From the NCBI GenBank assembly GCA_030431255.1, contig JAUIJL010000036.1, forward strand, positions 1 to 59,538: a DNA stretch of 59,538 nt, read 5' to 3'. The notes under the pieces were generated by a model. The model ran no database searches. It was given only the letters and a program-made list of their open reading frames with translations, and was not told the origin of the DNA. Source of the DNA: Thermoanaerobaculia bacterium. GTDB taxonomy: Bacteria; Acidobacteriota; Thermoanaerobaculia; Multivoradales; J023. Positions 1 through 59,538 of this stretch are shown here, piece after piece; positions within the stretch are counted from its first letter, which is position 1, and each line of letters begins with the position of its first letter. The position numbers and the translations under genes were made by a program.

Positions 1-301
1 CACGGTCAAATCCCCCTCTCCTCCCCCCGGCCCCCCACCTCTCCCCCTCAGACGACGGCGGGTCTCAACAGAGTTGAGAGAAGACACAGAATTTATCCTT
101 GATAAATATAGAGGCTTCCCTTGCCTTGTCCCTCCGGGACGGCTCGGAAGGCGCGCGGCGCGCTCAGTGGGCATTCGTCACGTATTCGCAACGGTCCGTC
201 CAGAACCTTGGCCCTTCGCGATGGGATGATGCAGTATGCATGCTTGGGCCGTCGAGGCCCTGTAGACCTTGTGGAAGCCAAGCCGTCGAAAAGGATCCTC
301 C
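1..301. other. Upstream region without a recognised gene
   Basis: No reading frame here looks like a real protein. The start is C-rich, followed by an AT-richer patch around 92-112 that could hold promoter elements for the peptidase starting at 302. No clear -35/-10 pair or terminator was seen. Confidence 0.4.
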
Positions 302-2506
302 ATGCTCGTTCCAAGCCGATCGTCCCGAGTCGTTTCAGCTTTTGTCATCTCGGTCTGCCTGTTGCTCGCGGCCTCAGCACCGGCGGAGCAGGTCGCGGCC
401 GGCGACGAAACGGTGTGGATCACCCTCGGCACCGACGCCTTCGACACCCTGCGGGTCCGCACCGACCTGAGCTTCGAATCCCATGCGTTGAAAGCCGAGG
501 CCGAGGGATCTCAGGTGGTGGCCACCCGGATCCATGCCCGCGACCTGGAGCGCATCTCCGCCGTGCTCCACGAAGAGCACCATCGGTGCGGTGGATTCAT
601 GGCCCATGCTTCTTTCGAAAAGGCCCAGGAGGCGTTGGCGTCGGCGGCTCTGCCCGAGGTCAAGGCCCTGCCCAAGGCCTTCCAAATCAACCAAGGGGCT
701 GTGGTGGGCTCGCTCAAAAGCAAGCTCGATCGCGATCGCATCCGGAATACCATCGACGCCCTTTCCACCCGATTCAACAACCGCTTTTACCGGCATCCGT
801 CCGGCCGCAACGCCGCGATCTACTTGCGCAACCTATGGCGGGGTTTCGCCGGGCAGCGTCCCGAGGTGACGGTCGAGCTTTACGAGCACCCGGGTTGGAC
901 CCAACCGTCGGTGATTCTCACCATCCCCGGCACCACCTTGCCCGACGAGGTGGTGGTGCTCGGCGGTCACCTGGACTCGATCACCCGCGACAACAGCAAC
1001 GCTGATTTTCTGGCGCCGGGGGCCGACGACAACGCGTCGGGCATCGCGGTGTTGAGCGAGGTGATCCGGGCCACCCTGGCCAACGGCTTCCGGCCGGATC
1101 GCACCGTGCAATTCATGGGGTATGCCGCCGAGGAGGTGGGGCTGCTGGGGTCCCAAGAAATCGCCAACGCCTACCAACAAAGCGGGGTCAACGTGGTGGC
1201 GGTGCTGCAATTGGATATGACCGCTTTCCGCGGCTCAGTGAACGACATCGTGCTGATCAGCGATTTCACCAACGGTCCGCTGAACAACTTCGTCGGCCGG
1301 TTGGTGGACACTTACCAACCCAACCTCAGCCGCACCTCGTCGGCCTGCGGTTACGCCTGCTCCGACCACGCGTCCTGGACCGCCGCCGGTTTCCCGGCGT
1401 CGTTTCCCCACGAGGCGAAATTCGGCGAGGGCAATCCCAACATTCACACGGTCGACGACACCCTGGACATCTTCGGCAACAACGCCAACCACGCGATCAA
1501 ATTTGCCCACCTGGCCGCCGCTTTCATGGTCGAAACCGCCTTCGAGCCGGTGCAGCCTCCGGAGGCGCCCACGGATCTCGTGGCAGAGGCGTCTTCCAAC
1601 GCGTCCATCGATTTGAGCTGGCAGGATGGGTCCGACAACGAAACCGGATTCAAAATTCAAAGCCGCCCGGGCACCACCGGCGCCTTCCAGACCCTCACCA
1701 CCGTCGATGCCGACACCACCGAATTCACCGTCGAGGATCTACCGTCCGGCACCCTTTACAGCTTCCGCGTGCGCGCCGTGAATTCCGGAGGAGAATCCGC
1801 CCATTCCAACATCGCGGAAGCCGCCACCCTCGGCGAAACGCCACCGGCCAACCTCACCGCCACCGCCATCTCGGCCACAGAGGTCACCCTCAGTTGGGAA
1901 GATCGATCCACCGGTGAAAGTGGATTTGCCGTCCAAGGCAAGCTCGCGTCCGCCGGCGCCTATCAAGATCTGCTGGTGGCGGTCGACAGCTCGTCGGTCG
2001 TCGTCAGCGATCTGGACCCCCAAAGCGACTACCTTTTCCGCGTCCGGGCCACCGGTGGAGCCGGCGATTCCACCTACTCCAACGAAGCCGCGGCCACCAC
2101 CTTCATCGGCGATCCCGAGCCGTGCGTGGCGGGTCCGTCCACGCTGTGCCTGGGCGGTGGTCGATTCAAGGTCGAGGTCGACTGGCAGGTCGACGACGAC
2201 TCAGGCCAAGCCCAGGTGGTGCCAGGCGCCTCCGACGACTCCGGTCTGCTGTGGTTCTTCCAGGCCGATAACTGGGAGCTGCTGATCAAAGTGCTCGACG
2301 GCTGTGGTCTCAACCAACACTTCTGGGTCTTCACCGCCGCCACCACCGACCTGCAATACGAGCTGGTGGTCACCGACTCCTGGACGGGATATCGTTCCAC
2401 TTACACCAACTCCGCCGGTGTTGCGTCCCCGGCGATTACCGACATCGAAGCCTTCGCCACCTGCGCGGCCATCGAGCCCCAGGCGTTCCTAGGAGAGATC
2501 CCATGA
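302..2506 (+). CDS. Secreted M28 zinc aminopeptidase with two FN3 domains
   Basis: Exported metallo-aminopeptidase of the M28 family (Vibrio leucyl-aminopeptidase type), 734 aa. The ATG at 302 opens a typical signal peptide (about 1-27); a GTG at 269 would only add charged residues before it. Order: signal peptide, propeptide-like region (about 35-140), M28 catalytic domain (about 150-425), two fibronectin type III domains (about 430-600), and a four-cysteine C-terminal domain containing NWELLIKVLDGC. Metal and catalytic residues are present: H223 (GGHLDS), D242/D243 (ADDNASG), E277/E278 (AAEEVG), D305 (QLDM), H382 (IHTVDD). The C-terminal domain recurs on exported Acidobacteriota proteins (family knowledge). 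The stop overlaps the next start (ATGA), implying translational coupling. A paralogue with a different tail starts at 57864. Confidence 0.93.
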   Translation: MLVPSRSSRVVSAFVISVCLLLAASAPAEQVAAGDETVWITLGTDAFDTLRVRTDLSFESHALKAEAEGSQVVATRIHARDLERISAVLHEEHHRCGGFMAHASFEKAQEALASAALPEVKALPKAFQINQGAVVGSLKSKLDRDRIRNTIDALSTRFNNRFYRHPSGRNAAIYLRNLWRGFAGQRPEVTVELYEHPGWTQPSVILTIPGTTLPDEVVVLGGHLDSITRDNSNADFLAPGADDNASGIAVLSEVIRATLANGFRPDRTVQFMGYAAEEVGLLGSQEIANAYQQSGVNVVAVLQLDMTAFRGSVNDIVLISDFTNGPLNNFVGRLVDTYQPNLSRTSSACGYACSDHASWTAAGFPASFPHEAKFGEGNPNIHTVDDTLDIFGNNANHAIKFAHLAAAFMVETAFEPVQPPEAPTDLVAEASSNASIDLSWQDGSDNETGFKIQSRPGTTGAFQTLTTVDADTTEFTVEDLPSGTLYSFRVRAVNSGGESAHSNIAEAATLGETPPANLTATAISATEVTLSWEDRSTGESGFAVQGKLASAGAYQDLLVAVDSSSVVVSDLDPQSDYLFRVRATGGAGDSTYSNEAAATTFIGDPEPCVAGPSTLCLGGGRFKVEVDWQVDDDSGQAQVVPGASDDSGLLWFFQADNWELLIKVLDGCGLNQHFWVFTAATTDLQYELVVTDSWTGYRSTYTNSAGVASPAITDIEAFATCAAIEPQAFLGEIP

Positions 2507-2799
2507 TCCTCGTCACCGGCAGCGTGCTCGGTCGAGAAGACACCATCCAAGAGCTGCTCGAAATCAGCCGAGAGCACGTCCAACGCTCGCTCACCGAGCC
2601 CGGCTGCATTACCCACGGTGTGTATGTCGACGCGGAAAACCCCTTGCGTCTGGTTTTCGTCGAGCAATGGAAAGATCGCGAATCCCTAGGCCTGCACTTC
2701 CAAGTCCCCGGCTCCATCGAATTCGTCAGCCACCTGCGTCGTTTGGCCGCCGAGCCACCGAGCTTAAATGTTTATGATGCGATGCCCATCGAGATGTGA
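2503..2799 (+). CDS. Antibiotic biosynthesis monooxygenase (ABM) family protein
   Basis: 98 aa, the usual length of a single ABM ferredoxin-like domain (YgiN-type quinol monooxygenases and relatives). Seen: N-terminal strand MILVTGSVLG, helix with SREHVQRSLTEPGC, then the family-like segment RLVFVEQWKDRESLGLHF. Members act as small cofactor-independent monooxygenases on quinols or aromatic compounds, usually as cytoplasmic dimers; the substrate cannot be read here. It overlaps the peptidase stop by 4 bases, with AGGAGA just upstream of the ATG. Confidence 0.8.
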   Translation: MILVTGSVLGREDTIQELLEISREHVQRSLTEPGCITHGVYVDAENPLRLVFVEQWKDRESLGLHFQVPGSIEFVSHLRRLAAEPPSLNVYDAMPIEM

Positions 2800-2862
2800 G
2801 CTGCCCCTGCCGATTCGACAGGCGGCAGCCTTGGACCCGACGCACCCCACAGGAGAGAGCTA

Positions 2863-3294
2863 GTGGCCGATCATGCGAAAACCACAGCCGTGACGGTGAT
2901 TCCAACCCTGCGATACCACGATGCAGCGGCAGCCATCGCGTGGCTTTGCGAGGCATTTGGATTCGAGAAGCACCTTGTCGTGCCCGGTGAAGACGGCACC
3001 ATCGCCCACGCACAGCTCGTCTTTGGGAACGGAATGGTCATGCTCGGCTCCGCGCGCGCGGGCGAGCTCGACCATCTTCAAAAGCCGCCGAGCGCTCTGG
3101 GTGGCGCCGTCTCTCAAAGCCCGTACATCATCGTCGACGATGCCGACGAACACTACACACGAGCCGTCGCGGCAGGCGCGGAGATCGTGATTGAAATTAA
3201 GGACGAGGACTATGGGGGACGGGGCTACACTTGCCGCGATCCCGAAGGGCACGTTTGGAATTTCGGCTCCTACGATCCCTGGGCCTCCCTCTAA
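2863..3294 (+). CDS. VOC family (glyoxalase/bleomycin-resistance-like) protein
   Basis: 143 aa from a GTG at 2863, preceded by AGGAGAG at good spacing. The vicinal-oxygen-chelate fold is suggested by VIPTLRYHDAAAAIAWLCEAFGF at the N-terminus, FGNGMVMLGSAR in the middle and DPEGHVWNFGSYDPW at the end, as in PhnB-like and YcsE-like members. The terminal EGHVWNF contributes a typical metal-ligand position. The reaction cannot be assigned: the family covers isomerases, dioxygenases and antibiotic-binding proteins. It is probably transcribed with its upstream neighbours. Confidence 0.85.
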   Translation: MADHAKTTAVTVIPTLRYHDAAAAIAWLCEAFGFEKHLVVPGEDGTIAHAQLVFGNGMVMLGSARAGELDHLQKPPSALGGAVSQSPYIIVDDADEHYTRAVAAGAEIVIEIKDEDYGGRGYTCRDPEGHVWNFGSYDPWASL

Positions 3295-3363
3295 TGACTC
3301 AGGTGGGCAAACTGGCCAATCCCTTCTATTGAGAGCAAGACCCAATCCAGCAAGACTCCGGAA

Positions 3364-3651
3364 GTGAAGAGACTCAACCTCAGAGATTTTTCGCGCAGTG
3401 ACGGAATCGCCCTGCTGCTCACCTTCTTTGTAGTAGGCCCGGTCATCGGTTTCTTGTCGGCCGCTTTTGCTATTGGTCCTTTGGCGGTCTATTTGTTTGA
3501 CGTCTCTTCATTTGAAGGACTTTCGGGTTACTTTGTAGTCTTTATTGTCATGCCGATTTGCATCATCGTAAGCAGCGCTGGTCTTTGCTATTTGCACTAT
3601 CGAAGGATCATAAGAAAGAAGATTAGCAACGTCTCGAGCACTGACTGTTGA
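3364..3651 (+). CDS. Small membrane protein of unknown function
   Basis: 95 aa from a GTG at 3364. Two strongly hydrophobic stretches (about 16-48 and 57-77) predict two or three membrane helices, with a basic C-terminal tail (YRRIIRKK). No family was recognised. Base composition is noticeably more AT-rich than in the neighbours, which suggests separate ancestry. The start is weakly supported because no strong ribosome-binding site is visible. Confidence 0.5.
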   Translation: MKRLNLRDFSRSDGIALLLTFFVVGPVIGFLSAAFAIGPLAVYLFDVSSFEGLSGYFVVFIVMPICIIVSSAGLCYLHYRRIIRKKISNVSSTDC

Positions 3652-3674
3652 TCACGTCATAAGGCTGAAGACCC

Positions 3675-4223
3675 ATGCACGTCGCCCAGCTCACCGCCGA
3701 TGACCTAGCGCAGTACCGAGCGCTCATGCTCGAAGCCTACGCCCAGGCGCCCACCGCCTTTACCTCCACTCCCGAAGAGCGCGCTGCCGAGCCCGAGTCT
3801 TGGTGGGCGCGGCGAGTCGCAAATCCAAGGGGTCTCACCGCCACGTTCGGTGCTTTTCGTGACGCAGAGCTCATCGGTACCGTCGCCCTTGAGCTCAACA
3901 AGAAGCCCAAAACACGACACAAGGCCCGTCTCATCGCCATGTACGTCAAGCCGGAGGCTAGGGGTCTGGGCGCAGGGCGTCTATTGGTGAGCAGCTTGTT
4001 GGAATATGCGGTGGCTCAGTCGGGGCTCGAGGTGATCACACTGACCGTGACCCAAGGCAATGCGCCCGCCGAGTCGCTCTACAAGTCGTTCGGCTTCGAA
4101 GCATTCGGGGTCGAGCCCATGGCTATTCGCGGACCGGAAGGGTATCTTGACAAGGTCCACATGTGGCACCGGGTGAGGGCTGACGATGGAACCACCGTTG
4201 AGCTGGGTAAAACACGCGCATGA
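3675..4223 (+). CDS. GNAT family N-acetyltransferase
   Basis: 182 aa. The acetyl-CoA binding motif A is visible as YVKPEARGLGAGRLL (R-x-x-G-x-G type), followed by the motif B region EVITLTVTQGNAPAESLYKSFGF, which is classical for GNAT enzymes. The substrate (amino group of a small molecule or protein N-terminus) cannot be read. The stop overlaps the next start by ATGA, so it is likely co-translated with the QEGLA-type peptidase gene that follows. Confidence 0.88.
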   Translation: MHVAQLTADDLAQYRALMLEAYAQAPTAFTSTPEERAAEPESWWARRVANPRGLTATFGAFRDAELIGTVALELNKKPKTRHKARLIAMYVKPEARGLGAGRLLVSSLLEYAVAQSGLEVITLTVTQGNAPAESLYKSFGFEAFGVEPMAIRGPEGYLDKVHMWHRVRADDGTTVELGKTRA

Positions 4224-5229
4224 GTAAAATCACAAGCGAGCGCAAGCAGCAGATCCGACAACGCGCTGAGGATCTGAAAAGCCTGGAAGGATCGGTGCGT
4301 TTGCTGCGGGCGATCACCTGGCCGGATTCGGTCAAAGCGGAATTCTTTGAAAAGGGCGGGCGCGAGCTGCCTCGGGTGATCTACGAGCCCATGGACATGT
4401 CGGCGGTGATCGACGGGCTTCTCGGATTTAAGAACGACCTGTCGGACGATCCGGTGGATCAGTGGTTTTTCCGCCAAGCTGACGCCATCGAGACGGGGGC
4501 GCACATGCTGGCGAGCCTCGGCACCGCCGATTTCTTCCACTGGTCGTCGAAGGTTTACGGTCGGCCCACGGATCCGTCGATCGACGGCCGGTCGACGGTC
4601 TTGGACCTGGCGCGACATTTGGACGAAACCCTCAGCGACTTGCAGGGGGTGCATATCGGAGCACCGCCCAAGGCCTGCCATTTGGCGTTCGGGGTGGCGG
4701 AGACCATTCGCACGGCCGTGGACGAGCGATTCGGCGAGGACGCTCCAGAAGTGGAAATTGTCGACGGCTTGGCGTCCAACGCCATCGCCGGTCCGCGCCG
4801 GATCCGCCTGCGTCGTGACGCTTGCTTCACCGATCTCGACGCCGAGCAATTGCTGCATCACGAAGCCTACATCCACGTAGCCACCGCCCTGAACGGCCGT
4901 TACCAAGAAGACTTGCCGATCCTGAGCGCCGGGCACCCCGGCACCACGCGAACCCAAGAAGGCCTGGCCGTCTTTGCTGAGCTGATCAGCGGATCGTGGG
5001 ATATCGATCGGCTGCGGCGCCTGGCCCGTCGGGTGATCACGATCCAAATGGCCGTCGACGGAGCGGACTTTCTCGACATCTACCGTTACTTCCTCGACCA
5101 AGGTGTCGAGCCTGAGCAAGCCTTCGAAAACGCCCGTCGAGTCTTCCGCGGCGGCCCCATCACCGGAGGCGCGCCGTTCACCAAAGACGCCGTCTACCTC
5201 GATGGCTTGCTGCAAGTTCATTCCTACCT
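4220..5229 (+). pseudogene. QEGLA/MATCAP-family peptidase (DUF1704), 5' part, interrupted by an IS
   Basis: First 336 codons of a protein of the DUF1704 family (flavohemoglobin expression-modulating QEGLA motif proteins; eukaryotic relatives are the MATCAP tyrosine carboxypeptidases). The zinc motif HEAYIH (H214, E215, H219; HExxxH) and QEGLA (246-250, within TRTQEGLAVF) are intact. The gene is cut after position 5229 by an ISL3 element and resumes at 6556 or 6564. Removing the element and one 8-bp duplication joins the parts in frame into a 426-residue protein. As it stands, reading continues into the element and stops at 5356, so the last ~90 residues are lost. Whether the truncated protein keeps activity is unknown. 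Confidence 0.88.
5222..5229. repeat. ISL3 target-site duplication, left copy (TCCTACCT)
   Basis: The 8 bases TCCTACCT precede the left end of the element and are repeated exactly after its right end at 6556-6563. Eight base pairs is the usual duplication length for ISL3-family elements, and the perfect match indicates a recent insertion. Confidence 0.92.
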
Positions 5230-6555
5230 GGCTCATCACCAACTTGTGTGGAACCGCGTCTCAGAATCCAGTAGTTTTTGCCCATGCAAGACACCAAACT
5301 CTATGAAGCCGTCCTCGGATTGGAGTCCCCATGGGAAGTCGTCAACGTCGAGCTGAAAGTGGCGGAGGAAACCGTATTGGTCGAGGTCGAGAGCGCCGCA
5401 CGGCGCTTGCCCTGTCCGACCTGTGGGGAGCCTAGCCCGATCTACGATTCCTCGACTCGTCGATGGCGGCACCTGGACACCTGCCAATTCCAAACCATCC
5501 TCAGTACCGAGGTGCCTCGCGTCAAGTGCCTCGAGCACGGCGTCAAACGGGTCCAGGTCCCCTGGGCCGACCGCAGGTCGAAATTCACCGCCATGTTCGA
5601 GCAACTGGTCCTTCGCTGGCTTGAGGTGGCGTGCATCAGCGCCGTCGCCGAGCTGTTCGGGCTGAGCTGGGGCACGGTCGACGGTATCCAGAAGCGAGCA
5701 GTCCAGCGAGGTATCAAACGGCGAAGCTACGAGGAAGGGAGAAGGCTGCCCGAGCGGATCGGTATCGACGAGAAGTCGTTCAAAAAAGGCCACGATTACG
5801 TGACGGTCATCTGCGATCAGACCGGTGGAAACGTCGTGCATGTCGCCGACGGGCGCAAGGCTGAGGTGGTCGAGGATTACTTGAAGAGCTTCGACGAAAA
5901 GGAACGAGCCTCGGTCCGAACTGTGGCCATGGACATGTGGCAAGGCTACATCTCGGCGGTCACCACCTGGATCCCCGACGCGGAGAAGAAGATCTGCTTC
6001 GACAAATTCCATGTCGCCCAGCATCTGGGCAAGGCGGTCGATCAAGTGAGACGCGCCGAGAACAAGAAGCTTCGAGCCGAAGGGAACGACGCCCTCAAAG
6101 GAACCCGTTACCACTGGTTGGGCAATTCGACCGAGCTGAGTCGGGAACGACTGGCGGAGCTGGCGGGCTTGACGAAAGTGGCCAAGAGAACAGGCCGAGC
6201 CTGGGTGCTCAAAGAGATCGGCATGGACGCTTGGCGCTACAAAAGCCGTGGCTGGGCTCGGAAGGCGCTGACGAAGTGGTACGAGAGCGCGATCCGCTGC
6301 CGGATGGAGCCGGTCAAGAAGGTGGCTCGGACGATCAAAAAGCACATGGAAGGGATCATCAACGCGATCTACCACGGGGTGACCAACGCCCGTTCGGAAA
6401 GCATCAACTCTCGGATCCAGTGGATCAAATACACGGCTCGAGGATTTCGGAACCGAGAGCGTTTTCGTAATGCGATCTACTTCCATTTAGGCGGTCTCGA
6501 TATGACTCCAGAGGCCCTCAAGCCGATCGGGTTCCACACAAGTTAGTGAAGAGCC
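5230..6555 (+). mobile_element. Complete ISL3-family insertion sequence (1326 bp)
   Basis: Bounded by 26-bp terminal inverted repeats (5230-5255 and 6530-6555) that match at 24 of 26 positions and begin GGCTC, flanked by the perfect duplication TCCTACCT. It contains one full-length transposase gene (5284-6546) on the + strand, whose stop codon lies inside the right repeat. The element appears intact and potentially active. It sits in the coding sequence of the QEGLA-type peptidase gene. Confidence 0.95.
5284..6546 (+). CDS. ISL3 family transposase
   Basis: 420 aa DDE transposase, the expected ISL3 length. The N-terminal zinc-ribbon segment shows CPTCGE and a later KCLEHG pair; a helix-turn-helix-like region follows (about 110-145). 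DDE candidates are D in ERIGIDEKSF, D in RTVAMDMWQGY and E in ARSESINSRIQ, with the typical ISL3 C-terminus YTARGFRNRERFRNAIYFHLG. The ATG at 5284 is preferred; a TTG two codons upstream is possible. The frame is uninterrupted. Confidence 0.95.
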   Translation: MQDTKLYEAVLGLESPWEVVNVELKVAEETVLVEVESAARRLPCPTCGEPSPIYDSSTRRWRHLDTCQFQTILSTEVPRVKCLEHGVKRVQVPWADRRSKFTAMFEQLVLRWLEVACISAVAELFGLSWGTVDGIQKRAVQRGIKRRSYEEGRRLPERIGIDEKSFKKGHDYVTVICDQTGGNVVHVADGRKAEVVEDYLKSFDEKERASVRTVAMDMWQGYISAVTTWIPDAEKKICFDKFHVAQHLGKAVDQVRRAENKKLRAEGNDALKGTRYHWLGNSTELSRERLAELAGLTKVAKRTGRAWVLKEIGMDAWRYKSRGWARKALTKWYESAIRCRMEPVKKVARTIKKHMEGIINAIYHGVTNARSESINSRIQWIKYTARGFRNRERFRNAIYFHLGGLDMTPEALKPIGFHTS

Positions 6556-6834
6556 TCCTACCTGCGGACTCTCGTCGCCGAAGGCCGCGTCGACTGCCTG
6601 CGCCTGCTCTTCTGCGGCAAGCTCGACCTCGAAGACCTACCCGTCCTGGCGCACCTACGAGCCGAAGGACTGCTGCGTCCCGCCCGTTACCTACCACCCT
6701 GGGCCGAGGATCTAAGGTTCCTATTGTCGTACCTGGGCCTTTCGGTGTTTCTCAACCAAGTGGATTTACTTTCTGTTCGGGAACGCTACCGCCAAGCTTT
6801 GGCGGAAACTGAGCGGGTTGAAGATAAGGTTTAG
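6556..6834 (+). pseudogene. QEGLA/MATCAP-family peptidase, severed 3' part
   Basis: After the duplicated TCCTACCT (6556-6563) the frame interrupted at 5229 resumes at 6564 and encodes the missing C-terminal ~90 residues: it starts RTLVAEGRVDCLRLLFCGK and ends DLLSVRERYRQALAETERVE followed by DKV and TAG at 6832-6834. There are no internal stops, so the interruption is recent. A diverged copy of this 3' end is at 8500-8635. Confidence 0.88.
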
Positions 6835-6924
6835 GAAGCCGTCCCCGAGGCACTGCCACTGAAAGATGCTCACAGAGAAAGGTCCACAGAGAAATGTCCG
6901 CAGATAGATCCCGACGCTGAGCAT

Positions 6925-7161
6925 TTGTGGATGGGACCCGGGTCTTTCTGGACGCAGCCTGCGGGGCAAACCCACATCACGGCAGCCGGTGAGGGCGGCA
7001 AAGCCACAGCATTCTTGGAGATTATGGAGGGACCGTATTTAGTGCGGCCGCCAGACGCGAGCTTTGACGACGGAGATGGTGCGGCTGGCTGGCGCCACAC
7101 TCGCATTTCCGCGGATTCGGAAGCTTTTTCGAAAGAGACTGCTTTTGAGGTGGAGCACTGA
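6925..7161 (+). pseudogene. Possible C-terminal fragment of a cupin (DUF4437-like) protein
   Basis: A 78-codon frame containing [16 protein letters not shown] and [19 protein letters not shown], which resembles the end of DUF4437-type cupin proteins (recognition from memory, not a search). The frame is open for about 20 codons upstream of the first ATG without an obvious start or ribosome-binding site, so this is more likely a broken remnant than a gene. The rest of the stretch to 7412 holds no gene I can support. Confidence 0.3.
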
Positions 7162-7412
7162 AGACTCGCTAGACTAGACCAAGCCGATACGTCGCGCGAT
7201 CACCGCGCTTCAGTTGGCGATCAGTGGCTTGCCGAGAAATAGCCGACCTTGCCCGCGCATACTCTTTAGAGCGGAGGGCAGCTTGCCCTCCCGATGAGCG
7301 GCTCGATCCGATCCTTTCCCGGCTGCAACATCTTCTAGGCTGGCCGAGCTGATTCCGCTCGGCGGGACAGTGATGACACGAGAGCCGGGGAGTCTTCCAG
7401 GCTGGAGAAAGA

Positions 7413-8348
7413 ATGCAAACTCAAGAACGGTTACAAGAAATGCAGGAAACTGGACACCTTGATGGATCGCGGACATCGAAAGATGGGCCGTCTTTGGTGG
7501 GAGTCCTGCTCTGCACGATTTTCGTGCTCATCGTTTCCTTATTCATTTCCCTACCCCTGTTGGCGTATCTTGAAGATCGCCTAGCGTTGTCCAGCGCGGG
7601 TTCTTCGGAACTAATTACGCTTTTGGTGTGTGCTATCGGTGCATTTTCTACCGGATGGTTTTTTGCCCTCCTGAGACGCGTATTCAAGGGAGGGGACATC
7701 GGAGCCATTTTTCGGAATTACTTTACTGCGTTCTTTCTTTTCAATGGGGTAACAGCGCTAGTGCTCTCTGTTGTGATAGCACTGCGGCACCATCTCGACA
7801 TCAGCGTTGTATTCTTCCTGCTCGCAGTCTCAGCCGGGTTCTCGGCAGGCTCGTCCTTGTTGTTTTCCGCGTTAAACTTCATGGTGTCGTGGATTTCGAG
7901 GTGGCCAGGGAATCTTCGCTTTTTCGAGAAGGCTGCGCTGGATTCGTTTGACTTTCTAGGTAAGAGAGCGGGCTATTCGAAGCCTAGAGTAGAGGCGGCT
8001 CGCAACTTCTATGTTGTCTTCGAGAGGCCATCGGAAAATCTCGCGTTCACCGTGGGTTGGGAGCGCGGTACGCTTACTCCCAGCATTTCCTTCTGGGTCG
8101 TCAAGCCGGAAGGCAGAATGACAATTGCTCTTCAAGATGTTTTGGAGAAGCTCGATGTTGGCGTAGATCTGAGCGCGTTCCCGCTCTGTGAAAACCTAAC
8201 GATCGAAGCGGGCTGGGTTCATATTCCAGGCGTCTTGAGCCAATTGCGAAGAAAGGGCGAGGTCGAACGCTTCTTGCACGCCCACGCAAAGGCTTTTCAA
8301 GCCAATCATGACGCCGTTCTGGAGGAGGTACGCAAACATTGCGGATAG
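7413..8348 (+). CDS. Membrane protein of unknown function with a soluble C-terminal domain
   Basis: 311 aa. After about 25 polar residues there are four predicted membrane helices (around 28-50, 62-85, 100-122, 127-150), then a soluble domain of about 155 residues that includes GYSKPRVEAARNFYVVFERP. No family was recognised. Base composition is lower in GC than the core genes. It sits between the true 3' end of the QEGLA gene and that gene's decayed duplicate, so it may have arrived by transfer. The ATG at 7413 follows a GGAGAAAG ribosome-binding site. Confidence 0.7.
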   Translation: MQTQERLQEMQETGHLDGSRTSKDGPSLVGVLLCTIFVLIVSLFISLPLLAYLEDRLALSSAGSSELITLLVCAIGAFSTGWFFALLRRVFKGGDIGAIFRNYFTAFFLFNGVTALVLSVVIALRHHLDISVVFFLLAVSAGFSAGSSLLFSALNFMVSWISRWPGNLRFFEKAALDSFDFLGKRAGYSKPRVEAARNFYVVFERPSENLAFTVGWERGTLTPSISFWVVKPEGRMTIALQDVLEKLDVGVDLSAFPLCENLTIEAGWVHIPGVLSQLRRKGEVERFLHAHAKAFQANHDAVLEEVRKHCG

Positions 8349-8499
8349 AACACCTGCTTCGCGCGCTGCCTGCTCGAGCTCGCGATCAGCAGGTATGGCA
8401 GAAGCAGCCTGCAAGAGCGTCTCCTGGATCGCTGCCGGCACACTCGCAATCCGCGTATCTTCCACTGTTGCACGAGACGCTGCATGGGAGCCGTCAGCG

Positions 8500-8635
8500 C
8501 AGGATCGAAAATTTGCGATTCCTATTGCTCGACCCCGGGTCCTTCGCTGACTCTGAAAGTAGATTTACTTTCTATCCGGGAGCGCTACCGTCGGGTTTTG
8601 GAGAAAACTGAGCGGACTTAAGATAAGGCAAGAAT
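8500..8635 (+). pseudogene. Decayed second copy of a QEGLA-gene 3' end
   Basis: Positions 8560-8629 align without gaps to 6761-6830 at 56 of 70 bases (hand count). In the matching frame they encode DLLSIRERYRRVLEKTERT then a stop, against DLLSVRERYRQALAETERV in the QEGLA gene, so most changes are synonymous or conservative. Just upstream, ENLRFLLL matches EDLRFLLS but in another frame, so the copy is frameshifted, and nothing upstream of about 8495 aligns. It is the remnant of a homologous gene rather than a recent duplicate. Confidence 0.7.
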
Positions 8636-9061
8636 ATTTCTTTCTGAAACGGCCCGTGGAGCGAACGCCGCTGAGCTGGTGTGTTGGGGCTGCAGGAAGA
8701 GGCTAGAGTCCGCACAGGGGATTGGATATCGTCACTGAGAGCCGAATAAACGGATAATAATCAGCGCTTTGCGGCGAGTCGACATAGCGAACGTTCGGTA
8801 AACAGCATTGACTGTTCGGTGAGTCGGCGACTAGAATTTGGAAATACAGAACGTCTCTTTTCAGAGAAGCCCGTAGTAGGTGTGCTCGCAGTCAAATCGC
8901 GTTGTAGAGCATGGGGAATATCGTGGATATGCGAAATTCATCAAAACAAGGTTGGCCGGCCGGGCGCGAAAGCGTGGAGGCTCTCCAGCAGGTGAGAGTT
9001 TACGTATACCTTTTGATCACTGGAGGGGCCGCCTACCTCCTGGCAGCATGAGGGCAAACGC
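8636..9061. other. Intergenic stretch without a recognised gene
   Basis: About 430 bases between the QEGLA remnant and the GH75-like pseudogene. Composition is AT-richer than the core genes. I see no coding-like frame, no terminator and no repeat, apart from possible promoter sequence for the gene starting at 9062. Confidence 0.4.
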
Positions 9062-9969
9062 ATGCTCCATAGACTTATCCTGGCTAGTCTGACAGCTACG
9101 ATTGTCGTGGCGCCTCCATCGATCGAGGCGGAGACCAAGTGCGGTCTTGAGTTCGTGTTCACGCACGAAACGAAGCACCATGGAGAGCGCAAGATTTATG
9201 GTGCTACTGGCTCACTATTTTTTACGGCACCAATGGCAGTAAACACAGACGGCGCGCCAACCTCCTATCATCCAGAAGATCCGTGGGGCTCGGATGGCAT
9301 GGCTATCAACACGATCTGCAACGGCGCCAGCGCATTGCTTCCAGATGGTCGCAAGCTCGATTACTCAAATTGCAGAGAGTTGATCGACGCTTTTCGTGAG
9401 GCAGAAGGAGCTGGTTGGGATGCTCCGGGAGCGCCGAGGATGGAGTTCTACGGAGTCGCAGCCCATGGGGCAACACCCTGTCTCATACCGTCCGGTCCCT
9501 ATGCGGGCTACTTTGTTTCCTCCACTTCGCTTGTCGCCGACGAGACCAAGGATTACTGCGATCAGGAGCGCTACCTCAATTCCCTGGAAATCCCATTCAG
9601 CATCTATCCTGGGGCGGAGGCTTTCACTACCAAGGGAGTCGGTAAAGGCGACATTGTCGTATATTACAATCCTGCAAATGATGTGATCGAATATGGTATT
9701 GTTGGCGACCGGGTCCACGCTGGGGCCTAGCCGAGGGCTCTGTAGCGTTCGCTAAGTCTCTGCACGAGAGGGCCGATAATCCGCGAAGCCGGAAAGACAC
9801 ATACCGTTTCGGCGTGGAGAAGGTTCATGCGCTTGTCCTATCCAACGAGACGCTCTCTGCTCCGTACACACCGGAGAATGTTCGGACGCGTGCTAGAAAG
9901 CACTTCGAAGCGTGGGGTGGGATTGATCGCTTCAAGAGGTGCGTTGAAACGATTGGCAAGGATCCATGA
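9062..9969 (+). pseudogene. Secreted GH75-like (chitosanase-type) protein, frameshifted
   Basis: An exported protein (signal peptide about 1-23, ending IEAET) whose first frame stops at 9730 after YGIVGDRVHAGA. One missing G in the run at 9711-9713 explains this: adding it back gives GDRGPRWGLAEGSVAFAKSL and an open frame to TGA at 9967-9969, about 302 residues. The region GKGDIVVYYNPANDVIEYGI followed by GDRGP and AEGS fits the D...E catalytic layout of GH75 chitosanases (family knowledge); the ~140 residues before it are not typical. The gene ends about 20 bases before an attC-like structure. A sequencing error in the G run would make it an intact gene. Confidence 0.62.
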
Positions 9970-9989
9970 TGTTTCTCGAACCACCGGCC

Positions 9990-10061
9990 AACTAACCCGA
10001 TCCACGCGGACAACCTCCGCGCTTCGCGCTCCGGTTGCCGGTGATCGGGGTCACGTTAGGC
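9990..10061 (+). other. attC-like integron recombination site
   Basis: A 72-bp imperfect palindrome. The right end GTTAGGC (10055-10061) fits the R' consensus GTTRRRY, and the left end AACTAAC (9990-9996) fits R'' at six of seven positions. Inside, CGGACAACC (10007-10015) pairs with GGTTGCCG (10033-10040), leaving one unpaired A, like the extrahelical bases of real attC sites; CCGATC pairs with GATCGG; and GCGC/GCGC closes the tip. It begins about 20 bases after the GH75-like stop, as in gene cassettes. Unusual: the spacer next to the R box is present on only one side, and no integrase gene is in the window. Confidence 0.45.
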
Positions 10062-10328
10062 GCGGAAGGTAAGGATTAGATGAGAGATGACCGGTACTTC
10101 GCTGAGAAATTCGCGGATGTCCGCCTTGTGCTGATGCTCCCTCATCCCCCTCTGTCAGGGTAGTTGGTAGTTTCCCCGGCCAACAACGTCGAGCTTGTCT
10201 TCGGCGCTAGAGGTAGCCTGAAGGTTCGCAACCTAATTGTCAGCTGGTTTCCTCTCGACCATCCACAGCGCCCTGGGATGCGCCAGGTCTTCAGCCCCGA
10301 ATTTTTGGTAAGCTTGGAGATTCGGGAC

Positions 10329-10790
10329 ATGATGGATCGTCTCGTCCAGAGCCTTGAGCAGGGCCAAGTCCGCGCGGAGCTAGCATTGCCTGAAAGAAAG
10401 ATTGCTCATCTCGGTTTCATTCAAAGCGTCGTCACTCGGCTGGCGGGAAACTCTGCCCTTCTCAAAGGATGGGCGGTGACTTTAGTAGCGGCGACTTTTG
10501 CGCTAGCGGCAAAAGACGCTGACGTTCGGTTTGTTCTCATCGCGTATGTGCCAACGATCGCTTTCTGGCTCCTCGACGCATACTATCTCCAGCAGGAGCG
10601 TTTGTTCCGAGATCTATTTTCAGCCGTTGCCGGCAAGCCGGAGGACGAGATTGACTTCAGCATGGACACATCTTCTTTCCACCGACCGTTGCTGTCTGCG
10701 GCGTTTGCCTTTGTTAACTCGGTTTTCTACGGATTCCTGATAGCCATCGTGCTGGTCGTGATGTTCTTCTTTCCACAGGTTGGGAAATGA
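10329..10790 (+). CDS. Membrane protein of unknown function
   Basis: 153 aa from the ATG at 10329 (GGAG nine bases upstream); a TTG at 10386 with GGAG six bases upstream is an equally good start giving 134 aa. The core KIAHLGFIQSVVTRLAGNS followed by KGWAVTLVAATFALAA resembles a widespread uncharacterised bacterial family beginning near that segment. Hydrophobic stretches suggest two N-terminal helices and one or two C-terminal helices ending in FFFPQVGK. The frame is open upstream to a TAG at 10161, and beyond that to an ATG at 10080, but that part does not look conserved. It lies downstream of the attC-like site. Confidence 0.6.
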   Translation: MMDRLVQSLEQGQVRAELALPERKIAHLGFIQSVVTRLAGNSALLKGWAVTLVAATFALAAKDADVRFVLIAYVPTIAFWLLDAYYLQQERLFRDLFSAVAGKPEDEIDFSMDTSSFHRPLLSAAFAFVNSVFYGFLIAIVLVVMFFFPQVGK

Positions 10791-10850
10791 GCTTGGTAGC
10801 ACCCGTCCTGACCCGCATGGGGAAGCATTGGTCCGCCCTTTGCGCCGAAT

Positions 10851-10892
10851 AAACGCACAACACCCCGACGGGAGTCGGGGTGTTGTGCGTTT
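10851..10892. terminator. Bidirectional terminator, perfect 19-bp hairpin
   Basis: Arms 10851-10869 and 10874-10892 are exact reverse complements (19 bp) around a GGGA loop, with short T runs on both outer sides. It lies between a + strand gene ending at 10790 and - strand genes ending at 10963, so it probably ends transcription from both directions. Confidence 0.85.
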
Positions 10893-10962
10893 CATGCGGT
10901 GCCGAGCTGGGTCGGCCCGGGCTCGGTAGGAAGCCGAGGTGTACGGGTGGTTTTGCGGGTGA

Positions 10963-11157
10963 TCAGCCGTCAGAGGCGTCTTCAATCTCGTCACCTGCCT
11001 CTTCAATGGCGCCACCGACCTCGTCAGTGGCATCTTCGATGTCGTCACCGGCTTGTTCCACCGTCGAAGCACAACCGACACTGAAGCCGAGCATGCCGGC
11101 TATGGCGAAGGCGGCGAGAAAGTGACGAAGTTTTGGCGAGAGGCTGTCGAGCATCAT
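10963..11157 (-). CDS. Small acidic lipoprotein
   Basis: 64 aa from the ATG at 11157 (a second ATG follows at 11154), with AGGAG six bases upstream. The signal sequence ends in a lipobox-like FSVGC, after which the mature part is short and very acidic with an alternating pattern (STVEQAGDDIEDATDEVGGA). This resembles entericidin-type small lipoproteins, but the assignment is not certain. The next gene upstream on this strand encodes a CsbD-like stress protein, so a stress role is inferred from context only. Confidence 0.65.
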   Translation of the reverse strand: MMLDSLSPKLRHFLAAFAIAGMLGFSVGCASTVEQAGDDIEDATDEVGGAIEEAGDEIEDASDG

Positions 11158-11256
11158 GAGGGTCTCCTGGTCATTGAAAGAAATGTGTTTAGGTTCTCGA
11201 TAGAAAATGTCGTGTCTGTTGGTCGACACAGCCTATCTATCTCGGCTCGACGGTGA

Positions 11257-11478
11257 TCATCGAAGGCCGTGACGCTCTTCCCAAGCTGAAACCCGGTTCT
11301 CCGCCTCTTTTTTGGCCAAACCGTAGCGCTGCTGTACGGCTCCGACGAATTGATCGCGGTTGCCTTCGGCGCGGTCGAGATCATCGTTGGTGAGATCGCC
11401 CCACTCTTCTTTGATCTTTCCCTTAACTTCGTTCCATTTACCTTTAAGCCATGGTTCGTTGAGAGCGACGCTGCTCAT
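11257..11478 (-). CDS. CsbD family stress protein
   Basis: 73 aa, typical CsbD length. The repeat-like helices KGKWNEVKGKIKEEWGDLTN and DDLDRAEGNRDQFVGAVQQR are diagnostic of the family, whose members are small hydrophilic general-stress proteins of unknown mechanism. The ATG at 11478 is preceded by AAGGAG; a longer frame from 11529 has no such site. It probably shares stress regulation with the downstream small lipoprotein gene. Confidence 0.9.
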   Translation of the reverse strand: MSSVALNEPWLKGKWNEVKGKIKEEWGDLTNDDLDRAEGNRDQFVGAVQQRYGLAKKEAENRVSAWEERHGLR

Positions 11479-11814
11479 AGAATTCTCCTTGTCGGTGATT
11501 GGGGGTCGGGGTGCAAGCTGAGCTTGCACGATGAAAGCTTGGCTGAGGAACCGAGTGTTGACTGGCTCCGCGTCAAGCGGGTGACTTACATAGAAAGCAA
11601 ACGCCGTGCCGGCTCGCAGAAGCGCATAAAAGGCGGCCTGATATCGCGCTCGACTGCCGCTTGTGCAAAATCTATCGACATCATTGTAAGAATCTCCATC
11701 GACGGTGAAGCCGTTGGGATCCTCGGGCGTGTTTTCATCCAGGGGAGCCGGTCTGGCAGGAACCAGATCCAGTTGCTGGTGGGTGCCACGTAAGTTCCAG
11801 CTGGAGCTGAACGA
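11479..11814. other. Intergenic stretch without a recognised gene
   Basis: About 335 bases between the CsbD gene start and the end of the ADOP remnant. No frame on either strand looks like a protein. It should contain the promoter of the CsbD gene near 11500-11560, but no clear box was identified. Confidence 0.4.
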
Positions 11815-12600
11815 CTACTCGGCGCGCAAGGAGCTCGTTGGATCGGTGGCGGCGGCACGGCGCGCGGGCAAGTAGGCGGCTGTGAGCGCCGAGAGGGTGA
11901 GCATGGCTGTCGCGGCGATTATCGTTGCGGGATCGGTGGGCTCGATGTCGAAAAGCAGACCGCGCACCCAACCCGAGAGCGCGATCGAGAGCCCGAGGCC
12001 GAGGACCAGACCGAGCGCTACCGACGCCATTGCGCGGGCGAGGACCAGGCGACGGATGTCGGCGCCACGGGCACCGACCGCCATGCGCAAGGCGATTTCC
12101 TTTCGGCGGCGGCTGACCGCCAGGCTCACCCCGTTCCAGATGCCGACCACCGACAAGATGAGCGCGAGCGCGGCGACAATGGAGAACATCTCGGCGTTCA
12201 TGCGGCCGGCTCGCCTTGCACCGAGATCATCAGCGCGCTGGTGGTGCCGTAGCCGCGCTGGGGAAACGAGAAATAGACCGTCGGGATCGGACGGGCGAGA
12301 AAATCTTCCGTTTTGGTATCGGCGACCAGACCGACGATCTCGAAATCTTGGTCCCCGTCGGCGAGGCGGGTGCGAGGGTCGATCCAGGTCGGGGCGCCGA
12401 GGTGCAGGCTACGATCCGAGCCGCTGGCCCTCGGATAGGCCTCGTCGAGGCCCGCCGCGATGGACGTCAGCGCCGCTCGGCCGCTCGGCTCGGGGGCGCC
12501 TTCGGAGAGTCGAGCGTAGACGCGCACCAAGGGCTGGTCGCGGTGCTCAGCCCGCTGGGCCCAAGCGCGTGGAAAAGTTGGACCGACGGATCTGCCGGAT
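11815..12600 (-). pseudogene. Remnant of an ADOP/MacB-type ABC transporter permease
   Basis: Two adjoining frames on the - strand encode pieces of an Acidobacterial duplicated orphan permease. The upstream piece (to 12202) has the periplasmic-domain segment DFEIVGLVADTKTEDFLARP and PTVYFSFPQRGY, ending SVQGEPAA. The second (11815-12201) is the last FtsX-like unit with ALRMAVGARGADIRRLVLAR and the terminal YLPARRAAATDP. About 40 residues normally linking these segments are missing and the frame changes at about 12200, while the N-terminal half of the permease (normally ~800 aa) is absent. The gene is dead. Confidence 0.75.
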
Positions 12601-12651
12601 GCCTCCCGATCTCTTGGATTGGAGGCGGCATTAACGGATAGGCTAGGGGCC

Positions 12652-13062
12652 ATGAAGACCCAAGAACAGTCTCTTTGGAGCTCGATGCAGGAACCGCGCA
12701 ACCTGCTCTGGGTGGATTGCTCTGCCGGTGCGCTGGTGGGGATTTTGGTGCTCGGCCTGTCCGGCTGGTTGAGCAAGCTCTACCAGCTGCCCTACAACTT
12801 TGTCCTGTTCATGGGTGGGGTGAATTTGGCCTACGCCGCCTACTCGTTCTCGCTGGCCAGACGGGCGACGCGGCCGAAACCGCTGCTGTGGCTTTTGATC
12901 GCCGCCAATTTGGTGTGGGGCCTGCTGTGCTTTGGGTGGGCTTACAGCTATTGGGAGACCGCCAGCCTCTTCGGGCGGGCTCAGCTGGTGTTGGAAGGGC
13001 TTTTTGTCGGTGGGTTGGCGTGCGTGGAATGGCGCCGGCGTGAGCTTCTGCTGACCGCTTGA
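12652..13062 (+). CDS. Four-helix membrane protein of unknown function
   Basis: 136 aa with four hydrophobic segments (about 19-38, 46-68, 79-100, 109-126) and a basic cytoplasmic end (EWRRRELLL). The tryptophan- and glycine-rich helices resemble small integral membrane proteins annotated only as hypothetical. The ATG at 12652 is chosen because earlier in-frame codons overlap the ADOP remnant. No functional link to the neighbours is visible. Confidence 0.65.
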   Translation: MKTQEQSLWSSMQEPRNLLWVDCSAGALVGILVLGLSGWLSKLYQLPYNFVLFMGGVNLAYAAYSFSLARRATRPKPLLWLLIAANLVWGLLCFGWAYSYWETASLFGRAQLVLEGLFVGGLACVEWRRRELLLTA

Positions 13063-13239
13063 GCATTGGCGGCGTCCTAGCTGAGGACCGGCCGCGGCGC
13101 GCTTCGTTATACTCGATGCGCGCCACGACCTCCGGCGCCCGACCGACATGGAGCCCATCGTCGAAATCTCCCTGCCAAGCGCTGCAACACGAGCAGCCCA
13201 TCCTCGGCCCTCACGTCCCGTTGACGGCCGCCTTCCACC

Positions 13240-15567
13240 ATGACGTTTGAGATCGGATGTGTGTTCGCCCTGCTGGCGGCGATGGTCTACCTATTCTTGA
13301 CCGAAAAGCTGCGGGTGGAGCTGACCGCGTTCTGCGGTTTGTTGGTGATGGTGTTCACGGGTTTCGTGCCCGTGGACCGCGCATTCGTGGGCTTCTCGTC
13401 GCCCGCCGTCATCACCATGTTCTCGATCTTCTTCATCTCCGCAGGATTGGCGCGAACGGGCGTGGCCGACGCGGTGGGAAGACAGCTTTCTCGGTGGTCC
13501 GGAGGTCGCGAGACCGCGACGGTGATCCTCTTGATGCTGCTGGCCGCGGCCCTCTCGGCCTTCATGAACAATGTGGCGGCGGCGGCGGTGCTGATGCCGG
13601 CGGTGATTTCGGTGTCGCGCCACTCGGGCATCTCACCGTCCCGATTGTTCATGCCGTTGGCCTTTGGGGCCATCCTCGGCGGCACCACCACCCTGGTGGG
13701 CACCCCGCCGAACCTTCTGACCGGAGAAATGGCGGTGCAGCTGGGTTTGGAGCCCATCGGCCTCTTCGATTTCGCGCCCGTGGGCCTCGTGCTTTTGGTA
13801 GTCGGAATTCTGTACATGCTGCTCTTCGGCCGCCGTATGTTGCCCGAGCGATTGGAAGCCAAGCAGGGGGATCGCGCTCAGCATTTGATCCGCGCCTATC
13901 GGGTCGACGATCGGCTGACGTCGATTCGGGTGGTGCCGGGCTCGGTGCTCGAAGGGCAAACCCTCGACGAAACCCAGCTCAGCGCAGGCCTGGGGGCGTC
14001 CGTGGTGGGCGTCCGGCGGGGGCGCAGGCGAATCCTGGCGCCGGGCCCGGATTTCCGGCTCGAGGCCGACGACTTGGTGGTGGTCGACGCCCTTTACTTC
14101 GATCTCCAAAGCCTGCTGGCCATGCGCGGCGTGGCGATCTCCGAGGCGGAGCCCGGGCATTTGAGCGAGATCGTCTCCCAGGTCCACGGGCTGGTGCTGC
14201 GGCTGCCCAGGGGCTCGGGTCTGGTGGGACGCACGCTCCAACAGCTGAGATTCAGGGAGCGATTCGAGGTCTTGGTGGTAGGGCTTCGTCGCGGCAAGGA
14301 TTGGATGCGGGAAGAGCTGGGGCGTCGCGAGCTGCGGCGCGACGACGAGATCTTGGTGTTGGCGGATGATGCCCACGTGGCCGCGTTGCAAGAGCAGAAG
14401 AGCCTCGAGGTGGTGGGCGAGGTGCCCTTGTCGAGTCTGATGGAGGATCGCCTCTTCGTGATCGAGGTGCCGACGGGGTCTCAGCTGAACGGTCTCACCC
14501 TGCGCGACAGCCGTCTCGGTGAGCTGGTGGGGCTGACGGTGGTCGGCATCGTGCGCGACGGCTCGGCCCGTTTGGTGGTGTCCGGCGGTGCCCGGATCGA
14601 GGCGGGTGACGAGCTTTTGGTGATCGGCAACCCCGAGACGCTGCTCGAGGTGTTGGAGCTCGGTCCCCTGGAATTGGATCCGATCCAGCGCCAGGCCAAG
14701 CTCGAGTCGGAGTCGGTGCGCATGGTGGAGGCGGTGGTGGCGCCCCGTTCGTCGGCCCTGGGCAAGTCTTTGCGTCAGATCCACTTTCGACAGCGATTCG
14801 GCTTGCAAGTGCTGGCGGTGTGGCGGGCCGGGGAGGCGATCCACCGGGACTTGGCGGATCTCCCCTTGCAGGTGGGCGATGCCCTGTTGTTGCACGGGGA
14901 TTTGCGCAAGATCGACCAGCTCTCGGAAGACGAGGATTTCGTGCTGCTCGACCACGAGTCGGAGCCGGTCCGCCGTTACAGCAAGGCGCCGGCGGCCCTC
15001 GCGGCCCTGGCCGTGATGGTGGGTGTGGTGGTCTCTGGGATTTTTCCGGTGCACGTCGCGGCCTTTACCGGCGCGGTGATCACCGTGCTCTTCGGTGCCT
15101 TGACCATGGAGGAGGCTTATCGAGCGATCGAGTGGAAAGCCCTCTTCTTGGTGGCGGCCATCCTGCCGGTGGGGACCGCCATGGAAAGCACGGGAGCCGC
15201 CCATTGGGTGGCCGGGGGAGTCGCCGGCATCGGCGAGGCCTTCGGTCCCTATGCCTTCCTCGCCGCGATCGTGGTGCTCGCGTCGTTCCTGTCCCAAACC
15301 TTGGACGGCGCTCCCACGGTGGTGATCCTCGCGCCGGTCGTCGCGCTCACCGCCGAAAAGCTCGGGATCAGCCCGACCCCCATGATGATGGCCGTGGGCC
15401 TCGCCGCTTCCGCCGCCTTCATGACCCCGTTCAGCCAAAAGGCGAGTCTCTTGGTGATGAGCGCCGGCGGTTATCGGGTGTCCGACTTCGTGCGCGTGGG
15501 CACCCCTCTCACCCTCATGGTGTTGGTGCTGTTGGTGATCCTCATCCCGATCTTCTTCCCGTTTTGA
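13240..15567 (+). CDS. SLC13-family permease with RCK_C domains
   Basis: 775 aa divalent-anion/sodium symporter-like protein. N-terminal membrane block (1-210) contains SAFMNNVAAAAVLMP and LGGTTTLVGTPPNLLTGE, matching the SLC13 signature around the substrate site. A cytoplasmic middle part (about 215-570) carries about four TrkA-C/RCK_C-like repeats (for example VVPGSVLEGQTLDETQLSAG). The second membrane block (about 580-775) includes SQTLDGAPTVVILAPVVAL and ends in a hydrophobic helix. Proteins of this layout are annotated as sulfate or dicarboxylate transporters; the substrate is unknown. It converges on the gene ending at 15586 with an 18-base gap. Confidence 0.9.
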   Translation: MTFEIGCVFALLAAMVYLFLTEKLRVELTAFCGLLVMVFTGFVPVDRAFVGFSSPAVITMFSIFFISAGLARTGVADAVGRQLSRWSGGRETATVILLMLLAAALSAFMNNVAAAAVLMPAVISVSRHSGISPSRLFMPLAFGAILGGTTTLVGTPPNLLTGEMAVQLGLEPIGLFDFAPVGLVLLVVGILYMLLFGRRMLPERLEAKQGDRAQHLIRAYRVDDRLTSIRVVPGSVLEGQTLDETQLSAGLGASVVGVRRGRRRILAPGPDFRLEADDLVVVDALYFDLQSLLAMRGVAISEAEPGHLSEIVSQVHGLVLRLPRGSGLVGRTLQQLRFRERFEVLVVGLRRGKDWMREELGRRELRRDDEILVLADDAHVAALQEQKSLEVVGEVPLSSLMEDRLFVIEVPTGSQLNGLTLRDSRLGELVGLTVVGIVRDGSARLVVSGGARIEAGDELLVIGNPETLLEVLELGPLELDPIQRQAKLESESVRMVEAVVAPRSSALGKSLRQIHFRQRFGLQVLAVWRAGEAIHRDLADLPLQVGDALLLHGDLRKIDQLSEDEDFVLLDHESEPVRRYSKAPAALAALAVMVGVVVSGIFPVHVAAFTGAVITVLFGALTMEEAYRAIEWKALFLVAAILPVGTAMESTGAAHWVAGGVAGIGEAFGPYAFLAAIVVLASFLSQTLDGAPTVVILAPVVALTAEKLGISPTPMMMAVGLAASAAFMTPFSQKASLLVMSAGGYRVSDFVRVGTPLTLMVLVLLVILIPIFFPF

Positions 15568-15585
15568 GCCGCGGGGGCTGAGCGT

Positions 15586-16980
15586 CTAGGGTAAGGACCT
15601 GGCGACGTAGCTCTTGGGGTGCCAGACCTCCACCCCTCGCCGTTTGACCCGGACCTTGAGCTTGTGGATTTGGTCGTCCGCCCCGTGTTTGGGTGAGAAG
15701 CCGAGGGAGTAGTAGCCGGTGAAATCGTCGATGGCGTCTTGGACCAAGCCTTCCAGCTTGCCGCCGACCACCGCCTTGCCGCCGGTTTCGTCGGCGAGGA
15801 TTTTGATGCCGTCCACCAAGCTGCTCTCCCGTTCGTTGAGAATGCCCGGTGACAGCTCGAGGGCCGCCGGACCGAGAAAGCTCGCATCCGCTTGGCCCAA
15901 ACCGACCCGTGGCTTCCACGGATAAAAGCTGACCCCGGCGTTGGCCGCCAGGGCGGCGACGGCCATCAGATCGTCGGCCTTGGCCTTTTTGGCTCTCCGG
16001 CGCCGTGGCGGGGGTGCCCCTTGGTCGGAGAGGGCGCCGAGGGCCGCGGATCTAGCGTCGATGGAAGCGCCTGAGGCGGCCGTCCCGCGCAGGGTGGAGA
16101 CTTCCCACAGGGCGTCTTGCACGATATCGAGCGCCGCCTGTCCCGGTTGCAGGGTGATGCCGTCGGTGAGCATCACCAGCGCCTTGCGACCCGGCCGTTG
16201 CGCCAACGCGTCGATCAGGGAGCCCAGGGCGGCGAAGCGGTCCCGATTTTGATCCCGTCGACGATCCGCCTCCATCTGCACCTCGCGGTTGAGCTGGTTC
16301 AGCTTGCGGACCGCCTCTTCCACGGGAATCAGATCCCCCCGCGCCTCCTCGCGTATCTCACCGGTGCGAGCCGCGACCTCCGCCAGCAAGCGGTCCTGCT
16401 CGATGCGACGCCTGAGCCCGGAGGCCTTGGTGTCGGCCACGTCGGCCACCGCGTCGAGCAGCACCTGCTGTTGGGTGGTGGGCTGGGCGACGATCTTCAA
16501 GCTGTTGTCGTAGACGGCGATGGCCGTGTGAATCTTCTTCCCCCGGCCCTGTCCGAGCTTGCCCTCGAGCAGCCTCATCAATTGATCGAAAGCAATGCGA
16601 CGATCGGCGAGGGTGGTCGAGGATTCGTCGATCACGTAGATCACCGTAGCCGCCGGCTCTGAGGCCGTGGGCTCGCCGGTGTCGTCCAAATTGGTGGAGC
16701 TTTGAGCTTCGATAGCCTCGCCCGGGCGCGGGGGGATCTCTATAAAGTTCGAGATGTCCACCTTCTTGCCGTTTTCTTTGAGGGTGAAATCGGCGCGGGT
16801 CAATCCGCTCACGGGCTCACCGTCCTTGGTGGTCACCCGAACCTCCACATTGACCAAATACACGTCCACGGACTCGCCCAGGATGATCGGCTCTTCCGAC
16901 TGGGCGTGGGCGACCCCGGCGAAACACAAGCCGGCGGTGAGCAGGAGACTCGGCAAAAGTTGGGGTTGGACGCTGCGCAT
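15586..16980 (-). CDS. VWFA-related Acidobacterial domain protein
   Basis: 464 aa exported protein. Signal peptide about 1-26 (VAHAQ). It then has the family opening VDVYLVNVEVRVTTKDGEPV with GLTRADFTLKENGKKVDI, a von Willebrand A-like fold beginning VIYVIDESSTTLADRRIAF with RKALVMLTDGI further on, and the closing GYYSLGFSPKHG. This is the arrangement of the VWFA-related proteins expanded in Acidobacteriota, thought to mediate extracellular binding. A basic insertion (PPPRRRRAKKAKADD, about 325) is unusual. AGAGGA precedes the ATG. It is 23 bases downstream of the FAD oxidoreductase gene on the same strand, probably one transcript. Confidence 0.9.
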   Translation of the reverse strand: MRSVQPQLLPSLLLTAGLCFAGVAHAQSEEPIILGESVDVYLVNVEVRVTTKDGEPVSGLTRADFTLKENGKKVDISNFIEIPPRPGEAIEAQSSTNLDDTGEPTASEPAATVIYVIDESSTTLADRRIAFDQLMRLLEGKLGQGRGKKIHTAIAVYDNSLKIVAQPTTQQQVLLDAVADVADTKASGLRRRIEQDRLLAEVAARTGEIREEARGDLIPVEEAVRKLNQLNREVQMEADRRRDQNRDRFAALGSLIDALAQRPGRKALVMLTDGITLQPGQAALDIVQDALWEVSTLRGTAASGASIDARSAALGALSDQGAPPPRRRRAKKAKADDLMAVAALAANAGVSFYPWKPRVGLGQADASFLGPAALELSPGILNERESSLVDGIKILADETGGKAVVGGKLEGLVQDAIDDFTGYYSLGFSPKHGADDQIHKLKVRVKRRGVEVWHPKSYVARSLP

Positions 16981-17003
16981 GGAGTCCTCTTCAGCTGGTG
17001 TTC

Positions 17004-18122
17004 TCAGGATGTCGGTCGGCGATGTGGAAGCAACTGGCCGAGGGCTCGTTCCGCGGCTTCGAGCGCCCCTTCCAGATACCCATTGCTACGCTGTGCCGGG
17101 CTCGCGGTTTCGGAGCCGGACCAAATCAGCTTTCCGTCCCAGGACCGTTCCGCGGTTTCCTCCAGGCTTTCCAAGCTGTGGACCGCCGGCTCTTGCAGGT
17201 CCTGGGACGTGGCGGTGAGGGTTTCGAGGGCCCAATCCTTGATCCTCAACTCGATGGGCTCGGCGGCTCGCGGGCCGAAGAGCCGACCGAGCTGCTGTAG
17301 ACAGGCCGGTTTCAGCTGGTCGGCATGGGTCCGTCGAGCATCCGGAGGCAAGGCGAAAAAGCCGAAAAGGGCGTGCGGGCCGTCGGTTTCGTCCAGCGGA
17401 CCGGCGTCGTGGATCTCCCCCAAAGGTCCTAGCCGGCTGAAGGCGTCGCCGGACAACCCCTGCTCGCGCCAAAAAGGTCGATCGTAGATCGCCATGCACT
17501 TGGCCGAAGGGGCCATCCAGGTGGGGATGCGTTGGAGCCGATCGCGTCGAGCGTCGGCGAGCCGGGGATGAAATTCGAGGCCGGCGAGGGCGATGCGAGG
17601 GGGCAGGGCGATCACCACGGACCGGCTTTCGAGGACTTCTTCGCGCTCGTCGGTCACGACGGTGGTGCGAAGGTGCGGGTCGTCCCATTCCAGGCGGGTG
17701 GCTCGGGTGTGCAGCCGGACTTGTTTCACCTCGCTCGCCAAAGCGCGGACGAGACTGGCCATGCCGCCGCGCAATCGATAAGAGCCGGCCATGGTGATTC
17801 CGAACGTGCCGCGATGGACCTCGCCGGGAGCGGCCTCGAAGAGCTCGTCACCCCGGGAATATTGCTCGAAAACCTGATTTTCGAGACCCAAGCGGCGAAT
17901 CAGCGCCGCCATGCGATGCTGGCCGGGCCAGAACCAGGCGGGGCCGAGGTCGAATGCGGGCTCCGCGGGGCCGCCCTCGGGGGTCATGGACAAGATGCGG
18001 CCCCCGAGGCGATCACGGGCTTCGACCAGCAGGTAGTCGAGCCCCCGGAGCTGTAGCTGAGAGGCGGTATATAGTCCACTGAGGCCGCCTCCGAGTATCA
18101 GGATTTCTTTTGATTCAGACAC
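17004..18122 (-). CDS. FAD-dependent amine oxidase family protein
   Basis: 372 aa. The N-terminal Rossmann motif EILILGGGLSGLYTASQLQL and the following VEARDRLGGRILSM are the FAD-binding signatures of flavin amine oxidases. Substrate-domain sequence follows (PAFDLGPAWFWPGQHRM), and near the C-terminus WDGKLIWSGSETASPAQRSN followed by GYLEGA fits the terminal FAD-binding motif. It is cytoplasmic (no signal). Amine, polyamine or carotenoid-type substrates are all possible. It lies directly upstream of the VWFA-type gene. Confidence 0.88.
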   Translation of the reverse strand: MSESKEILILGGGLSGLYTASQLQLRGLDYLLVEARDRLGGRILSMTPEGGPAEPAFDLGPAWFWPGQHRMAALIRRLGLENQVFEQYSRGDELFEAAPGEVHRGTFGITMAGSYRLRGGMASLVRALASEVKQVRLHTRATRLEWDDPHLRTTVVTDEREEVLESRSVVIALPPRIALAGLEFHPRLADARRDRLQRIPTWMAPSAKCMAIYDRPFWREQGLSGDAFSRLGPLGEIHDAGPLDETDGPHALFGFFALPPDARRTHADQLKPACLQQLGRLFGPRAAEPIELRIKDWALETLTATSQDLQEPAVHSLESLEETAERSWDGKLIWSGSETASPAQRSNGYLEGALEAAERALGQLLPHRRPTS

Positions 18123-18224
18123 GACGGGATCCTACCAAGGGGTGGTGTCGACAGGTGGTTAGATGCGGGGCGATGGCTGGGTTGGTGCCGAGTCGCCCAT
18201 CCATTCCATACCCGGGAGCAAGCG

Positions 18225-19589
18225 ATGAGCTTTGGTGAGACATCCACGATCTTTCGAGAACAGCTCAGAAGGGCACGGCCCCTGGCCTTGGGGGCTTCGG
18301 TGGTTTGGCTGAGCCTGGCGGTGGTGATTTGGGCTGAGCGGGCATCGGCGCAGGTTTTTCCCCAGAGCGGAGAGATTCAGGTCCATAGCGTAACGACCGA
18401 ATCCCAAGAGCTCTCCCGCGTGGCGATGGGCGCTGACGGTGGATTTGTGGTGACTTGGAATGCCTACGCATCTTCGCCGCAAGATACGGACGTGGTCTTT
18501 CGACGGTTCGACTCCGCGGGAAATCCCCAGGGTCTCGAAGCGCGGGTCCACGCCGTCAACACGCTGAATCAAGTGGGAAGCCGGGTCGAGGTCGACCAAG
18601 CGGGACGATTTGTCGTGGCTTGGACCGGCCAGCCGACCCTCGGGCGGGTGTCCTATGCGGACGTCTTTTTTCGACCGTTCGACGGCACGGGCAATCCCCT
18701 AGAAAACGAGGCGCAAGTGAATGTCGATGATGAGGGCATTCAATCCGGCGCCGCCCTGACCTTTTCCGACGCGGGGGAATTTGTCGTGGTCTGGCAGAAT
18801 CGCGAATTTTCCGGATACGACTTCAAGATTTCGGGACGAAAGTTTGCGGCCGACGGGTCGCCTGAGGGTGGGCAATTCCGGGTCAGCCCGGAGGAGGGAT
18901 ATCCCATCAGCTTCTCCGCGCCGGATATCACCGCTCAGCAAGACGGTTTTTTGATGGTTTGGGATCGCAACGATCCCTTCCGCAATCTCCGGGAGATTCA
19001 GGCGCGTTATGCGACGTTCGACGAGGTGCCGACCCTCGGCCCGATCCGAAGAGTCGACCTACAGTCGGGGGTGGTCGTCAACGCGGTGACCACCGCGGTC
19101 AGCTTCGGCTTCCTGGTGGTGTGGCAAGGGGTTTACGACGACGGTGGCCTGGACACCCATGCCCTGCGGGCTCGGCGACTCGATCCACAGGGCCTGCCCC
19201 TGGCCCAAGAGATCGAGATCCGAGCAAGCACCACGGCTGAGCCGGAGGTGCCTCGGGTTGCCGCCACCAGCCAAGGTGAGACGGTGGTCGTCGTTTGGCA
19301 GGAAACCGGGAGCGATGGCGATGGGATGGGGGTTTTCGGTCGTGCCCTCAACGTGAGGAATCAATCCCTCGGGGACCTGTTTCCGGTGAATGTGTGGACC
19401 ACCGGAGACCAAAAGTGGTCGGACGTCGCGGCCTTACCGTCAGGTGATTTTGTGGTGACCTGGACGAGCGAGGGGCAAGACGGCTCGGCCACCGGCGTTT
19501 TCGCCAGGCGGTTCCGATTCGACGACTCAATCTTCACCGACGGCTTCGAAAGCGGAGATGTCGCCGGCTGGTCCTCAGTGCAGCCCTGA
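18225..19589 (+). CDS. Secreted repeat protein, probably beta-propeller-like
   Basis: 454 aa. Signal/anchor near residues 20-43 (ending ERASAQ). The mature part repeats a ~50-residue unit of the type GGFVVTW / GRFVVAW / GEFVVVW / GDFVVTW followed by a segment ending in FRRF or FARRF, at least six times. Such units are expected to form beta-propeller blades. The C-terminal DSIFTDGFESGDVAGW is a tail found on exported Acidobacteriota proteins. GGGAG precedes the ATG at 18225. No catalytic residues were recognised; a surface binding role is inferred. Confidence 0.82.
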   Translation: MSFGETSTIFREQLRRARPLALGASVVWLSLAVVIWAERASAQVFPQSGEIQVHSVTTESQELSRVAMGADGGFVVTWNAYASSPQDTDVVFRRFDSAGNPQGLEARVHAVNTLNQVGSRVEVDQAGRFVVAWTGQPTLGRVSYADVFFRPFDGTGNPLENEAQVNVDDEGIQSGAALTFSDAGEFVVVWQNREFSGYDFKISGRKFAADGSPEGGQFRVSPEEGYPISFSAPDITAQQDGFLMVWDRNDPFRNLREIQARYATFDEVPTLGPIRRVDLQSGVVVNAVTTAVSFGFLVVWQGVYDDGGLDTHALRARRLDPQGLPLAQEIEIRASTTAEPEVPRVAATSQGETVVVVWQETGSDGDGMGVFGRALNVRNQSLGDLFPVNVWTTGDQKWSDVAALPSGDFVVTWTSEGQDGSATGVFARRFRFDDSIFTDGFESGDVAGWSSVQP

Positions 19590-19596
19590 ACGAGAT

Positions 19597-21219
19597 TCAG
19601 GTGACGTCCAATCCCAGCTCTTTGCATCGGCGTTTCAAACCGAGGGCCGATACCTCGAGCTCGGCGGCGGCTTCGGCGAGCCGTCCCCCGGATTGGGCGA
19701 GGGCGGATTCGATGTCCTCGACCTCGAGATCTGCGGCTTTGCGGATGCTCGACGAGCGCTCGATCATCGCGTAGAGGGAGGTGCGCGAGATCCCCAAGGC
19801 CCGTGCCGTGGCGCGGGTTTGGAAGCGGTTGGCACGCAGGGCGGCCAGCAGCTCGTCGTCGGTGATCTCGGAAGGCGCCTTGCGCTTCGGTCCAGAAGGT
19901 GAAACGTGCGGATCTGCTTTGGGTTCCGTGGCGGTAGGGGAGCCGGCATCGGTCGGGGGATGGGCCCCCAGAATTTCTTCCAGAGCTGAGCTTGGAACCT
20001 CCGCTCGGTCCGACCAGCCCACCGCCAGCCGTCGGGCCAGATTGCGAAGCTCTCGCACATTTCCCGGCCATGGGTGACGGGCCAGCCGGGCGACGAGGGG
20101 AGCGGCCAGCCAGGGGGGCTCGCCGGGGGAGCTCGAGCTCTGCAAACGCTGGTCTCGGCCGATGGCTTTGAGCTCATGCCGCAGGAAATGGATCAACAGA
20201 GGGCCGATATCCTCCCGTCGCTGGGCGAGGGTCGGTAGCTGGATCACGTATCCGCCCAATCGGTGGAGCAAGGGGGCGCGGAACCGGCCAGATTCCATCT
20301 CCGACTCGAGATCGGCATCGGTGGCTGCGATCAGCCGGACGTCGCTCTTCGTGGGCAGGCCGCCGATCGATTGGATCTCTCCGGATTCGAGGGCGCGCAA
20401 CAAGAGCGCTTGGACCTCCACGGGCATCTCGCCGATTTCATCGAGCAAGAGGGTGCCGCCCTGGGCGCGGCGAAAATAACCCGGGGTGGCCTGGGCCGCC
20501 CCGGTATAGGCGCCTTTGGCCGCGCCGAAAAGCTCGGCGGCCGCCAACGACGGCGGAATGGCCGCCATGTTCAGGGCCAAAAAGGGGTGGTCGGCCCGCC
20601 GGCTTTGGCGGTGAATGGCGTGGGCGACCAGCTCCTTGCCGGTGCCCGTGGCGCCGCGCAAGAGAATGGGGATCTCAAGCTGGGCCACCCGCTCGATGTC
20701 TCGGCGGACCTGTCTCATGGCGCAGCTATTGCCGACCAAGCCAAGATCGAGGGGGCTCGCCGGTAGGGCGTCGAGCACCCAATGCAGGATCAGCACGATG
20801 CGGCCGGAGAGGGTCAGGACCACACCCCGGTGCAGGTGATCGGCACCCAGCTCGATTTCGCCGTCGACCTCGGTGCCGTCGACCGCGAGGGACGTCTTCG
20901 AGCCTTCCGTCGAAAGCGAGAAGGTGTCGGCGGCACGACCCGGTGCCAGGCGAATTGGACGACGGCTGAGGGATCGATCGGCAAGGGGGTAGGGATTGCC
21001 GTTGACGTGGGCAAAGTCCGGAGAAAGACGCGAGATGTCGACCCCGCGCCCTCCCACCAGCCCGAAAAGCAGCACCCGTTCACCGATTCGCTCGAGCTCG
21101 GGATGCCACGCGAGGGTCAGCGCCGGTAGACGCCGTTCCTCACCGGCCCTGAGGGTGGATTCTTGAGTGAAGGTGCTCTCCAAAGCGAGATGGCTCGAAT
21201 TCGGCTTGGGGCTCGACAT
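19597..21219 (-). CDS. Sigma-54-dependent transcriptional activator with two tandem HTH regions
   Basis: 540 aa. N-terminal ~150 residues are degenerate FHA-like (PLADRSLSRRPIRL). The AAA+ domain (about 160-400) has Walker A GATGTGKE (189-196), the sigma-54 contact loop GAYTGA (236-241), Walker B GGTLLLDEIGEM and the arginine-finger region. The C-terminus carries two Fis-type helix-turn-helix units: RFQTRATARALGISRTSLYA, then IESALAQSGGRLAEAAAELE; the usual number is one. It remodels sigma-54 RNA polymerase. The target genes are not visible, and no sigma-54 promoter was found beside it. It converges on the gene ending at 19589. Confidence 0.92.
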   Translation of the reverse strand: MSSPKPNSSHLALESTFTQESTLRAGEERRLPALTLAWHPELERIGERVLLFGLVGGRGVDISRLSPDFAHVNGNPYPLADRSLSRRPIRLAPGRAADTFSLSTEGSKTSLAVDGTEVDGEIELGADHLHRGVVLTLSGRIVLILHWVLDALPASPLDLGLVGNSCAMRQVRRDIERVAQLEIPILLRGATGTGKELVAHAIHRQSRRADHPFLALNMAAIPPSLAAAELFGAAKGAYTGAAQATPGYFRRAQGGTLLLDEIGEMPVEVQALLLRALESGEIQSIGGLPTKSDVRLIAATDADLESEMESGRFRAPLLHRLGGYVIQLPTLAQRREDIGPLLIHFLRHELKAIGRDQRLQSSSSPGEPPWLAAPLVARLARHPWPGNVRELRNLARRLAVGWSDRAEVPSSALEEILGAHPPTDAGSPTATEPKADPHVSPSGPKRKAPSEITDDELLAALRANRFQTRATARALGISRTSLYAMIERSSSIRKAADLEVEDIESALAQSGGRLAEAAAELEVSALGLKRRCKELGLDVT

Positions 21220-21645
21220 ACCCCGATTCTAGCCCGGACGTCTGCGGACTAGGGCCCGTCTAAACATGCTGTCTCGGGGGAACGGCGCGGCGTCCTAGGA
21301 GGCATCTGTTGTCGGTACCCCTTTGTCGGTGCCGACCACTTGGGGCTTCGGCGAGGCTCACGGCAGGCGTTCTGCCTATTTCAGCGGGAGTTGCCGAAGA
21401 CAAGGTTCTTGGCGCCAGGTGCTCACGGCGGTGCCGACCACTTGGCTTTCAAGTCTTTGGCCTCGGGTCTCAGGTCGAGTCTATAAAAAATTTGAAGCCA
21501 ACTATATCGATTTAGTAAAACCTGCATCTATTGGGTAGGGCGCCCGTCTGTCCTCAGCCCGCCGATGGGGTCGATGGAGAGCGTCTCGAAGTGGCCGGAG
21601 CTGCAAGATCGAAAAAGTTGGAACCCCCCTGAAGGAGTCGTCGTT
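21220..21645. other. Intergenic region with a 17-bp direct repeat
   Basis: Divergent region between the sigma-54 activator and the GH16 gene. CGGTGCCGACCACTTGG occurs exactly at 21327-21343 and 21429-21445 (102 bases apart). An AT-rich segment at 21475-21535 is the likeliest promoter area for the GH16 gene. The repeats could be activator binding sites, but they are not palindromic. No gene was seen. Confidence 0.5.
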
Positions 21646-23574
21646 ATGACTGGTCCCGTCAACTCTCGTCATCACCGTTTTCATCATCTTCGTTTCTATC
21701 TAGTGCCCATCATCGTTCTCTGGCTCGCCGCCGCCATGGGAGCCGAGGCGCAACAATGTCCAAACCTGGTTTGGCAAGACGAATTCGACGGCACTAGCCT
21801 CGATACCAGCCGCTGGGAGCCCCAAATCGGAGACGGCTGCGATATCGGCTTGTGCGGTTGGGGCAATAGCGAGCTGCAGTACTACAAAGCTGAGAACGCG
21901 ACGGTGTCGGGTGGCACGCTGAAGATCACCGCCAAGAGCGAGCGGGTTCGGGGCAGCCGATATACCTCCGCCCGGCTTCGCACCCTCAATCAGGGCGATT
22001 TCACCAACGGCAGATTCGAGGCCCGGATCAAATTGGTGGAAGGGCAAGGGCTTTGGCCGGCCTTCTGGATGCTGCCGACCGACGAGGTGTACGGAGGATG
22101 GCCCCAGAGTGGTGAGATCGACATCATGGAGATGGTGGGATTCGAGCCGAATACCGTCCACGGCACCATCCACTACGGCGACCCGTATCCCAACAACCAG
22201 AACCAAGGTGCCGGATTCCGTTTGGCCAGCGGCATCTACGCCGACCAATTTCATACCTTTGCCATTGAAAAGGAAGCGGGCGAGATTCGCTGGTATATGG
22301 ACGGTGTGCTCTATTCGGTGAAGACCCCTTCCGACGTCGCGCCTTATAACTGGCCCTTCGACGAGCGTTTTCACTTCATTTTGAACCTAGCGGTCGGTGG
22401 TAATTGGCCCGGTGATCCGGACGCATCGACCCAATTCCCCAATTCCTTGGAGGTCGATTACGTTCGGGTTTACGACGGGTTCCTGCCGTCGATCTCGGGA
22501 GATCGGGTGGTTTCCTACCAGGAGAGCGGTGTGGCCTATTCGGTGGCGAATGCCTCCGGAACCATCCAATGGACGGTGCCGTCCGACGCCACCATCGTCT
22601 CCGGCCAAGGCACGTCGAGCATCACCGTCGACTTCGGCACCAGCAGCGGCCCGGTGACTGCGACCCTGTCCGGAGGTTGTGCTCCCGGCGACCTGAGCGT
22701 CGATGTGGAAGTGGAGGCCGCCTATGAAAGAAGCTTCACCTACGAGAATTTCGACGATGCCGCCAATGCGGTGTTGGGGAGCTACACGGGCACCCTGAGC
22801 GTGATCCCCAACCCGGACACGGGCGGGGTCAACCCATCGGCCCTCTCCGGTGAGTACACCCGCAACAGCGGTGAGCAATACGATGTGTTGGTCTACTCCT
22901 CCTCGGCGATCGGTGATGCGAGCTCCTATGTGGACAAGACCAAAAAATTCTTTGTCGACCTTTACACCACCGCGGCTCCCGGCACGACGGTGCTGTTGCA
23001 ATTGGAAGACAGCGGACAAGCGACCCCGAGCAATTACCCCACGGGTCGCCACAGCCGCTTCCAAGCCGAAACCACGGTGCAAAATGGTTGGCAGCGTTTG
23101 GAGCTTCCATTCCTGGATCAACCGGATCCGAGCACCGCGGGTACCTCGGTGGATACGATGATCTTTCTTTTTGCGCCCAACAGCACCAACGGTGATACCT
23201 ACATTTACGATAATTTCGATAGCTACTCGGTCGCCGGAGGAGGCGGCGGAGGCGGCGGAGGCACCGCCACCACCCTATCCGTCGCGTCCATCACCACCGG
23301 CACCCAGGGCGCGGGCAAAGGGCAGAAATACGGCACGGCAACCGTGACCGTCATCGACGACCTCGGCGCTCCGGTGGCGGGCGCTTCCGTCACCGGCACG
23401 TTCAGCGGTACCTTCAACGAAACGGTGACCGATGTCACCGGGGCCGACGGCTCGGTGGTCCTGCAGACGACCAGCACCGCGAGCGGTGGGGTGTCCGTGA
23501 GCCTATGTGTGGATCAGGTCACCCATGGGACCTTGACCTACGATCCCGGATCGAACGGTCAAACCTGTAGCTGA
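21646..23574 (+). CDS. Secreted multidomain GH16 endo-beta-1,3-glucanase (laminarinase)
   Basis: 642 aa from the ATG at 21646 (AAGGAG upstream; earlier in-frame codons lack a site). Signal peptide to about residue 37 (GAEAQ). GH16 domain follows, with the catalytic motif GEIDIMEMVG (nucleophile E157, D159, acid/base E162) and WPAFWMLP. Next are a PKD-like domain with GTIQWTVPSDATIVSGQG, a carbohydrate-binding-like beta domain (about 362-528), a nine-glycine linker and a C-terminal Ig-like domain (APVAGASVTGTFSG). It hydrolyses beta-1,3-glucans outside the cell; the accessory domains suggest binding to insoluble substrate or other cells. Confidence 0.92.
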   Translation: MTGPVNSRHHRFHHLRFYLVPIIVLWLAAAMGAEAQQCPNLVWQDEFDGTSLDTSRWEPQIGDGCDIGLCGWGNSELQYYKAENATVSGGTLKITAKSERVRGSRYTSARLRTLNQGDFTNGRFEARIKLVEGQGLWPAFWMLPTDEVYGGWPQSGEIDIMEMVGFEPNTVHGTIHYGDPYPNNQNQGAGFRLASGIYADQFHTFAIEKEAGEIRWYMDGVLYSVKTPSDVAPYNWPFDERFHFILNLAVGGNWPGDPDASTQFPNSLEVDYVRVYDGFLPSISGDRVVSYQESGVAYSVANASGTIQWTVPSDATIVSGQGTSSITVDFGTSSGPVTATLSGGCAPGDLSVDVEVEAAYERSFTYENFDDAANAVLGSYTGTLSVIPNPDTGGVNPSALSGEYTRNSGEQYDVLVYSSSAIGDASSYVDKTKKFFVDLYTTAAPGTTVLLQLEDSGQATPSNYPTGRHSRFQAETTVQNGWQRLELPFLDQPDPSTAGTSVDTMIFLFAPNSTNGDTYIYDNFDSYSVAGGGGGGGGGTATTLSVASITTGTQGAGKGQKYGTATVTVIDDLGAPVAGASVTGTFSGTFNETVTDVTGADGSVVLQTTSTASGGVSVSLCVDQVTHGTLTYDPGSNGQTCS

Positions 23575-23589
23575 GAGCGCGAAAAAAAC

Positions 23590-23612
23590 GCGCCGGAGCC
23601 CGGCTCCGGCGC
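23590..23612 (+). terminator. Hairpin terminator after the GH16 gene
   Basis: A 10-bp perfect stem GCGCCGGAGC/GCTCCGGCGC with a 3-base loop lies 15 bases after the GH16 stop. It is preceded by an A run and followed by CTTCTTCTGTCTT, a weak T-rich tract. Confidence 0.75.
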
Positions 23613-23655
23613 CTTCTTCTGTCTTGGGGACGGTTGGCTCAGCGCACGGTGAGCA

Positions 23656-23958
23656 TCAAGGGACCCTCAAGGCCTGAGGTGGGCCGTCGTTGCCGGCGGA
23701 TAGGTTGACCGGGTCGAGGTTGGACAGCTCTTTCGACAGGTTCTTGCAAACCAACACCGCGCGCCTTACCCCTCGATGGCTCAGCATCTCCGGCATGATC
23801 TCGCGCAGAACGACTTGCATCTGCTCCGGGGTCACCGAGCGAGGGCGAAAGCCGCCTTCGATGACCGCTAGGCGCACGGTGCCCCGTGCGGCATGGGTGG
23901 AGAATGAGCAGGCTCTGCTGAGGGCTTCGCTGATCCTCGAAAATGCTTGGGTCGGCAT
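23656..23958 (-). CDS. Small protein of unknown function
   Basis: 100 aa, with AGGAG eight bases upstream of the ATG at 23958. It has an N-terminal helix, then a strand-rich segment GTVRLAVIEGGFRPRSVTPE and a helix-strand unit with HRGVRRAVLVCKNL. No signal peptide or membrane segment, and no family recognised. It stands alone between two terminators. Confidence 0.5.
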   Translation of the reverse strand: MPTQAFSRISEALSRACSFSTHAARGTVRLAVIEGGFRPRSVTPEQMQVVLREIMPEMLSHRGVRRAVLVCKNLSKELSNLDPVNLSAGNDGPPQALRVP

Positions 23959-24126
23959 GGTGCAGCTCCTAGGCGGCGCTTTCTGGGGTGAATCTTCGAC
24001 CTAGGCAGAATGCTATATGAAGAGAAAAGGAGAAACATCTGCAGGGTGTTGATTTTCACCGCAACATTGTTGCGCGTTGTGGGGCGAGCTGCTCGAAACA
24101 AAAGACTTATCGAAAAATGCTTAAAG

Positions 24127-24156
24127 GTTGATCAGCCCGGTGTCGGGCTGATCAAC
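24127..24156 (-). terminator. Hairpin terminator after the DUF2145 operon
   Basis: Perfect 13-bp stem (24127-24139 with 24144-24156) and a 4-base loop, 90 bases after the - strand DUF2145 stop. On that strand it is followed by CTTTAAGCATTTTT, so it should terminate leftward transcription. Confidence 0.7.
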
Positions 24157-24245
24157 GGCTTCGGCTAGGTGGTATCGGCAAGTAATGGAGTCGAGTGTTT
24201 TCTTCCGTTCACAACGTTTTCTATCGGGCGACCGCCTTTGTCGGC

Positions 24246-25160
24246 TCAATCCGCTCGTGCCCTTTCCGATGGTGAGTCGCCGATCCGGGTGGACGTCGGC
24301 GGCTGGATCACCTCCTGAAAAGCCACGTGACCCAAGGCGTCCAGCCAATGCATCACCGAGCGCACGGTGACGATTTCGTACCGGCTACGGAGGCGATTGC
24401 CCAGGGGCTGATCGAAAAAATTGACGTTGGCCTGGAAGATGCCGCCGAGCCGTTTCCAGCGTGAGAGCTCGATCATGTCGCCGCGGTAGGAGCCCATGGA
24501 CGGTAGGGAGTGCAGGGTGGCTCGGCTGCTTCCTGGGTCTGCGTCCTCAATGGCGGAGATCAGCAGCTCCAAGGCCCATTGATTGCTGTTCTGGTAGCTC
24601 TGGGAGCGGGGACGAGCCACCATGTTGTAATGCGGGTCATGGAGCCGACGTGGGACATTGCTCAGCAAACGAGCCGCCAGGGCGGGTTGTATATCGGCCG
24701 ATGGCACCACGACCCAGGCGTCGTAGGCGAAGGGGTCGTCGAGAAAGAAGTTGGCCAGCCCTTCGATGTAGATATCCGAGCTCGACTCCGCGCAGTGGTT
24801 GAGCAGATGCACGACCGTGAATGGACCTTTGGGGTGGTCGCGGACGGCGAAACCCATGTGGGAAAACCGGAGGCCGTGCTTCGACAAGTCGCTACCGACC
24901 CTGGCCAGCAGCACCACCTCGGGAGCCTGGCCGCGGTCGTCCGTCAGATCCTGTAGTCGCTGAAAGAGGTGCAAGCCGGCTTCGAAACCCGCTTGCACGG
25001 CCTCGGCGCTGAGCCCGCGTTGCTCGCAGCTCCTGCCGGCGAAAGCGGGAGCGGTCGACATTGCGATCAACATCCACAGGCTCAACATCCACGGGGCCAG
25101 AGTCCACCGGGTCGAGGTCCCGGCGGGGAAAAGGGTGCTTAAACGTCGATGGGTCCTCAT
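24246..25160 (-). CDS. DUF2145 family exported protein
   Basis: 304 aa. Signal peptide about 18-42 (APAFAG). The body has the DUF2145 hallmarks RVGSDLSKHGLRFSHMGFAV with RDHPKGPFTVVHLLN, then IEGLANFFLDDPFAYDAWVV, NMVARPRSQSYQNSNQWALE and a Cys in LNHCAE. The family is exported and uncharacterised; its pattern (H, C, N/Q near NSNQW) recalls NlpC/P60-like hydrolases, but that is inference. It starts 15 bases after the stop of the upstream gene 25176-25682, so the two form an operon. Confidence 0.85.
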   Translation of the reverse strand: MRTHRRLSTLFPAGTSTRWTLAPWMLSLWMLIAMSTAPAFAGRSCEQRGLSAEAVQAGFEAGLHLFQRLQDLTDDRGQAPEVVLLARVGSDLSKHGLRFSHMGFAVRDHPKGPFTVVHLLNHCAESSSDIYIEGLANFFLDDPFAYDAWVVVPSADIQPALAARLLSNVPRRLHDPHYNMVARPRSQSYQNSNQWALELLISAIEDADPGSSRATLHSLPSMGSYRGDMIELSRWKRLGGIFQANVNFFDQPLGNRLRSRYEIVTVRSVMHWLDALGHVAFQEVIQPPTSTRIGDSPSERARAD

Positions 25161-25175
25161 GGCAGCTCCCGGTCG

Positions 25176-25682
25176 TCATGGGTGGTGGTGTTGATCCCAG
25201 GTTTCTGAATAGAAGAGTGACGCGCCGAGCTCGTTGGGGATAAAGGCTAGGGCTTCCCCGCTGGCGACCAACAACGAGCCGGCCGTGCTGGTGATGACCT
25301 CAAGAACGGTGCCGACCGCCAGCGAGGCCCCGCCGGCCACTTTGACCGATACCTCCACCGCCTGACCACTGCCCTCCGCGATACCCCGTAGGAGCCATAC
25401 CGTGCCTTCGGCGGACACCTCGACCGCGGCCACGGAGAGTGTCGGCACCGAGGACAGGACCTCGACACCGGTCCAGACGGCGGAGGCCACCACGGCCGAC
25501 GACAAATTGACGGAGCCGTGCTCGCTGAGATCCGGTGCGGCCATCGCCGGCGCCGTGGTCACCGCCGTGAGCATCAAAGTCACGAGGAGGGCGAGCGGCC
25601 ACGTCGAGCCCGCCCGAAGGGAGCGAAGCTCAAAGAGGTGCTGAAATAAGCGCTGAAATGAGTAAGGTGATTGGTGATTCAC
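25176..25682 (-). CDS. Exported protein, operon partner of the DUF2145 gene
   Basis: 168 aa. The GTG at 25682 is chosen because AGGAG lies seven bases upstream; a longer frame from 25751 has no such site. Signal peptide about 28-48 (APAMAAP). The mature part is rich in V, A, S and E with a repeating hydrophobic pattern (AVEVSAEGTVWLLRGIAEGS, then VEVSVKVAGG), perhaps beta-structured. No family was recognised beyond its neighbourhood with DUF2145. Confidence 0.6.
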   Translation of the reverse strand: MNHQSPYSFQRLFQHLFELRSLRAGSTWPLALLVTLMLTAVTTAPAMAAPDLSEHGSVNLSSAVVASAVWTGVEVLSSVPTLSVAAVEVSAEGTVWLLRGIAEGSGQAVEVSVKVAGGASLAVGTVLEVITSTAGSLLVASGEALAFIPNELGASLFYSETWDQHHHP

Positions 25683-26016
25683 GGTCGATCTCCTGGCCCT
25701 CGGGCGATGTGGACACGGTGTATTCCGTAGCCGCCTTGACCTGGAGGGCAAGACCGGTGCCGGCCTGGGAAGGCGGGCTCGATCCGCCTATTTGCCGACT
25801 CGGCATACCGACTCGGCGCGGCCGGCAGCTGAAGAAAAGGCCCCTTTCGACCTGCCGGCCGAGGTCGACCAGCGCCGATTCGCGGTGAATCTTCGGGGGT
25901 GCAGCGTTCCGCCTTCAGTGCATCTCCGAATAGGCATGTCTGGGGTCGTCGGGATGAGGCGACCCAGCGGGAGCGATATAATCGACTTCGAGACAGTAAC
26001 GTTGGGAGGAGGCTCC
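25683..26016. other. Divergent regulatory region
   Basis: Separates the leftward DUF2145 operon from the rightward receiver-domain gene. A perfect TATAAT is at 25977-25982; otherwise no repeat, hairpin or gene-like frame was seen. Confidence 0.45.
25977..25982 (+). promoter_or_regulatory. Possible -10 box (TATAAT)
   Basis: Exact TATAAT 34 bases before the ATG of the receiver-domain gene, which leaves room for a short leader with the GGGAGGA site. The expected -35 position has only a weak match, so this is tentative. Confidence 0.35.
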
Positions 26017-26412
26017 ATGCTCGATTGGCAGGGTGAAGGCAAGGTCTTGGTGGTCGACGACGACGCGTTGGTTCGTCGCACCATTGAGCGCGGCCTCGAG
26101 AAATGTGGATTCGAGGTCGAGTCCGCCGAGGGAGGACGACAGGGCGTGGAGAAGGTGGTCCAGCTAGGTCACGACTTGGTGGTCGTGCTGCTGGACTTGA
26201 ATATGCCGGAGGTCAGCGGTGAAAAAGCGTTCCGGCAAATGCAGGAGACCCACCCCGAGCTCAAGGTGGTGATCGTCAGCGGGTACGACGAGCGAGATCT
26301 GGTGGGTCGCTTTACCGGGCATCCGCCGGCGGGATTTTTGCGCAAGCCGTTTCGTCCGGTGGATCTTCAGCGCAAGATGATGGAAGTTTTGGGTGTCGCC
26401 GAGCCGGGTTGA
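26017..26412 (+). CDS. Single-domain response regulator (receiver only)
   Basis: 131 aa, CheY-like length. The phosphorylation set is complete: D14-D16 (VLVVDDDALVRR), acceptor D60 (VVVLLDLNMPEVSG), Ser in VVIVSGYD and Lys in GFLRKPFRPVD. There is no output domain, so it probably acts by protein contact or phosphotransfer. GGGAGGA precedes the ATG at 26017. No histidine kinase gene is near. Confidence 0.9.
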   Translation: MLDWQGEGKVLVVDDDALVRRTIERGLEKCGFEVESAEGGRQGVEKVVQLGHDLVVVLLDLNMPEVSGEKAFRQMQETHPELKVVIVSGYDERDLVGRFTGHPPAGFLRKPFRPVDLQRKMMEVLGVAEPG

Positions 26413-26444
26413 GCGGGCTGCTCTTCTTCAGCCGAAACCCTGGG

Positions 26445-27242
26445 TCAAAGCTCGAGGTCGAGCGCGGAACGGAGAAAAGTGAGCTTGCTCTGGACTTTGC
26501 GCGCGTTTTCCGGGCCTAGGCGGATCAAATGTTTCTGCGCCGGGCTCAAACCCTCCAGCTGGGGTTCCGCAAAGCGATAGACCAACATGTGTTTCTCCAC
26601 TTCGATCTGCCCCTCGGGAATGGGGGTGTTGATCAATCGCTCCATCGCCCGGTCCAAGGCTGCGGCGAACGTGCGGGATGGATCCCCGAGATCTCCATAG
26701 GCTTGATCGAGCAAGGGCTGTAGGTCGTAGTAGAGCCGTACCGTGGCGCCGATATCGAGGGAGGTGAAGACCTCCGTCAGCAAATCATAGCGGCGGTAAG
26801 TTGCGGGATCGATGGTCAGGGATCGGATTCCCTGGGCCGGCTCCGGGGAGACTTGAAAGCTGCCGCCGGGCTCCATATGCAAGAGATGGGGACGGGGGCT
26901 ACCTCCGCGGGCAATGTTGTCGATGGTGGCCACGAAGCGCCGCACCAGGTCTCTGGGCACCAACCACTCGGCAACTTTGGGGTGGTCGGAGAGCTTGCGG
27001 GCCAGCTCGCGCACGATCTCGTCGCTTTGCTCCAAAGGCGGTAGCTCGAGCTTGGGTGGAGGGGCCGTGACCGGCACGGCCTCGGGGGCCTTTTCGTCGG
27101 AAGAGTTGCCTCCCACCATCTGCGGTGGAGCTTCCACCACCGGCGCTCTTTGGATGAACCAATACCAAGCCGCCACGCTACCGAGACCGATGGCCACCAA
27201 CGCCGCGCCGATCGCCCAGGGGGATAGGCCTTCTCTCGACAT
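26445..27242 (-). CDS. DUF3014 domain protein, membrane-anchored
   Basis: 265 aa. One N-terminal membrane helix (about 8-29, AIGAALVAIGLGSVAAWYWF), a proline-rich linker, then the DUF3014 domain with DEIVRELARKLSDHPKVAEW, LVPRDLVRRFVATIDNIARG and SPAQKHLIRLGPENARKVQS. The function of the family is unknown; the layout predicts a periplasmic domain. It is the last gene on the strand after the ABC-F gene, separated from it by the 14-bp repeat array. Confidence 0.85.
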   Translation of the reverse strand: MSREGLSPWAIGAALVAIGLGSVAAWYWFIQRAPVVEAPPQMVGGNSSDEKAPEAVPVTAPPPKLELPPLEQSDEIVRELARKLSDHPKVAEWLVPRDLVRRFVATIDNIARGGSPRPHLLHMEPGGSFQVSPEPAQGIRSLTIDPATYRRYDLLTEVFTSLDIGATVRLYYDLQPLLDQAYGDLGDPSRTFAAALDRAMERLINTPIPEGQIEVEKHMLVYRFAEPQLEGLSPAQKHLIRLGPENARKVQSKLTFLRSALDLEL

Positions 27243-27270
27243 CCAAATACTCCTTCTTCGTCTGGTGCTG

Positions 27271-27382
27271 GCCGTTTGGCGTCAGCCGTCTGGCGTCAGC
27301 CGTTTGGCGTCAGCCGTCTGGCGTCAGCCGTTTGGCGTCAGCCGTCTGGCGTCAGCCGTCTGGCGTCAGCCGTCTGGCGCTA
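27271..27382. repeat. Tandem array of eight 14-bp units
   Basis: Eight head-to-tail copies of GCCGTYTGGCGTCA. Units 1-6 alternate T and C at the sixth base, units 6-8 all have C, and the last ends GCTA instead of GTCA. The array fills the gap between the DUF3014 and ABC-F genes, and the TAG stop of the ABC-F gene (27380-27382) lies inside the last unit. It looks like a slippage-prone minisatellite, not a CRISPR array, because there are no spacers. Confidence 0.95.
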
Positions 27383-29320
27383 GCCCAGGGTGTCCTCGAT
27401 CTCTTGAATCTCTTCCTCGATCGTCTGCCACCGTTCCATGGAAGCTTCGATCCCGTCGGAGAGCTTCTTCTGCTCCCCTTCCAGCTTACGTACTTCTTTC
27501 TCTTCGGTTCGATCGAAGAACCCGGGATTGCAGAAAAGCTCGTTGATTTCCGCCACCCGACCTTCCGCTTTGTCGATTTCGCGGGTCAGCTGATCCCGTT
27601 CACGCTCCAGCTCCACCTTACGCTTTTTCAGCGCTCGCTGCTCGTTGATCGCGTCTTTGTCACCCCGGGCCACGGCTTTGGCTTTTTTCTTGTCCCGCTT
27701 CGCTTTCAGGGCCACCTGCTCGACATCGAGGTGGTCGTCGCCGCAAGCCGCCACGTATTCGGCGTAGGTGCCACGGTAGTCCTCGATGCCTTTAGGGCTG
27801 ATCTCGAGCACCCGATTCGCCAGCTGGGAGACGAACCAGCGGTCGTGGGAGACCAGGATCAGAGTGCCGTCGTAATTCCTCAGGCCTTCTACCAGGGCAT
27901 CGATGGCTTCTAGATCCAAGTGGTTGGTGGGCTCGTCGAGCAGCAACACATTGGGCTTTTGCACCCCGAGCCGTGCGAAGACCAGGCGGGCGGCCTCACC
28001 GCCGGAAAGGGCGCCGACCTTTTTCTCCACCTCGTCGCTGGAGAAGAGCACCATGCCGAGCTTGCCGCGAACGAAACCCACCGGCTCGCCGGGACAGAAG
28101 TCCCACAGCCAACCCTCGACCGTGGACTTGCCGCCTTCGAAAATTTCTTTGTGGTCCTGGGCGAAATAACCCACGTGGGTTTCATAACCCCACTCCACGG
28201 CGCCGCGATCCGCCTGAACCCGATCCGTCAGAATCTTGAGCAGAGTCGATTTGCCGATGCCGTTGGGGCCGAGAATGGCCAACCGATCTCCCTTGTTGAC
28301 GGTGAGGGAGACGTTGTTGAGCACTCGTTTATCGCCGTAGGACTTGCTGATGCCCTTGATCTCTACCACCTTCTTACCGCTCGGACGCACGGATTTGAGC
28401 TGGAAGATGGGGTACCGCCGGGAAGATTGGGGCAAGCGCTCAATGACGATTTTGTCCAACTTCTTGGCTTTGCTTTGGGCTTGACGGGCCTTGCTCGCTT
28501 TGGCCTTGAAGCGATCGATAAACGCTTGGTGATCGGCGATTTTCTTTTCTTGTTTCTCGATTTCCGCTTCTTTGCGCTCGCGATTTCCTTTCTTTTGCTC
28601 CACGAACGCCTGGTAATTGCCCGGATAGAGAATCATCGTCTCGTAGTCCACGTCGACGATGTAATTGCACACGGTGTCGAGGAATCGGTGATCGTGGGAG
28701 ATCACCACCACCAGGCCGGGGTAGTCCACCAGGAATTTTTCCAACCAGCGGATCGACAGGATGTCGAGGTGGTTGGTGGGCTCGTCGAGGAGCAGGCAAT
28801 CGGGTTGAGCGGCGAGCACTTGGGCCAGCAACACCCGAAGCTTGAAGCCGCCGGATAGGGTCGACAACGGCAGCGTGTGCTGCTCGGTGGGAATGCCGAG
28901 GCCTTCGAGGATCTCGCCGGCCCGCGCCTCGACAGCGTAACCGTCGTGCTGCAGGATCACTTCCTCGAGCTCGGCGTAGCGGTCGCCGTCGAATGCTTGG
29001 TCGGCTTTTTCGAGGATCTTTTCCTTCTCCTCCATGGCCTTCCACAGCTCTTCGTTGCCCATGACCACCACGTCGAGAATTCGGTGCTCCTCGTATTGGA
29101 AATGGTCTTGCTTGAGCACCCCGAGGCGGAGCTTTTTGGGAATCGAAAGCGTGCCCTCGCTGGGTAGCTCGTCACCTGCGAGCATCTTCAAGAACGTGGA
29201 TTTGCCGCAGCCGTTGGCGCCCACCACCCCGTAGCGATTGCCGGGATTGAATTGGAAGGAGACCCCTTCGAAGAGGACTTGTTTACCGAAGGACTTACCG
29301 AGGTTGGAAAAGGAAATCAT
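27380..29320 (-). CDS. ABC-F family ATPase (YbiT/EttA-like)
   Basis: 646 aa with two ABC ATPase units and no membrane segments. Unit 1: Walker A GANGCGKS, signature LSGGFKLR, Walker B LLLDEPTNHLD. The inter-domain linker is charged and helical (about 235-300, RKEAEIEKQEKKIADHQAF). Unit 2: GPNGIGKS, LSGGEAAR, LLLDEPTNHLD. The C-terminal ~110 residues are coiled coil. ABC-F proteins bind the ribosomal E site and modulate translation or protect against antibiotics; this layout is closest to housekeeping YbiT-type members. The stop codon lies in a tandem repeat. Confidence 0.93.
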   Translation of the reverse strand: MISFSNLGKSFGKQVLFEGVSFQFNPGNRYGVVGANGCGKSTFLKMLAGDELPSEGTLSIPKKLRLGVLKQDHFQYEEHRILDVVVMGNEELWKAMEEKEKILEKADQAFDGDRYAELEEVILQHDGYAVEARAGEILEGLGIPTEQHTLPLSTLSGGFKLRVLLAQVLAAQPDCLLLDEPTNHLDILSIRWLEKFLVDYPGLVVVISHDHRFLDTVCNYIVDVDYETMILYPGNYQAFVEQKKGNRERKEAEIEKQEKKIADHQAFIDRFKAKASKARQAQSKAKKLDKIVIERLPQSSRRYPIFQLKSVRPSGKKVVEIKGISKSYGDKRVLNNVSLTVNKGDRLAILGPNGIGKSTLLKILTDRVQADRGAVEWGYETHVGYFAQDHKEIFEGGKSTVEGWLWDFCPGEPVGFVRGKLGMVLFSSDEVEKKVGALSGGEAARLVFARLGVQKPNVLLLDEPTNHLDLEAIDALVEGLRNYDGTLILVSHDRWFVSQLANRVLEISPKGIEDYRGTYAEYVAACGDDHLDVEQVALKAKRDKKKAKAVARGDKDAINEQRALKKRKVELERERDQLTREIDKAEGRVAEINELFCNPGFFDRTEEKEVRKLEGEQKKLSDGIEASMERWQTIEEEIQEIEDTLG

Positions 29321-29369
29321 GACGGTCCGAATCTATCCGTAAATGAAAAAGGGCAGCAAGCCGAGTGGT

Positions 29370-30347
29370 TTAGACGGGATCGACAATCACTCCGGCGGCG
29401 CCGTAGAGGGCGGTATCGCCGTTGAGGATTACGTGGACGGGAATGTTGCGCACCAAGCCCTGCATCCTTCCCTTCGCGCGGAACGCGTCCATGAAAAGGC
29501 TGCTCCTGAGCCGTTCGAGAATTTTGGGCGCGATGCCGCCGCCGATGAATAGACCGTTGACGGCCAGAGTCTTGAGCGCCAGATTGCCCGCTTCGGCGCC
29601 GTAGAGCTGCACGAAGATGTCGAGGGCGCGATCGGCCACCGGGCAGCGCTTTTCCAAGGCGGCAGAGGAAATTTGTTGCGGCGACGGCCTTCCTTCCCCG
29701 ATCGCCAGCTCCGGAATGGGCTCCATGTCCAGCCCTTCCACCAAGAAGTGGAAGAGGTTCCTCAAACCCGAGCCGGAAACGACCCGTTCCCAGCTCGCTC
29801 GCCCGAAGCGGTCGGTGAGGAAGCGTAACAGCTCGATGTGGATTTCGTCGTGGGGGGCGAAGTCCGCGTGTCCACCCTCGGTGGCGAACACCCGATGCCG
29901 ATGGCCGTCGAAGAACAGGCCGGCCTGACCCAAGCCGGTTCCGGCGGCGATCAAAGCTCGATTTCCGGGTTTCGCCTTTCCGGCGTGAAGGGTCTCGAAA
30001 TCGTCCCGCTTTAGGAAGCGAATGCCCAAGGCTTGGGCCTTGAGGTCGTTCAACACGGCGACTTTTTCGAAGCCGAGCGCGGATCTCAGGTTGGCGGCGT
30101 CGACGATCCACGGCAGGTTGGTGGCTTCGCAACGGTCGCCGACCACCGGCCCGGCAATGCCGAACGCGGCGAAGGAACACGGCTCGGCGGTGGTGTCGAA
30201 AAAGTCCCGAATCGCGTCTTCAAGGCAGTCGTAGTCGGCGCTGGGCACCGTCCTGGCGGCCTTTTTCACGAATCCACCGTTTTGCGGCTCCAGGACCGCC
30301 AGCCGGGTATTCGTGCCTCCCACATCACCGCTCAAGATAGTTGTCAT
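29370..30347 (-). CDS. glk: Glucokinase
   Basis: 325 aa; phosphorylates glucose with ATP at the entry to glycolysis, in the cytoplasm. The phosphate motif ILSGDVGGTNTRLAV opens the protein; FAAFGIAGPVVGDR, TNLPWIVD, VLNDLKAQALG, ALIAAGTGLGQA and the substrate segment EGGHADFAPHDE follow in the order of the Glk (non-ROK) family, and LFIGGGIAPKI lies near the end. The ATG at 30347 has GGAGCAG upstream; an ATG at 30410 would add an unrelated basic stretch. It is 49 bases upstream of the ABC-F gene. Confidence 0.92.
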   Translation of the reverse strand: MTTILSGDVGGTNTRLAVLEPQNGGFVKKAARTVPSADYDCLEDAIRDFFDTTAEPCSFAAFGIAGPVVGDRCEATNLPWIVDAANLRSALGFEKVAVLNDLKAQALGIRFLKRDDFETLHAGKAKPGNRALIAAGTGLGQAGLFFDGHRHRVFATEGGHADFAPHDEIHIELLRFLTDRFGRASWERVVSGSGLRNLFHFLVEGLDMEPIPELAIGEGRPSPQQISSAALEKRCPVADRALDIFVQLYGAEAGNLALKTLAVNGLFIGGGIAPKILERLRSSLFMDAFRAKGRMQGLVRNIPVHVILNGDTALYGAAGVIVDPV

Positions 30348-30570
30348 GCTCTGCTCCGCGATTCGACTTCGGGCTCGGGCGTCTCGCCCAGATGGCAAAT
30401 GGTATGCCATGGCGGAGGGATGAGCGAGCCTTAACCCCCGGAATCCCCTTCAGATTGCGCTTTTACCTGCTAACCTGCCCCGGCTGAATCCCAAGCAAAT
30501 CGAATCCGAGCCGGTCGAGCCTCACGAGGACCAAGTCTCGGAGCTTCGGAGAACCACGGAGAAACCAGCT

Positions 30571-31656
30571 ATGCAAGCCGCCACCGACCGACCGATCAAC
30601 GTGGATGAATACCAGCAGTCCGCCCGAGAGCGCTTGTCGAAGATGGCCTACGACTACTACGTTTCCGGCGCTTGGGACGAGATCACGTTGCACGAGAACC
30701 GCGCGGCATTCGATCGTGCGACCCTAACCTATCGGGTGTTGCGGGACATCTCGTCGCGGGATTACAGCACCCGAGTGCTCGGTCGACAAATCCCATGGCC
30801 TCTATTCATTGCACCGACCGCTTTTCACCGCTTGGCCCACGATGACGGTGAGGTGGCCACCGCCAAAGCCGCCGCGGCCGCCGGCATCCCTTTCACCCTC
30901 TCGACCATGGCCACGCGGTCGATCGAGGAAGTGGCGGATGCGGCCTCCGGCCCGAGATGGTTCCAGCTCTACGTCTACAAAGACCGGCAAGCGACCCGGG
31001 CGTTGGTGGAGCGGGCGGTGAACGCCGGCTACGAAGCGTTGGTGCTCACCGTCGACGCTCAAATCTGGGCTCACCGCGAACGCGACGTGCGCAACCGATT
31101 CCACCTGCCCGCGGGTTTGGAAGCGCGAAACCTGCTGGCCGCGGGCAAAGCCGATATGCCGCAAAAGGACCAGGGCTCGGGCCTCGGCGCCTACGTGCAG
31201 AGTCTCTTCGATCCGAGCCTGTCGTGGAGCGATGTGGAGTGGCTGGCCGGGGTGTCGGACCTGCCGGTGGTGATCAAAGGCGTGGTACACCCGGACGACG
31301 CGGTGCTGGCGGCGGACCACGGCGCGGCCGCGGTGGTGGTCTCCAACCATGGCGGGCGCCAGGTGGATACGGCACCGGCCACCTTCGAGGTCTTGCCGAG
31401 GATCGCCGATGCCGCCGGAGATCGCCTCGAAATTCTCATGGACGGCGGCGTGCGCCGTGGCTCCGACATCGTCAAAGCCCTGGCCCGGGGAGCCCGGGCG
31501 GTGGGCATCGGCCGAGCGGCGTTGTGGGGCCTGGCGGTGGACGGCCAAGCGGGAGTAGAGCACGTCATCGAGATCCTGACCGACGAATTCGAACGGGTCG
31601 CGGCCCTTTGCGGCTGCCGGACGGTGGAGGAAATCGGCGGGGATCTATTGGAGTAG
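30571..31656 (+). CDS. FMN-dependent alpha-hydroxy-acid oxidase/dehydrogenase
   Basis: 361 aa TIM-barrel flavoenzyme of the glycolate/lactate oxidase family. Seen: FIAPTAFHRLAHDDGEVATA, PFTLSTMATRSIEEVA, QLYVYKDR, the active-site segment VVVSNHGGRQVDTAP (catalytic His, substrate-binding Arg), and the FMN phosphate site MDGGVRRGSDIVKALARGAR. It oxidises L-2-hydroxy acids to 2-oxo acids; oxidase or dehydrogenase type and exact substrate cannot be read. No signal peptide or membrane loop is seen, unlike LldD. The ATG at 30571 is in a good context. Confidence 0.92.
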   Translation: MQAATDRPINVDEYQQSARERLSKMAYDYYVSGAWDEITLHENRAAFDRATLTYRVLRDISSRDYSTRVLGRQIPWPLFIAPTAFHRLAHDDGEVATAKAAAAAGIPFTLSTMATRSIEEVADAASGPRWFQLYVYKDRQATRALVERAVNAGYEALVLTVDAQIWAHRERDVRNRFHLPAGLEARNLLAAGKADMPQKDQGSGLGAYVQSLFDPSLSWSDVEWLAGVSDLPVVIKGVVHPDDAVLAADHGAAAVVVSNHGGRQVDTAPATFEVLPRIADAAGDRLEILMDGGVRRGSDIVKALARGARAVGIGRAALWGLAVDGQAGVEHVIEILTDEFERVAALCGCRTVEEIGGDLLE

Positions 31657-31896
31657 CTCGAGTGGGTCCGCTTTTCGGGGTAGCTCCGCAATCCGGGAGC
31701 GCTTCGGCGGGTCGAAAGGTCAAAGAGCGTGGATCGACCGGTGGCCGAGGGACGGGGTGTCGGGCTAACATAGGACGGTTGGTTGTAGACCCGGAGGCTC
31801 GGGTCCGGCGCGAGCGGCTCGATGTGCCCCGCCGATTCCGGACGATCTTCGATGCCTGACCTAATTCGACGGAGCATGGTCTCCACGGAGCACAGC

Positions 31897-32325
31897 ATGA
31901 AAAAAGCAGCACTCGTTCTCACCGCCTTGGTCTTCCTATTCACCGCCCCCGGGCTTTTTGCCGAGGACAAGGGCGCCGAGGACCAAGCCGAAATGCCTGA
32001 GAACGCCGAGGTTCTGACCGGTGAGTTCAAATGGAACCGCCAAGACGAGCCGGGAGCCTTGAAAGCGGTCTTCACTCCGACCGGCGAGAATACCTGGGAC
32101 GTGTCCTTCTACTTCGAGTTCCGTGACGAAGCCCACGTGTATAGCGGCACCGCCGAGGGTAGCTTGGGTGAGGGCAGCCTCAAGGGCAGCGTGATGAGCG
32201 ATGGTGAGAAGCCGAGCCCGTTCTCCTTCGAAGGCAAATTCGTCGACGGTAAATTCGAGGGCACCCACGCCAGCCTGCGCGAGGAAGAGCCCCAAGACAC
32301 GGGCACCCTGACGCTGGCTCGCTGA
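31897..32325 (+). CDS. Small secreted protein of unknown function
   Basis: 142 aa from the ATG at 31897 (GGAG upstream). Clear signal peptide (1-22, PGLFAE), then an acidic linker and a strand-rich domain with EFKWNRQDEPGALKAVFTPT, DVSFYFEFRDEAHVYSGTAE and GKFVDGKFEGTHASL. It may be a small lipocalin-like or calycin-like beta fold; not recognised. Two hairpins follow, so it is probably monocistronic. Confidence 0.65.
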   Translation: MKKAALVLTALVFLFTAPGLFAEDKGAEDQAEMPENAEVLTGEFKWNRQDEPGALKAVFTPTGENTWDVSFYFEFRDEAHVYSGTAEGSLGEGSLKGSVMSDGEKPSPFSFEGKFVDGKFEGTHASLREEEPQDTGTLTLAR

Positions 32326-32333
32326 CCCGGGTG

Positions 32334-32357
32334 CGGCGCGCGCCTTCTCGCGCGCCG
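32334..32357 (+). terminator. GC hairpin after the secreted protein gene
   Basis: A 9-bp perfect stem CGGCGCGCG/CGCGCGCCG with a 6-base loop begins 9 bases after the stop. No T run follows, so it may stabilise the transcript end rather than terminate by itself. Confidence 0.5.
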
Positions 32358-32401
32358 GGGACACGACAACGGGTCCAGACAACTCGCGACAACTGCGATA
32401 A

Positions 32402-32447
32402 GCTCAAGGCAAGACACATTCTTGCCTTGGGCTGTTTTATTTTTTTC
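32402..32447 (+). terminator. Rho-independent terminator before the RND operon
   Basis: A 13-bp stem (32402-32414 with 32420-32432, one G-T pair), 5-base loop and the tract TGTTTTATTTTTTT make a classical intrinsic terminator. It also shows that the adaptor gene cannot start at a TTG at 32422. Confidence 0.85.
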
Positions 32448-32493
32448 GGATGATATCGATCGGGCCACGAGCCGGGCAGTGAGGATCCCGAAC

Positions 32494-33762
32494 GTGAAGA
32501 CCGACACCCACAATGACCCTTCCCCCCGTTCCCGTCACCGCTTGGGCTGCCGTCCGTTCGCCGTGCGCTCAAGCCGCTCTGCCGCTTCGAAACCAGCCCC
32601 ACCTCTCCGAGGTCACGGTCCCGAGGCCGTCCGTCCACGACGGGCTAGGATCGGCGTCTCGGCCTGGTCTCCTTATTTCCTTGCCGGCTTAGCCCTGGTG
32701 GGCGCCGGCTGGATCGGGCCCGGCTCGGCCTGGGGCCAAGGCACGGAGCGGAGCGATGCCGCGCCGGTTCGCTTTACCCAAGCGCGGGCCGGCGAAGGAC
32801 GCGAGGTGCTGCGCTTGATGGGCAAGGTGGTGGCGTCTCGCTCGACGGTGGTCGCCGGAGAGGTGGCCGGCTCGGTGGAGAGGATGTCCGTGCGTCCGGG
32901 TGCCCGGGTGCGCAAAGGGCAAGAGCTCGCTCGGCTGCGGCGTCGACCCATGGAGCTGCGTTTGGCCGCCGCCCGCGGGGAGCTGGAGGAGGCACGGGCC
33001 CGTACGAGCTCCAGCGAGCTGCGCCTGCAGCGGCTGCGCAAATTGGCCGGCTCGGAGGTGGTCAGCACCCAAAACGTCGACGACGCCCTCTACGAGCTCC
33101 AAGCCTGGGAGGGCAGAGTCGCCCGGCTCGAAGCGGAGGTGGAGCGGTTGAAGGACGACCTCGAGCGAGGGGTGCTCAAGGCCCCCTTTGACGGCACGGT
33201 GGTTCGCGAGACCACCCAGGTGGGACAGTGGATCAACGTCGGGGATCCGGTCGTCGAGCTCGTGTCGCTGGATCAGCTGGAGGTCCGCTTGGACGTTCCC
33301 GAGAGCCACTTCGGCAGCCTGAAACCGGGCGCGAAGGTGGTGGTCACCGCGGAGTCGACCCAGATCGAGCCCGTGGAAGGTGAGCTGCGAGCCGTCGTGC
33401 CCCAAGCCTCGGATCGCGCCCATACGTTTCCCGCCTACGTGAGCCTGAAGCCCGATTCCGGCCTGGCGATCGGCATGTTGGTCCAGGGTCGGCTCGAGAT
33501 CGGAAACCCGCGGGACGGGGTTTGGGTGCCGAAAGACTCGATTCTCACCCAAGATCAAGGACATGCGGTCTTCACCATGCTGGAGGACTTCTCGGTGGCC
33601 CGGGTCGAGGTCCATCCGGGGCGCTCGAAAGGGTCGTGGCAGCAGGTGACTGTGCTTTCCGGCAGCCTCGGGATCGGTGACGCGGTCATTACCCACGGCA
33701 ACGAGGATTTGCGAATCGGGCAGCAGGTGCGGGCGGTGCGCCAGGAGTATCCGGTCCGGTGA
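32494..33762 (+). CDS. RND efflux periplasmic adaptor (membrane fusion protein)
   Basis: 422 aa. The GTG at 32494 has GAGGA eight bases upstream and follows a strong terminator, so it is preferred over earlier codons. The N-terminal ~60 residues are basic and atypical before a signal-like helix (YFLAGLALVGAGWIG). Then come the lipoyl-type half VRPGARVRKGQELARLRRRP, a coiled-coil hairpin (about 155-220), the second lipoyl half VLKAPFDGTVVRETTQVGQW, beta-barrel and membrane-proximal domains. It couples the RND pump to an outer-membrane channel; no TolC-like gene is adjacent. It overlaps the pump gene by 4 bases. Confidence 0.9.
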   Translation: MKTDTHNDPSPRSRHRLGCRPFAVRSSRSAASKPAPPLRGHGPEAVRPRRARIGVSAWSPYFLAGLALVGAGWIGPGSAWGQGTERSDAAPVRFTQARAGEGREVLRLMGKVVASRSTVVAGEVAGSVERMSVRPGARVRKGQELARLRRRPMELRLAAARGELEEARARTSSSELRLQRLRKLAGSEVVSTQNVDDALYELQAWEGRVARLEAEVERLKDDLERGVLKAPFDGTVVRETTQVGQWINVGDPVVELVSLDQLEVRLDVPESHFGSLKPGAKVVVTAESTQIEPVEGELRAVVPQASDRAHTFPAYVSLKPDSGLAIGMLVQGRLEIGNPRDGVWVPKDSILTQDQGHAVFTMLEDFSVARVEVHPGRSKGSWQQVTVLSGSLGIGDAVITHGNEDLRIGQQVRAVRQEYPVR

Positions 33763-36700
33763 GAGAAGTGATTCGAGCGTCGATCCGCAAACCGGTAGCG
33801 ACCTTGGTTTGGGGAATCGTGCTGGTGCTCTTCGGGGCGCTGGCCATGTTTCGCATGCCGATTCAGCTGACGCCGACCCTGGAGGCTCCGCGCATCACGG
33901 TGACCACCGCTTGGCCCGGCGCGACCCCCGCCGAGATCGAGCGCGACATCATTGTGCGCCAAGAGGAGCAGTTGGAGGATTTGGAGCAGCTCGTGCGCAT
34001 GGAGAGCTCGAGCTTCGACGGCTTGGCGGCCATCACCCTGACCTTTCCGGTAGGTACCGATCTCGACTTCGCGTTGATGCGTGCGGCGACTCGCCTGCAG
34101 CAGGTTCGTGGCATGCCGTTGGACGCCGACGAGCCGGTGATCGAGACCACCGGATCCGACCACGACAGAGTCGCCTGGTTCATGCTCACCCCCAACGGGG
34201 ATTCGGCGGAAACCGCCCTCGGCCTGAGCCGACTCGGACCGTTGATGCACGACATCGCTCGGCCACGTTTCGAGCGGGTAGAAGGGGTTTCTCAGGTTCA
34301 GGTTTTCGGCGCCCGAGCCCTCGAGATGCAGGTGCGCGTGGATTCGCGCAAGCTGGCGGCCCGGGGCATCACCTTGGCACAGCTGGCGGATGCCCTGGGC
34401 CGAGACAATCGGGATTGGGGCGCCGGCGACTACAGCGACGGCAAAAGACGTTGGAAAGTCCGTTCGCTGGGGGCTTACCACAGCCCGGAGGAGCTCGAGG
34501 AGGCGGTGATCGGCCTGCGGCAGGGAGTGCCGGTGCGTCTCGGAGATGTCGCCGATGTGGAGCTCAGCCAGGGGGAGCTCGGGCAGGCCGGTTTCTACCT
34601 CGACGAGCCGACCATCGGCGTGAGCATCGCCAAAAAACCGGGCACCAACGTGCTGCAGGTGATGGAGGGTCTGCGGGTCGCGGTCGACGAGCTCAATCGG
34701 GGCCCGCTGGCCGAGGTCGGCGTGCGTTTGGAGCAGAGCTACGACGAAACGGAATATATCGATCGCGCCATTGTCTTGGTGCGTCAAAGTCTGTTGATCG
34801 GTGGTGTCCTGGCGGTCTGCATGCTGTTGATCTTCTTGCGCAGCGCGGCCACCACCTTTTTGGTGTCGGTGGCCATTCCCGTCAGCTTGATCGCCACTTT
34901 CAGCATCCTCTGGCTCACCGGCCGGACCCTCAATGTGGTCACTCTGGCCGGGCTCGCCTTCGCGGTCGGCATGGTGGTCGACAACTCGATTGTGGTGATC
35001 GAGAACATCTACCGTCATCGTCAGATGGGTAAGTCCCGCCGCCGCTCGGCCATGGAAGGCACCAGTGAGGTTTGGGGTGCGGTGGTGGCCAGCACCCTGA
35101 CCACCGTGGCCGTGTTCTTACCGATCGCCTTTATCCAGGGCGAGGTCGGACAGCTCTTCCGCGATTTGGCGGTGGCCATTTCCAGCTCGGTCCTATTTTC
35201 CATGCTGGTGGCCCTGACCCTCATCCCGAGTCTGTCGTCGAAGCTCTTGGAGGTGCCGACCCAGAATCATCGGCAGCCGGGGCGGGGGCCGATGTTGGGC
35301 AAACGCATCGCGGACGGCATCAGTCACACGGTGTATCGGCTGTGCGGAAGCATGTGGGTACGGTTGGCGGTCGTGCTCGGGGTGACGGTGAGCGCGGTGT
35401 TGCTGACCTGGGGGTTGACACCTCCGTTGGAGTATTTACCCAAGGGCAATCGCAATTTCGTCTATGGCGTGGTGGTGGTGCCCGGGGATTACAACATCGA
35501 GCAAACCGTGGCCTTGCGGGAGCCGTTCGTCGAGCGGTTGCGACCGCTGTGGACGGCGGAGGAGGCCAAGGCTCGCTCCATGGCCGGTGGAGGCTTGCGC
35601 AGCTTCTACTATGTGGCCTTTCCCGGTGGCGCTATTTTCGGTCTGCGGGCCCGGGATCCGGATCGAGCGGCTGAGCTGGTGGACGAGGTGGCGGCCATCG
35701 GCAAAGTCCTTCCGGGCGCACGCGCCTTCGCTTCCCAAAGGAGCATTTTCGACAACAGCATCGCCCGGGGTCGCAATATCGATATCGCCTTGACGGGCCC
35801 GGATCTGCCACGGTTGATGGAGCTCGCTCGGCAAGTGATGGCGAAAGCGGAGGCAGCCCTGCCGGAGGCGCAAATCCGTCCTTCGACCCAATTGGAGATC
35901 GGCAGCCCGGAGATACGGGTGTCGCCCGACCGCTTCCGTTTGGCCCAGCTCGGGATTCAATCACGAGATATCGGCTTGGCCACCTCGGCGGCCGTGGACG
36001 GAGCTTGGGTGGGGCGTTACATCCACGAGGGTCGCGAGCTGGATCTCAAGCTGATCGACGCGGGGCTGATCGGCCATGAAGGAGTGCCGCCTCTGGAGGA
36101 GGTGCCGGTGCCGACGCCGTCCGGGGATCTGGTGACGTTGGGCAGCCTGGCCGAGGTGATTCCCGCCAAGGCGCCGAGTGAGATCCACCGTCTGGACCGC
36201 CAACGAACCGTACAAATTTTTGTGGAGCCACCGCCGGAGACGGCATTGGCCGAAGCCATGGCTTTGATCCAGGAAGAAGTGGTCGAGCCGATGAGGGAAT
36301 CCGGGGCTCTCGGCGAAACTTATGCCGCCCGGCTCTCGGGTAGCAGCGACAGCCTGACCGAGATGGTCGGCTCCATGAGCTGGATCTTCGCCTTGGCCGT
36401 GGTGTTGACCTTCCTGTTGATGGCGGCGCTTTTCGAGAGCTTCCTCTACCCCTTCATCATCATGTGGACCGTGCCCCTGGCCACCCTCGGCGGGGTCATC
36501 GGTTTGGGAGCCTTGAGCCTCTTCCAACACCAGGGGCTCGATGTGCTGACCATGTTGGGTTTCGTGATTCTGGTGGGCACGGTGGTCAACAACGCCATTC
36601 TCTTGGTGCACCAAGCGCTGATCCATTTGCGCCAGGACGATATGAGCGCTCGGGACGCGGTGACTGCCGCGGCGCGCAACCGCGTGCGGCCGATCTTCAT

Positions 36701-37010
36701 GAGTGTCACCACCAGCGTATTCGGCATGTTGCCCCTGGTGCTTTTCCCCGGAGCGGGCTCCGAGCTCTATCGAGGCCTGGGAAGCGTCGTGGTGGGTGGC
36801 CTCTTGGTCTCCACCGTGTTGACCCTCTTCGTGATTCCCTGCCTACTGTCCTTGGTGCTCGACTGGCGTCGAGGCATGTTGTTGCGCTGGCGCCAATCGG
36901 TGGGACGCCGGGGCGAGGAATCTTCACGATTCGATCTCGCGCGACCGATCGTCGACAAGGGCAGCGGCACCTTTGCGGCGGCGGACCCCAGCGGCACCAT
37001 CGATCTTTAG
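33759..37010 (+). CDS. RND efflux transporter permease subunit
   Basis: 1083 aa proton-driven pump of the AcrB/MMPL-like RND superfamily, full length. It starts at GTG 33759 within GTGA of the adaptor stop. N-terminal helix then ATPAEIERDIIVRQEEQLED of the porter domain; LAGLAFAVGMVVDNSIVVIE carries the TM4 D residues of the proton relay. The second half repeats the fold and has LTMLGFVILVGTVVNNAILL and PIFMSVTTSVFGMLPLVLFP. Hydrophobicity predicts 12 helices. Substrate type (drug or metal) cannot be read; the metal-pump methionine motif is not obvious. Confidence 0.93.
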   Translation: MREVIRASIRKPVATLVWGIVLVLFGALAMFRMPIQLTPTLEAPRITVTTAWPGATPAEIERDIIVRQEEQLEDLEQLVRMESSSFDGLAAITLTFPVGTDLDFALMRAATRLQQVRGMPLDADEPVIETTGSDHDRVAWFMLTPNGDSAETALGLSRLGPLMHDIARPRFERVEGVSQVQVFGARALEMQVRVDSRKLAARGITLAQLADALGRDNRDWGAGDYSDGKRRWKVRSLGAYHSPEELEEAVIGLRQGVPVRLGDVADVELSQGELGQAGFYLDEPTIGVSIAKKPGTNVLQVMEGLRVAVDELNRGPLAEVGVRLEQSYDETEYIDRAIVLVRQSLLIGGVLAVCMLLIFLRSAATTFLVSVAIPVSLIATFSILWLTGRTLNVVTLAGLAFAVGMVVDNSIVVIENIYRHRQMGKSRRRSAMEGTSEVWGAVVASTLTTVAVFLPIAFIQGEVGQLFRDLAVAISSSVLFSMLVALTLIPSLSSKLLEVPTQNHRQPGRGPMLGKRIADGISHTVYRLCGSMWVRLAVVLGVTVSAVLLTWGLTPPLEYLPKGNRNFVYGVVVVPGDYNIEQTVALREPFVERLRPLWTAEEAKARSMAGGGLRSFYYVAFPGGAIFGLRARDPDRAAELVDEVAAIGKVLPGARAFASQRSIFDNSIARGRNIDIALTGPDLPRLMELARQVMAKAEAALPEAQIRPSTQLEIGSPEIRVSPDRFRLAQLGIQSRDIGLATSAAVDGAWVGRYIHEGRELDLKLIDAGLIGHEGVPPLEEVPVPTPSGDLVTLGSLAEVIPAKAPSEIHRLDRQRTVQIFVEPPPETALAEAMALIQEEVVEPMRESGALGETYAARLSGSSDSLTEMVGSMSWIFALAVVLTFLLMAALFESFLYPFIIMWTVPLATLGGVIGLGALSLFQHQGLDVLTMLGFVILVGTVVNNAILLVHQALIHLRQDDMSARDAVTAAARNRVRPIFMSVTTSVFGMLPLVLFPGAGSELYRGLGSVVVGGLLVSTVLTLFVIPCLLSLVLDWRRGMLLRWRQSVGRRGEESSRFDLARPIVDKGSGTFAAADPSGTIDL

Positions 37011-37102
37011 GCAAAAGCTCAACGCGGACTTATCGTAGATCCGGGTCGACGCGGGTCGGTCGGGAGTGATGTCTTCGAATGGATATGTCGGGAGGCGCGG
37101 AA

Positions 37103-37660
37103 ATGGATGCACAGGCTGAAGAAATCCGAGAGGAAAGCGTCGACAGCGGCGGATCTCAGAAAGACACGACCCGAAGGCGTAAGTGGCTGAAAGAGCTGGT
37201 CTGGATCGTCGCCCTCTTGGGTCTCCTTCTGGTCTCGGGTCGGCTGATCGGCGCTTGGCGGGCTCCGGATTTGGTGGGTGAGCCGGTGGAATTCGCGTTG
37301 CGCAACCTCGATGGTGAGATCGTGCGCCTATCCGACTATCGGGGTCGCAAAGTGGTGGTCAACTTCTGGGCCACTTGGTGCATGCCCTGCCGCGTGGAGC
37401 TACCGACGTTGTCTCGCTTCGCTCGCAAAAACCCCGAGCTCCAAGTGCTGGGTCTCTCGGTGCAAAGCCCGCCCGACGAGCTGAAGAGAGTCGCCGCCGA
37501 TCTCCCGTTCCCAACCCTGATTCTGGACGACGAAACGGGCCGGCGGCTCGGTGTGAACGCCCTGCCCAGCACCCTGGTGATCGACGAGCAAGGGCGCGTA
37601 AGGTCCGCCCATTCCGGCATTCTCTTCGGTCCACAGCTTTGGTGGATGACGCGGGATTAG
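37103..37660 (+). CDS. TlpA-like membrane-anchored thioredoxin
   Basis: 185 aa. The ATG at 37103 is chosen because GGGAGG lies at good spacing; ATGs at 37079 and 37085 lack a site. One membrane helix (about 36-54), then the TlpA/ResA fold with FALRNLDGEIVRLSDYRGRK, active site NFWATWCMPCRVELPTL (CMPC) and the cis-Pro segment VNALPSTLVID. It is expected in the periplasm as a disulfide reductase or protein-folding factor. It sits 92 bases after the RND gene and before the beta-lactamase gene. Confidence 0.9.
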   Translation: MDAQAEEIREESVDSGGSQKDTTRRRKWLKELVWIVALLGLLLVSGRLIGAWRAPDLVGEPVEFALRNLDGEIVRLSDYRGRKVVVNFWATWCMPCRVELPTLSRFARKNPELQVLGLSVQSPPDELKRVAADLPFPTLILDDETGRRLGVNALPSTLVIDEQGRVRSAHSGILFGPQLWWMTRD

Positions 37661-37788
37661 GGCGGACGCATTCGAGGCTTTGCACCAGGACGGCTCCCCC
37701 TGCCACGATTTGGCCACGATTGCGAATCAGAATCGCCTTCTACGCTTCTTAGCCCTGAAAAATCAACGGTTTGTGGAAGGATTCAACA

Positions 37789-38622
37789 ATGCGTCGGCTG
37801 ACTTTGTCCTTGGCCCTGATCTCCGTCACCCTGCTCACCGCCTTCGGCTCCGCCGCCGGGGCCGAGACCCTCGAAGAGCATTTTGCCGACTACGAAGGCT
37901 GTTTCTTGGTCACCGAGCTCGACGGCACACCGCTCCTGCGTTGGGGCGCCTGCTCAGAGCGATATCCCCCTTGTTCCACCTTCAAGATCCCCAACAGCTT
38001 GATCGGCCTGGAGACCGGCGCCGTGGATCTGGAGACCGTGTTGCCGTGGGACGGCGAAAAGAAATACTTGCGCAGCTGGGAGCGAGACCACGATTTGGCT
38101 TCGGCCATCCGCTATTCGGTGGTCTGGTACTACCAAGAGCTGGCGCGGCGAGTGGGCGAGGAGAAGATGCAGGACTACGTGAATCGCTTCAACTACGGCA
38201 ATCGGGACATCAGCGGCGGCCTGACCACGTTCTGGCTCAGCTCGTCGATGAAGATCTCGGCCGACGAGCAGATTCGATTCCTGAGCAAGCTCTACACCGG
38301 CGAGCTGCCGGTGTCGGAAGCCTCGGTAGAAACCGTGAAGAAGATCCTCTTCTTCAAAGGCTCCGACACTTCTGGAGCCTCCACCGGTGAGCCGCCCTGG
38401 TCCTTGAGCGCCAAAACCGGATCGTGTCGGCTCGAAGGCGAGCAAACCCTGGGCTGGTGGGTCGGAAATTGGACCCAAGGCGACCGACAACGTCTCTTCG
38501 CCACGCGAATTCTCGGCAAAGGCGCCGACGGTCCCACCGCCCGCAAGCTGACCCTTCGGATGCTGGCGGATCCCGACGTAGTATCCAAGGTAGGGGCTCA
38601 ACCTCTGGAGCTCGAGCCCTGA
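37789..38622 (+). CDS. Class D (OXA-type) beta-lactamase
   Basis: 277 aa with signal peptide (1-25). All class D motifs are present: S63-T-F-K66 (PPCSTFKIPNSLIGLE), S110-V-V, Y136-G-N (FNYGNRDISGG), Trp149 in FWL, and K209-T-G-S. It should hydrolyse beta-lactams in the periplasm by a carbamylated-lysine mechanism. Flanking genes are chromosomal and no mobile element is adjacent, so it looks intrinsic rather than acquired. GGAAGG precedes the ATG at 37789. It follows the RND and TlpA genes on the same strand. Confidence 0.92.
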   Translation: MRRLTLSLALISVTLLTAFGSAAGAETLEEHFADYEGCFLVTELDGTPLLRWGACSERYPPCSTFKIPNSLIGLETGAVDLETVLPWDGEKKYLRSWERDHDLASAIRYSVVWYYQELARRVGEEKMQDYVNRFNYGNRDISGGLTTFWLSSSMKISADEQIRFLSKLYTGELPVSEASVETVKKILFFKGSDTSGASTGEPPWSLSAKTGSCRLEGEQTLGWWVGNWTQGDRQRLFATRILGKGADGPTARKLTLRMLADPDVVSKVGAQPLELEP

Positions 38623-38638
38623 GCGGTCTTTGATTTCG

Positions 38639-38673
38639 TGAAGGGATGAAACAAGTCATCCCTTCATTTTCTT
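38639..38673 (+). terminator. Hairpin terminator between beta-lactamase and peptide gene
   Basis: An 11-bp perfect stem (38639-38649 with 38656-38666), 6-base loop, then ATTTTCTT on the + strand. It terminates the beta-lactamase transcript and also sits at the end of the leftward peptide/TPR operon. A related, less perfect hairpin follows the other peptide gene (39869-39896). Confidence 0.8.
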
Positions 38674-38675
38674 GG

Positions 38676-38735
38676 TCAACCGGTTGGAACCATACCACCG
38701 GCTATGCCGGAAGAAATGCTAGTGGTTGTCTTCAT
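38676..38735 (-). CDS. 19-residue peptide gene (copy 2)
   Basis: Encodes MKTTTSISSGIAGGMVPTG. GAGAGGAG stands 4 bases before the ATG, a strong ribosome-binding site. It begins 40 bases after the stop of the TPR gene on the same strand and ends just before a perfect hairpin. A second peptide of exactly the same length, with the shared pattern MK..T...SG..GG..PTG, lies upstream of the TPR gene (39907-39966). There is no secretion signal. The repeated length, motif, site and following hairpin support a real gene family; the function is unknown, with a signalling or modified-peptide precursor as possibilities. Confidence 0.6.
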   Translation of the reverse strand: MKTTTSISSGIAGGMVPTG

Positions 38736-38775
38736 TGAGCTCCTCTCAAATTCTGCTGGACAGCGGGTACGATGC

Positions 38776-39846
38776 TCAGGATTGCTTTGCCCTGTGGTGT
38801 GGCTTCAACAAGAGGCGTAGCTCTACCGCTTCGCCATACCGGATCGATTTGCTCTCCAGAGCTGTCCGCAAAGCGTTCTTCGTCAAGGGGCGCAGGCTGT
38901 AGGGCATCTTATTGACCAGCCGTCGAACGGTGAGCAGGACATCGGCGGATTCTGAATGCCTTCCGGCTTGGGCGTAGGCACAAATTAGATCAAGAGCACA
39001 TGCGAGCGCCTGATCCGGGTGCTGTTCTTCCAAGAACCGAACCGCCCGCCGCAGAGGCGCGATCGCCAGTTGGGGCCGCCCATCGCGCATGTTGAGAAGT
39101 GCCTCTGCCCTCGAAAGCATGAGGCGAGGGAGTTGGGCCTTTCGATACCCTGAACCGCCATCGGCGAATTGCTTCCGTAGATCTTCAATATGCCCCTTCA
39201 GTCGCTCGAAGAAAGCAGGTGGGACTTTCAAGCCCGTTTCAAAGCTCAAGGCGTTGCATGTCGTCATCACGGCGCTCAGCATCGAATAGTCCGTGCGCGG
39301 TTCCTCCACTTTGATCAGATCCATGACAGTGATTGCATCGATCAAGGCATCGCTGAGATCACCGAGCAAATACAGAATCCATCCTCGGATCGCCAGAGCA
39401 GGCACTCGGTCCGAGCTGGTTGCCAGAGCGGAATTGATGATTTGCAATCCAGATTCGAGCTCACCCAGGCAAATCAGAGTGCCGGCCATCTTCGTGTAGA
39501 TGTCTCCTCGGCTGGTTTCGCCCAGGCCGGGGATCGAAAGGGCCTCGCGGAAGGTTTGAAGAGCCTGCTCCAGGTCTCCATTGGTGCGCAGCGTGGAAGC
39601 ATAAACGGCAAGAGCGAATGCGTGGTGATCAGGAGTGGCATCCCGAATCCTTTTCACTAACTTCAGAATGCTTTTTCCTGCATGTAGAGCCTCAGCAGGA
39701 TTGTCGGTGTTGAGATTGTCGATTCGTTTAGATATCTGGCGCAGAGCCTCGGCAGACCAGTAGCGTTCCTGATCCACCATTCTGGCAATGTCAGCAGCAT
39801 CGGCCCGGCGAATGCGCTTCTGCTGATGTTCGGTCACCACGCCCAT
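38776..39846 (-). CDS. TPR-repeat protein of unknown function, flanked by peptide genes
   Basis: 356 aa, cytoplasmic, almost entirely alpha-helical. TPR-like units are visible, such as ALAVYASTLRTNGDLEQALQ, TKMAGTLICLGELESGLQII, ALAIRGWILYLLGDLSDALI and CALDLICAYAQAGRHSESAD. There is no helix-turn-helix and no enzyme domain, so it resembles the TPR receptor part of Rap-like proteins rather than a PlcR/Rgg regulator (comparison, not a family assignment). Two 19-residue peptide genes flank it on the same strand. The start at 39846 is weakly supported (no clear AGGAG). Confidence 0.7.
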   Translation of the reverse strand: MGVVTEHQQKRIRRADAADIARMVDQERYWSAEALRQISKRIDNLNTDNPAEALHAGKSILKLVKRIRDATPDHHAFALAVYASTLRTNGDLEQALQTFREALSIPGLGETSRGDIYTKMAGTLICLGELESGLQIINSALATSSDRVPALAIRGWILYLLGDLSDALIDAITVMDLIKVEEPRTDYSMLSAVMTTCNALSFETGLKVPPAFFERLKGHIEDLRKQFADGGSGYRKAQLPRLMLSRAEALLNMRDGRPQLAIAPLRRAVRFLEEQHPDQALACALDLICAYAQAGRHSESADVLLTVRRLVNKMPYSLRPLTKNALRTALESKSIRYGEAVELRLLLKPHHRAKQS

Positions 39847-39868
39847 GTAAGAAGGATAGACGAATTTA

Positions 39869-39931
39869 TGAAGGGATGACCAGAGCCACCCCTTCGTCTT
39901 TTGGAGTCATCCGGTCGGCAAGACCCCACCG
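39869..39931 (-). repeat. Diverged copy of the sequence at 38639-38700
   Basis: 39869-39931 resembles 38639-38700 (both begin TGAAGGGATGA and share CCCTTC and a final CCACCG; roughly 70% by eye). Each covers the end of a peptide gene and the hairpin after it. This copy's hairpin has mismatches. The pair shows that the two peptide genes and their 3' flanks arose by duplication. Confidence 0.6.
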
Positions 39932-39966
39932 TAGGCACCGCTTAGGACATCAGTTTTAACCTTCAT
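39907..39966 (-). CDS. 19-residue peptide gene (copy 1)
   Basis: Encodes MKVKTDVLSGAYGGVLPTG, with AAGGAGAAGGCA directly before the ATG at 39966. A ten-codon basic frame MKLAKLRRRQ (39963-39995), itself preceded by AGGTGA, overlaps this start as ATGA, which could couple translation. The TPR gene begins 60 bases downstream on the same strand. It shares K2, T5, SG at 9-10, GG at 13-14 and PTG at 17-19 with copy 2. No family was recognised. Confidence 0.6.
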   Translation of the reverse strand: MKVKTDVLSGAYGGVLPTG

Positions 39967-40341
39967 TGCCTTCTCCTTAGTTTGGCGAGCTTCATTGCTT
40001 CACCTATTCTGGAAGATAGGCAGATTACTTCAATGTCGTCTAGTCCGTTGCGGAATCGCACCGAAAGGTGTTCAGAGGAAAACCTCATTCTTCCGCTTTT
40101 GGTGGAAATCTTTGCGTCAGAGCTGTTCCCTGATAAGCGATTTCTCGATCTAGGTGAGTCGTTGGATTGGAATCCACTCGCAAGGAAGACTCCCAGTCAT
40201 TTTGACGGCACGTTCTGCCGACAACGGGCGTTTCTTGGCCACATGTCGTTGACTTTCGGTAGCTTCCCGGCACCATCAACACATCGGGAGCCTGTGTTGA
40301 GCCGTTTCCGCAGGCTCCCACCTTTTTCAAAGCCGGGACCC
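39967..40341. other. Divergent region between the peptide/TPR operon and the + strand gene
   Basis: About 375 bases. It contains the short basic leader frame at 39963-39995 (- strand). A + strand frame is open from 39982 into the next gene, but its composition is not protein-like. Promoters for both directions are expected here; none was clearly seen. Confidence 0.4.
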
Positions 40342-40950
40342 ATGACCGCTGACTTCACACTTTCCGCCATCGTCGACGATCTCGACCCGCAGCTTGAGCT
40401 CAAGACGGCCGACCTTGAGAAGCTCTTGGAAGCGCTGTGTGCGGCAGAGCATCCCGGGTCGTTCAGGGTGCTCTTTTGGCTCTTGCTGCGGACGTTTCAA
40501 AAAGATCCCGATCTCCATGCCGCTATCGTTGAATCTTGGATACCCAGTGAAGCAAGTCTGGCGCGGCTGTTGGAAGATGCGGGCAAGGGCGGAACACGAA
40601 TAGTTCTGTCGTTGGAAGGCGTGAGAGGAGAGCTGAAGCGGATCTGGCAGCTCTGTGACGATATCGGTCTCGCCAACCTAGTGGCGTCGAATGAGCCGCT
40701 GGCAGTCGTCGCCCTGGCGCCGATGGCGGCCTTGCACACGGAGCGCCAGCTCGACGAGCTGATAGCAGCCGTTTCCCGGGGTCTCCAGTGGAAGGATCCC
40801 GGAGAAATTCTGAGCCCCGACGGAGATCAGGAGTTTGACGTCGAAGCTTTAGTTGCCCTGGCGCAAACCCGCTTGGTGAGAACCGGTGGAGGGGAAGCGC
40901 TCAATATCGTGGTGTTAAGGCTGATGAATGTTGCCGAATCGGTGAATTAG
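40342..40950 (+). CDS. Helical protein of unknown function
   Basis: 202 aa from the ATG at 40342, where protein-like sequence begins (MTADFTLSAIVDDLDPQLEL); the frame is open upstream to 39982 but looks unconserved, and the ribosome-binding site is weak. Acidic, mostly alpha-helical, no membrane segment. Segments such as LEKLLEALCAAEHPG and GEALNIVVLRLMNVAESVN suggest a helical bundle. No family was recognised. An intrinsic terminator follows. Confidence 0.55.
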   Translation: MTADFTLSAIVDDLDPQLELKTADLEKLLEALCAAEHPGSFRVLFWLLLRTFQKDPDLHAAIVESWIPSEASLARLLEDAGKGGTRIVLSLEGVRGELKRIWQLCDDIGLANLVASNEPLAVVALAPMAALHTERQLDELIAAVSRGLQWKDPGEILSPDGDQEFDVEALVALAQTRLVRTGGGEALNIVVLRLMNVAESVN

Positions 40951-41003
40951 AAAACGGACGCTTTTGGTGCTATCCCCTGAGACGGGCTTAGCAGCACATG
41001 GGT

Positions 41004-41038
41004 GGCGGGGCGTGGAAGCACGCTCCGCCGATTTTTTT
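41004..41038 (+). terminator. Rho-independent terminator
   Basis: An 11-bp stem (41004-41014 with 41019-41029, one G-T pair), GAAG loop and seven T residues (41032-41038), 53 bases after the stop of the + strand gene. It lies just before the convergent thymidine kinase stop. Confidence 0.88.
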
Positions 41039-41058
41039 CGACGGGTGGGAATGTGAGC

Positions 41059-41691
41059 TCAGCTTTCGGCGGTGCGCCTGACGGGCTCGTCCGGGTCGGT
41101 GGTCGTGTTGAGGTCGAGGGTCCGTTGGGCGGCGTCGGGGTGACGGTAGCAGCGTCGGCAGCGGGCCTCGTAGGATTCGCTGTCACCCACCAGGACTTGC
41201 TCTCCGGCGTCGGTGATGCGTTGGCTGAATTGGGCCGGCTCTCCACATTGCACGCAGATGGCGTGGACTTTGGACACGTAGTCGGCCACCGCCATGATCT
41301 TGGGCATCGGGCCGAACGGCTCGCCGCGGAAATCCATGTCCAAGCCGGCGACGATGACCCGAATGCCGGCGTCGGCGAGCTCCACCACCAGCTTCCACAG
41401 GGCCTCGTCGAAGAATTGTGCCTCGTCGATGCCCACCACTTGCACGCTCCAATGGAGCTTCTGGTGCATTTCTTGGCTGCTGGAGACGGCGTAGGCGTCG
41501 AGGCTCCGGTTGTCCCGGGAAACGACGCCGTCGGCCCGGGTGTCGGCGGCGGGTTTAAAGATCTGAACCCGCTGGCGGGCGATCACCGCCCGGCGCAATC
41601 GTCGAATCAGCTCTTCGCTTTTGCCGGAAAACATGCCGCCGGCGATGACTTCAATGTGGCCTGAGGATCGTTCGTTCATCTGAGGGCTCAT
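41059..41691 (-). CDS. tdk: Thymidine kinase (type II)
   Basis: 210 aa; phosphorylates thymidine to dTMP with ATP in the salvage pathway. P-loop [17 protein letters not shown], Walker [16 protein letters not shown], lasso and substrate segments, and zinc-binding pairs CVQC and CRRC identify the type II (TK1-like) tetrameric enzyme. The ATG at 41691 is used; the ATG at 41679 is also possible. It starts 11 bases after the HAD phosphatase stop on the same strand, so the two are likely co-transcribed. Confidence 0.93.
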
Positions 41692-41702
41692 GGTCGGGCC
41701 AT

Positions 41703-42401
41703 TCAAGCAGGAAATGGGAAAAGACCGGTGATCTTCTTCACCGAAAGCTCCGCCATGGAACCGATAATTTGATCGGCTTCGTGCAAGAGCTCTGCGGATT
41801 GTGTGGAGGTGACGCCCAGGGTGGGCATGCCCAAAGCGCGGGCGGCTTGGATGCCGAGCGGGGAATCCTCGATGACCAGCACCTCGTGGGGGTGAAAAAG
41901 ACGCGCGGGCAAGGGCGGACGGGCGTTGAGCGCTTGTAAACCGCGGCGATAGCCCTCTGGATCCGGTTTGCCGGTCGGCACCTCGTCGGCCGTGACCACG
42001 GTCTTGAAGCAGTTGGAGATGCCCATTTGGCGGAGCGCTCCTTCCACTTCCATCCTCAAGGCGCCGGTGACTATCCCCAGGCTCCAGCCGACCCCGTGAG
42101 CTTCGCGGATCAGGTCGGCGGCGCCGGGCATCTCGGGCAGCCCCTTCAGCCGGATCTGCATTTGATAATAGGCCGCTTTGCGGGCGACCAGTCGAGACAC
42201 CACATCCGCGCTCGACGCAAGATCGTTGTGCTCGAGAATGGCGGTGATGCAATTCCGGTCGTTCAAACCCAGGTAGTCGGAGAAATAATCCGATTCGGAT
42301 AGGGAGATACCCTCTTCTCGGAAAACCCGTTTCATGGTCTCGAAGTGGATGGACTCGTCGTCCACCAAGACGCCGTTGAAGTCGAAAAGTATCGCCCGCA
42401 T
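41703..42401 (-). CDS. HAD-family phosphatase (beta-phosphoglucomutase-like)
   Basis: 232 aa subfamily IA HAD hydrolase. Motif I is [13 protein letters not shown], with N where most phosphatases have the second (acid/base) Asp. Motif II is [13 protein letters not shown], motif [11 protein letters not shown], motif [19 protein letters not shown]. The cap domain resembles beta-phosphoglucomutase and sugar phosphatases. The Asp-to-Asn change could lower or redirect activity. Likely substrates are small sugar or nucleotide phosphates; the thymidine kinase neighbour suggests, but does not show, nucleotides. Confidence 0.88.
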
Positions 42402-42621
42402 CGCGGCCGGATCATAGCGGACTCCAGCGCCGTGCGGGAGAGGGATCCCGGATGGAGCGAGATCACGGAATTTTTTCGGCCCTCCAATGGTTTGACCCTA
42501 AGTACCCGGAAAGGGTATTTTGAAGGACCTCTCGGCGGGCCGAACGGGCTCACCCGCGAGGCCTCGAGTTCGATCCCCCACTTTTGGCACCCTCGCTTGC
42601 CCGAGTTTTGGAGACCAGGCC

Positions 42622-43011
42622 ATGGAACAACACGCAGAGCAACAAGCTCAACCGAGCCCGGCAAATACGCCTTCCCCTTCGTATCCCGTCACCATGACCC
42701 AAAAAGCGGTCGAAATGGTGTCCACCACCCGCAGCCAGGAGGGCATCGACGAGGACAGCGGGCTGCGCGTTGCGGTCCGTGGCGGGGGTTGCAGCGGCTT
42801 TGAATATGCTCTGGATTTCGAGAACGAGGTACGCGACACGGATCTGGTCTACGAGCAACACGGCCTGCGTTTGATTGTCGATCCGATCAGCGCCCGCTAT
42901 TTGACCGGCACCGAAATCGATTACGTCTTCGGCATGCAAGGGGCCGGTTTCAAATTCAACAACCCGAACGCCATCGGCACCTGCGGCTGCGGCTCCTCGT
43001 TTACGGTCTAA
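42622..43011 (+). CDS. A-type iron-sulfur carrier (IscA/ErpA/HesB family)
   Basis: 129 aa. The ATG at 42622 gives a ~22-residue extension before the conserved domain (VTMTQKAVEMV). The three cluster-binding cysteines are present: GGGCSGFEYALDF and the terminal GTCGCGSSF (C-x-C). It delivers Fe-S clusters to apoproteins in the cytoplasm. It converges with ygfZ, another Fe-S maturation factor, with only four bases between the stops, which supports a shared pathway. ErpA versus IscA cannot be decided from sequence alone. Confidence 0.92.
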   Translation: MEQHAEQQAQPSPANTPSPSYPVTMTQKAVEMVSTTRSQEGIDEDSGLRVAVRGGGCSGFEYALDFENEVRDTDLVYEQHGLRLIVDPISARYLTGTEIDYVFGMQGAGFKFNNPNAIGTCGCGSSFTV

Positions 43012-43015
43012 GCCG

Positions 43016-43990
43016 CTAGGCCGGCTCGAAGGGCAGCTCGATGACCTCGGCGGAGCCTCGGGGCTCGCCGTCCGACCACAAAGCGACCGTCGATCCGACG
43101 GTCGCTTTGTTGTGTACGATGCTCAAACCGATCCAACCCTCCTCGGAGCGAGTGATGCTGCCGAGACGGCCCACGGCCTTACCGTCGAGCTGGAGCTCCG
43201 CATCGATCAGCTCCGCAAGCCCGTGCTCGCTGTGGATCCGCAAGCCCCGTAGCAACCGCTGGACCCCACCGCGGTAGTGGATGCGGGCCACCACTTCCTG
43301 GCCCAGATAACACCCTTTGGTGTAGCTGACCGCTTGCTCCACGCCCGTTTCCTGGGGAAAGGTGTCGAGGCCGAAGTCGTTGCCCCAGCGGGGCCGACTG
43401 CTTTCCACCCGAAAGCGTTCCCATGCCTCCCGGCCGATCTTCGTGGCGCCGGCGTCCTTCAGGCGCCGGCTGACGGTGTTTCTAAGATCGTCGTCCGCCC
43501 AAAGATCAAATCCACCACTGTGCTGCTCACCGTCTTTCTCACGGTGGCGCTCGACGACGGTCAGGCCATCGGTGTCGAGGCTCGCCAGCAGCTCGGCGCT
43601 GCTCGGGCCGATCAAGGTCGTCGGACGTGCGGCCAAAGGCTCGGCGGTCACCTGATCGAAGATGATGTATTTGCGCAGGCGCTCCAACACCTTGTCTCCG
43701 GTGCCTGAGGGCACCTCGAGCCACAGACGGTCTTCGAGGCAGATCACGGTGACGTCGGCTTCGATTCGGCCTTTGGCGGTGGTGAAGAAACCATAGGCCG
43801 CCTGGCCTGGGCTCAAAGCGGCCACGTCGCAGGTGACCTGACCGTTCAGAAAACGGGCTCGGTCGTCACCGGTCAGCTCGAGGGCGTCGACGTGGGAGCG
43901 GTCGTAGACGGCCGCGGATTCGCGGATCGCCCGATATTCGTGCTCGGGGGCGTCGATGGAGGTCTGAGGATGTGGGGTCTCGCTGCTCAT
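43016..43990 (-). CDS. ygfZ: Folate-binding Fe-S maturation protein YgfZ
   Basis: 324 aa GcvT-like protein. The diagnostic YgfZ motif KGCYLGQEVVARIHYRGGVQ is present with its cysteine; the N-terminal part includes LTGDDRARFLNGQVTCDV and TAKGRIEADVTV. YgfZ uses a folate to support synthesis or repair of certain Fe-S proteins (family knowledge). It faces an A-type carrier gene. A perfect 15-bp hairpin lies inside its 3' coding end, and its upstream region is a 15-bp repeat array shared with the divergent hydrolase gene. Confidence 0.92.
   Translation of the reverse strand: MSSETPHPQTSIDAPEHEYRAIRESAAVYDRSHVDALELTGDDRARFLNGQVTCDVAALSPGQAAYGFFTTAKGRIEADVTVICLEDRLWLEVPSGTGDKVLERLRKYIIFDQVTAEPLAARPTTLIGPSSAELLASLDTDGLTVVERHREKDGEQHSGGFDLWADDDLRNTVSRRLKDAGATKIGREAWERFRVESSRPRWGNDFGLDTFPQETGVEQAVSYTKGCYLGQEVVARIHYRGGVQRLLRGLRIHSEHGLAELIDAELQLDGKAVGRLGSITRSEEGWIGLSIVHNKATVGSTVALWSDGEPRGSAEVIELPFEPA
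43078..43110 (+). terminator. Perfect 15-bp hairpin inside ygfZ, possible terminator of the A-type carrier gene
   Basis: Arms 43078-43092 and 43096-43110 are exact reverse complements with a 3-base loop. It lies 66 bases after the + strand stop at 43011 but within the coding sequence of convergent ygfZ (encoding part of VHNKATVGSTVALWSDG). Followed by a short T-containing tract on the + strand. Confidence 0.6.
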
Positions 43991-44031
43991 GGGCGGATCT
44001 TATCCGAGAGCCGAGCAGATCGGTTTCGAGC

Positions 44032-44120
44032 GGCCGGTTTTCCGCAGGCCGGTTTTCCGCAGGCCGGTTTTCCGCAGGCTGGTTTTCCGCAGGCCGGTTT
44101 CCGCAGGCCGGTTGTCGGCA
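44032..44120. repeat. Tandem array of six 15-bp units
   Basis: Six head-to-tail copies related to GGCCGGTTTTCCGCA: three exact, then one with a C-to-T change, one lacking a T, and one degenerate (ending GTTGTCGGCA). It occupies the divergent promoter region between ygfZ and the alpha/beta hydrolase gene, starting 42 bases from the ygfZ start and ending 20 bases before the hydrolase ATG. No spacers, so not CRISPR. Confidence 0.95.
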
Positions 44121-44139
44121 ATCGCGTTAAAGTATCCCC

Positions 44140-44994
44140 ATGACTGAAATCCAGGCCTTTCGTATCGACTCCGCTTCGTCTTTCGGCGGTTGCCTGCACG
44201 GTTTTGTGCATATGCCGGATCTCGAAAAATTTGCCGCGCCCCGGCCGGCGGTGGTGATCTGCCACGGCTTCAAGGGATTCATGGAGTGGGGATTCTTCCC
44301 GCCATTGGCGGATCTTCTCTGCGAGCGGGGATTCGTGACCGTGCGATTCAACTATTCGGGTTCGGGCATGCAGCCGGGCGACGAGCTGGTCACCGATCTG
44401 GACGCCTTCCGCAAAAACACCTTCAGCCTGGAGCTGGAAGAAACCCAGCGGATTCTGGGCTCGCTGGAGCAGATCGCGCCGTCGAGGGTGGACCCGAGCC
44501 GGATCGGGTTGTTGGGCCATAGCCGGGGTGGCGCGGCGGCGATCCTGGCGGCGGCGTCCGAGCCGTGGGTGGATCGCATCGGCGCCTTGGTGACCTGGGC
44601 CGCCCTGTGCTCGTTCGAGCGTTATGCCCAATACGAGGAGGAATGGCGCCGGAATGGGGTGATTCCCACCCGCAATGGACGCACGGGCCAAGAGCTGGAG
44701 CTGGGTGTCGAGCTACTGGAGGATTTCCGCGGCAACGAGGCCACTCTCGACTTGGCGGCAGCGTCGGCGCGGATCCAGGCGCCGTGGTCGATCGTGCACG
44801 GCACCGACGATGAATCCGTGCCGTTCTCCGAGGCCCATGATCTCGCCGGTTGGGCGACCAGCACCCACGAGGTGGTGGCAATCAAGGACGGCAGCCACAC
44901 CTTCGGCGCCCGCCATCCCTTCGCCGGGCCCACCCGAGAGCTGGTCCGAGCCATGAACGCGACCCAGCTTTGGTTCCGTCGTCATTTGGCGTGA
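44140..44994 (+). CDS. Alpha/beta hydrolase (dienelactone-hydrolase/esterase type)
   Basis: 284 aa cytoplasmic hydrolase. Seen: oxyanion segment VVICHGFKGFMEWGFFPPLA, nucleophile elbow GLLGHSRGGAAAIL (Ser), acid region IVHGTDDESVPF and His in VVAIKDGSHTFGARHPF. The natural substrate is unknown; relatives are carboxylesterases or prolyl-oligopeptidase-like hydrolases. The ATG at 44140 lies 20 bases after the 15-bp repeat array, so copy-number changes could alter its promoter or leader. Confidence 0.88.
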   Translation: MTEIQAFRIDSASSFGGCLHGFVHMPDLEKFAAPRPAVVICHGFKGFMEWGFFPPLADLLCERGFVTVRFNYSGSGMQPGDELVTDLDAFRKNTFSLELEETQRILGSLEQIAPSRVDPSRIGLLGHSRGGAAAILAAASEPWVDRIGALVTWAALCSFERYAQYEEEWRRNGVIPTRNGRTGQELELGVELLEDFRGNEATLDLAAASARIQAPWSIVHGTDDESVPFSEAHDLAGWATSTHEVVAIKDGSHTFGARHPFAGPTRELVRAMNATQLWFRRHLA

Positions 44995-45018
44995 TCCTCA
45001 TGATCTGGTATTCCGAAC

Positions 45019-45076
45019 GTAGGGGCGATCCTTGTGATCGCCCTGCCGATCGGGCGAATACAAGATTCGCCCCTAC
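45019..45076. repeat. Double-hairpin intergenic repeat (REP/MITE-like)
   Basis: Two 25-base arms (45019-45043, 45052-45076) are inverted copies matching at 21 of 25 positions, and each is itself a hairpin with a perfect 8-bp stem (GGGCGATC/GATCGCCC; GGGCGAAT/ATTCGCCC). Similar GTAGGGGCGA elements are scattered in many bacterial genomes (general knowledge). It fills the gap between convergent genes, and the kinase stop codon (45073-45075) lies within it. Confidence 0.85.
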
Positions 45077-48000
45077 TGATCGGGCGAGGGCTGACCTGAG
45101 CTCAGGAGCCGGGCTTCGGCGAAGGCGTCCTGGGCGGAGGTGAGGTCCCCCAGGGAGACCCAGATCTCCCCTTGCTCGCGCAGGCATTGGGCGAGCTGGT
45201 GCCTGGCGCCTTGGTCATTGCCGGTCTTTTCTACGAGGGTCCTTGCCCAGGGTAGGATCTCTTGAATCCGTGACATGGCTCGTTCGGAGAAACCCCGATA
45301 TCGGACGGCTGAAGCCGCCGTGCACCCGCTGCGTACGGTGGGCACAGCGACTTCACCCAGCTCACTGCGCCAAATCCAATGGGCTTCTTCCAACAGGATT
45401 TCCGCGCTGCGGAAGTCCTTGGATCTCAAATAGGCAAATCCCAGGCTTTCTAGCACGTCGGCTTTGACCCGCGGACGATGGGAGAGCTGATCCCGTGCCC
45501 TGGCGGTGCCTCGATCGAGGAAGTCTTGCAGGGTCGGCCGATCGGTGGGCTCTTTGCTGATCGACACATCCGGCTCGAAAAGCCCGAGCAAGAATGCCTT
45601 GGACTCCTCCGCCAGCTCGGCCCGGCCCGCGGCTTGCTCGGTCACCTCCCGGGCCCGCTGGATCTCGAGGCCCATGCGGTGTTGATGCCAGGTCATGGCG
45701 GCGGAAATCAACGACAAGATCGAGAGGGTGATCAAAGCTAAGCGGCGTCGACGTCGGCCTTTTTCCATTTGGAGCTTGGCTTCGGCCGCCATCGTCTCCG
45801 TTTGACGTCGATCTTCGAGGCGTTGTCGGCGGACCTCCAAATGGCGCAAGCGCTGGGCTAGGCGGGTCGCGTCGCCGAACCGCCGGGTCGGGCTGATATC
45901 CACCGCCCCGGCAATGTCGCGCTCCAACAGCTCGTCCTCGATGTTGCGTTCCCAACCCGAGCCGAGGGCCCGGCTCAAATCGCCGCTCACCAGCTGGTAG
46001 AGGATCACCCCGAGAGCGTAAATGTCGCCTTGAATAGTGGCCGGGCGACCTTCGATGACCTCTGGAGCGCGATATAGGGAATAGCCGGCCGCGGCCGTGT
46101 CCTCCGCGTCTTGGAGCACGGAATATTCCTCCGGATCCACGGACGCGTCTTCGGTCACCGAGCCGATCCCGAAATCTGCCAAGCGAGCCTGCACATCGCC
46201 GTTCGGTAGATCCTGGAGCAGAATGGCCCGGGGGCGGACGTCCTTGTGCAGCACCCCCACGGAGTGGGCGGCGGCGAGGGCGTCGGCGATTTGGGCGACG
46301 ATCTCCAGGCGAAGACCGAGGGGTATTTGCTCGTAACCTCCCCTCTTGGCCACCCAATCGATCAGATGGCCACCCTCGGTGTACTCCGACTCGACGAAAT
46401 ACGGGGCTTCGTCGAAATTCCAATCCAGAATCCGGGCGATATCCTCGCGCTCTCCCAATTGGTCCTTGAGGATTCGGAAGAGGGTGATTTCCCGCTGGAG
46501 CTCCCGCAGGCGATCCTTGTGAAAGCAGAATTTAAAAATGCGCCGCTCGCCGGTTTTGAGATGCTCCGCCAGCCAAACCTCACCGAAGCTGCCGTCGCCG
46601 AGATGGTCCATCAGGCGCCAATTCGGGTGGGAATCCAGGTTTTGGCCGGAGGCCGGCCGCCAGCCTAGGATCGTTTGGGAAGTGCCGGATTTAGGGTCGT
46701 CGAGCTGACGGGCGGGGGGCGCGGTGAAGGGGGCGACCCCCGGCTCACCGACCTCGAAGAGCCCGACCGGCTCGGCGCCGCTTTCGAGCTCAAATCTGCC
46801 GTGGGCGAGCCAGCGCAGATGGGTCAGCTGCCTGGATTGACCAGCGGAGTTGCGCGATAGATCGAAGGCGCTGCGGGTGAGCAGGGTCTGACCGGGTGAG
46901 ACCATGGACACCAGAGACGCGACCAGGCTCGCCGCCGGCCCCAGCTCTTCCGCTTTCGCTTCCTCCGACAGGTCGATGCCGGCGGTTTCCCGGCGGTCGA
47001 CCATCACTTCTCCAAAGTGGATGATCGCGAAGGCGCTGACCGCATCGGCGTCCTCCGGATGACCCACGGGATCCGTTTCCTCGGAGCTCCAAATGGCGAG
47101 CCGGCGGTGGATCTCCATGGCCAGGCTGACCGCTTCGATGGGGGTTTCAAAGAGAAAGAGGCTGCCTTCGGGCAGCTCGAGGCGTCGGCAGGTGGGCGAT
47201 TCTTGTAGGCGGGTTTCGATCAGGCCCTCCAAGCGCGCGACCCAACGGCCCGCCCGGCGATCTCCGAGACGCTCCCAGACGCTTTCTCGATCGATCAAAT
47301 CCACCAAAGCCAGGGCGCGGAGGGTTGGGCCGGCGGCGGGCTCCGGGATCCGGAGAGGCCCCAACAAACCACCCACGCGTCGCAGGGCGGCTTCGACCTC
47401 CGCGGCGCTTTGGGGCCGATTGGCGGGGTTCTTCTCCAGCATTTGATCGATCAGCTCGATCAGGTCTTTGGGCGCGTCGGGCACCAGCGGGCGCAGGCTC
47501 GGATGGGGCTCGCGGCAAATCTGGGCGACGGTGGCCAGCGGTGTCGTGCCCCAAAAAGGGCGCTCGCTGGTGAGCATCAAGAACATCAGGATGCCGAGCG
47601 AGAAGAGGTCGGATCGAGGGTCCACCTCTTCGCCGCGGGCTTGCTCCGGCGACATCATGTCGAAGGAGCCGACGGCTTGACCGGGGCGGGTCAGACGATC
47701 GGAGTCCGTGCCCACGCCGAGACCGGTGGCCAGGCCGAAATCGAGGATCTTCACCTGCCCGGCCGGGGTGATCATGATATTCGCGGGTTTTAAGTCGCGG
47801 TGGATGATGCCTTTGTCGTGGGCTTCGGTCAGCCCCTCGGTGATCTGCAGGCAGATCTCGATCACCCGCTGCGGGCTGAGGGATTTTTCCGCCCGCAGCA
47901 AGTCCGCCAGGCTCTGACCATCCACCAGCTCCATGACGATGGCGTCGCCTTCGTCGTGCAGCTCGAGCACATGGTAGATCTGAACGATCGCCGGATGGTT

Positions 48001-48303
48001 GATGCGCGCCGCGGCGCGGGCCTCGCGCCGGAATCGTCGTCTGGCCACGGCCGGCTCTTGGGACGGATTGAGGTCGCCTGGGTGGACCCATTTGATGGCG
48101 ACGGATCGGGTCAGGCGCTCGTCGAATCCACGAAACACCTCACCCATGCCGCCGCTGCCGAGGCGAGCCTCGATGCGATAGGGGCCGAGACGAGGAGGGA
48201 GAGATCCGCTCGGGCCGGGGTCGGCCTTAGCCGGGGAGACCTGGTCCTGAGCCGCCGCTTCCGTGGCAGGCTCGTCCGGGGCAGGCTCGTGTTCTCGACC
48301 CAT
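45073..48303 (-). CDS. Large Ser/Thr kinase: kinase, cyclase-like domain, pseudokinase, TM, TPR-like tail
   Basis: 1076 aa. Kinase 1 (about 42-310) is complete: glycine loop LGSGGMGEVF, K71, HRDLKPAN (168-175), DFG (188-190), APE-like SPE. A segment at about 328-525 (LALVDLIDRESVWERLGDRR, then FAIIHFGEVMVDRRE) resembles class III nucleotide cyclase domains without clear catalytic residues. Kinase 2 (about 563-825) keeps GDGSFGEV, K591 and DFG (710-712), but its catalytic loop is HKDVRPRA: Ala replaces the metal-binding Asn and Arg the Lys, so it is probably a pseudokinase. One membrane helix (855-873) precedes a helical, TPR-like tail. Expected role: membrane signalling. Confidence 0.9.
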   Translation of the reverse strand: MGREHEPAPDEPATEAAAQDQVSPAKADPGPSGSLPPRLGPYRIEARLGSGGMGEVFRGFDERLTRSVAIKWVHPGDLNPSQEPAVARRRFRREARAAARINHPAIVQIYHVLELHDEGDAIVMELVDGQSLADLLRAEKSLSPQRVIEICLQITEGLTEAHDKGIIHRDLKPANIMITPAGQVKILDFGLATGLGVGTDSDRLTRPGQAVGSFDMMSPEQARGEEVDPRSDLFSLGILMFLMLTSERPFWGTTPLATVAQICREPHPSLRPLVPDAPKDLIELIDQMLEKNPANRPQSAAEVEAALRRVGGLLGPLRIPEPAAGPTLRALALVDLIDRESVWERLGDRRAGRWVARLEGLIETRLQESPTCRRLELPEGSLFLFETPIEAVSLAMEIHRRLAIWSSEETDPVGHPEDADAVSAFAIIHFGEVMVDRRETAGIDLSEEAKAEELGPAASLVASLVSMVSPGQTLLTRSAFDLSRNSAGQSRQLTHLRWLAHGRFELESGAEPVGLFEVGEPGVAPFTAPPARQLDDPKSGTSQTILGWRPASGQNLDSHPNWRLMDHLGDGSFGEVWLAEHLKTGERRIFKFCFHKDRLRELQREITLFRILKDQLGEREDIARILDWNFDEAPYFVESEYTEGGHLIDWVAKRGGYEQIPLGLRLEIVAQIADALAAAHSVGVLHKDVRPRAILLQDLPNGDVQARLADFGIGSVTEDASVDPEEYSVLQDAEDTAAAGYSLYRAPEVIEGRPATIQGDIYALGVILYQLVSGDLSRALGSGWERNIEDELLERDIAGAVDISPTRRFGDATRLAQRLRHLEVRRQRLEDRRQTETMAAEAKLQMEKGRRRRRLALITLSILSLISAAMTWHQHRMGLEIQRAREVTEQAAGRAELAEESKAFLLGLFEPDVSISKEPTDRPTLQDFLDRGTARARDQLSHRPRVKADVLESLGFAYLRSKDFRSAEILLEEAHWIWRSELGEVAVPTVRSGCTAASAVRYRGFSERAMSRIQEILPWARTLVEKTGNDQGARHQLAQCLREQGEIWVSLGDLTSAQDAFAEARLLSSGQPSPDQ

Positions 48304-48320
48304 CTACCACCATGCCCGAT

Positions 48321-49592
48321 TCAAGAATTGCCGATCGACGAGCCGTCGTGAGAAGAGGGGCGGGCTCCGCGCCCTCCAAGATCGGGTTCCCGTTGGTCCA
48401 AGGCCCGCCGGTTCTTATGCTCGACATATTCCAATACCGAGCGAGCGAAAATTCCCGCCACTTCTTTGGCGAAGCTCTCGGCTCCAGGGGTGGGCTCGGC
48501 CTCGCACATCTCGGGGTCGATCCAGCAGAGCTGATCCTTGCGCACCTCGATGCCCACGCAGCTGGGTCTCTCCGGGGCGTAGCGGAAGTCCTCCACCAGA
48601 ATGTGCCGATGGGTGCCGAGGAATTCCTGGATCCGAGCATACGCTTTGCGGGCTTTGGCGAACACTTTGTCCAGACCCAAGGGGGCGTCCCGATACCGAT
48701 GGATGAAAGCCCTCAGCTGCTCGCTATCCGGCGACCTACGGGTGACGTCGAGCAGCATTTGCCACACCCGTTGGTATTCGGGTCGTTCCCGCGTGTCCGG
48801 AAACGTGCGGGTGAAGTGGCGGCGTAGGTGGCGGAAGAAAAACCACACTTGAGCCCGAATCTCCACCGAGCCCTCGGGCATTACGTAGGGGTAGTTGAGG
48901 GCGGTGTGGTGCCCGGCTTTTTCAAGATCCAACAGGATTTGGTAGGTCAAAGCCCGGTCGGACGTAGCCTCGCACAGGATCGGCGGAAAGAGGGGGTCGA
49001 AGACATAGGGCGGGATCGTGGAATGGTTTTGGTATTCCATCGATCGCGTGACCAAGCTGATTTTGGGGCGCTCGGTACCGGTGGCATTCAGCGGATCGTA
49101 GGTGTGGACCCCGAGGGTAATGCGCTTGGTGGAGATGTGCTGGGTCAGCACCTTGGAAATGCCGTCGTAGTAGCGGGTCAACACCTCGTGGATGGCCTCT
49201 TCCGACAACAAATGCTCCACGGGCGGGAACATGCTGTGACGGGTCAAATAGCCTTCGCCGATGGCGGAAGTGCCCGGGAAACGACCGAAATCGAGGATGA
49301 AGCGAGCCAGGTTGACCCGCAGGTAGCCGGAGAGACCCAAATCTCGGGCAAGGTTCTCGGCCACCAGATTGGCGCCCCAATCGCGCTCTCGCACATAGGC
49401 TTGGTGGACCTCTTCCCGGGCGAGCACCTGCTCGCTGTGGTCTCCCCAGAGTTGCCGAGGCACCTGGGCGCCGTCGTGAATGGTGAAAACGAGGATGTCG
49501 TCGTGGGTGTCCGAGTCCGATTCAGGGCTGGATGGAATCGGAACGAATTCAATCGGCTCTAGATCATCGACAATTTCCGGAGTGGGAATCAC
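48321..49592 (-). CDS. N-formylglutamate amidohydrolase-like protein
   Basis: 423 aa. N-terminal strand and loop VFTIHDGAQVPRQLW correspond to the metal-site opening of the FGase family; ERDWGANLVAENLARDLG and VNLARFILDFGRFPGTSAIG match its D..GA and R..D.R.P segments, and LGVHTYDP supplies another His. The ~150-residue C-terminal part (helical, TRTFPDTRERPEYQRVWQML) is extra. It is probably a zinc amidohydrolase on N-acyl or gamma-linked glutamate compounds; the natural substrate is unknown. It lies 17 bases upstream of the kinase start on the same strand. Confidence 0.75.
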   Translation of the reverse strand: MIPTPEIVDDLEPIEFVPIPSSPESDSDTHDDILVFTIHDGAQVPRQLWGDHSEQVLAREEVHQAYVRERDWGANLVAENLARDLGLSGYLRVNLARFILDFGRFPGTSAIGEGYLTRHSMFPPVEHLLSEEAIHEVLTRYYDGISKVLTQHISTKRITLGVHTYDPLNATGTERPKISLVTRSMEYQNHSTIPPYVFDPLFPPILCEATSDRALTYQILLDLEKAGHHTALNYPYVMPEGSVEIRAQVWFFFRHLRRHFTRTFPDTRERPEYQRVWQMLLDVTRRSPDSEQLRAFIHRYRDAPLGLDKVFAKARKAYARIQEFLGTHRHILVEDFRYAPERPSCVGIEVRKDQLCWIDPEMCEAEPTPGAESFAKEVAGIFARSVLEYVEHKNRRALDQREPDLGGRGARPSSHDGSSIGNS

Positions 49593-49854
49593 AAGAGAGC
49601 TCCATGGAAACGGCTATATGTGACCCCATTTGGTTGTGCCCGGTACCGTGTTCTAACACCGTGTTGAACGGCAGGTATGAGAGGAGGGCCACCATGGGGA
49701 TAGAGATAGAAAATCGCCCGGCTCCCCAGCTGGGGAATCCCGGCGGTCTTCTGATTGTATCCGACTTCCCTGTCGGCTTAAATGACGCCGGGCCGACCCA
49801 CCGCGCAGGTGCCTCGAAATGGGGTCAGAGAGCCTCAGGGCTCGAGCACGGCCC
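49593..49854. other. Intergenic region with inverted TGACCCCATTT ends
   Basis: TGACCCCATTT (49621-49631) and AAATGGGGTCA (49817-49827) are exact 11-bp inverted copies 207 bases apart. The intervening sequence has no recognised gene (one short frame starts ATG at 49694 after GAGGAGGG). It may be a small non-autonomous element; no target duplication was identified. Confidence 0.4.
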
Positions 49855-50439
49855 CTACGATTTCAAAAGCTCGCGGTGGCGGAAACATGGGGTGATGTGG
49901 TCGTTCACCAAACCGGCGGCCTGCATGAAGGCATAGCAAATGGTGGTGCCGACGAATTTAAAGCCGCGTTTTTTCAACGCCTTGCTCATGGCGTCGCTTT
50001 CCGGGGTGTTGGCCGGCACGTCTTTCATGGAGGGCCAAGCGTTCATCTTGGGCTTGCCGTCCACGAAGCTCCAAATGAAGTCCGAAAAATCCCCCTCCTT
50101 TTGACGCAAATCCAGATAAGCCCGGGCATTGCCGATGGCGGCACCGACCTTCAGCCGATTGCGCACAATGCCCGGGTCGCTCAATAGCTGGGCGACTTTG
50201 TTCTCGTCGTATCCGGCGATTTTCTCCGCATCGAAGCCGTCGAAGGCGCGCCGGTAGCCCTCCCTTTTTCGCAGGATCGTGATCCACGATAGGCCGGCCT
50301 GGGCTCCCTCGAGAATCAGGAATTCGAAGAGCTGTCGGTCGTCGTAAATGGGCACTCCCCATTCTTCGTCGTGGTACTGAATGTAGAGCGGATCGTCGCC
50401 CGCCCAGCCACAGCGGTGGGGCTCATTCTGCTGATGCAT
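49855..50439 (-). CDS. tag: DNA-3-methyladenine glycosylase I
   Basis: 194 aa; removes 3-methyladenine from alkylated DNA. The zinc site of the HhH TAG family is visible: HRCGWAGDDPLYIQYHDEEWG (Cys and His ligands) and the C-terminal NDHITPCFRH (His, Cys). ILEGAQAGLSWITILRKREG and PGIVRNRLKVGAAIGNARAY match the base-binding and helix-hairpin-helix regions. Its start overlaps the upstream FG-GAP gene by 17 bases on the same strand, so the two are coupled. Confidence 0.95.
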   Translation of the reverse strand: MHQQNEPHRCGWAGDDPLYIQYHDEEWGVPIYDDRQLFEFLILEGAQAGLSWITILRKREGYRRAFDGFDAEKIAGYDENKVAQLLSDPGIVRNRLKVGAAIGNARAYLDLRQKEGDFSDFIWSFVDGKPKMNAWPSMKDVPANTPESDAMSKALKKRGFKFVGTTICYAFMQAAGLVNDHITPCFRHRELLKS

Positions 50440-51760
50440 GGTCCATCCTCATTCGGGCCGGGAATGGCGTCAAATTCCAAGTGAAACCCTTCAAGCCACC
50501 TTCGTGTTTATAGATCACTTCTCGATCGGCCGTGCCGTCCCGCCAAGCGTAGCGACGAACCTCGCCGTGGGTGTCGCTGGCCACATAGAGCTCGTCGCGG
50601 CCGTCTCCGTCCAGGTCGGTGAGCAGGGAAGCGTGCTCGAAGCCTCCGGACTCGCGGTCGATGTTGGTTTTTGTCCAAGGCTCACCGGGCTCGCCCGGGG
50701 TCAGCAGCCACAGCCCGCTCTTGGAGCCCGAAGCCACCAGCTCTTTAGTGCCGTCGCCCTCAACGTCACCGACGGTGAGGAACCGGCAGAGCTTGTCCGG
50801 CAGGGTGGCGACGGTATGTCTGTCGGTGGGGGCGGTATCGGCGTCGAATCGTAGGATTTCCACCTCGCCCCCGGACACCGCCTCGACCACCGCGTACAGC
50901 TCGTCGCGTCCGTCTCCGTCCACATCGGCCACCAAGATTTCCTTGGCGTGTCGATCGTCCAGGTCGGCCACCACCGTCCGATCGCCACCCAGCTCGCCAC
51001 CCAGCTCGCCGTCCTGCCGGCTTCTCAAGTGTGGCCGGTAGCGGGTCACCACCCCCGCCTGGGGAGATCCGTCCAATTTGTTGCGCGCGCTCGGGGTGGC
51101 ATAGACCTCGGCAATGCCGTCGCCGTCCAGGTCTCCGACCTCGATCTCATGGACGAAGGTATTGGGCTCCCGGTCCATCTCGTCCACCACCCAGCCGTCG
51201 CCCTTTTCGTGGATTGCCGCCACCACCCCTTGGTCGTGGGTCGCCACCGCCAGTGCCGTGGAGCCGTTGCCGTAGAGGTCGCCGAGCTCGCCGTCGCGCA
51301 TGCGGCTGAACCGACCGCCGAAATCCTCGCGCCAAACCTCCATCGGGGCCTGGCCGGGGCGCCAAAGCTTGATCACCGCATCGCTGCCGCCGAGGGTGAG
51401 AATGCCCTCGCCATGGGTCTCTGAACGGTAGACGAGGGCTTTGTGAAAGACGTTGCTGTCTTCGTCTTCCAACGTCTCGTAGGTCCATCTGCCCTGTTCG
51501 AAACGCAAGAATCCCAGCTGCGCCGGCAAGGGCATGGGTTTGCCGTCCTCGGTTTTGCCGAGCACCGCGAGGGAGAGCAGCAGGCCTTGGTCATAGGACT
51601 CGCCGATGCTCTCCGGAGTCGGCTCGCCCGCTCCCGGAGTCTCGGGTTTTTGGCTGCAAGCGGATAGCGCCGCCAACAAGGCGAGGGCGACCACTCCGAG
51701 GAGGGGCCAGGGGTGAGCCGATGCTCCACGGTGAGAAAGGTGAACGTTGAAACGGTGCAT
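50423..51760 (-). CDS. FG-GAP/VCBS-repeat lipoprotein
   Basis: 445 aa. Signal peptide ends in a lipobox (ALLAALSAC), so it is likely lipid-anchored. The mature part has repeated DGDG-type calcium loops: VGDLDGDGIAEVYA, VADVDGDGRDELYAV, VGDVEGDGTKELVA and LTDLDGDGRDELYVA, expected to form a seven-bladed integrin-like propeller. It probably binds ligands at the cell surface; no enzyme motif was seen. The ATG at 51760 is used because the frame beyond it is antisense to the MscS gene. The 3' end overlaps tag by 17 bases. Confidence 0.88.
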   Translation of the reverse strand: MHRFNVHLSHRGASAHPWPLLGVVALALLAALSACSQKPETPGAGEPTPESIGESYDQGLLLSLAVLGKTEDGKPMPLPAQLGFLRFEQGRWTYETLEDEDSNVFHKALVYRSETHGEGILTLGGSDAVIKLWRPGQAPMEVWREDFGGRFSRMRDGELGDLYGNGSTALAVATHDQGVVAAIHEKGDGWVVDEMDREPNTFVHEIEVGDLDGDGIAEVYATPSARNKLDGSPQAGVVTRYRPHLRSRQDGELGGELGGDRTVVADLDDRHAKEILVADVDGDGRDELYAVVEAVSGGEVEILRFDADTAPTDRHTVATLPDKLCRFLTVGDVEGDGTKELVASGSKSGLWLLTPGEPGEPWTKTNIDRESGGFEHASLLTDLDGDGRDELYVASDTHGEVRRYAWRDGTADREVIYKHEGGLKGFTWNLTPFPARMRMDHASAE

Positions 51761-51773
51761 GGAATCTCCCGAG

Positions 51774-52910
51774 TTATTCCGTGGTCGCCATCTGTCGAAC
51801 CCAAACGTCGCGTTGGGGAAACGGAATCTCGATGTGCTCTCGTTGGAAGGTTTTGTACACGTCCATGTACATGTCGTGGCTGAGCTTTCCCCGTAGAACG
51901 GGCTCGTCGATCCAGCAGAGCAGCTCGAAATCGAGGCTGGAATCGCCGAATCCGCGCATTCGGACCCGCGGTGTGGGCTCGGGGCAGATGTGATCGTGTC
52001 GGGTGGCGATGTCCACCAAAAGCTCGCAGACTCGGTCGACGTCCACGCCGTAGGCGACGCCCACCTTGATGCGGATGCGTTCTTTTTCCCACCGGCCACC
52101 GGTCTCGTTGAGGATCTTGGCGTTAGCCATGACCGCGTTCGGAATGGTGATTTCAATGTCGTCGCGGGTTTGAAGGCGGGTGGAGCGAATGCCGACGTGG
52201 GTCACGAGGCCACGCTCGCCGGAGTCGAGGGTGACGAAGTCGCCGAGCTTGTAGGGAGCGTCGGCGATGATGAAGATGCCCGCGAAAAGGTTGGCCAGGG
52301 TGTCTCGGGCGGCAAAACCCACGGCGATGCCGATGACACCGGCCGAAGCGAACCAGGGGGCCGGGTTGAATTGCCAAATCATCAGCAGGGCGTAGGTCGC
52401 GCCGCCGATCAAAACCAGCTTCGACAAGATGTCGAATAACGGGATCGTCCGCTCCTCGATCAGCGGGAAACGGTCCTTGTGGCGGCCCAGGGCATCGAGC
52501 ACGATACGGAAACCGGGGAATCCCGCACCGAGCCAGGAGAGGACGACGAAAGTCAGCAGAATATTGACGGTCACCGTGCGGAAGGTGTCCGGCAGCCCCA
52601 AAGCAAGGGTCGCCAGGGAGAGCCCGAAGAAGAAGACGGTGAAAAAGACGGGCTTGCGCACCAGCTCCAGCAGCTGGTCGTCCACCTCGGTCTGGGTTTT
52701 CGAGGTAAGTCGGGAGACTCCGCGCAATAAGAACCATTCGGTCAGCTTGGCACCGACGTAGAAGACAGAGATCAAGACCAAAGCGGTCCACAGAGGATAG
52801 GCCTCGGTCATCGGCAGCACATCGTGCACCCATTGGGGGGTCCACGCCGGCAATTCGAATGGAGCTTGGGTGCCCGCGGGTGTGTCGAGCCGTGTCCATA
52901 ATGTGTGCAA
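51774..52910 (-). CDS. MscS-family mechanosensitive channel
   Basis: 378 aa from a TTG at 52910, chosen for GGAGG nine bases upstream; an ATG at 53030 is less likely. Four or five membrane helices (about 40-60, 85-110, 115-140, 175-195), then the pore-lining TM3-like segment WFASAGVIGIAVGFAARDTLANL and the MscS beta domain ADAPYKLGDFVTLDSGERGLV, THVGIRSTRLQTRDD. The C-terminal alpha/beta vestibule is present. It opens under membrane tension in hypo-osmotic shock. It lies 13 bases upstream of the FG-GAP gene. Confidence 0.9.
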   Translation of the reverse strand: MHTLWTRLDTPAGTQAPFELPAWTPQWVHDVLPMTEAYPLWTALVLISVFYVGAKLTEWFLLRGVSRLTSKTQTEVDDQLLELVRKPVFFTVFFFGLSLATLALGLPDTFRTVTVNILLTFVVLSWLGAGFPGFRIVLDALGRHKDRFPLIEERTIPLFDILSKLVLIGGATYALLMIWQFNPAPWFASAGVIGIAVGFAARDTLANLFAGIFIIADAPYKLGDFVTLDSGERGLVTHVGIRSTRLQTRDDIEITIPNAVMANAKILNETGGRWEKERIRIKVGVAYGVDVDRVCELLVDIATRHDHICPEPTPRVRMRGFGDSSLDFELLCWIDEPVLRGKLSHDMYMDVYKTFQREHIEIPFPQRDVWVRQMATTE

Positions 52911-53339
52911 GACGAAAATCCTCCCGGCAGGTCGATGCGGATCGAGGTGGAAAGGGCCTGGTAAGGTTAACAAGATACGAACCACTGCAAAAAGAGGCTG
53001 GTTATCGTTAACGAGCCGTGCCGATGGCACCGTTCTAGAAGCCGGCTACGGAGGTTTTGAAGCGTCCGGCCGACAAACCGACTGGAAGGTCGGCTTGAAC
53101 GATGCTTCTACCGAGCAGTAAACTAAGAGTCTGCTGCCAGTGATGGGTCGGCCGTCGGTCCTCGAGGACCCTGGTCATTTCATGGCTGGGCTGCTGTGTT
53201 TGATGAGTAGCTCTGTGAATAAAGACAATCTGCCGCATCGATCGGCCGTCCGTCGAGCTCGCCGGATGTCGGCTCTCGCACTTGGCCGTGTAGCCACCCG
53301 GCCCAGCGCCTCGATGCTTCTTGGGGGTCCGGGAGCTCC
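52911..53339. other. Divergent intergenic region
   Basis: Between the MscS start (-) and the NarL-type regulator start (+). No protein-like frame, repeat or strong hairpin was seen; it should hold the promoters of both genes. Confidence 0.45.
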
Positions 53340-53966
53340 ATGATCAAGGTTCTGATCGCCGATGACCATATGCTCTTTCGCCAGGGGTTGATGAAGCTCC
53401 TGGAGGAAGAGGGTATGGAGGTGGTCGCGGAGGCCTCGACCGGGCCCGAAACCTTGGAACGCGCCCGGGAGACCGATCCCGATATCGTGCTGCTCGACGT
53501 GTCCATGCCCGGACGAGGCGGATTGGAGACCGTTCAAGCGCTTAAAGACCGGAATCGCCGCCTCGGCATTCTCATGTTGACGGGCCACCCTGAGGATCAC
53601 TACGCTATCCGCTGCCTCAAGGGTGGTGCCGACGGCTACGTCACCAAGGACAACGCGTCCGAGCAATTGATCGCCGCCATCCGCAGAGTGTCCAACGGCG
53701 GTAAATACATCAGCCCCAGCCTCGCCGAGCAGCTCGCCCTAACCCTCCAACACGATTTGGGCGAGGTCCCCCACGAATCCCTCTCGGACCGTGAGTTTCA
53801 GGTGATGCAGCGCATCGCCTCCGGGGAAACGGTTTCGGAGATCGCCGAGGCTCTCTGTTTGTCGGTCAAAACCATCAGCACCTATCGCGCCCGTGTTTTG
53901 CGCAAGCTGAATTTAAAAAACAACGCCGAGATCATGCAGTACGCGATCCGCGAAGAGCTCGTCTGA
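53340..53966 (+). CDS. NarL/FixJ-family response regulator
   Basis: 208 aa. The receiver domain has D8, D9 (VLIADDHMLFRQG), acceptor D53 (IVLLDVSMPGRGG), Thr in ILMLTGHPED and Lys in GYVTKDNA. The LuxR-type DNA-binding domain is LSDREFQVMQRIASGETVSE followed by IAEALCLSVKTISTYRARVL. It is a DNA-binding regulator activated by phosphorylation. No partner kinase is nearby, so it is an orphan in this window. Confidence 0.93.
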   Translation: MIKVLIADDHMLFRQGLMKLLEEEGMEVVAEASTGPETLERARETDPDIVLLDVSMPGRGGLETVQALKDRNRRLGILMLTGHPEDHYAIRCLKGGADGYVTKDNASEQLIAAIRRVSNGGKYISPSLAEQLALTLQHDLGEVPHESLSDREFQVMQRIASGETVSEIAEALCLSVKTISTYRARVLRKLNLKNNAEIMQYAIREELV

Positions 53967-54039
53967 GCTCCGGCTCGGCCGAGGTGTCGGCCGCCGCGGG
54001 ATCTCGCGAGCCGAATCTCGCGCTTTTAAGGACTCTTCC

Positions 54040-55281
54040 ATGGCCAATATCGAACGCCACATCGGTCTTTCCCTCGGGGCTGACCTCGACTGGCCCCTGT
54101 GTTACGAGGAAATCCTCCGTCGCCTCGACCTGCGGATTCCTTGGCAGGGGGACACGATTTCCCTCGGGGTCGAGCGCATTTCCATCGAGCCCTTCGACCT
54201 CCAGCAGCCGTGCAAATACGACGTCCTGCTCGACCGCCTCACCCACTGGTACCACACCAGCCGGGAGTGGATTAAGAAGTCGATTCTGCTCGACGACCTC
54301 TACGTGCTCAACAACCCCTGGACCCTCCAGTCCATGGAGAAGCAGACCACCTATTGCGCCATGATGCGCTTGGGGCTGCCCGTGCCGCGCACTTGGATGG
54401 TGCCACCGAAAGAGTACGAGGGGCACGACGACCTCAAGACCACCTTGAATCGTTACGCCAAGCTCTTCGATTTAGACGACATCGGTGAGCAGCTGGGTTA
54501 TCCCATGTTCATGAAACCCTACGACGGCGGGGCTTGGAAGGGCGTTTCGATGATCAAGGACGCCGAGGCGCTGAAAAAGGCCTACGAGGAAAGCGGCACC
54601 TTCGTCATGCACCTGCAAAAAGCGGTGGACGGCTACGACCTCTTCGTGCGCGCCATCGGCATCGGACCGCAGGTCAATGTGGTTCGCTACGACCCCGCCG
54701 CGCCCCTCCACGATCGCTATAAGGTGGATTTCGATTTCCTCGGCGAGGGCGAGCACGACTATCTGGTGGAGCAAACGCTGACCATCAACAGCTTTTTCAA
54801 TTGGGATTTCAACTCCTGTGAATCCCTGCGCAAAGACGGCGTGTTCTACCCGATCGACTTCGCCAACGCCTGTCCCGACTCCCAGGTCACCTCCTTGCAC
54901 TACCACTTTCCGTGGCTGGTGTCGTCCCTGCTGCGCTGGTCGATCTTCTGCGCGGTCACCGGCCGGCCCATGCGCCAAACCCCGGATTGGCAGCCGTTCT
55001 ACGACATCGCCGCCGACGAGGACAAACCCCTGCGCGAAAAGCTCCGGGGTTATGCGGAGATCGCCAACCAGCGGTTCGAGACCGACAAATTCCGGGAGTT
55101 CTGCGACCAACACCTGGGCCATCTCGACGAGGTGCTGTGGGAGTACTTCGGCTCCGAGCACGCCAAAGCCGCGGTTCGGGCCAAGGTGGAATCCCTCTTC
55201 CCGAAACACGAGCACGAGCAATTCACCGAGCATTTCTGGGGTCTGATCCAATTCTGGCGCAAGACCCAGAAAGAGTCCTGA
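54040..55281 (+). CDS. ATP-grasp family ligase-like protein
   Basis: 413 aa. ATP-grasp order is visible: an N-terminal domain, a helical bridge with SMEKQTTYCAMMRLGLPVPR and TWMVPPKE, the lysine and glycine loop YPMFMKPYDGGAWKGVSMIK, then QKAVDGYDLFVRAIGIGPQV and a metal-site segment NSCESLRKDGVFYPIDFANA. The C-terminal ~130 residues are helical. ATP-grasp enzymes join a carboxylate to an amine or thiol; the product is unknown. N-formylglutamate amidohydrolase-like and QEGLA-type genes elsewhere in the window may share chemistry, but this is inference. Confidence 0.78.
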   Translation: MANIERHIGLSLGADLDWPLCYEEILRRLDLRIPWQGDTISLGVERISIEPFDLQQPCKYDVLLDRLTHWYHTSREWIKKSILLDDLYVLNNPWTLQSMEKQTTYCAMMRLGLPVPRTWMVPPKEYEGHDDLKTTLNRYAKLFDLDDIGEQLGYPMFMKPYDGGAWKGVSMIKDAEALKKAYEESGTFVMHLQKAVDGYDLFVRAIGIGPQVNVVRYDPAAPLHDRYKVDFDFLGEGEHDYLVEQTLTINSFFNWDFNSCESLRKDGVFYPIDFANACPDSQVTSLHYHFPWLVSSLLRWSIFCAVTGRPMRQTPDWQPFYDIAADEDKPLREKLRGYAEIANQRFETDKFREFCDQHLGHLDEVLWEYFGSEHAKAAVRAKVESLFPKHEHEQFTEHFWGLIQFWRKTQKES

Positions 55282-55317
55282 CGGCGCACGGTTAGGCCGA
55301 AGGCGTTGTTGTCCCCA

Positions 55318-55345
55318 GCCCAGGGGTTGCGAAGCTACCCTGGGC
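55318..55345. terminator. Possible terminator between convergent genes
   Basis: An 8-bp stem GCCCAGGG/CCCTGGGC with a 12-base loop between the ATP-grasp stop (55281) and the ornithine cyclodeaminase-family stop (55365). Only weak T tracts follow. Confidence 0.45.
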
Positions 55346-55364
55346 CGGCGTGTTTCATGGGTCT

Positions 55365-56351
55365 TTAAAGCTCGATGACGCGCCCCAAACCCAGACGCGA
55401 CGCCCGCTCCAAAGCCAAGGTGCAGGCCTTGACGTCCTGGACGGCCACGCCCACGGATTTGAAGAAGGTGATGTCTTCGGGCCGGGTGCGTCCCGGTCGC
55501 CTTCCCGCGACCACCTCGCCGAGCTCGATCCACCGATCCACGGAGGTCAGCCCTTCGTCGACGGCGATCATCAGGTCACCGGCCTCGCCCTGGGCGGCTT
55601 GGCGGGAGTCGACGAAAACCTTCGAGCGTTCCACGGTGCTGCCGTCGATTTCGCGCATCACCAGCTTGAAGGTGCCGACCCCGTTGACGTGGGCCCCTGG
55701 TTTGAGGCGGGTGCCGTCGAAGACCGGCACCGGAGAGGTGGTGGCGGTGCAGATCACATCGGCGCCGTCGATCGCCTCGTCGGGGCCTGCGGCGGCCACG
55801 AGGCGGGCTCGCACGCTCGGTCCGACCCGTTCGATGAAGCTCGCCACCGATTCCGGCGCCCGGCTGTAGACACGGATTTCGTCGAAATTTCGCACGCAAT
55901 CGATCGCTCGGATCTGGGCGGCGGCTTGACCGCCGGTGCCGAAGAGGGCGCCGATGCCGGCGTCGGCTCGGGCCAAGAGGTCCGTGGCGGCCCCGGAAGC
56001 CGCACCGGTGCGTAGGGCGGTGACGTAAGTGCCCTCGAGAATCGCTCGGGGCAGGCCGGTTTCCGGATCGAGCATCACCACCAAACCCGGGGTCACGGGC
56101 AGGTGCCGGTCCCGGTTGCCGGGAAAGACCGAAACCATCTTCGCCCCCAGCGCTCCCGGAGCGTAAGCGGATTTGATCAAGGTGGTGCCGCCGGGAGAAT
56201 CGGCTGTTTCCGGCACCGGAATGATCACCGGATGGGGTGAAACCGTGAGTCCGGCGGAGAGGTCCGCGAAGCCTTCCTTCATGGCTTCAATGGCGGCGTC
56301 CATGGGCAAAGCGGCGCGCAAATCGTCGGCGGAAAGGACGGTGAGCTTCAT
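55365..56351 (-). CDS. Ornithine cyclodeaminase/mu-crystallin family reductase (probable delta1-pyrroline-2-carboxylate reductase)
   Basis: 328 aa. Seen: IKSAYAPGALGAKMVSVFPG, the hallmark LVVMLDPETGLPRAILEGTY with LRTGAASGAA, the Rossmann loop GALFGTGGQAAAQIRAI and CTATTSPVPVFDG with HVNGVGTF. Members use NAD(P)H. Its partner gene just upstream (7 bases apart, same strand) encodes a trans-3-hydroxyproline dehydratase-like enzyme whose product, delta1-pyrroline-2-carboxylate, is reduced to L-proline by enzymes of this family (LhpI-type, established in other bacteria). The assignment rests on that pairing. Confidence 0.85.
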   Translation of the reverse strand: MKLTVLSADDLRAALPMDAAIEAMKEGFADLSAGLTVSPHPVIIPVPETADSPGGTTLIKSAYAPGALGAKMVSVFPGNRDRHLPVTPGLVVMLDPETGLPRAILEGTYVTALRTGAASGAATDLLARADAGIGALFGTGGQAAAQIRAIDCVRNFDEIRVYSRAPESVASFIERVGPSVRARLVAAAGPDEAIDGADVICTATTSPVPVFDGTRLKPGAHVNGVGTFKLVMREIDGSTVERSKVFVDSRQAAQGEAGDLMIAVDEGLTSVDRWIELGEVVAGRRPGRTRPEDITFFKSVGVAVQDVKACTLALERASRLGLGRVIEL

Positions 56352-56358
56352 GGGGTCC

Positions 56359-57429
56359 TCAGCGGAGCAAAAAGCCGTGGCGTAGATCGTCGTCGGGGTC
56401 GATCAAAAATTCGTGGCGGCCGGTGATGAAGGCTCGGCCTTGCACCCGGGGCACCACCGCGTCGTAGGGGCCGAAGCGGGTGGTCTCCACCACGCCGGCG
56501 CTGAAAGTGCTGCCGATGATGGATTCAATCACGATGTCCTCGCCCACGGGCAGCTCTCCCCGGGCGTGGTGTAGGGCGACCCGTCCGCTCACCCCCGTGC
56601 CGGTGGGGCAGCGATCGATCTCGCCGTCGGCAAAGACGCAAACGTTGCGGCTGTGTCGATTGTGGCGGTGTCGATTCGAATGCTGGGCCTCGCCGACGAA
56701 GATCACGCCATAGAGAAAGCCGAGGTCCTCCTCAAAGGGATGCTCGATGGCTCGGTCCGCCACGATCGCCGCTTTGATCCTGCCGCCCAGGTCGATCAGC
56801 TCATGGAAGCTTTCCCCGTCCAGGCCGACTCCGAGCTCGGATGCCTGAACATAGGCGTAGAACGCCCCGCCGAAGGCGAGGTCGTAGGTCACCGCGCCGA
56901 GGCCGGGCACGTGGATCTCGGCGTCGAGCTCCACGACGAACGACGGCACGTTGTGGAAGTAGACGCTGGTGACCCTGGCGCCCTTTCTGCACGCATAAGC
57001 GTCGACCCGACCGGCGGGGGTGTCGATGCCCAGGGGCACGACGTCCGTGGACGTGTCCGATGGGGGCTGCGGAGCCTCCACCATGCCGGTTTCCACGGCC
57101 ACGGTGGTGATGGCGATGATGCCGTGCCCGCACATGGTGCTGAAACCCTCGTTGTGCATGAAGAGAATGCCGAAATCGGCCCCCTTCGAGGTCGGTGGGG
57201 TCAGCAGGCAGCCGTACATGTCCGCGTGGCCGCGGGGCTCCCACATCAGCGCGCGGCGCAGGTGGTCGAAGCGTTCCCTAGCGTCCCGTCGGTAGTCGAG
57301 GATCGACGTCCCCTTCAGCTCGGGAAATCCGTCGACCACCACCCTAAACGGCTCGCCCTCCGTATGGGCGTCGATGGCGGTGATCCGTTGATACGTCTCG
57401 GCTCGGGGCCAGGCATCGGCGACGTTCAT
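56359..57429 (-). CDS. Trans-3-hydroxy-L-proline dehydratase (proline racemase family)
   Basis: 356 aa from the ATG at 57429 (GGAG six bases upstream; in-frame ATGs at 57441 and 57501 are poorer). First catalytic residue C100 in STMCGHGIIAI; the second position is Thr276 in DRCPTGTGVSGR instead of the Cys of proline and 4-hydroxyproline epimerases. The Cys/Thr pair defines trans-3-hydroxy-L-proline dehydratases (human L3HYPDH, bacterial LhpH; family knowledge). The product is delta1-pyrroline-2-carboxylate. It is followed by the predicted reductase gene. DRCP in place of DRSP is a small oddity. Confidence 0.9.
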   Translation of the reverse strand: MNVADAWPRAETYQRITAIDAHTEGEPFRVVVDGFPELKGTSILDYRRDARERFDHLRRALMWEPRGHADMYGCLLTPPTSKGADFGILFMHNEGFSTMCGHGIIAITTVAVETGMVEAPQPPSDTSTDVVPLGIDTPAGRVDAYACRKGARVTSVYFHNVPSFVVELDAEIHVPGLGAVTYDLAFGGAFYAYVQASELGVGLDGESFHELIDLGGRIKAAIVADRAIEHPFEEDLGFLYGVIFVGEAQHSNRHRHNRHSRNVCVFADGEIDRCPTGTGVSGRVALHHARGELPVGEDIVIESIIGSTFSAGVVETTRFGPYDAVVPRVQGRAFITGRHEFLIDPDDDLRHGFLLR

Positions 57430-57863
57430 ATTTGCTCCCATCGAGCGGAAAGATAGTCGATTCTTCGGGGGTCTGTCATTGATTTTGTGTCCGATCTTCA
57501 CGTTTTTCGTTCTCGCCGCTATTCTCGGAAGTGAGACGGCGGAATCTCAACCCTGAGAATTCGATCTCGATTTCTGACCGGCTTGGTACGTCTTGACCTC
57601 ATAGATTCAAGGGCTTAGAAGAACCGACCGGCTCTTGTTGAGCTGGAACATAAATTGCATAAGCCTTTGGTAATTGAGCACGTAGCTTTGCCGCGCGGCA
57701 CCATCCCAACCCTTCTCGGATCGAAGTCGGTCTGAGAGGACCCCAAAGAAGTGGTCAGCCACTTCCTGGGGGATCTGTATCCCGAATCATCGATTCTGTG
57801 AGGTCCTGGGTTCCAAAAACCAGGGCCTTTCGGTGTCTAGTGTTTCGGGCTGAGGTTTTTGTC
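57430..57863. other. Intergenic region with a gene-like - strand fragment
   Basis: Holds promoters for the hydroxyproline genes (-) and the second peptidase (+). On the - strand, 57607-57762 is an open frame of 51 codons from a GTG with protein-like composition (for example GWDGAARQSYVLNYQRLMQF), but with no convincing start site. An imperfect 14-bp hairpin (57741-57754 with 57759-57772) overlaps its beginning. Confidence 0.4.
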
Positions 57864-59538
57864 ATGCGACAAACCACGGTTTCTTTTAAGAATGTGTTGA
57901 TGAAGACAGCCTTGAAAAAGACGACGCGGAAGAAGACGACGCGGTGGTGCGCTCAGGCCACCATCGCCCTGGGGCTCTCCGTAGCCTTGACGGCCTCGGC
58001 ATTCGCCGCCCCCCAAGAAAGCCAAGAAGCGATGGATGTGGGTGCGAAAGACCAAGGGGTCTGGATCAGCATCGGCGGCGACGCTTTTCAGAAAATTGCC
58101 AAACGCGCGGATCTGAGCTTCGATAGCTTGCCGCTGAAAGCGGCGGCATCCCGGGCCGACGCGGTGGTCACCCGGGTCAAAGAACGCGATCTCAAGAAAA
58201 TCTCGGGCCTGCTGCACGACGCCTACCATCGGTGCCCAGGCTTCATCGTGCACCGCTCCTACGGCGAGGCTCTGGAGGCCATCGAGGCCGCGGACGCCAA
58301 TCACTCCAAAGCGGCGTTGGTGTCCTACACCATCGACCAACAAGCCCTGGTGCAATCCCTGGAGCCGTTGGTCACCAAGGCCAACATCCTGAGCACCATC
58401 GATCACCTCTCCAACAACTACAACAATCGCTACTACACCCACACGTCCGGCGCCAACGCAGCGGTGTGGATCCGCGATTTGTGGGCGGGTTATGCGGCAG
58501 GGCGCTCCGACGTCACCGTGGAGCTCTACAACCATTCCGGTTATGTCCAAGATTCGGTGATTCTCACCATCCAAGGGGCGACCACCCCCGATGAGGTGGT
58601 GGTGCTCGGCGGTCACCTGGATTCCACCGCCCCTGGCACTACGAATCCCAGCTTCATCGGCCCCGGTGCCGACGACAACGCGTCCGGTATCGCCACCTTG
58701 AGCGAGGTCATTCGGATCCTGCTCTCCGAAGGCTTTGTGCCGGATCGCACGGTGAAATTCATGGGTTACGCGGCCGAGGAAGTCGGCTTGCGGGGCTCCG
58801 GTGATATCGCCGCGGCCCACCAGAGCGCCGGCACCAACGTGGTCGCCGTGCTGCAATTCGACATGACCGCTTTCAACGGCTCGAGCCAAGATTTCGGCCT
58901 GCTGCAGGATTACACCAACTCCGACCTGACTTCCTTCGTCGGCCAGCTGATCGACACCTACCAGCCCAGCCTCTCATGGGCCGGTACCCAATGTGGCTAC
59001 GGTTGCTCCGATCACGCTTCCTGGCACAACCGCGGTTTCCCGGCGGTCATGCCCTTCGAAGCGGTCTTCGGCCAGCACAACAATCAAATCCACACCACCA
59101 ACGACACCATCTCCACCTTCGGCGGAACCGCTGATCACCCCTACAAATTCGCCCGCCTCGGCCTCGCTTTTGCGGTCGAGATCGGCAAAACCACCGGCGG
59201 CGGTGGTGGAGGCGGTGGCGGTGGTGGTGGTGGTGGCGGAGGCGGCGGCGGTGGAGGAGGCGGCGGTGGCCAAGTCGCGACCTACAGCTCTACCTACGGC
59301 GCTCCCCTCTGCGACCAAGCGGCCAACGAATGCGACTCCGGCAGCCTGCTCGATGGTCGTGCAAGCCTCGGCCCAGAGCCGAACCAGCCGAATACGGTCG
59401 ACAGCTGCACGGACGGCGGATCGGGCTCGTACCACAGCGACGAATCCAACGATCGATTGGTGATCCGCACCTTAGACGGCACCAACTTCGAAGCCGGTAA
59501 AACGGTCGAGGTGAGCGCCACGGTCTACGCGTGGAGCA
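57864..59538 (+). CDS. Secreted M28 zinc aminopeptidase with 25-glycine linker (3' end beyond window)
   Basis: At least 558 residues, open at the window end. The N-terminus is unusually basic (MRQTTVSFKNVLMKTALKK) before the signal helix (TASAFAAP). Propeptide and M28 domain follow closely the order of the 302-2506 protein: GGHLDS, GADDNASG, AAEEVGLRGS, QFDM, CSDHASW and QIHTTND. The catalytic part then runs into 25 consecutive glycines (59196-59270, residues 445-469) and a new domain (STYGAPLCDQAANECDSGSL, then EPNQPNTVDSCTDG), which recurs at the C-terminus of secreted bacterial proteases. Paralogue of the first gene with a different tail. Confidence 0.92.
   Translation, partial: MRQTTVSFKNVLMKTALKKTTRKKTTRWCAQATIALGLSVALTASAFAAPQESQEAMDVGAKDQGVWISIGGDAFQKIAKRADLSFDSLPLKAAASRADAVVTRVKERDLKKISGLLHDAYHRCPGFIVHRSYGEALEAIEAADANHSKAALVSYTIDQQALVQSLEPLVTKANILSTIDHLSNNYNNRYYTHTSGANAAVWIRDLWAGYAAGRSDVTVELYNHSGYVQDSVILTIQGATTPDEVVVLGGHLDSTAPGTTNPSFIGPGADDNASGIATLSEVIRILLSEGFVPDRTVKFMGYAAEEVGLRGSGDIAAAHQSAGTNVVAVLQFDMTAFNGSSQDFGLLQDYTNSDLTSFVGQLIDTYQPSLSWAGTQCGYGCSDHASWHNRGFPAVMPFEAVFGQHNNQIHTTNDTISTFGGTADHPYKFARLGLAFAVEIGKTTGGGGGGGGGGGGGGGGGGGGGGGGGQVATYSSTYGAPLCDQAANECDSGSLLDGRASLGPEPNQPNTVDSCTDGGSGSYHSDESNDRLVIRTLDGTNFEAGKTVEVSATVYAWS

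Follow-up and report, generated by a model that had tools for sequence, protein, structure and literature searches.

Nineteen-codon peptide genes paired with TPR-protein genes in Acidobacteriota related to Thermoanaerobaculum: a candidate peptide-receptor system resembling RRNPP signaling

The closest described relatives in organization are the RRNPP/RRNPPA systems (Rap-Phr, NprR-NprX, PlcR-PapR, Rgg-SHP and AimR), in which a small peptide gene lies beside a gene for a TPR protein of 250–500 aa (PMC10075063). The signature given in that account, in the part available here, comprises a propeptide of 10–100 aa, a receptor of 250–500 aa with TPR repeats, a distance of -60 to 400 bp between the neighbors and SEC-dependent secretion of the propeptide, from which SHP and PrgQ are exempt (PMC10075063). 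Cytoplasmic TPR-fold peptide receptors are described as a feature of Firmicutes in the accessible parts of the same account and of a survey of Firmicutes (PMC9765709), and no report of a comparable peptide/TPR system in Acidobacteriota was found in a literature search whose scope left out preprints and most subscription journals. The window, i.e., the whole stretch of 59,538 nucleotides analyzed, contains a locus with two 19 aa peptides, a 356 aa putative receptor with TPR repeats and peptide-to-receptor spacings of 60 and 40 bp (calculated from the coordinates), all within the accessible part of the signature; by reading, neither peptide has a hydrophobic N-terminal stretch, which sets both apart from its SEC-secreted propeptides (PMC10075063). 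The features of the locus are as follows:

39907–39966, minus strand: gene of peptide 1, 19 codons, MKVKTDVLSGAYGGVLPTG; one of the family's 30 distinct 19-codon ORFs
38776–39846, minus strand: gene of the 356 aa TPR protein, the putative peptide receptor, in which no output domain was recognized (Rap-like in this respect)
38676–38735, minus strand: gene of peptide 2, 19 codons, MKTTTSISSGIAGGMVPTG; downstream of the TPR gene on the same strand
39870–39895, minus strand: hairpin 3' of the peptide 1 stop, -22.9 kcal/mol, z -2.8; terminator-like, without a clear U run
38639–38666, minus strand: hairpin 3' of the peptide 2 stop, -21.8 kcal/mol, z -2.7
40011–40043, minus strand: element CTAGACG-N17-CTATCTTCC, 77 bases before the start of peptide 1; putative promoter
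39853–39858, minus strand: -10-like TATCCT, six bases before the ATG of the TPR gene
40342–40950, plus strand: divergently oriented gene of a helical group B protein, roughly 200 aa long, a conserved neighbor

Both peptides and the TPR gene were recovered with the sequences and coordinates given in the initial annotation, and the strong ribosome-binding sites claimed there were found as Shine-Dalgarno-like sequences ahead of peptide 1 (AAGGAGAAGGCA) and peptide 2 (GAGAGGAGCTCA); folding likewise placed a hairpin after each of the two stops. A ten-codon basic frame overlapping the start of peptide 1, also listed in the initial annotation, was ruled out as a part of the system, since it was not conserved in three paralogous loci, where the corresponding stretch held a different frame, a frame of six codons or no ATG at all.

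The genome of the window (G000, 10.19 Mb) encodes further paralogues of the TPR protein (two with 39% identity, a truncated one with 47% and two more distant), and 19-codon frames of the same pattern were present upstream of the two full-length paralogues and the truncated one (MTVKSQVQSGQMGGLTPIG, MQVKTKIASGIGGGEVPIG and MQVKTSATAGLSGTLVPIG). Additional 19-mers were recovered from TPR loci in genomes of the window's family, and whole genomes were scanned with two peptide profiles, A2 (14 peptides) and then A5 (27 peptides). The A5 scan produced 28 matches at E < 5e-4, each spanning at least 17 of the 19 positions and all located in G000 and the other two genomes with 19-mers, G003 and G006; the remaining 69 of the 72 genomes of the order gave no match at this threshold. 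Since 27 of the 28 matches are rows of profile A5 itself, they are not independent, and this includes both window peptides (E 1.7e-5 and 4.8e-4 in the genome-wide profile scan). Together with the peptides of L118 (E 0.009) and L246 (E 0.006) and the two of L249, which is, besides the window, the locus with two 19-mers, the family amounts to 32 peptides confined to 3 of the 72 genomes; several of them are G003/G006 orthologues, so the 32 cases are not independent. The gap-free family consensus is M.V.T.V.[AS]G followed by.GP...P.G-COOH, and both window frames belong to it as more divergent members in which GG replaces GP and D16 is absent.

Among the 30 distinct 19-codon ORFs, of which 27 start with ATG and 3 with GTG, residues G10, P17 and G19 were invariant, each being encoded by all four synonymous codons. 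The initial annotation had named frequent non-synonymous and frameshift changes as evidence against its reading; the closest orthologous pair showed 7 synonymous against 2 non-synonymous changes, and no length change occurred across the 30 frames, the 20-residue peptide of L120 being the sole length exception noted in the family. Across all 435 peptide pairs, pS was 0.73 and pN 0.45, with saturation and non-independence affecting many of the pairs. This comparison of aligned frames demonstrates their conservation as proteins, and the frames of the family are also preceded by ribosome-binding sites. The motif.{8}[AS]G.{6}P.G was found in 28 of 493 distinct 19-codon ORFs in related loci (window excluded) against 0 of 496 in reversed sequence, an excess which is ascertained because the motif was drawn from these same loci. 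Folding with z < -2 within 70 bases of the stop was observed in 24 of 29 family members, compared with 3 of 60 random windows; the thirtieth frame, L118, was left out because the sequence available for it was too short. A pattern search with the N-terminal block alone in seven genomes returned 43 matches (2 with the pattern reversed), including long unrelated ORFs and a second class of micro-ORFs with other tails and no common neighbor found.

The pairing of peptide and TPR genes is strongly supported. As scored against a profile built from 11 family TPR proteins, 31 of the 32 peptides adjoin a TPR open frame (30 of them within 195 bases and L118 at a distance of 719), and the contig of the remaining one, L117, is 4,015 bases long and has no TPR gene; the homologous short frames near related TPR genes anticipated by the initial annotation do, therefore, exist. 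In the genome scans, which were blind to TPR genes, 14 of 15 newly found peptides adjoined a TPR gene. This blind set included full or nearly full-length matches at E ≤ 0.2 (A2 scan) or ≤ 0.01 (A5 scan) that were neither profile rows nor previously met beside a TPR gene, and L249 (E 0.94) was left out of it, having been picked partly for its known TPR neighbor. In L072 and L059 the TPR gene was broken and the peptide intact, and among 20 family TPR loci (L051–L070) a 19-mer was present in 10 and absent in 10.

The window TPR protein was recognized by Pfam TPR_12 (37.1 bits, cut-off 30.1), and its AlphaFold2 model, based on 30 relatives, was an all-helical superhelix (pLDDT 92.9, pTM 0.90). The top fold match was human APPBP2 (Z 22.1, 326 residues, rmsd 4.9), in a structure that includes a C-terminal RxxGP degron, and the list also included Rap with its peptide (Rap-CSF; Z 20.5, 289 residues, rmsd 4.5), phage Rap (Z 19.6, 290 residues, rmsd 4.8), RapF (Z 19.3, 291 residues, rmsd 5.2) and NprR (Z 18.5, 293 residues, rmsd 5.6). 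The best matches to Rap entries ranged from Z 20.5 to 17.1 and those to NprR were 18.5 and 17.9, with unrelated TPR proteins at 18–22 in the same list; since LGN and an APC subunit both scored 18.4, the fold is consistent with a peptide-binding TPR groove and does not demonstrate RRNPP descent. A PDB sequence search with the profile of the 30 relatives detected phage Rap105 at E 1.1e-8, with designed and eukaryotic TPR proteins scoring higher. From the 13 polar columns of lowest entropy, nine were located on the inner A helices (family majority R87, S84, R119, R154, R187, N195, W246, E248 and D286) and none on the B helices, with the entropy cut and the helix naming being the analyst's choice and a B-helix column coming soon past the cut. 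The window protein itself deviates in the groove, with K119, Y187, T195 and R246 in place of the R, R, N and W of most relatives. An extended C-terminal peptide would be expected to lie in this groove.

Relatives detected with profile A1 at E ≤ 1e-8 were present in 43 of the 72 genomes of the order. Those outside the window's family mostly had, by inspection, an N-terminal H..C..C segment of the zf-HC2 type, for which the Pfam support was marginal (one of five scanned proteins, L030, passed with 22.3 bits against a cut-off of 22.2), and an ECF-sigma-type ORF was directly upstream in 5 of 19 wider-family loci; the two such ORFs tested matched Sigma70_r2 with 33.4 and 32.6 bits (cut-off 24). The alignments of the window-type (A4, 30 sequences) and zf-HC2-type (A6, 16 sequences) proteins matched over 351 columns at E 9.4e-55, by which the two families are homologous nearly end to end. 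In a phylum sample, the zf-HC2-TPR profile found relatives at E ≤ 1e-30 in 4 of 199 genomes, the window's own included and all inside the class; viral contigs contained no relative detectable with the two patterns used, and a search of genome contigs gave no match to the window-type TPR protein. Fusions of the TPR region to an AraC-type HTH (HTH_18, cut-off 33.6 bits) were encoded beside tail-to-tail 19-mers in L113 (57.1 bits), L114 (38.9), L119 (52.8) and L125 (47.5). An XRE-type HTH was seen by eye in L112, where the Pfam scan did not confirm it, and L016 had a weak XRE-like HTH below the cut-off (HTH_3, E 0.049).

By analogy, these loci are probably pairs of a micropeptide ligand and a TPR receptor working similarly to the RRNPP systems, each locus encoding a micropeptide and the TPR protein that would sense it. 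The whole peptide, or its C-terminal 8–9 residues (.GP...P.G) released by processing after the [AS]G of the N-terminal block, would bind to the concave groove of the TPR superhelix, presumably lined by the polar positions that are most conserved in the family, on the inner A helices, and would thereby switch the receptor. The output would differ between the loci: through the fused AraC-type HTH in some, through the zf-HC2-like anti-sigma segments, part of them beside ECF sigma genes, in the wider family, and, in the window form, perhaps through a protein partner, as in the Rap proteins.

The evidence on secretion of the ligand came mainly from the relatives. Of 36 distinct zf-HC2-TPR-type loci, 15 had a small ORF with a signal-peptide-like start upstream, compared with 1 that had one downstream and 3 that had one on the opposite strand (18, 1 and 3 of 42 before the removal of six repeated loci), as judged by a home-made rule (not SignalP) fixed after examples had been seen. 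Nine of the 15 distinct precursors contained DP[ND]G, with AGAGLDPNG in three tandem copies in that of L031 and both GPSMDPDG and GPSMDPNG in that of L026. Within the window's family, the signal-peptide evidence consists of a single orthologous locus in two genomes (L008/L014, TPR proteins 81% identical), whose precursors of 64 or 70 residues have a signal-peptide-like start, end with GPVIYPTG/GPYVVPTG and occupy the slot of the 19-mer; the same palindrome lies ahead of them at 92 bases. By the analyst's rule, no P.G precursor was found upstream in seven loci (class relatives outside the order and three G000 loci). These order-wide relatives, compared without a tree, suggest a secreted propeptide as the older form of the ligand, and cell-to-cell signaling with export and subsequent re-import through oligopeptide transporters would therefore be the most likely setting; the 13 matches to SBP_bac_5 (peptide-binding transporter proteins) in G000 indicate only that peptide import is possible. 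The strongest alternative is that the 19-mers act purely inside the cell, regulating the TPR partner as antagonists or anti-adaptors without export or quorum sensing. It would agree with the lack of a signal peptide in all 30 19-mers read, with the compactness of peptide genes adjoining the receptor gene and with the N-terminal block starting also other micro-ORFs for which a common neighbor was not found. However, the signal-peptide-like precursors beside related TPR genes have a similar C-terminal motif and, in L008/L014, the precursor replaces the 19-mer itself, which makes the purely intracellular role unlikely, albeit deserving serious consideration.

The ligand-receptor reading was also compared with the possibility that the peptides are RiPP or bacteriocin precursors, with M.V.T.V.[AS]G as a leader followed by a variable core and with the TPR protein as an accessory or immunity factor. 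Although the peptides have a leader-plus-core appearance, and other micro-ORFs combine the same first ten residues with different tails, the core, with its conserved P17 and G19, is not hypervariable, and the AraC HTH partners indicate regulation. Moreover, the clusters of neighboring ORFs, few of which were domain-scanned, consisted of TPR and unannotated helical proteins with no shared enzyme recognized; such a function is improbable. The helical proteins include the divergent neighbor in the window, whose group B homologues occur in six G000 loci (window included), head-to-head with the peptide in five and with the TPR gene in L129, and similar neighbors form group A (11 loci) and group C (6 loci), the three groups being weakly related (hhalign probabilities 82, 65 and 3). 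The window group B protein had solely sub-threshold Pfam matches (the best, TetR_C_11, with 20 bits against a cut-off of 32), a protein scanned from group A and another from group C had no Pfam matches, and the group B model (pLDDT 77.7) had no PDB match at E ≤ 0.001. This neighbor is a candidate protein partner of the window TPR protein.

The orientation of the pairs varied: 15 peptides were in tandem upstream of the TPR gene, 14 were tail-to-tail with it at 13 loci, one was divergent and one, window peptide 2, was downstream. L076 was counted as upstream-tandem by hand; the script had labeled it 'tandem-down' because its stop-to-stop frame extends back over the peptide. In four tandem peptide loci of G000, CTAGACG-N(16-17)-CTATCTTCC was located at 77–79 bases. 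The palindrome ACCGATCGGT or its close variant (background 0.04 per 220 bases) was present 87–92 bases before the start of the L008 and L014 precursors and of 6 of 11 tandem 19-mer genes in G003/G006, and was not found before the tail-to-tail 19-mers of these two genomes. Judging from this shared palindrome and the shared G000 element, many of the tandem peptide genes seem to be co-regulated. The TATCCT preceding the window TPR gene suggests a leaderless transcript and, with a similar stretch (TTCGACTAT) immediately ahead of the start of the TPR gene in both L002 and L003, the TPR genes of L001–L003 in the window's genome seem to have a leaderless promoter of their own. Proline near a stop can stall ribosomes, and the least probable explanation is that the 19-mers are cis-acting leader peptides in which stalling at P.G-stop controls the hairpin and the read-through into the TPR gene, as might fit the 15 peptides directly upstream of it, most with a hairpin past the stop; this attenuation was not retained as the main reading, given the tail-to-tail position of 14 of the 32 peptides and the location of peptide 2 after the TPR gene, to which the divergent peptide, the one without a TPR gene, the conserved N-terminal half, the length fixed except in L120 and the apparent TPR promoters can be added.

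Of the readings considered, the ligand-receptor one is the simplest that accounts for pairs in every orientation, for outputs that vary between loci and for the C-terminal motif that the 19-mers have in common with the precursors. In its broadest form, which is proposed tentatively and with less confidence than the pairs themselves, Acidobacteriota related to Thermoanaerobaculum, which belongs to the class Thermoanaerobaculia, might have a peptide signaling superfamily of their own, including secreted and sometimes multi-copy G..xDP[ND]G propeptides, miniaturized P.G 19-mers and TPR receptors whose outputs can be exchanged (AraC HTH, zf-HC2 with ECF sigma or none), which would amount to a diderm counterpart of RRNPP signaling with many separate channels in one genome. 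Such a system, if present in this widespread diderm phylum, would bring these bacteria into the range of peptide communication and could reveal the route by which a precursor with a signal peptide is reduced to a 19-mer. The 31 peptides with a TPR neighbor in three genomes represent ready test pairs. Genes of 19-codon size are easily missed by gene callers and, therefore, more such systems may be hidden.

In comparison with the known systems, the RRNPP-like character claimed in the initial annotation is supported as a working analogy, based on the adjacency, the receptor size, the TPR superhelix, whose best fold matches include Rap and NprR structures, and the precursors of the relatives, but is not supported as family membership: the NCBIfam hits included no Rap, Rgg or AimR model and PHROGs gave one irrelevant hit, with no RRNPP model among the hits in NCBIfam at E ≤ 1 or in PHROGs at E ≤ 0.1. 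Since the 19-mers have no SEC signal, and the sequence and fold comparisons did not single out RRNPP receptors, the system was not filed as an RRNPP member. Common to both are also the C-terminal position of the ligand, as proposed here, and propeptides with repeated pheromones, which are known in RRNPP systems too, according to the accessible part of PMC11343458. In contrast to the RRNPP systems of Bacillota, the host here belongs to Acidobacteriota, the 19-mers are without a signal peptide, the tail-to-tail arrangement is common, and the outputs include AraC HTH and zf-HC2/ECF sigma, which were not met in the available part of the RRNPP account (PMC10075063). Rgg-SHP is similar in having precursors beside a TPR regulator for which SEC use is not predicted (PMC10075063, same part), although the 19-mers lack a hydrophobic N-terminus and carry a different motif. 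Finally, the wider family resembles the ECF sigma/zf-HC2 anti-sigma pairs in the N-terminal zf-HC2-like segment and the upstream ECF-sigma ORFs of part of its loci, and differs from them in its TPR sensor region and in the signal-peptide-like small ORF located further upstream in some of the loci.

In the genomes G003 and G006, the palindrome ACCGATCGGT or close variants of it preceded six of the 11 19-mer genes arranged in tandem (upstream of a TPR gene on the same strand), as well as both genes of the signal-peptide type, and its distance to the start codon at the tandem peptide loci was nearly fixed (87–92 bases). This palindrome is likely the operator of some regulator.

Two family TPR genes were preceded by variant frames: at L007 (G006, contig C219) by a 14-codon variant, MESCSIGPFIIPDG, without the usual N-terminal block, and at L056 (G003, contig C228) by a longer ORF in place of the 19-mer, with an internal GTHIVPDG. 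Further micro-ORFs of 16–27 codons (loci L162–L174 in G000, G003 and G006) had good ribosome sites and shared their first ten residues with the 19-mers (M[KQ]VKT.V.AG-like), the tails being different; some tails resemble trypsin motifs (NGDSGGPMTGG, IVGGSEATPNEYPWQG). No common neighbor gene of these micro-ORFs was found in the three genomes.

Two genes of the window adjoin the peptide-TPR locus:

37771–38622, + strand, penicillin-binding transpeptidase domain gene (PF00905, 132.2 bits), convergent with peptide 2
40342–40950, + strand, divergently oriented gene of a helical protein that is conserved and carries the motif W.DP.E[IV]L; homologues in L071, L072, L073, L079 and L129

The product of the former is presumably class D beta-lactamase-like, judging from its STFK and YGN motifs. 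The helical protein had a sub-threshold TetR_C_11 match and, together with its homologues, was weakly similar to the group C proteins, which are found near other peptide loci and carry HPAEVLDP[DE]G.

At L182, L183, L190, L192 and L194, the gene of the zf-HC2-TPR type (with an N-terminal anti-sigma-like segment) was directly preceded by an ECF-sigma-type ORF, and in some of them a small signal-peptide-like ORF was present still further upstream. The zf-HC2-TPR proteins of these five loci are possibly peptide-controlled anti-sigma factors.
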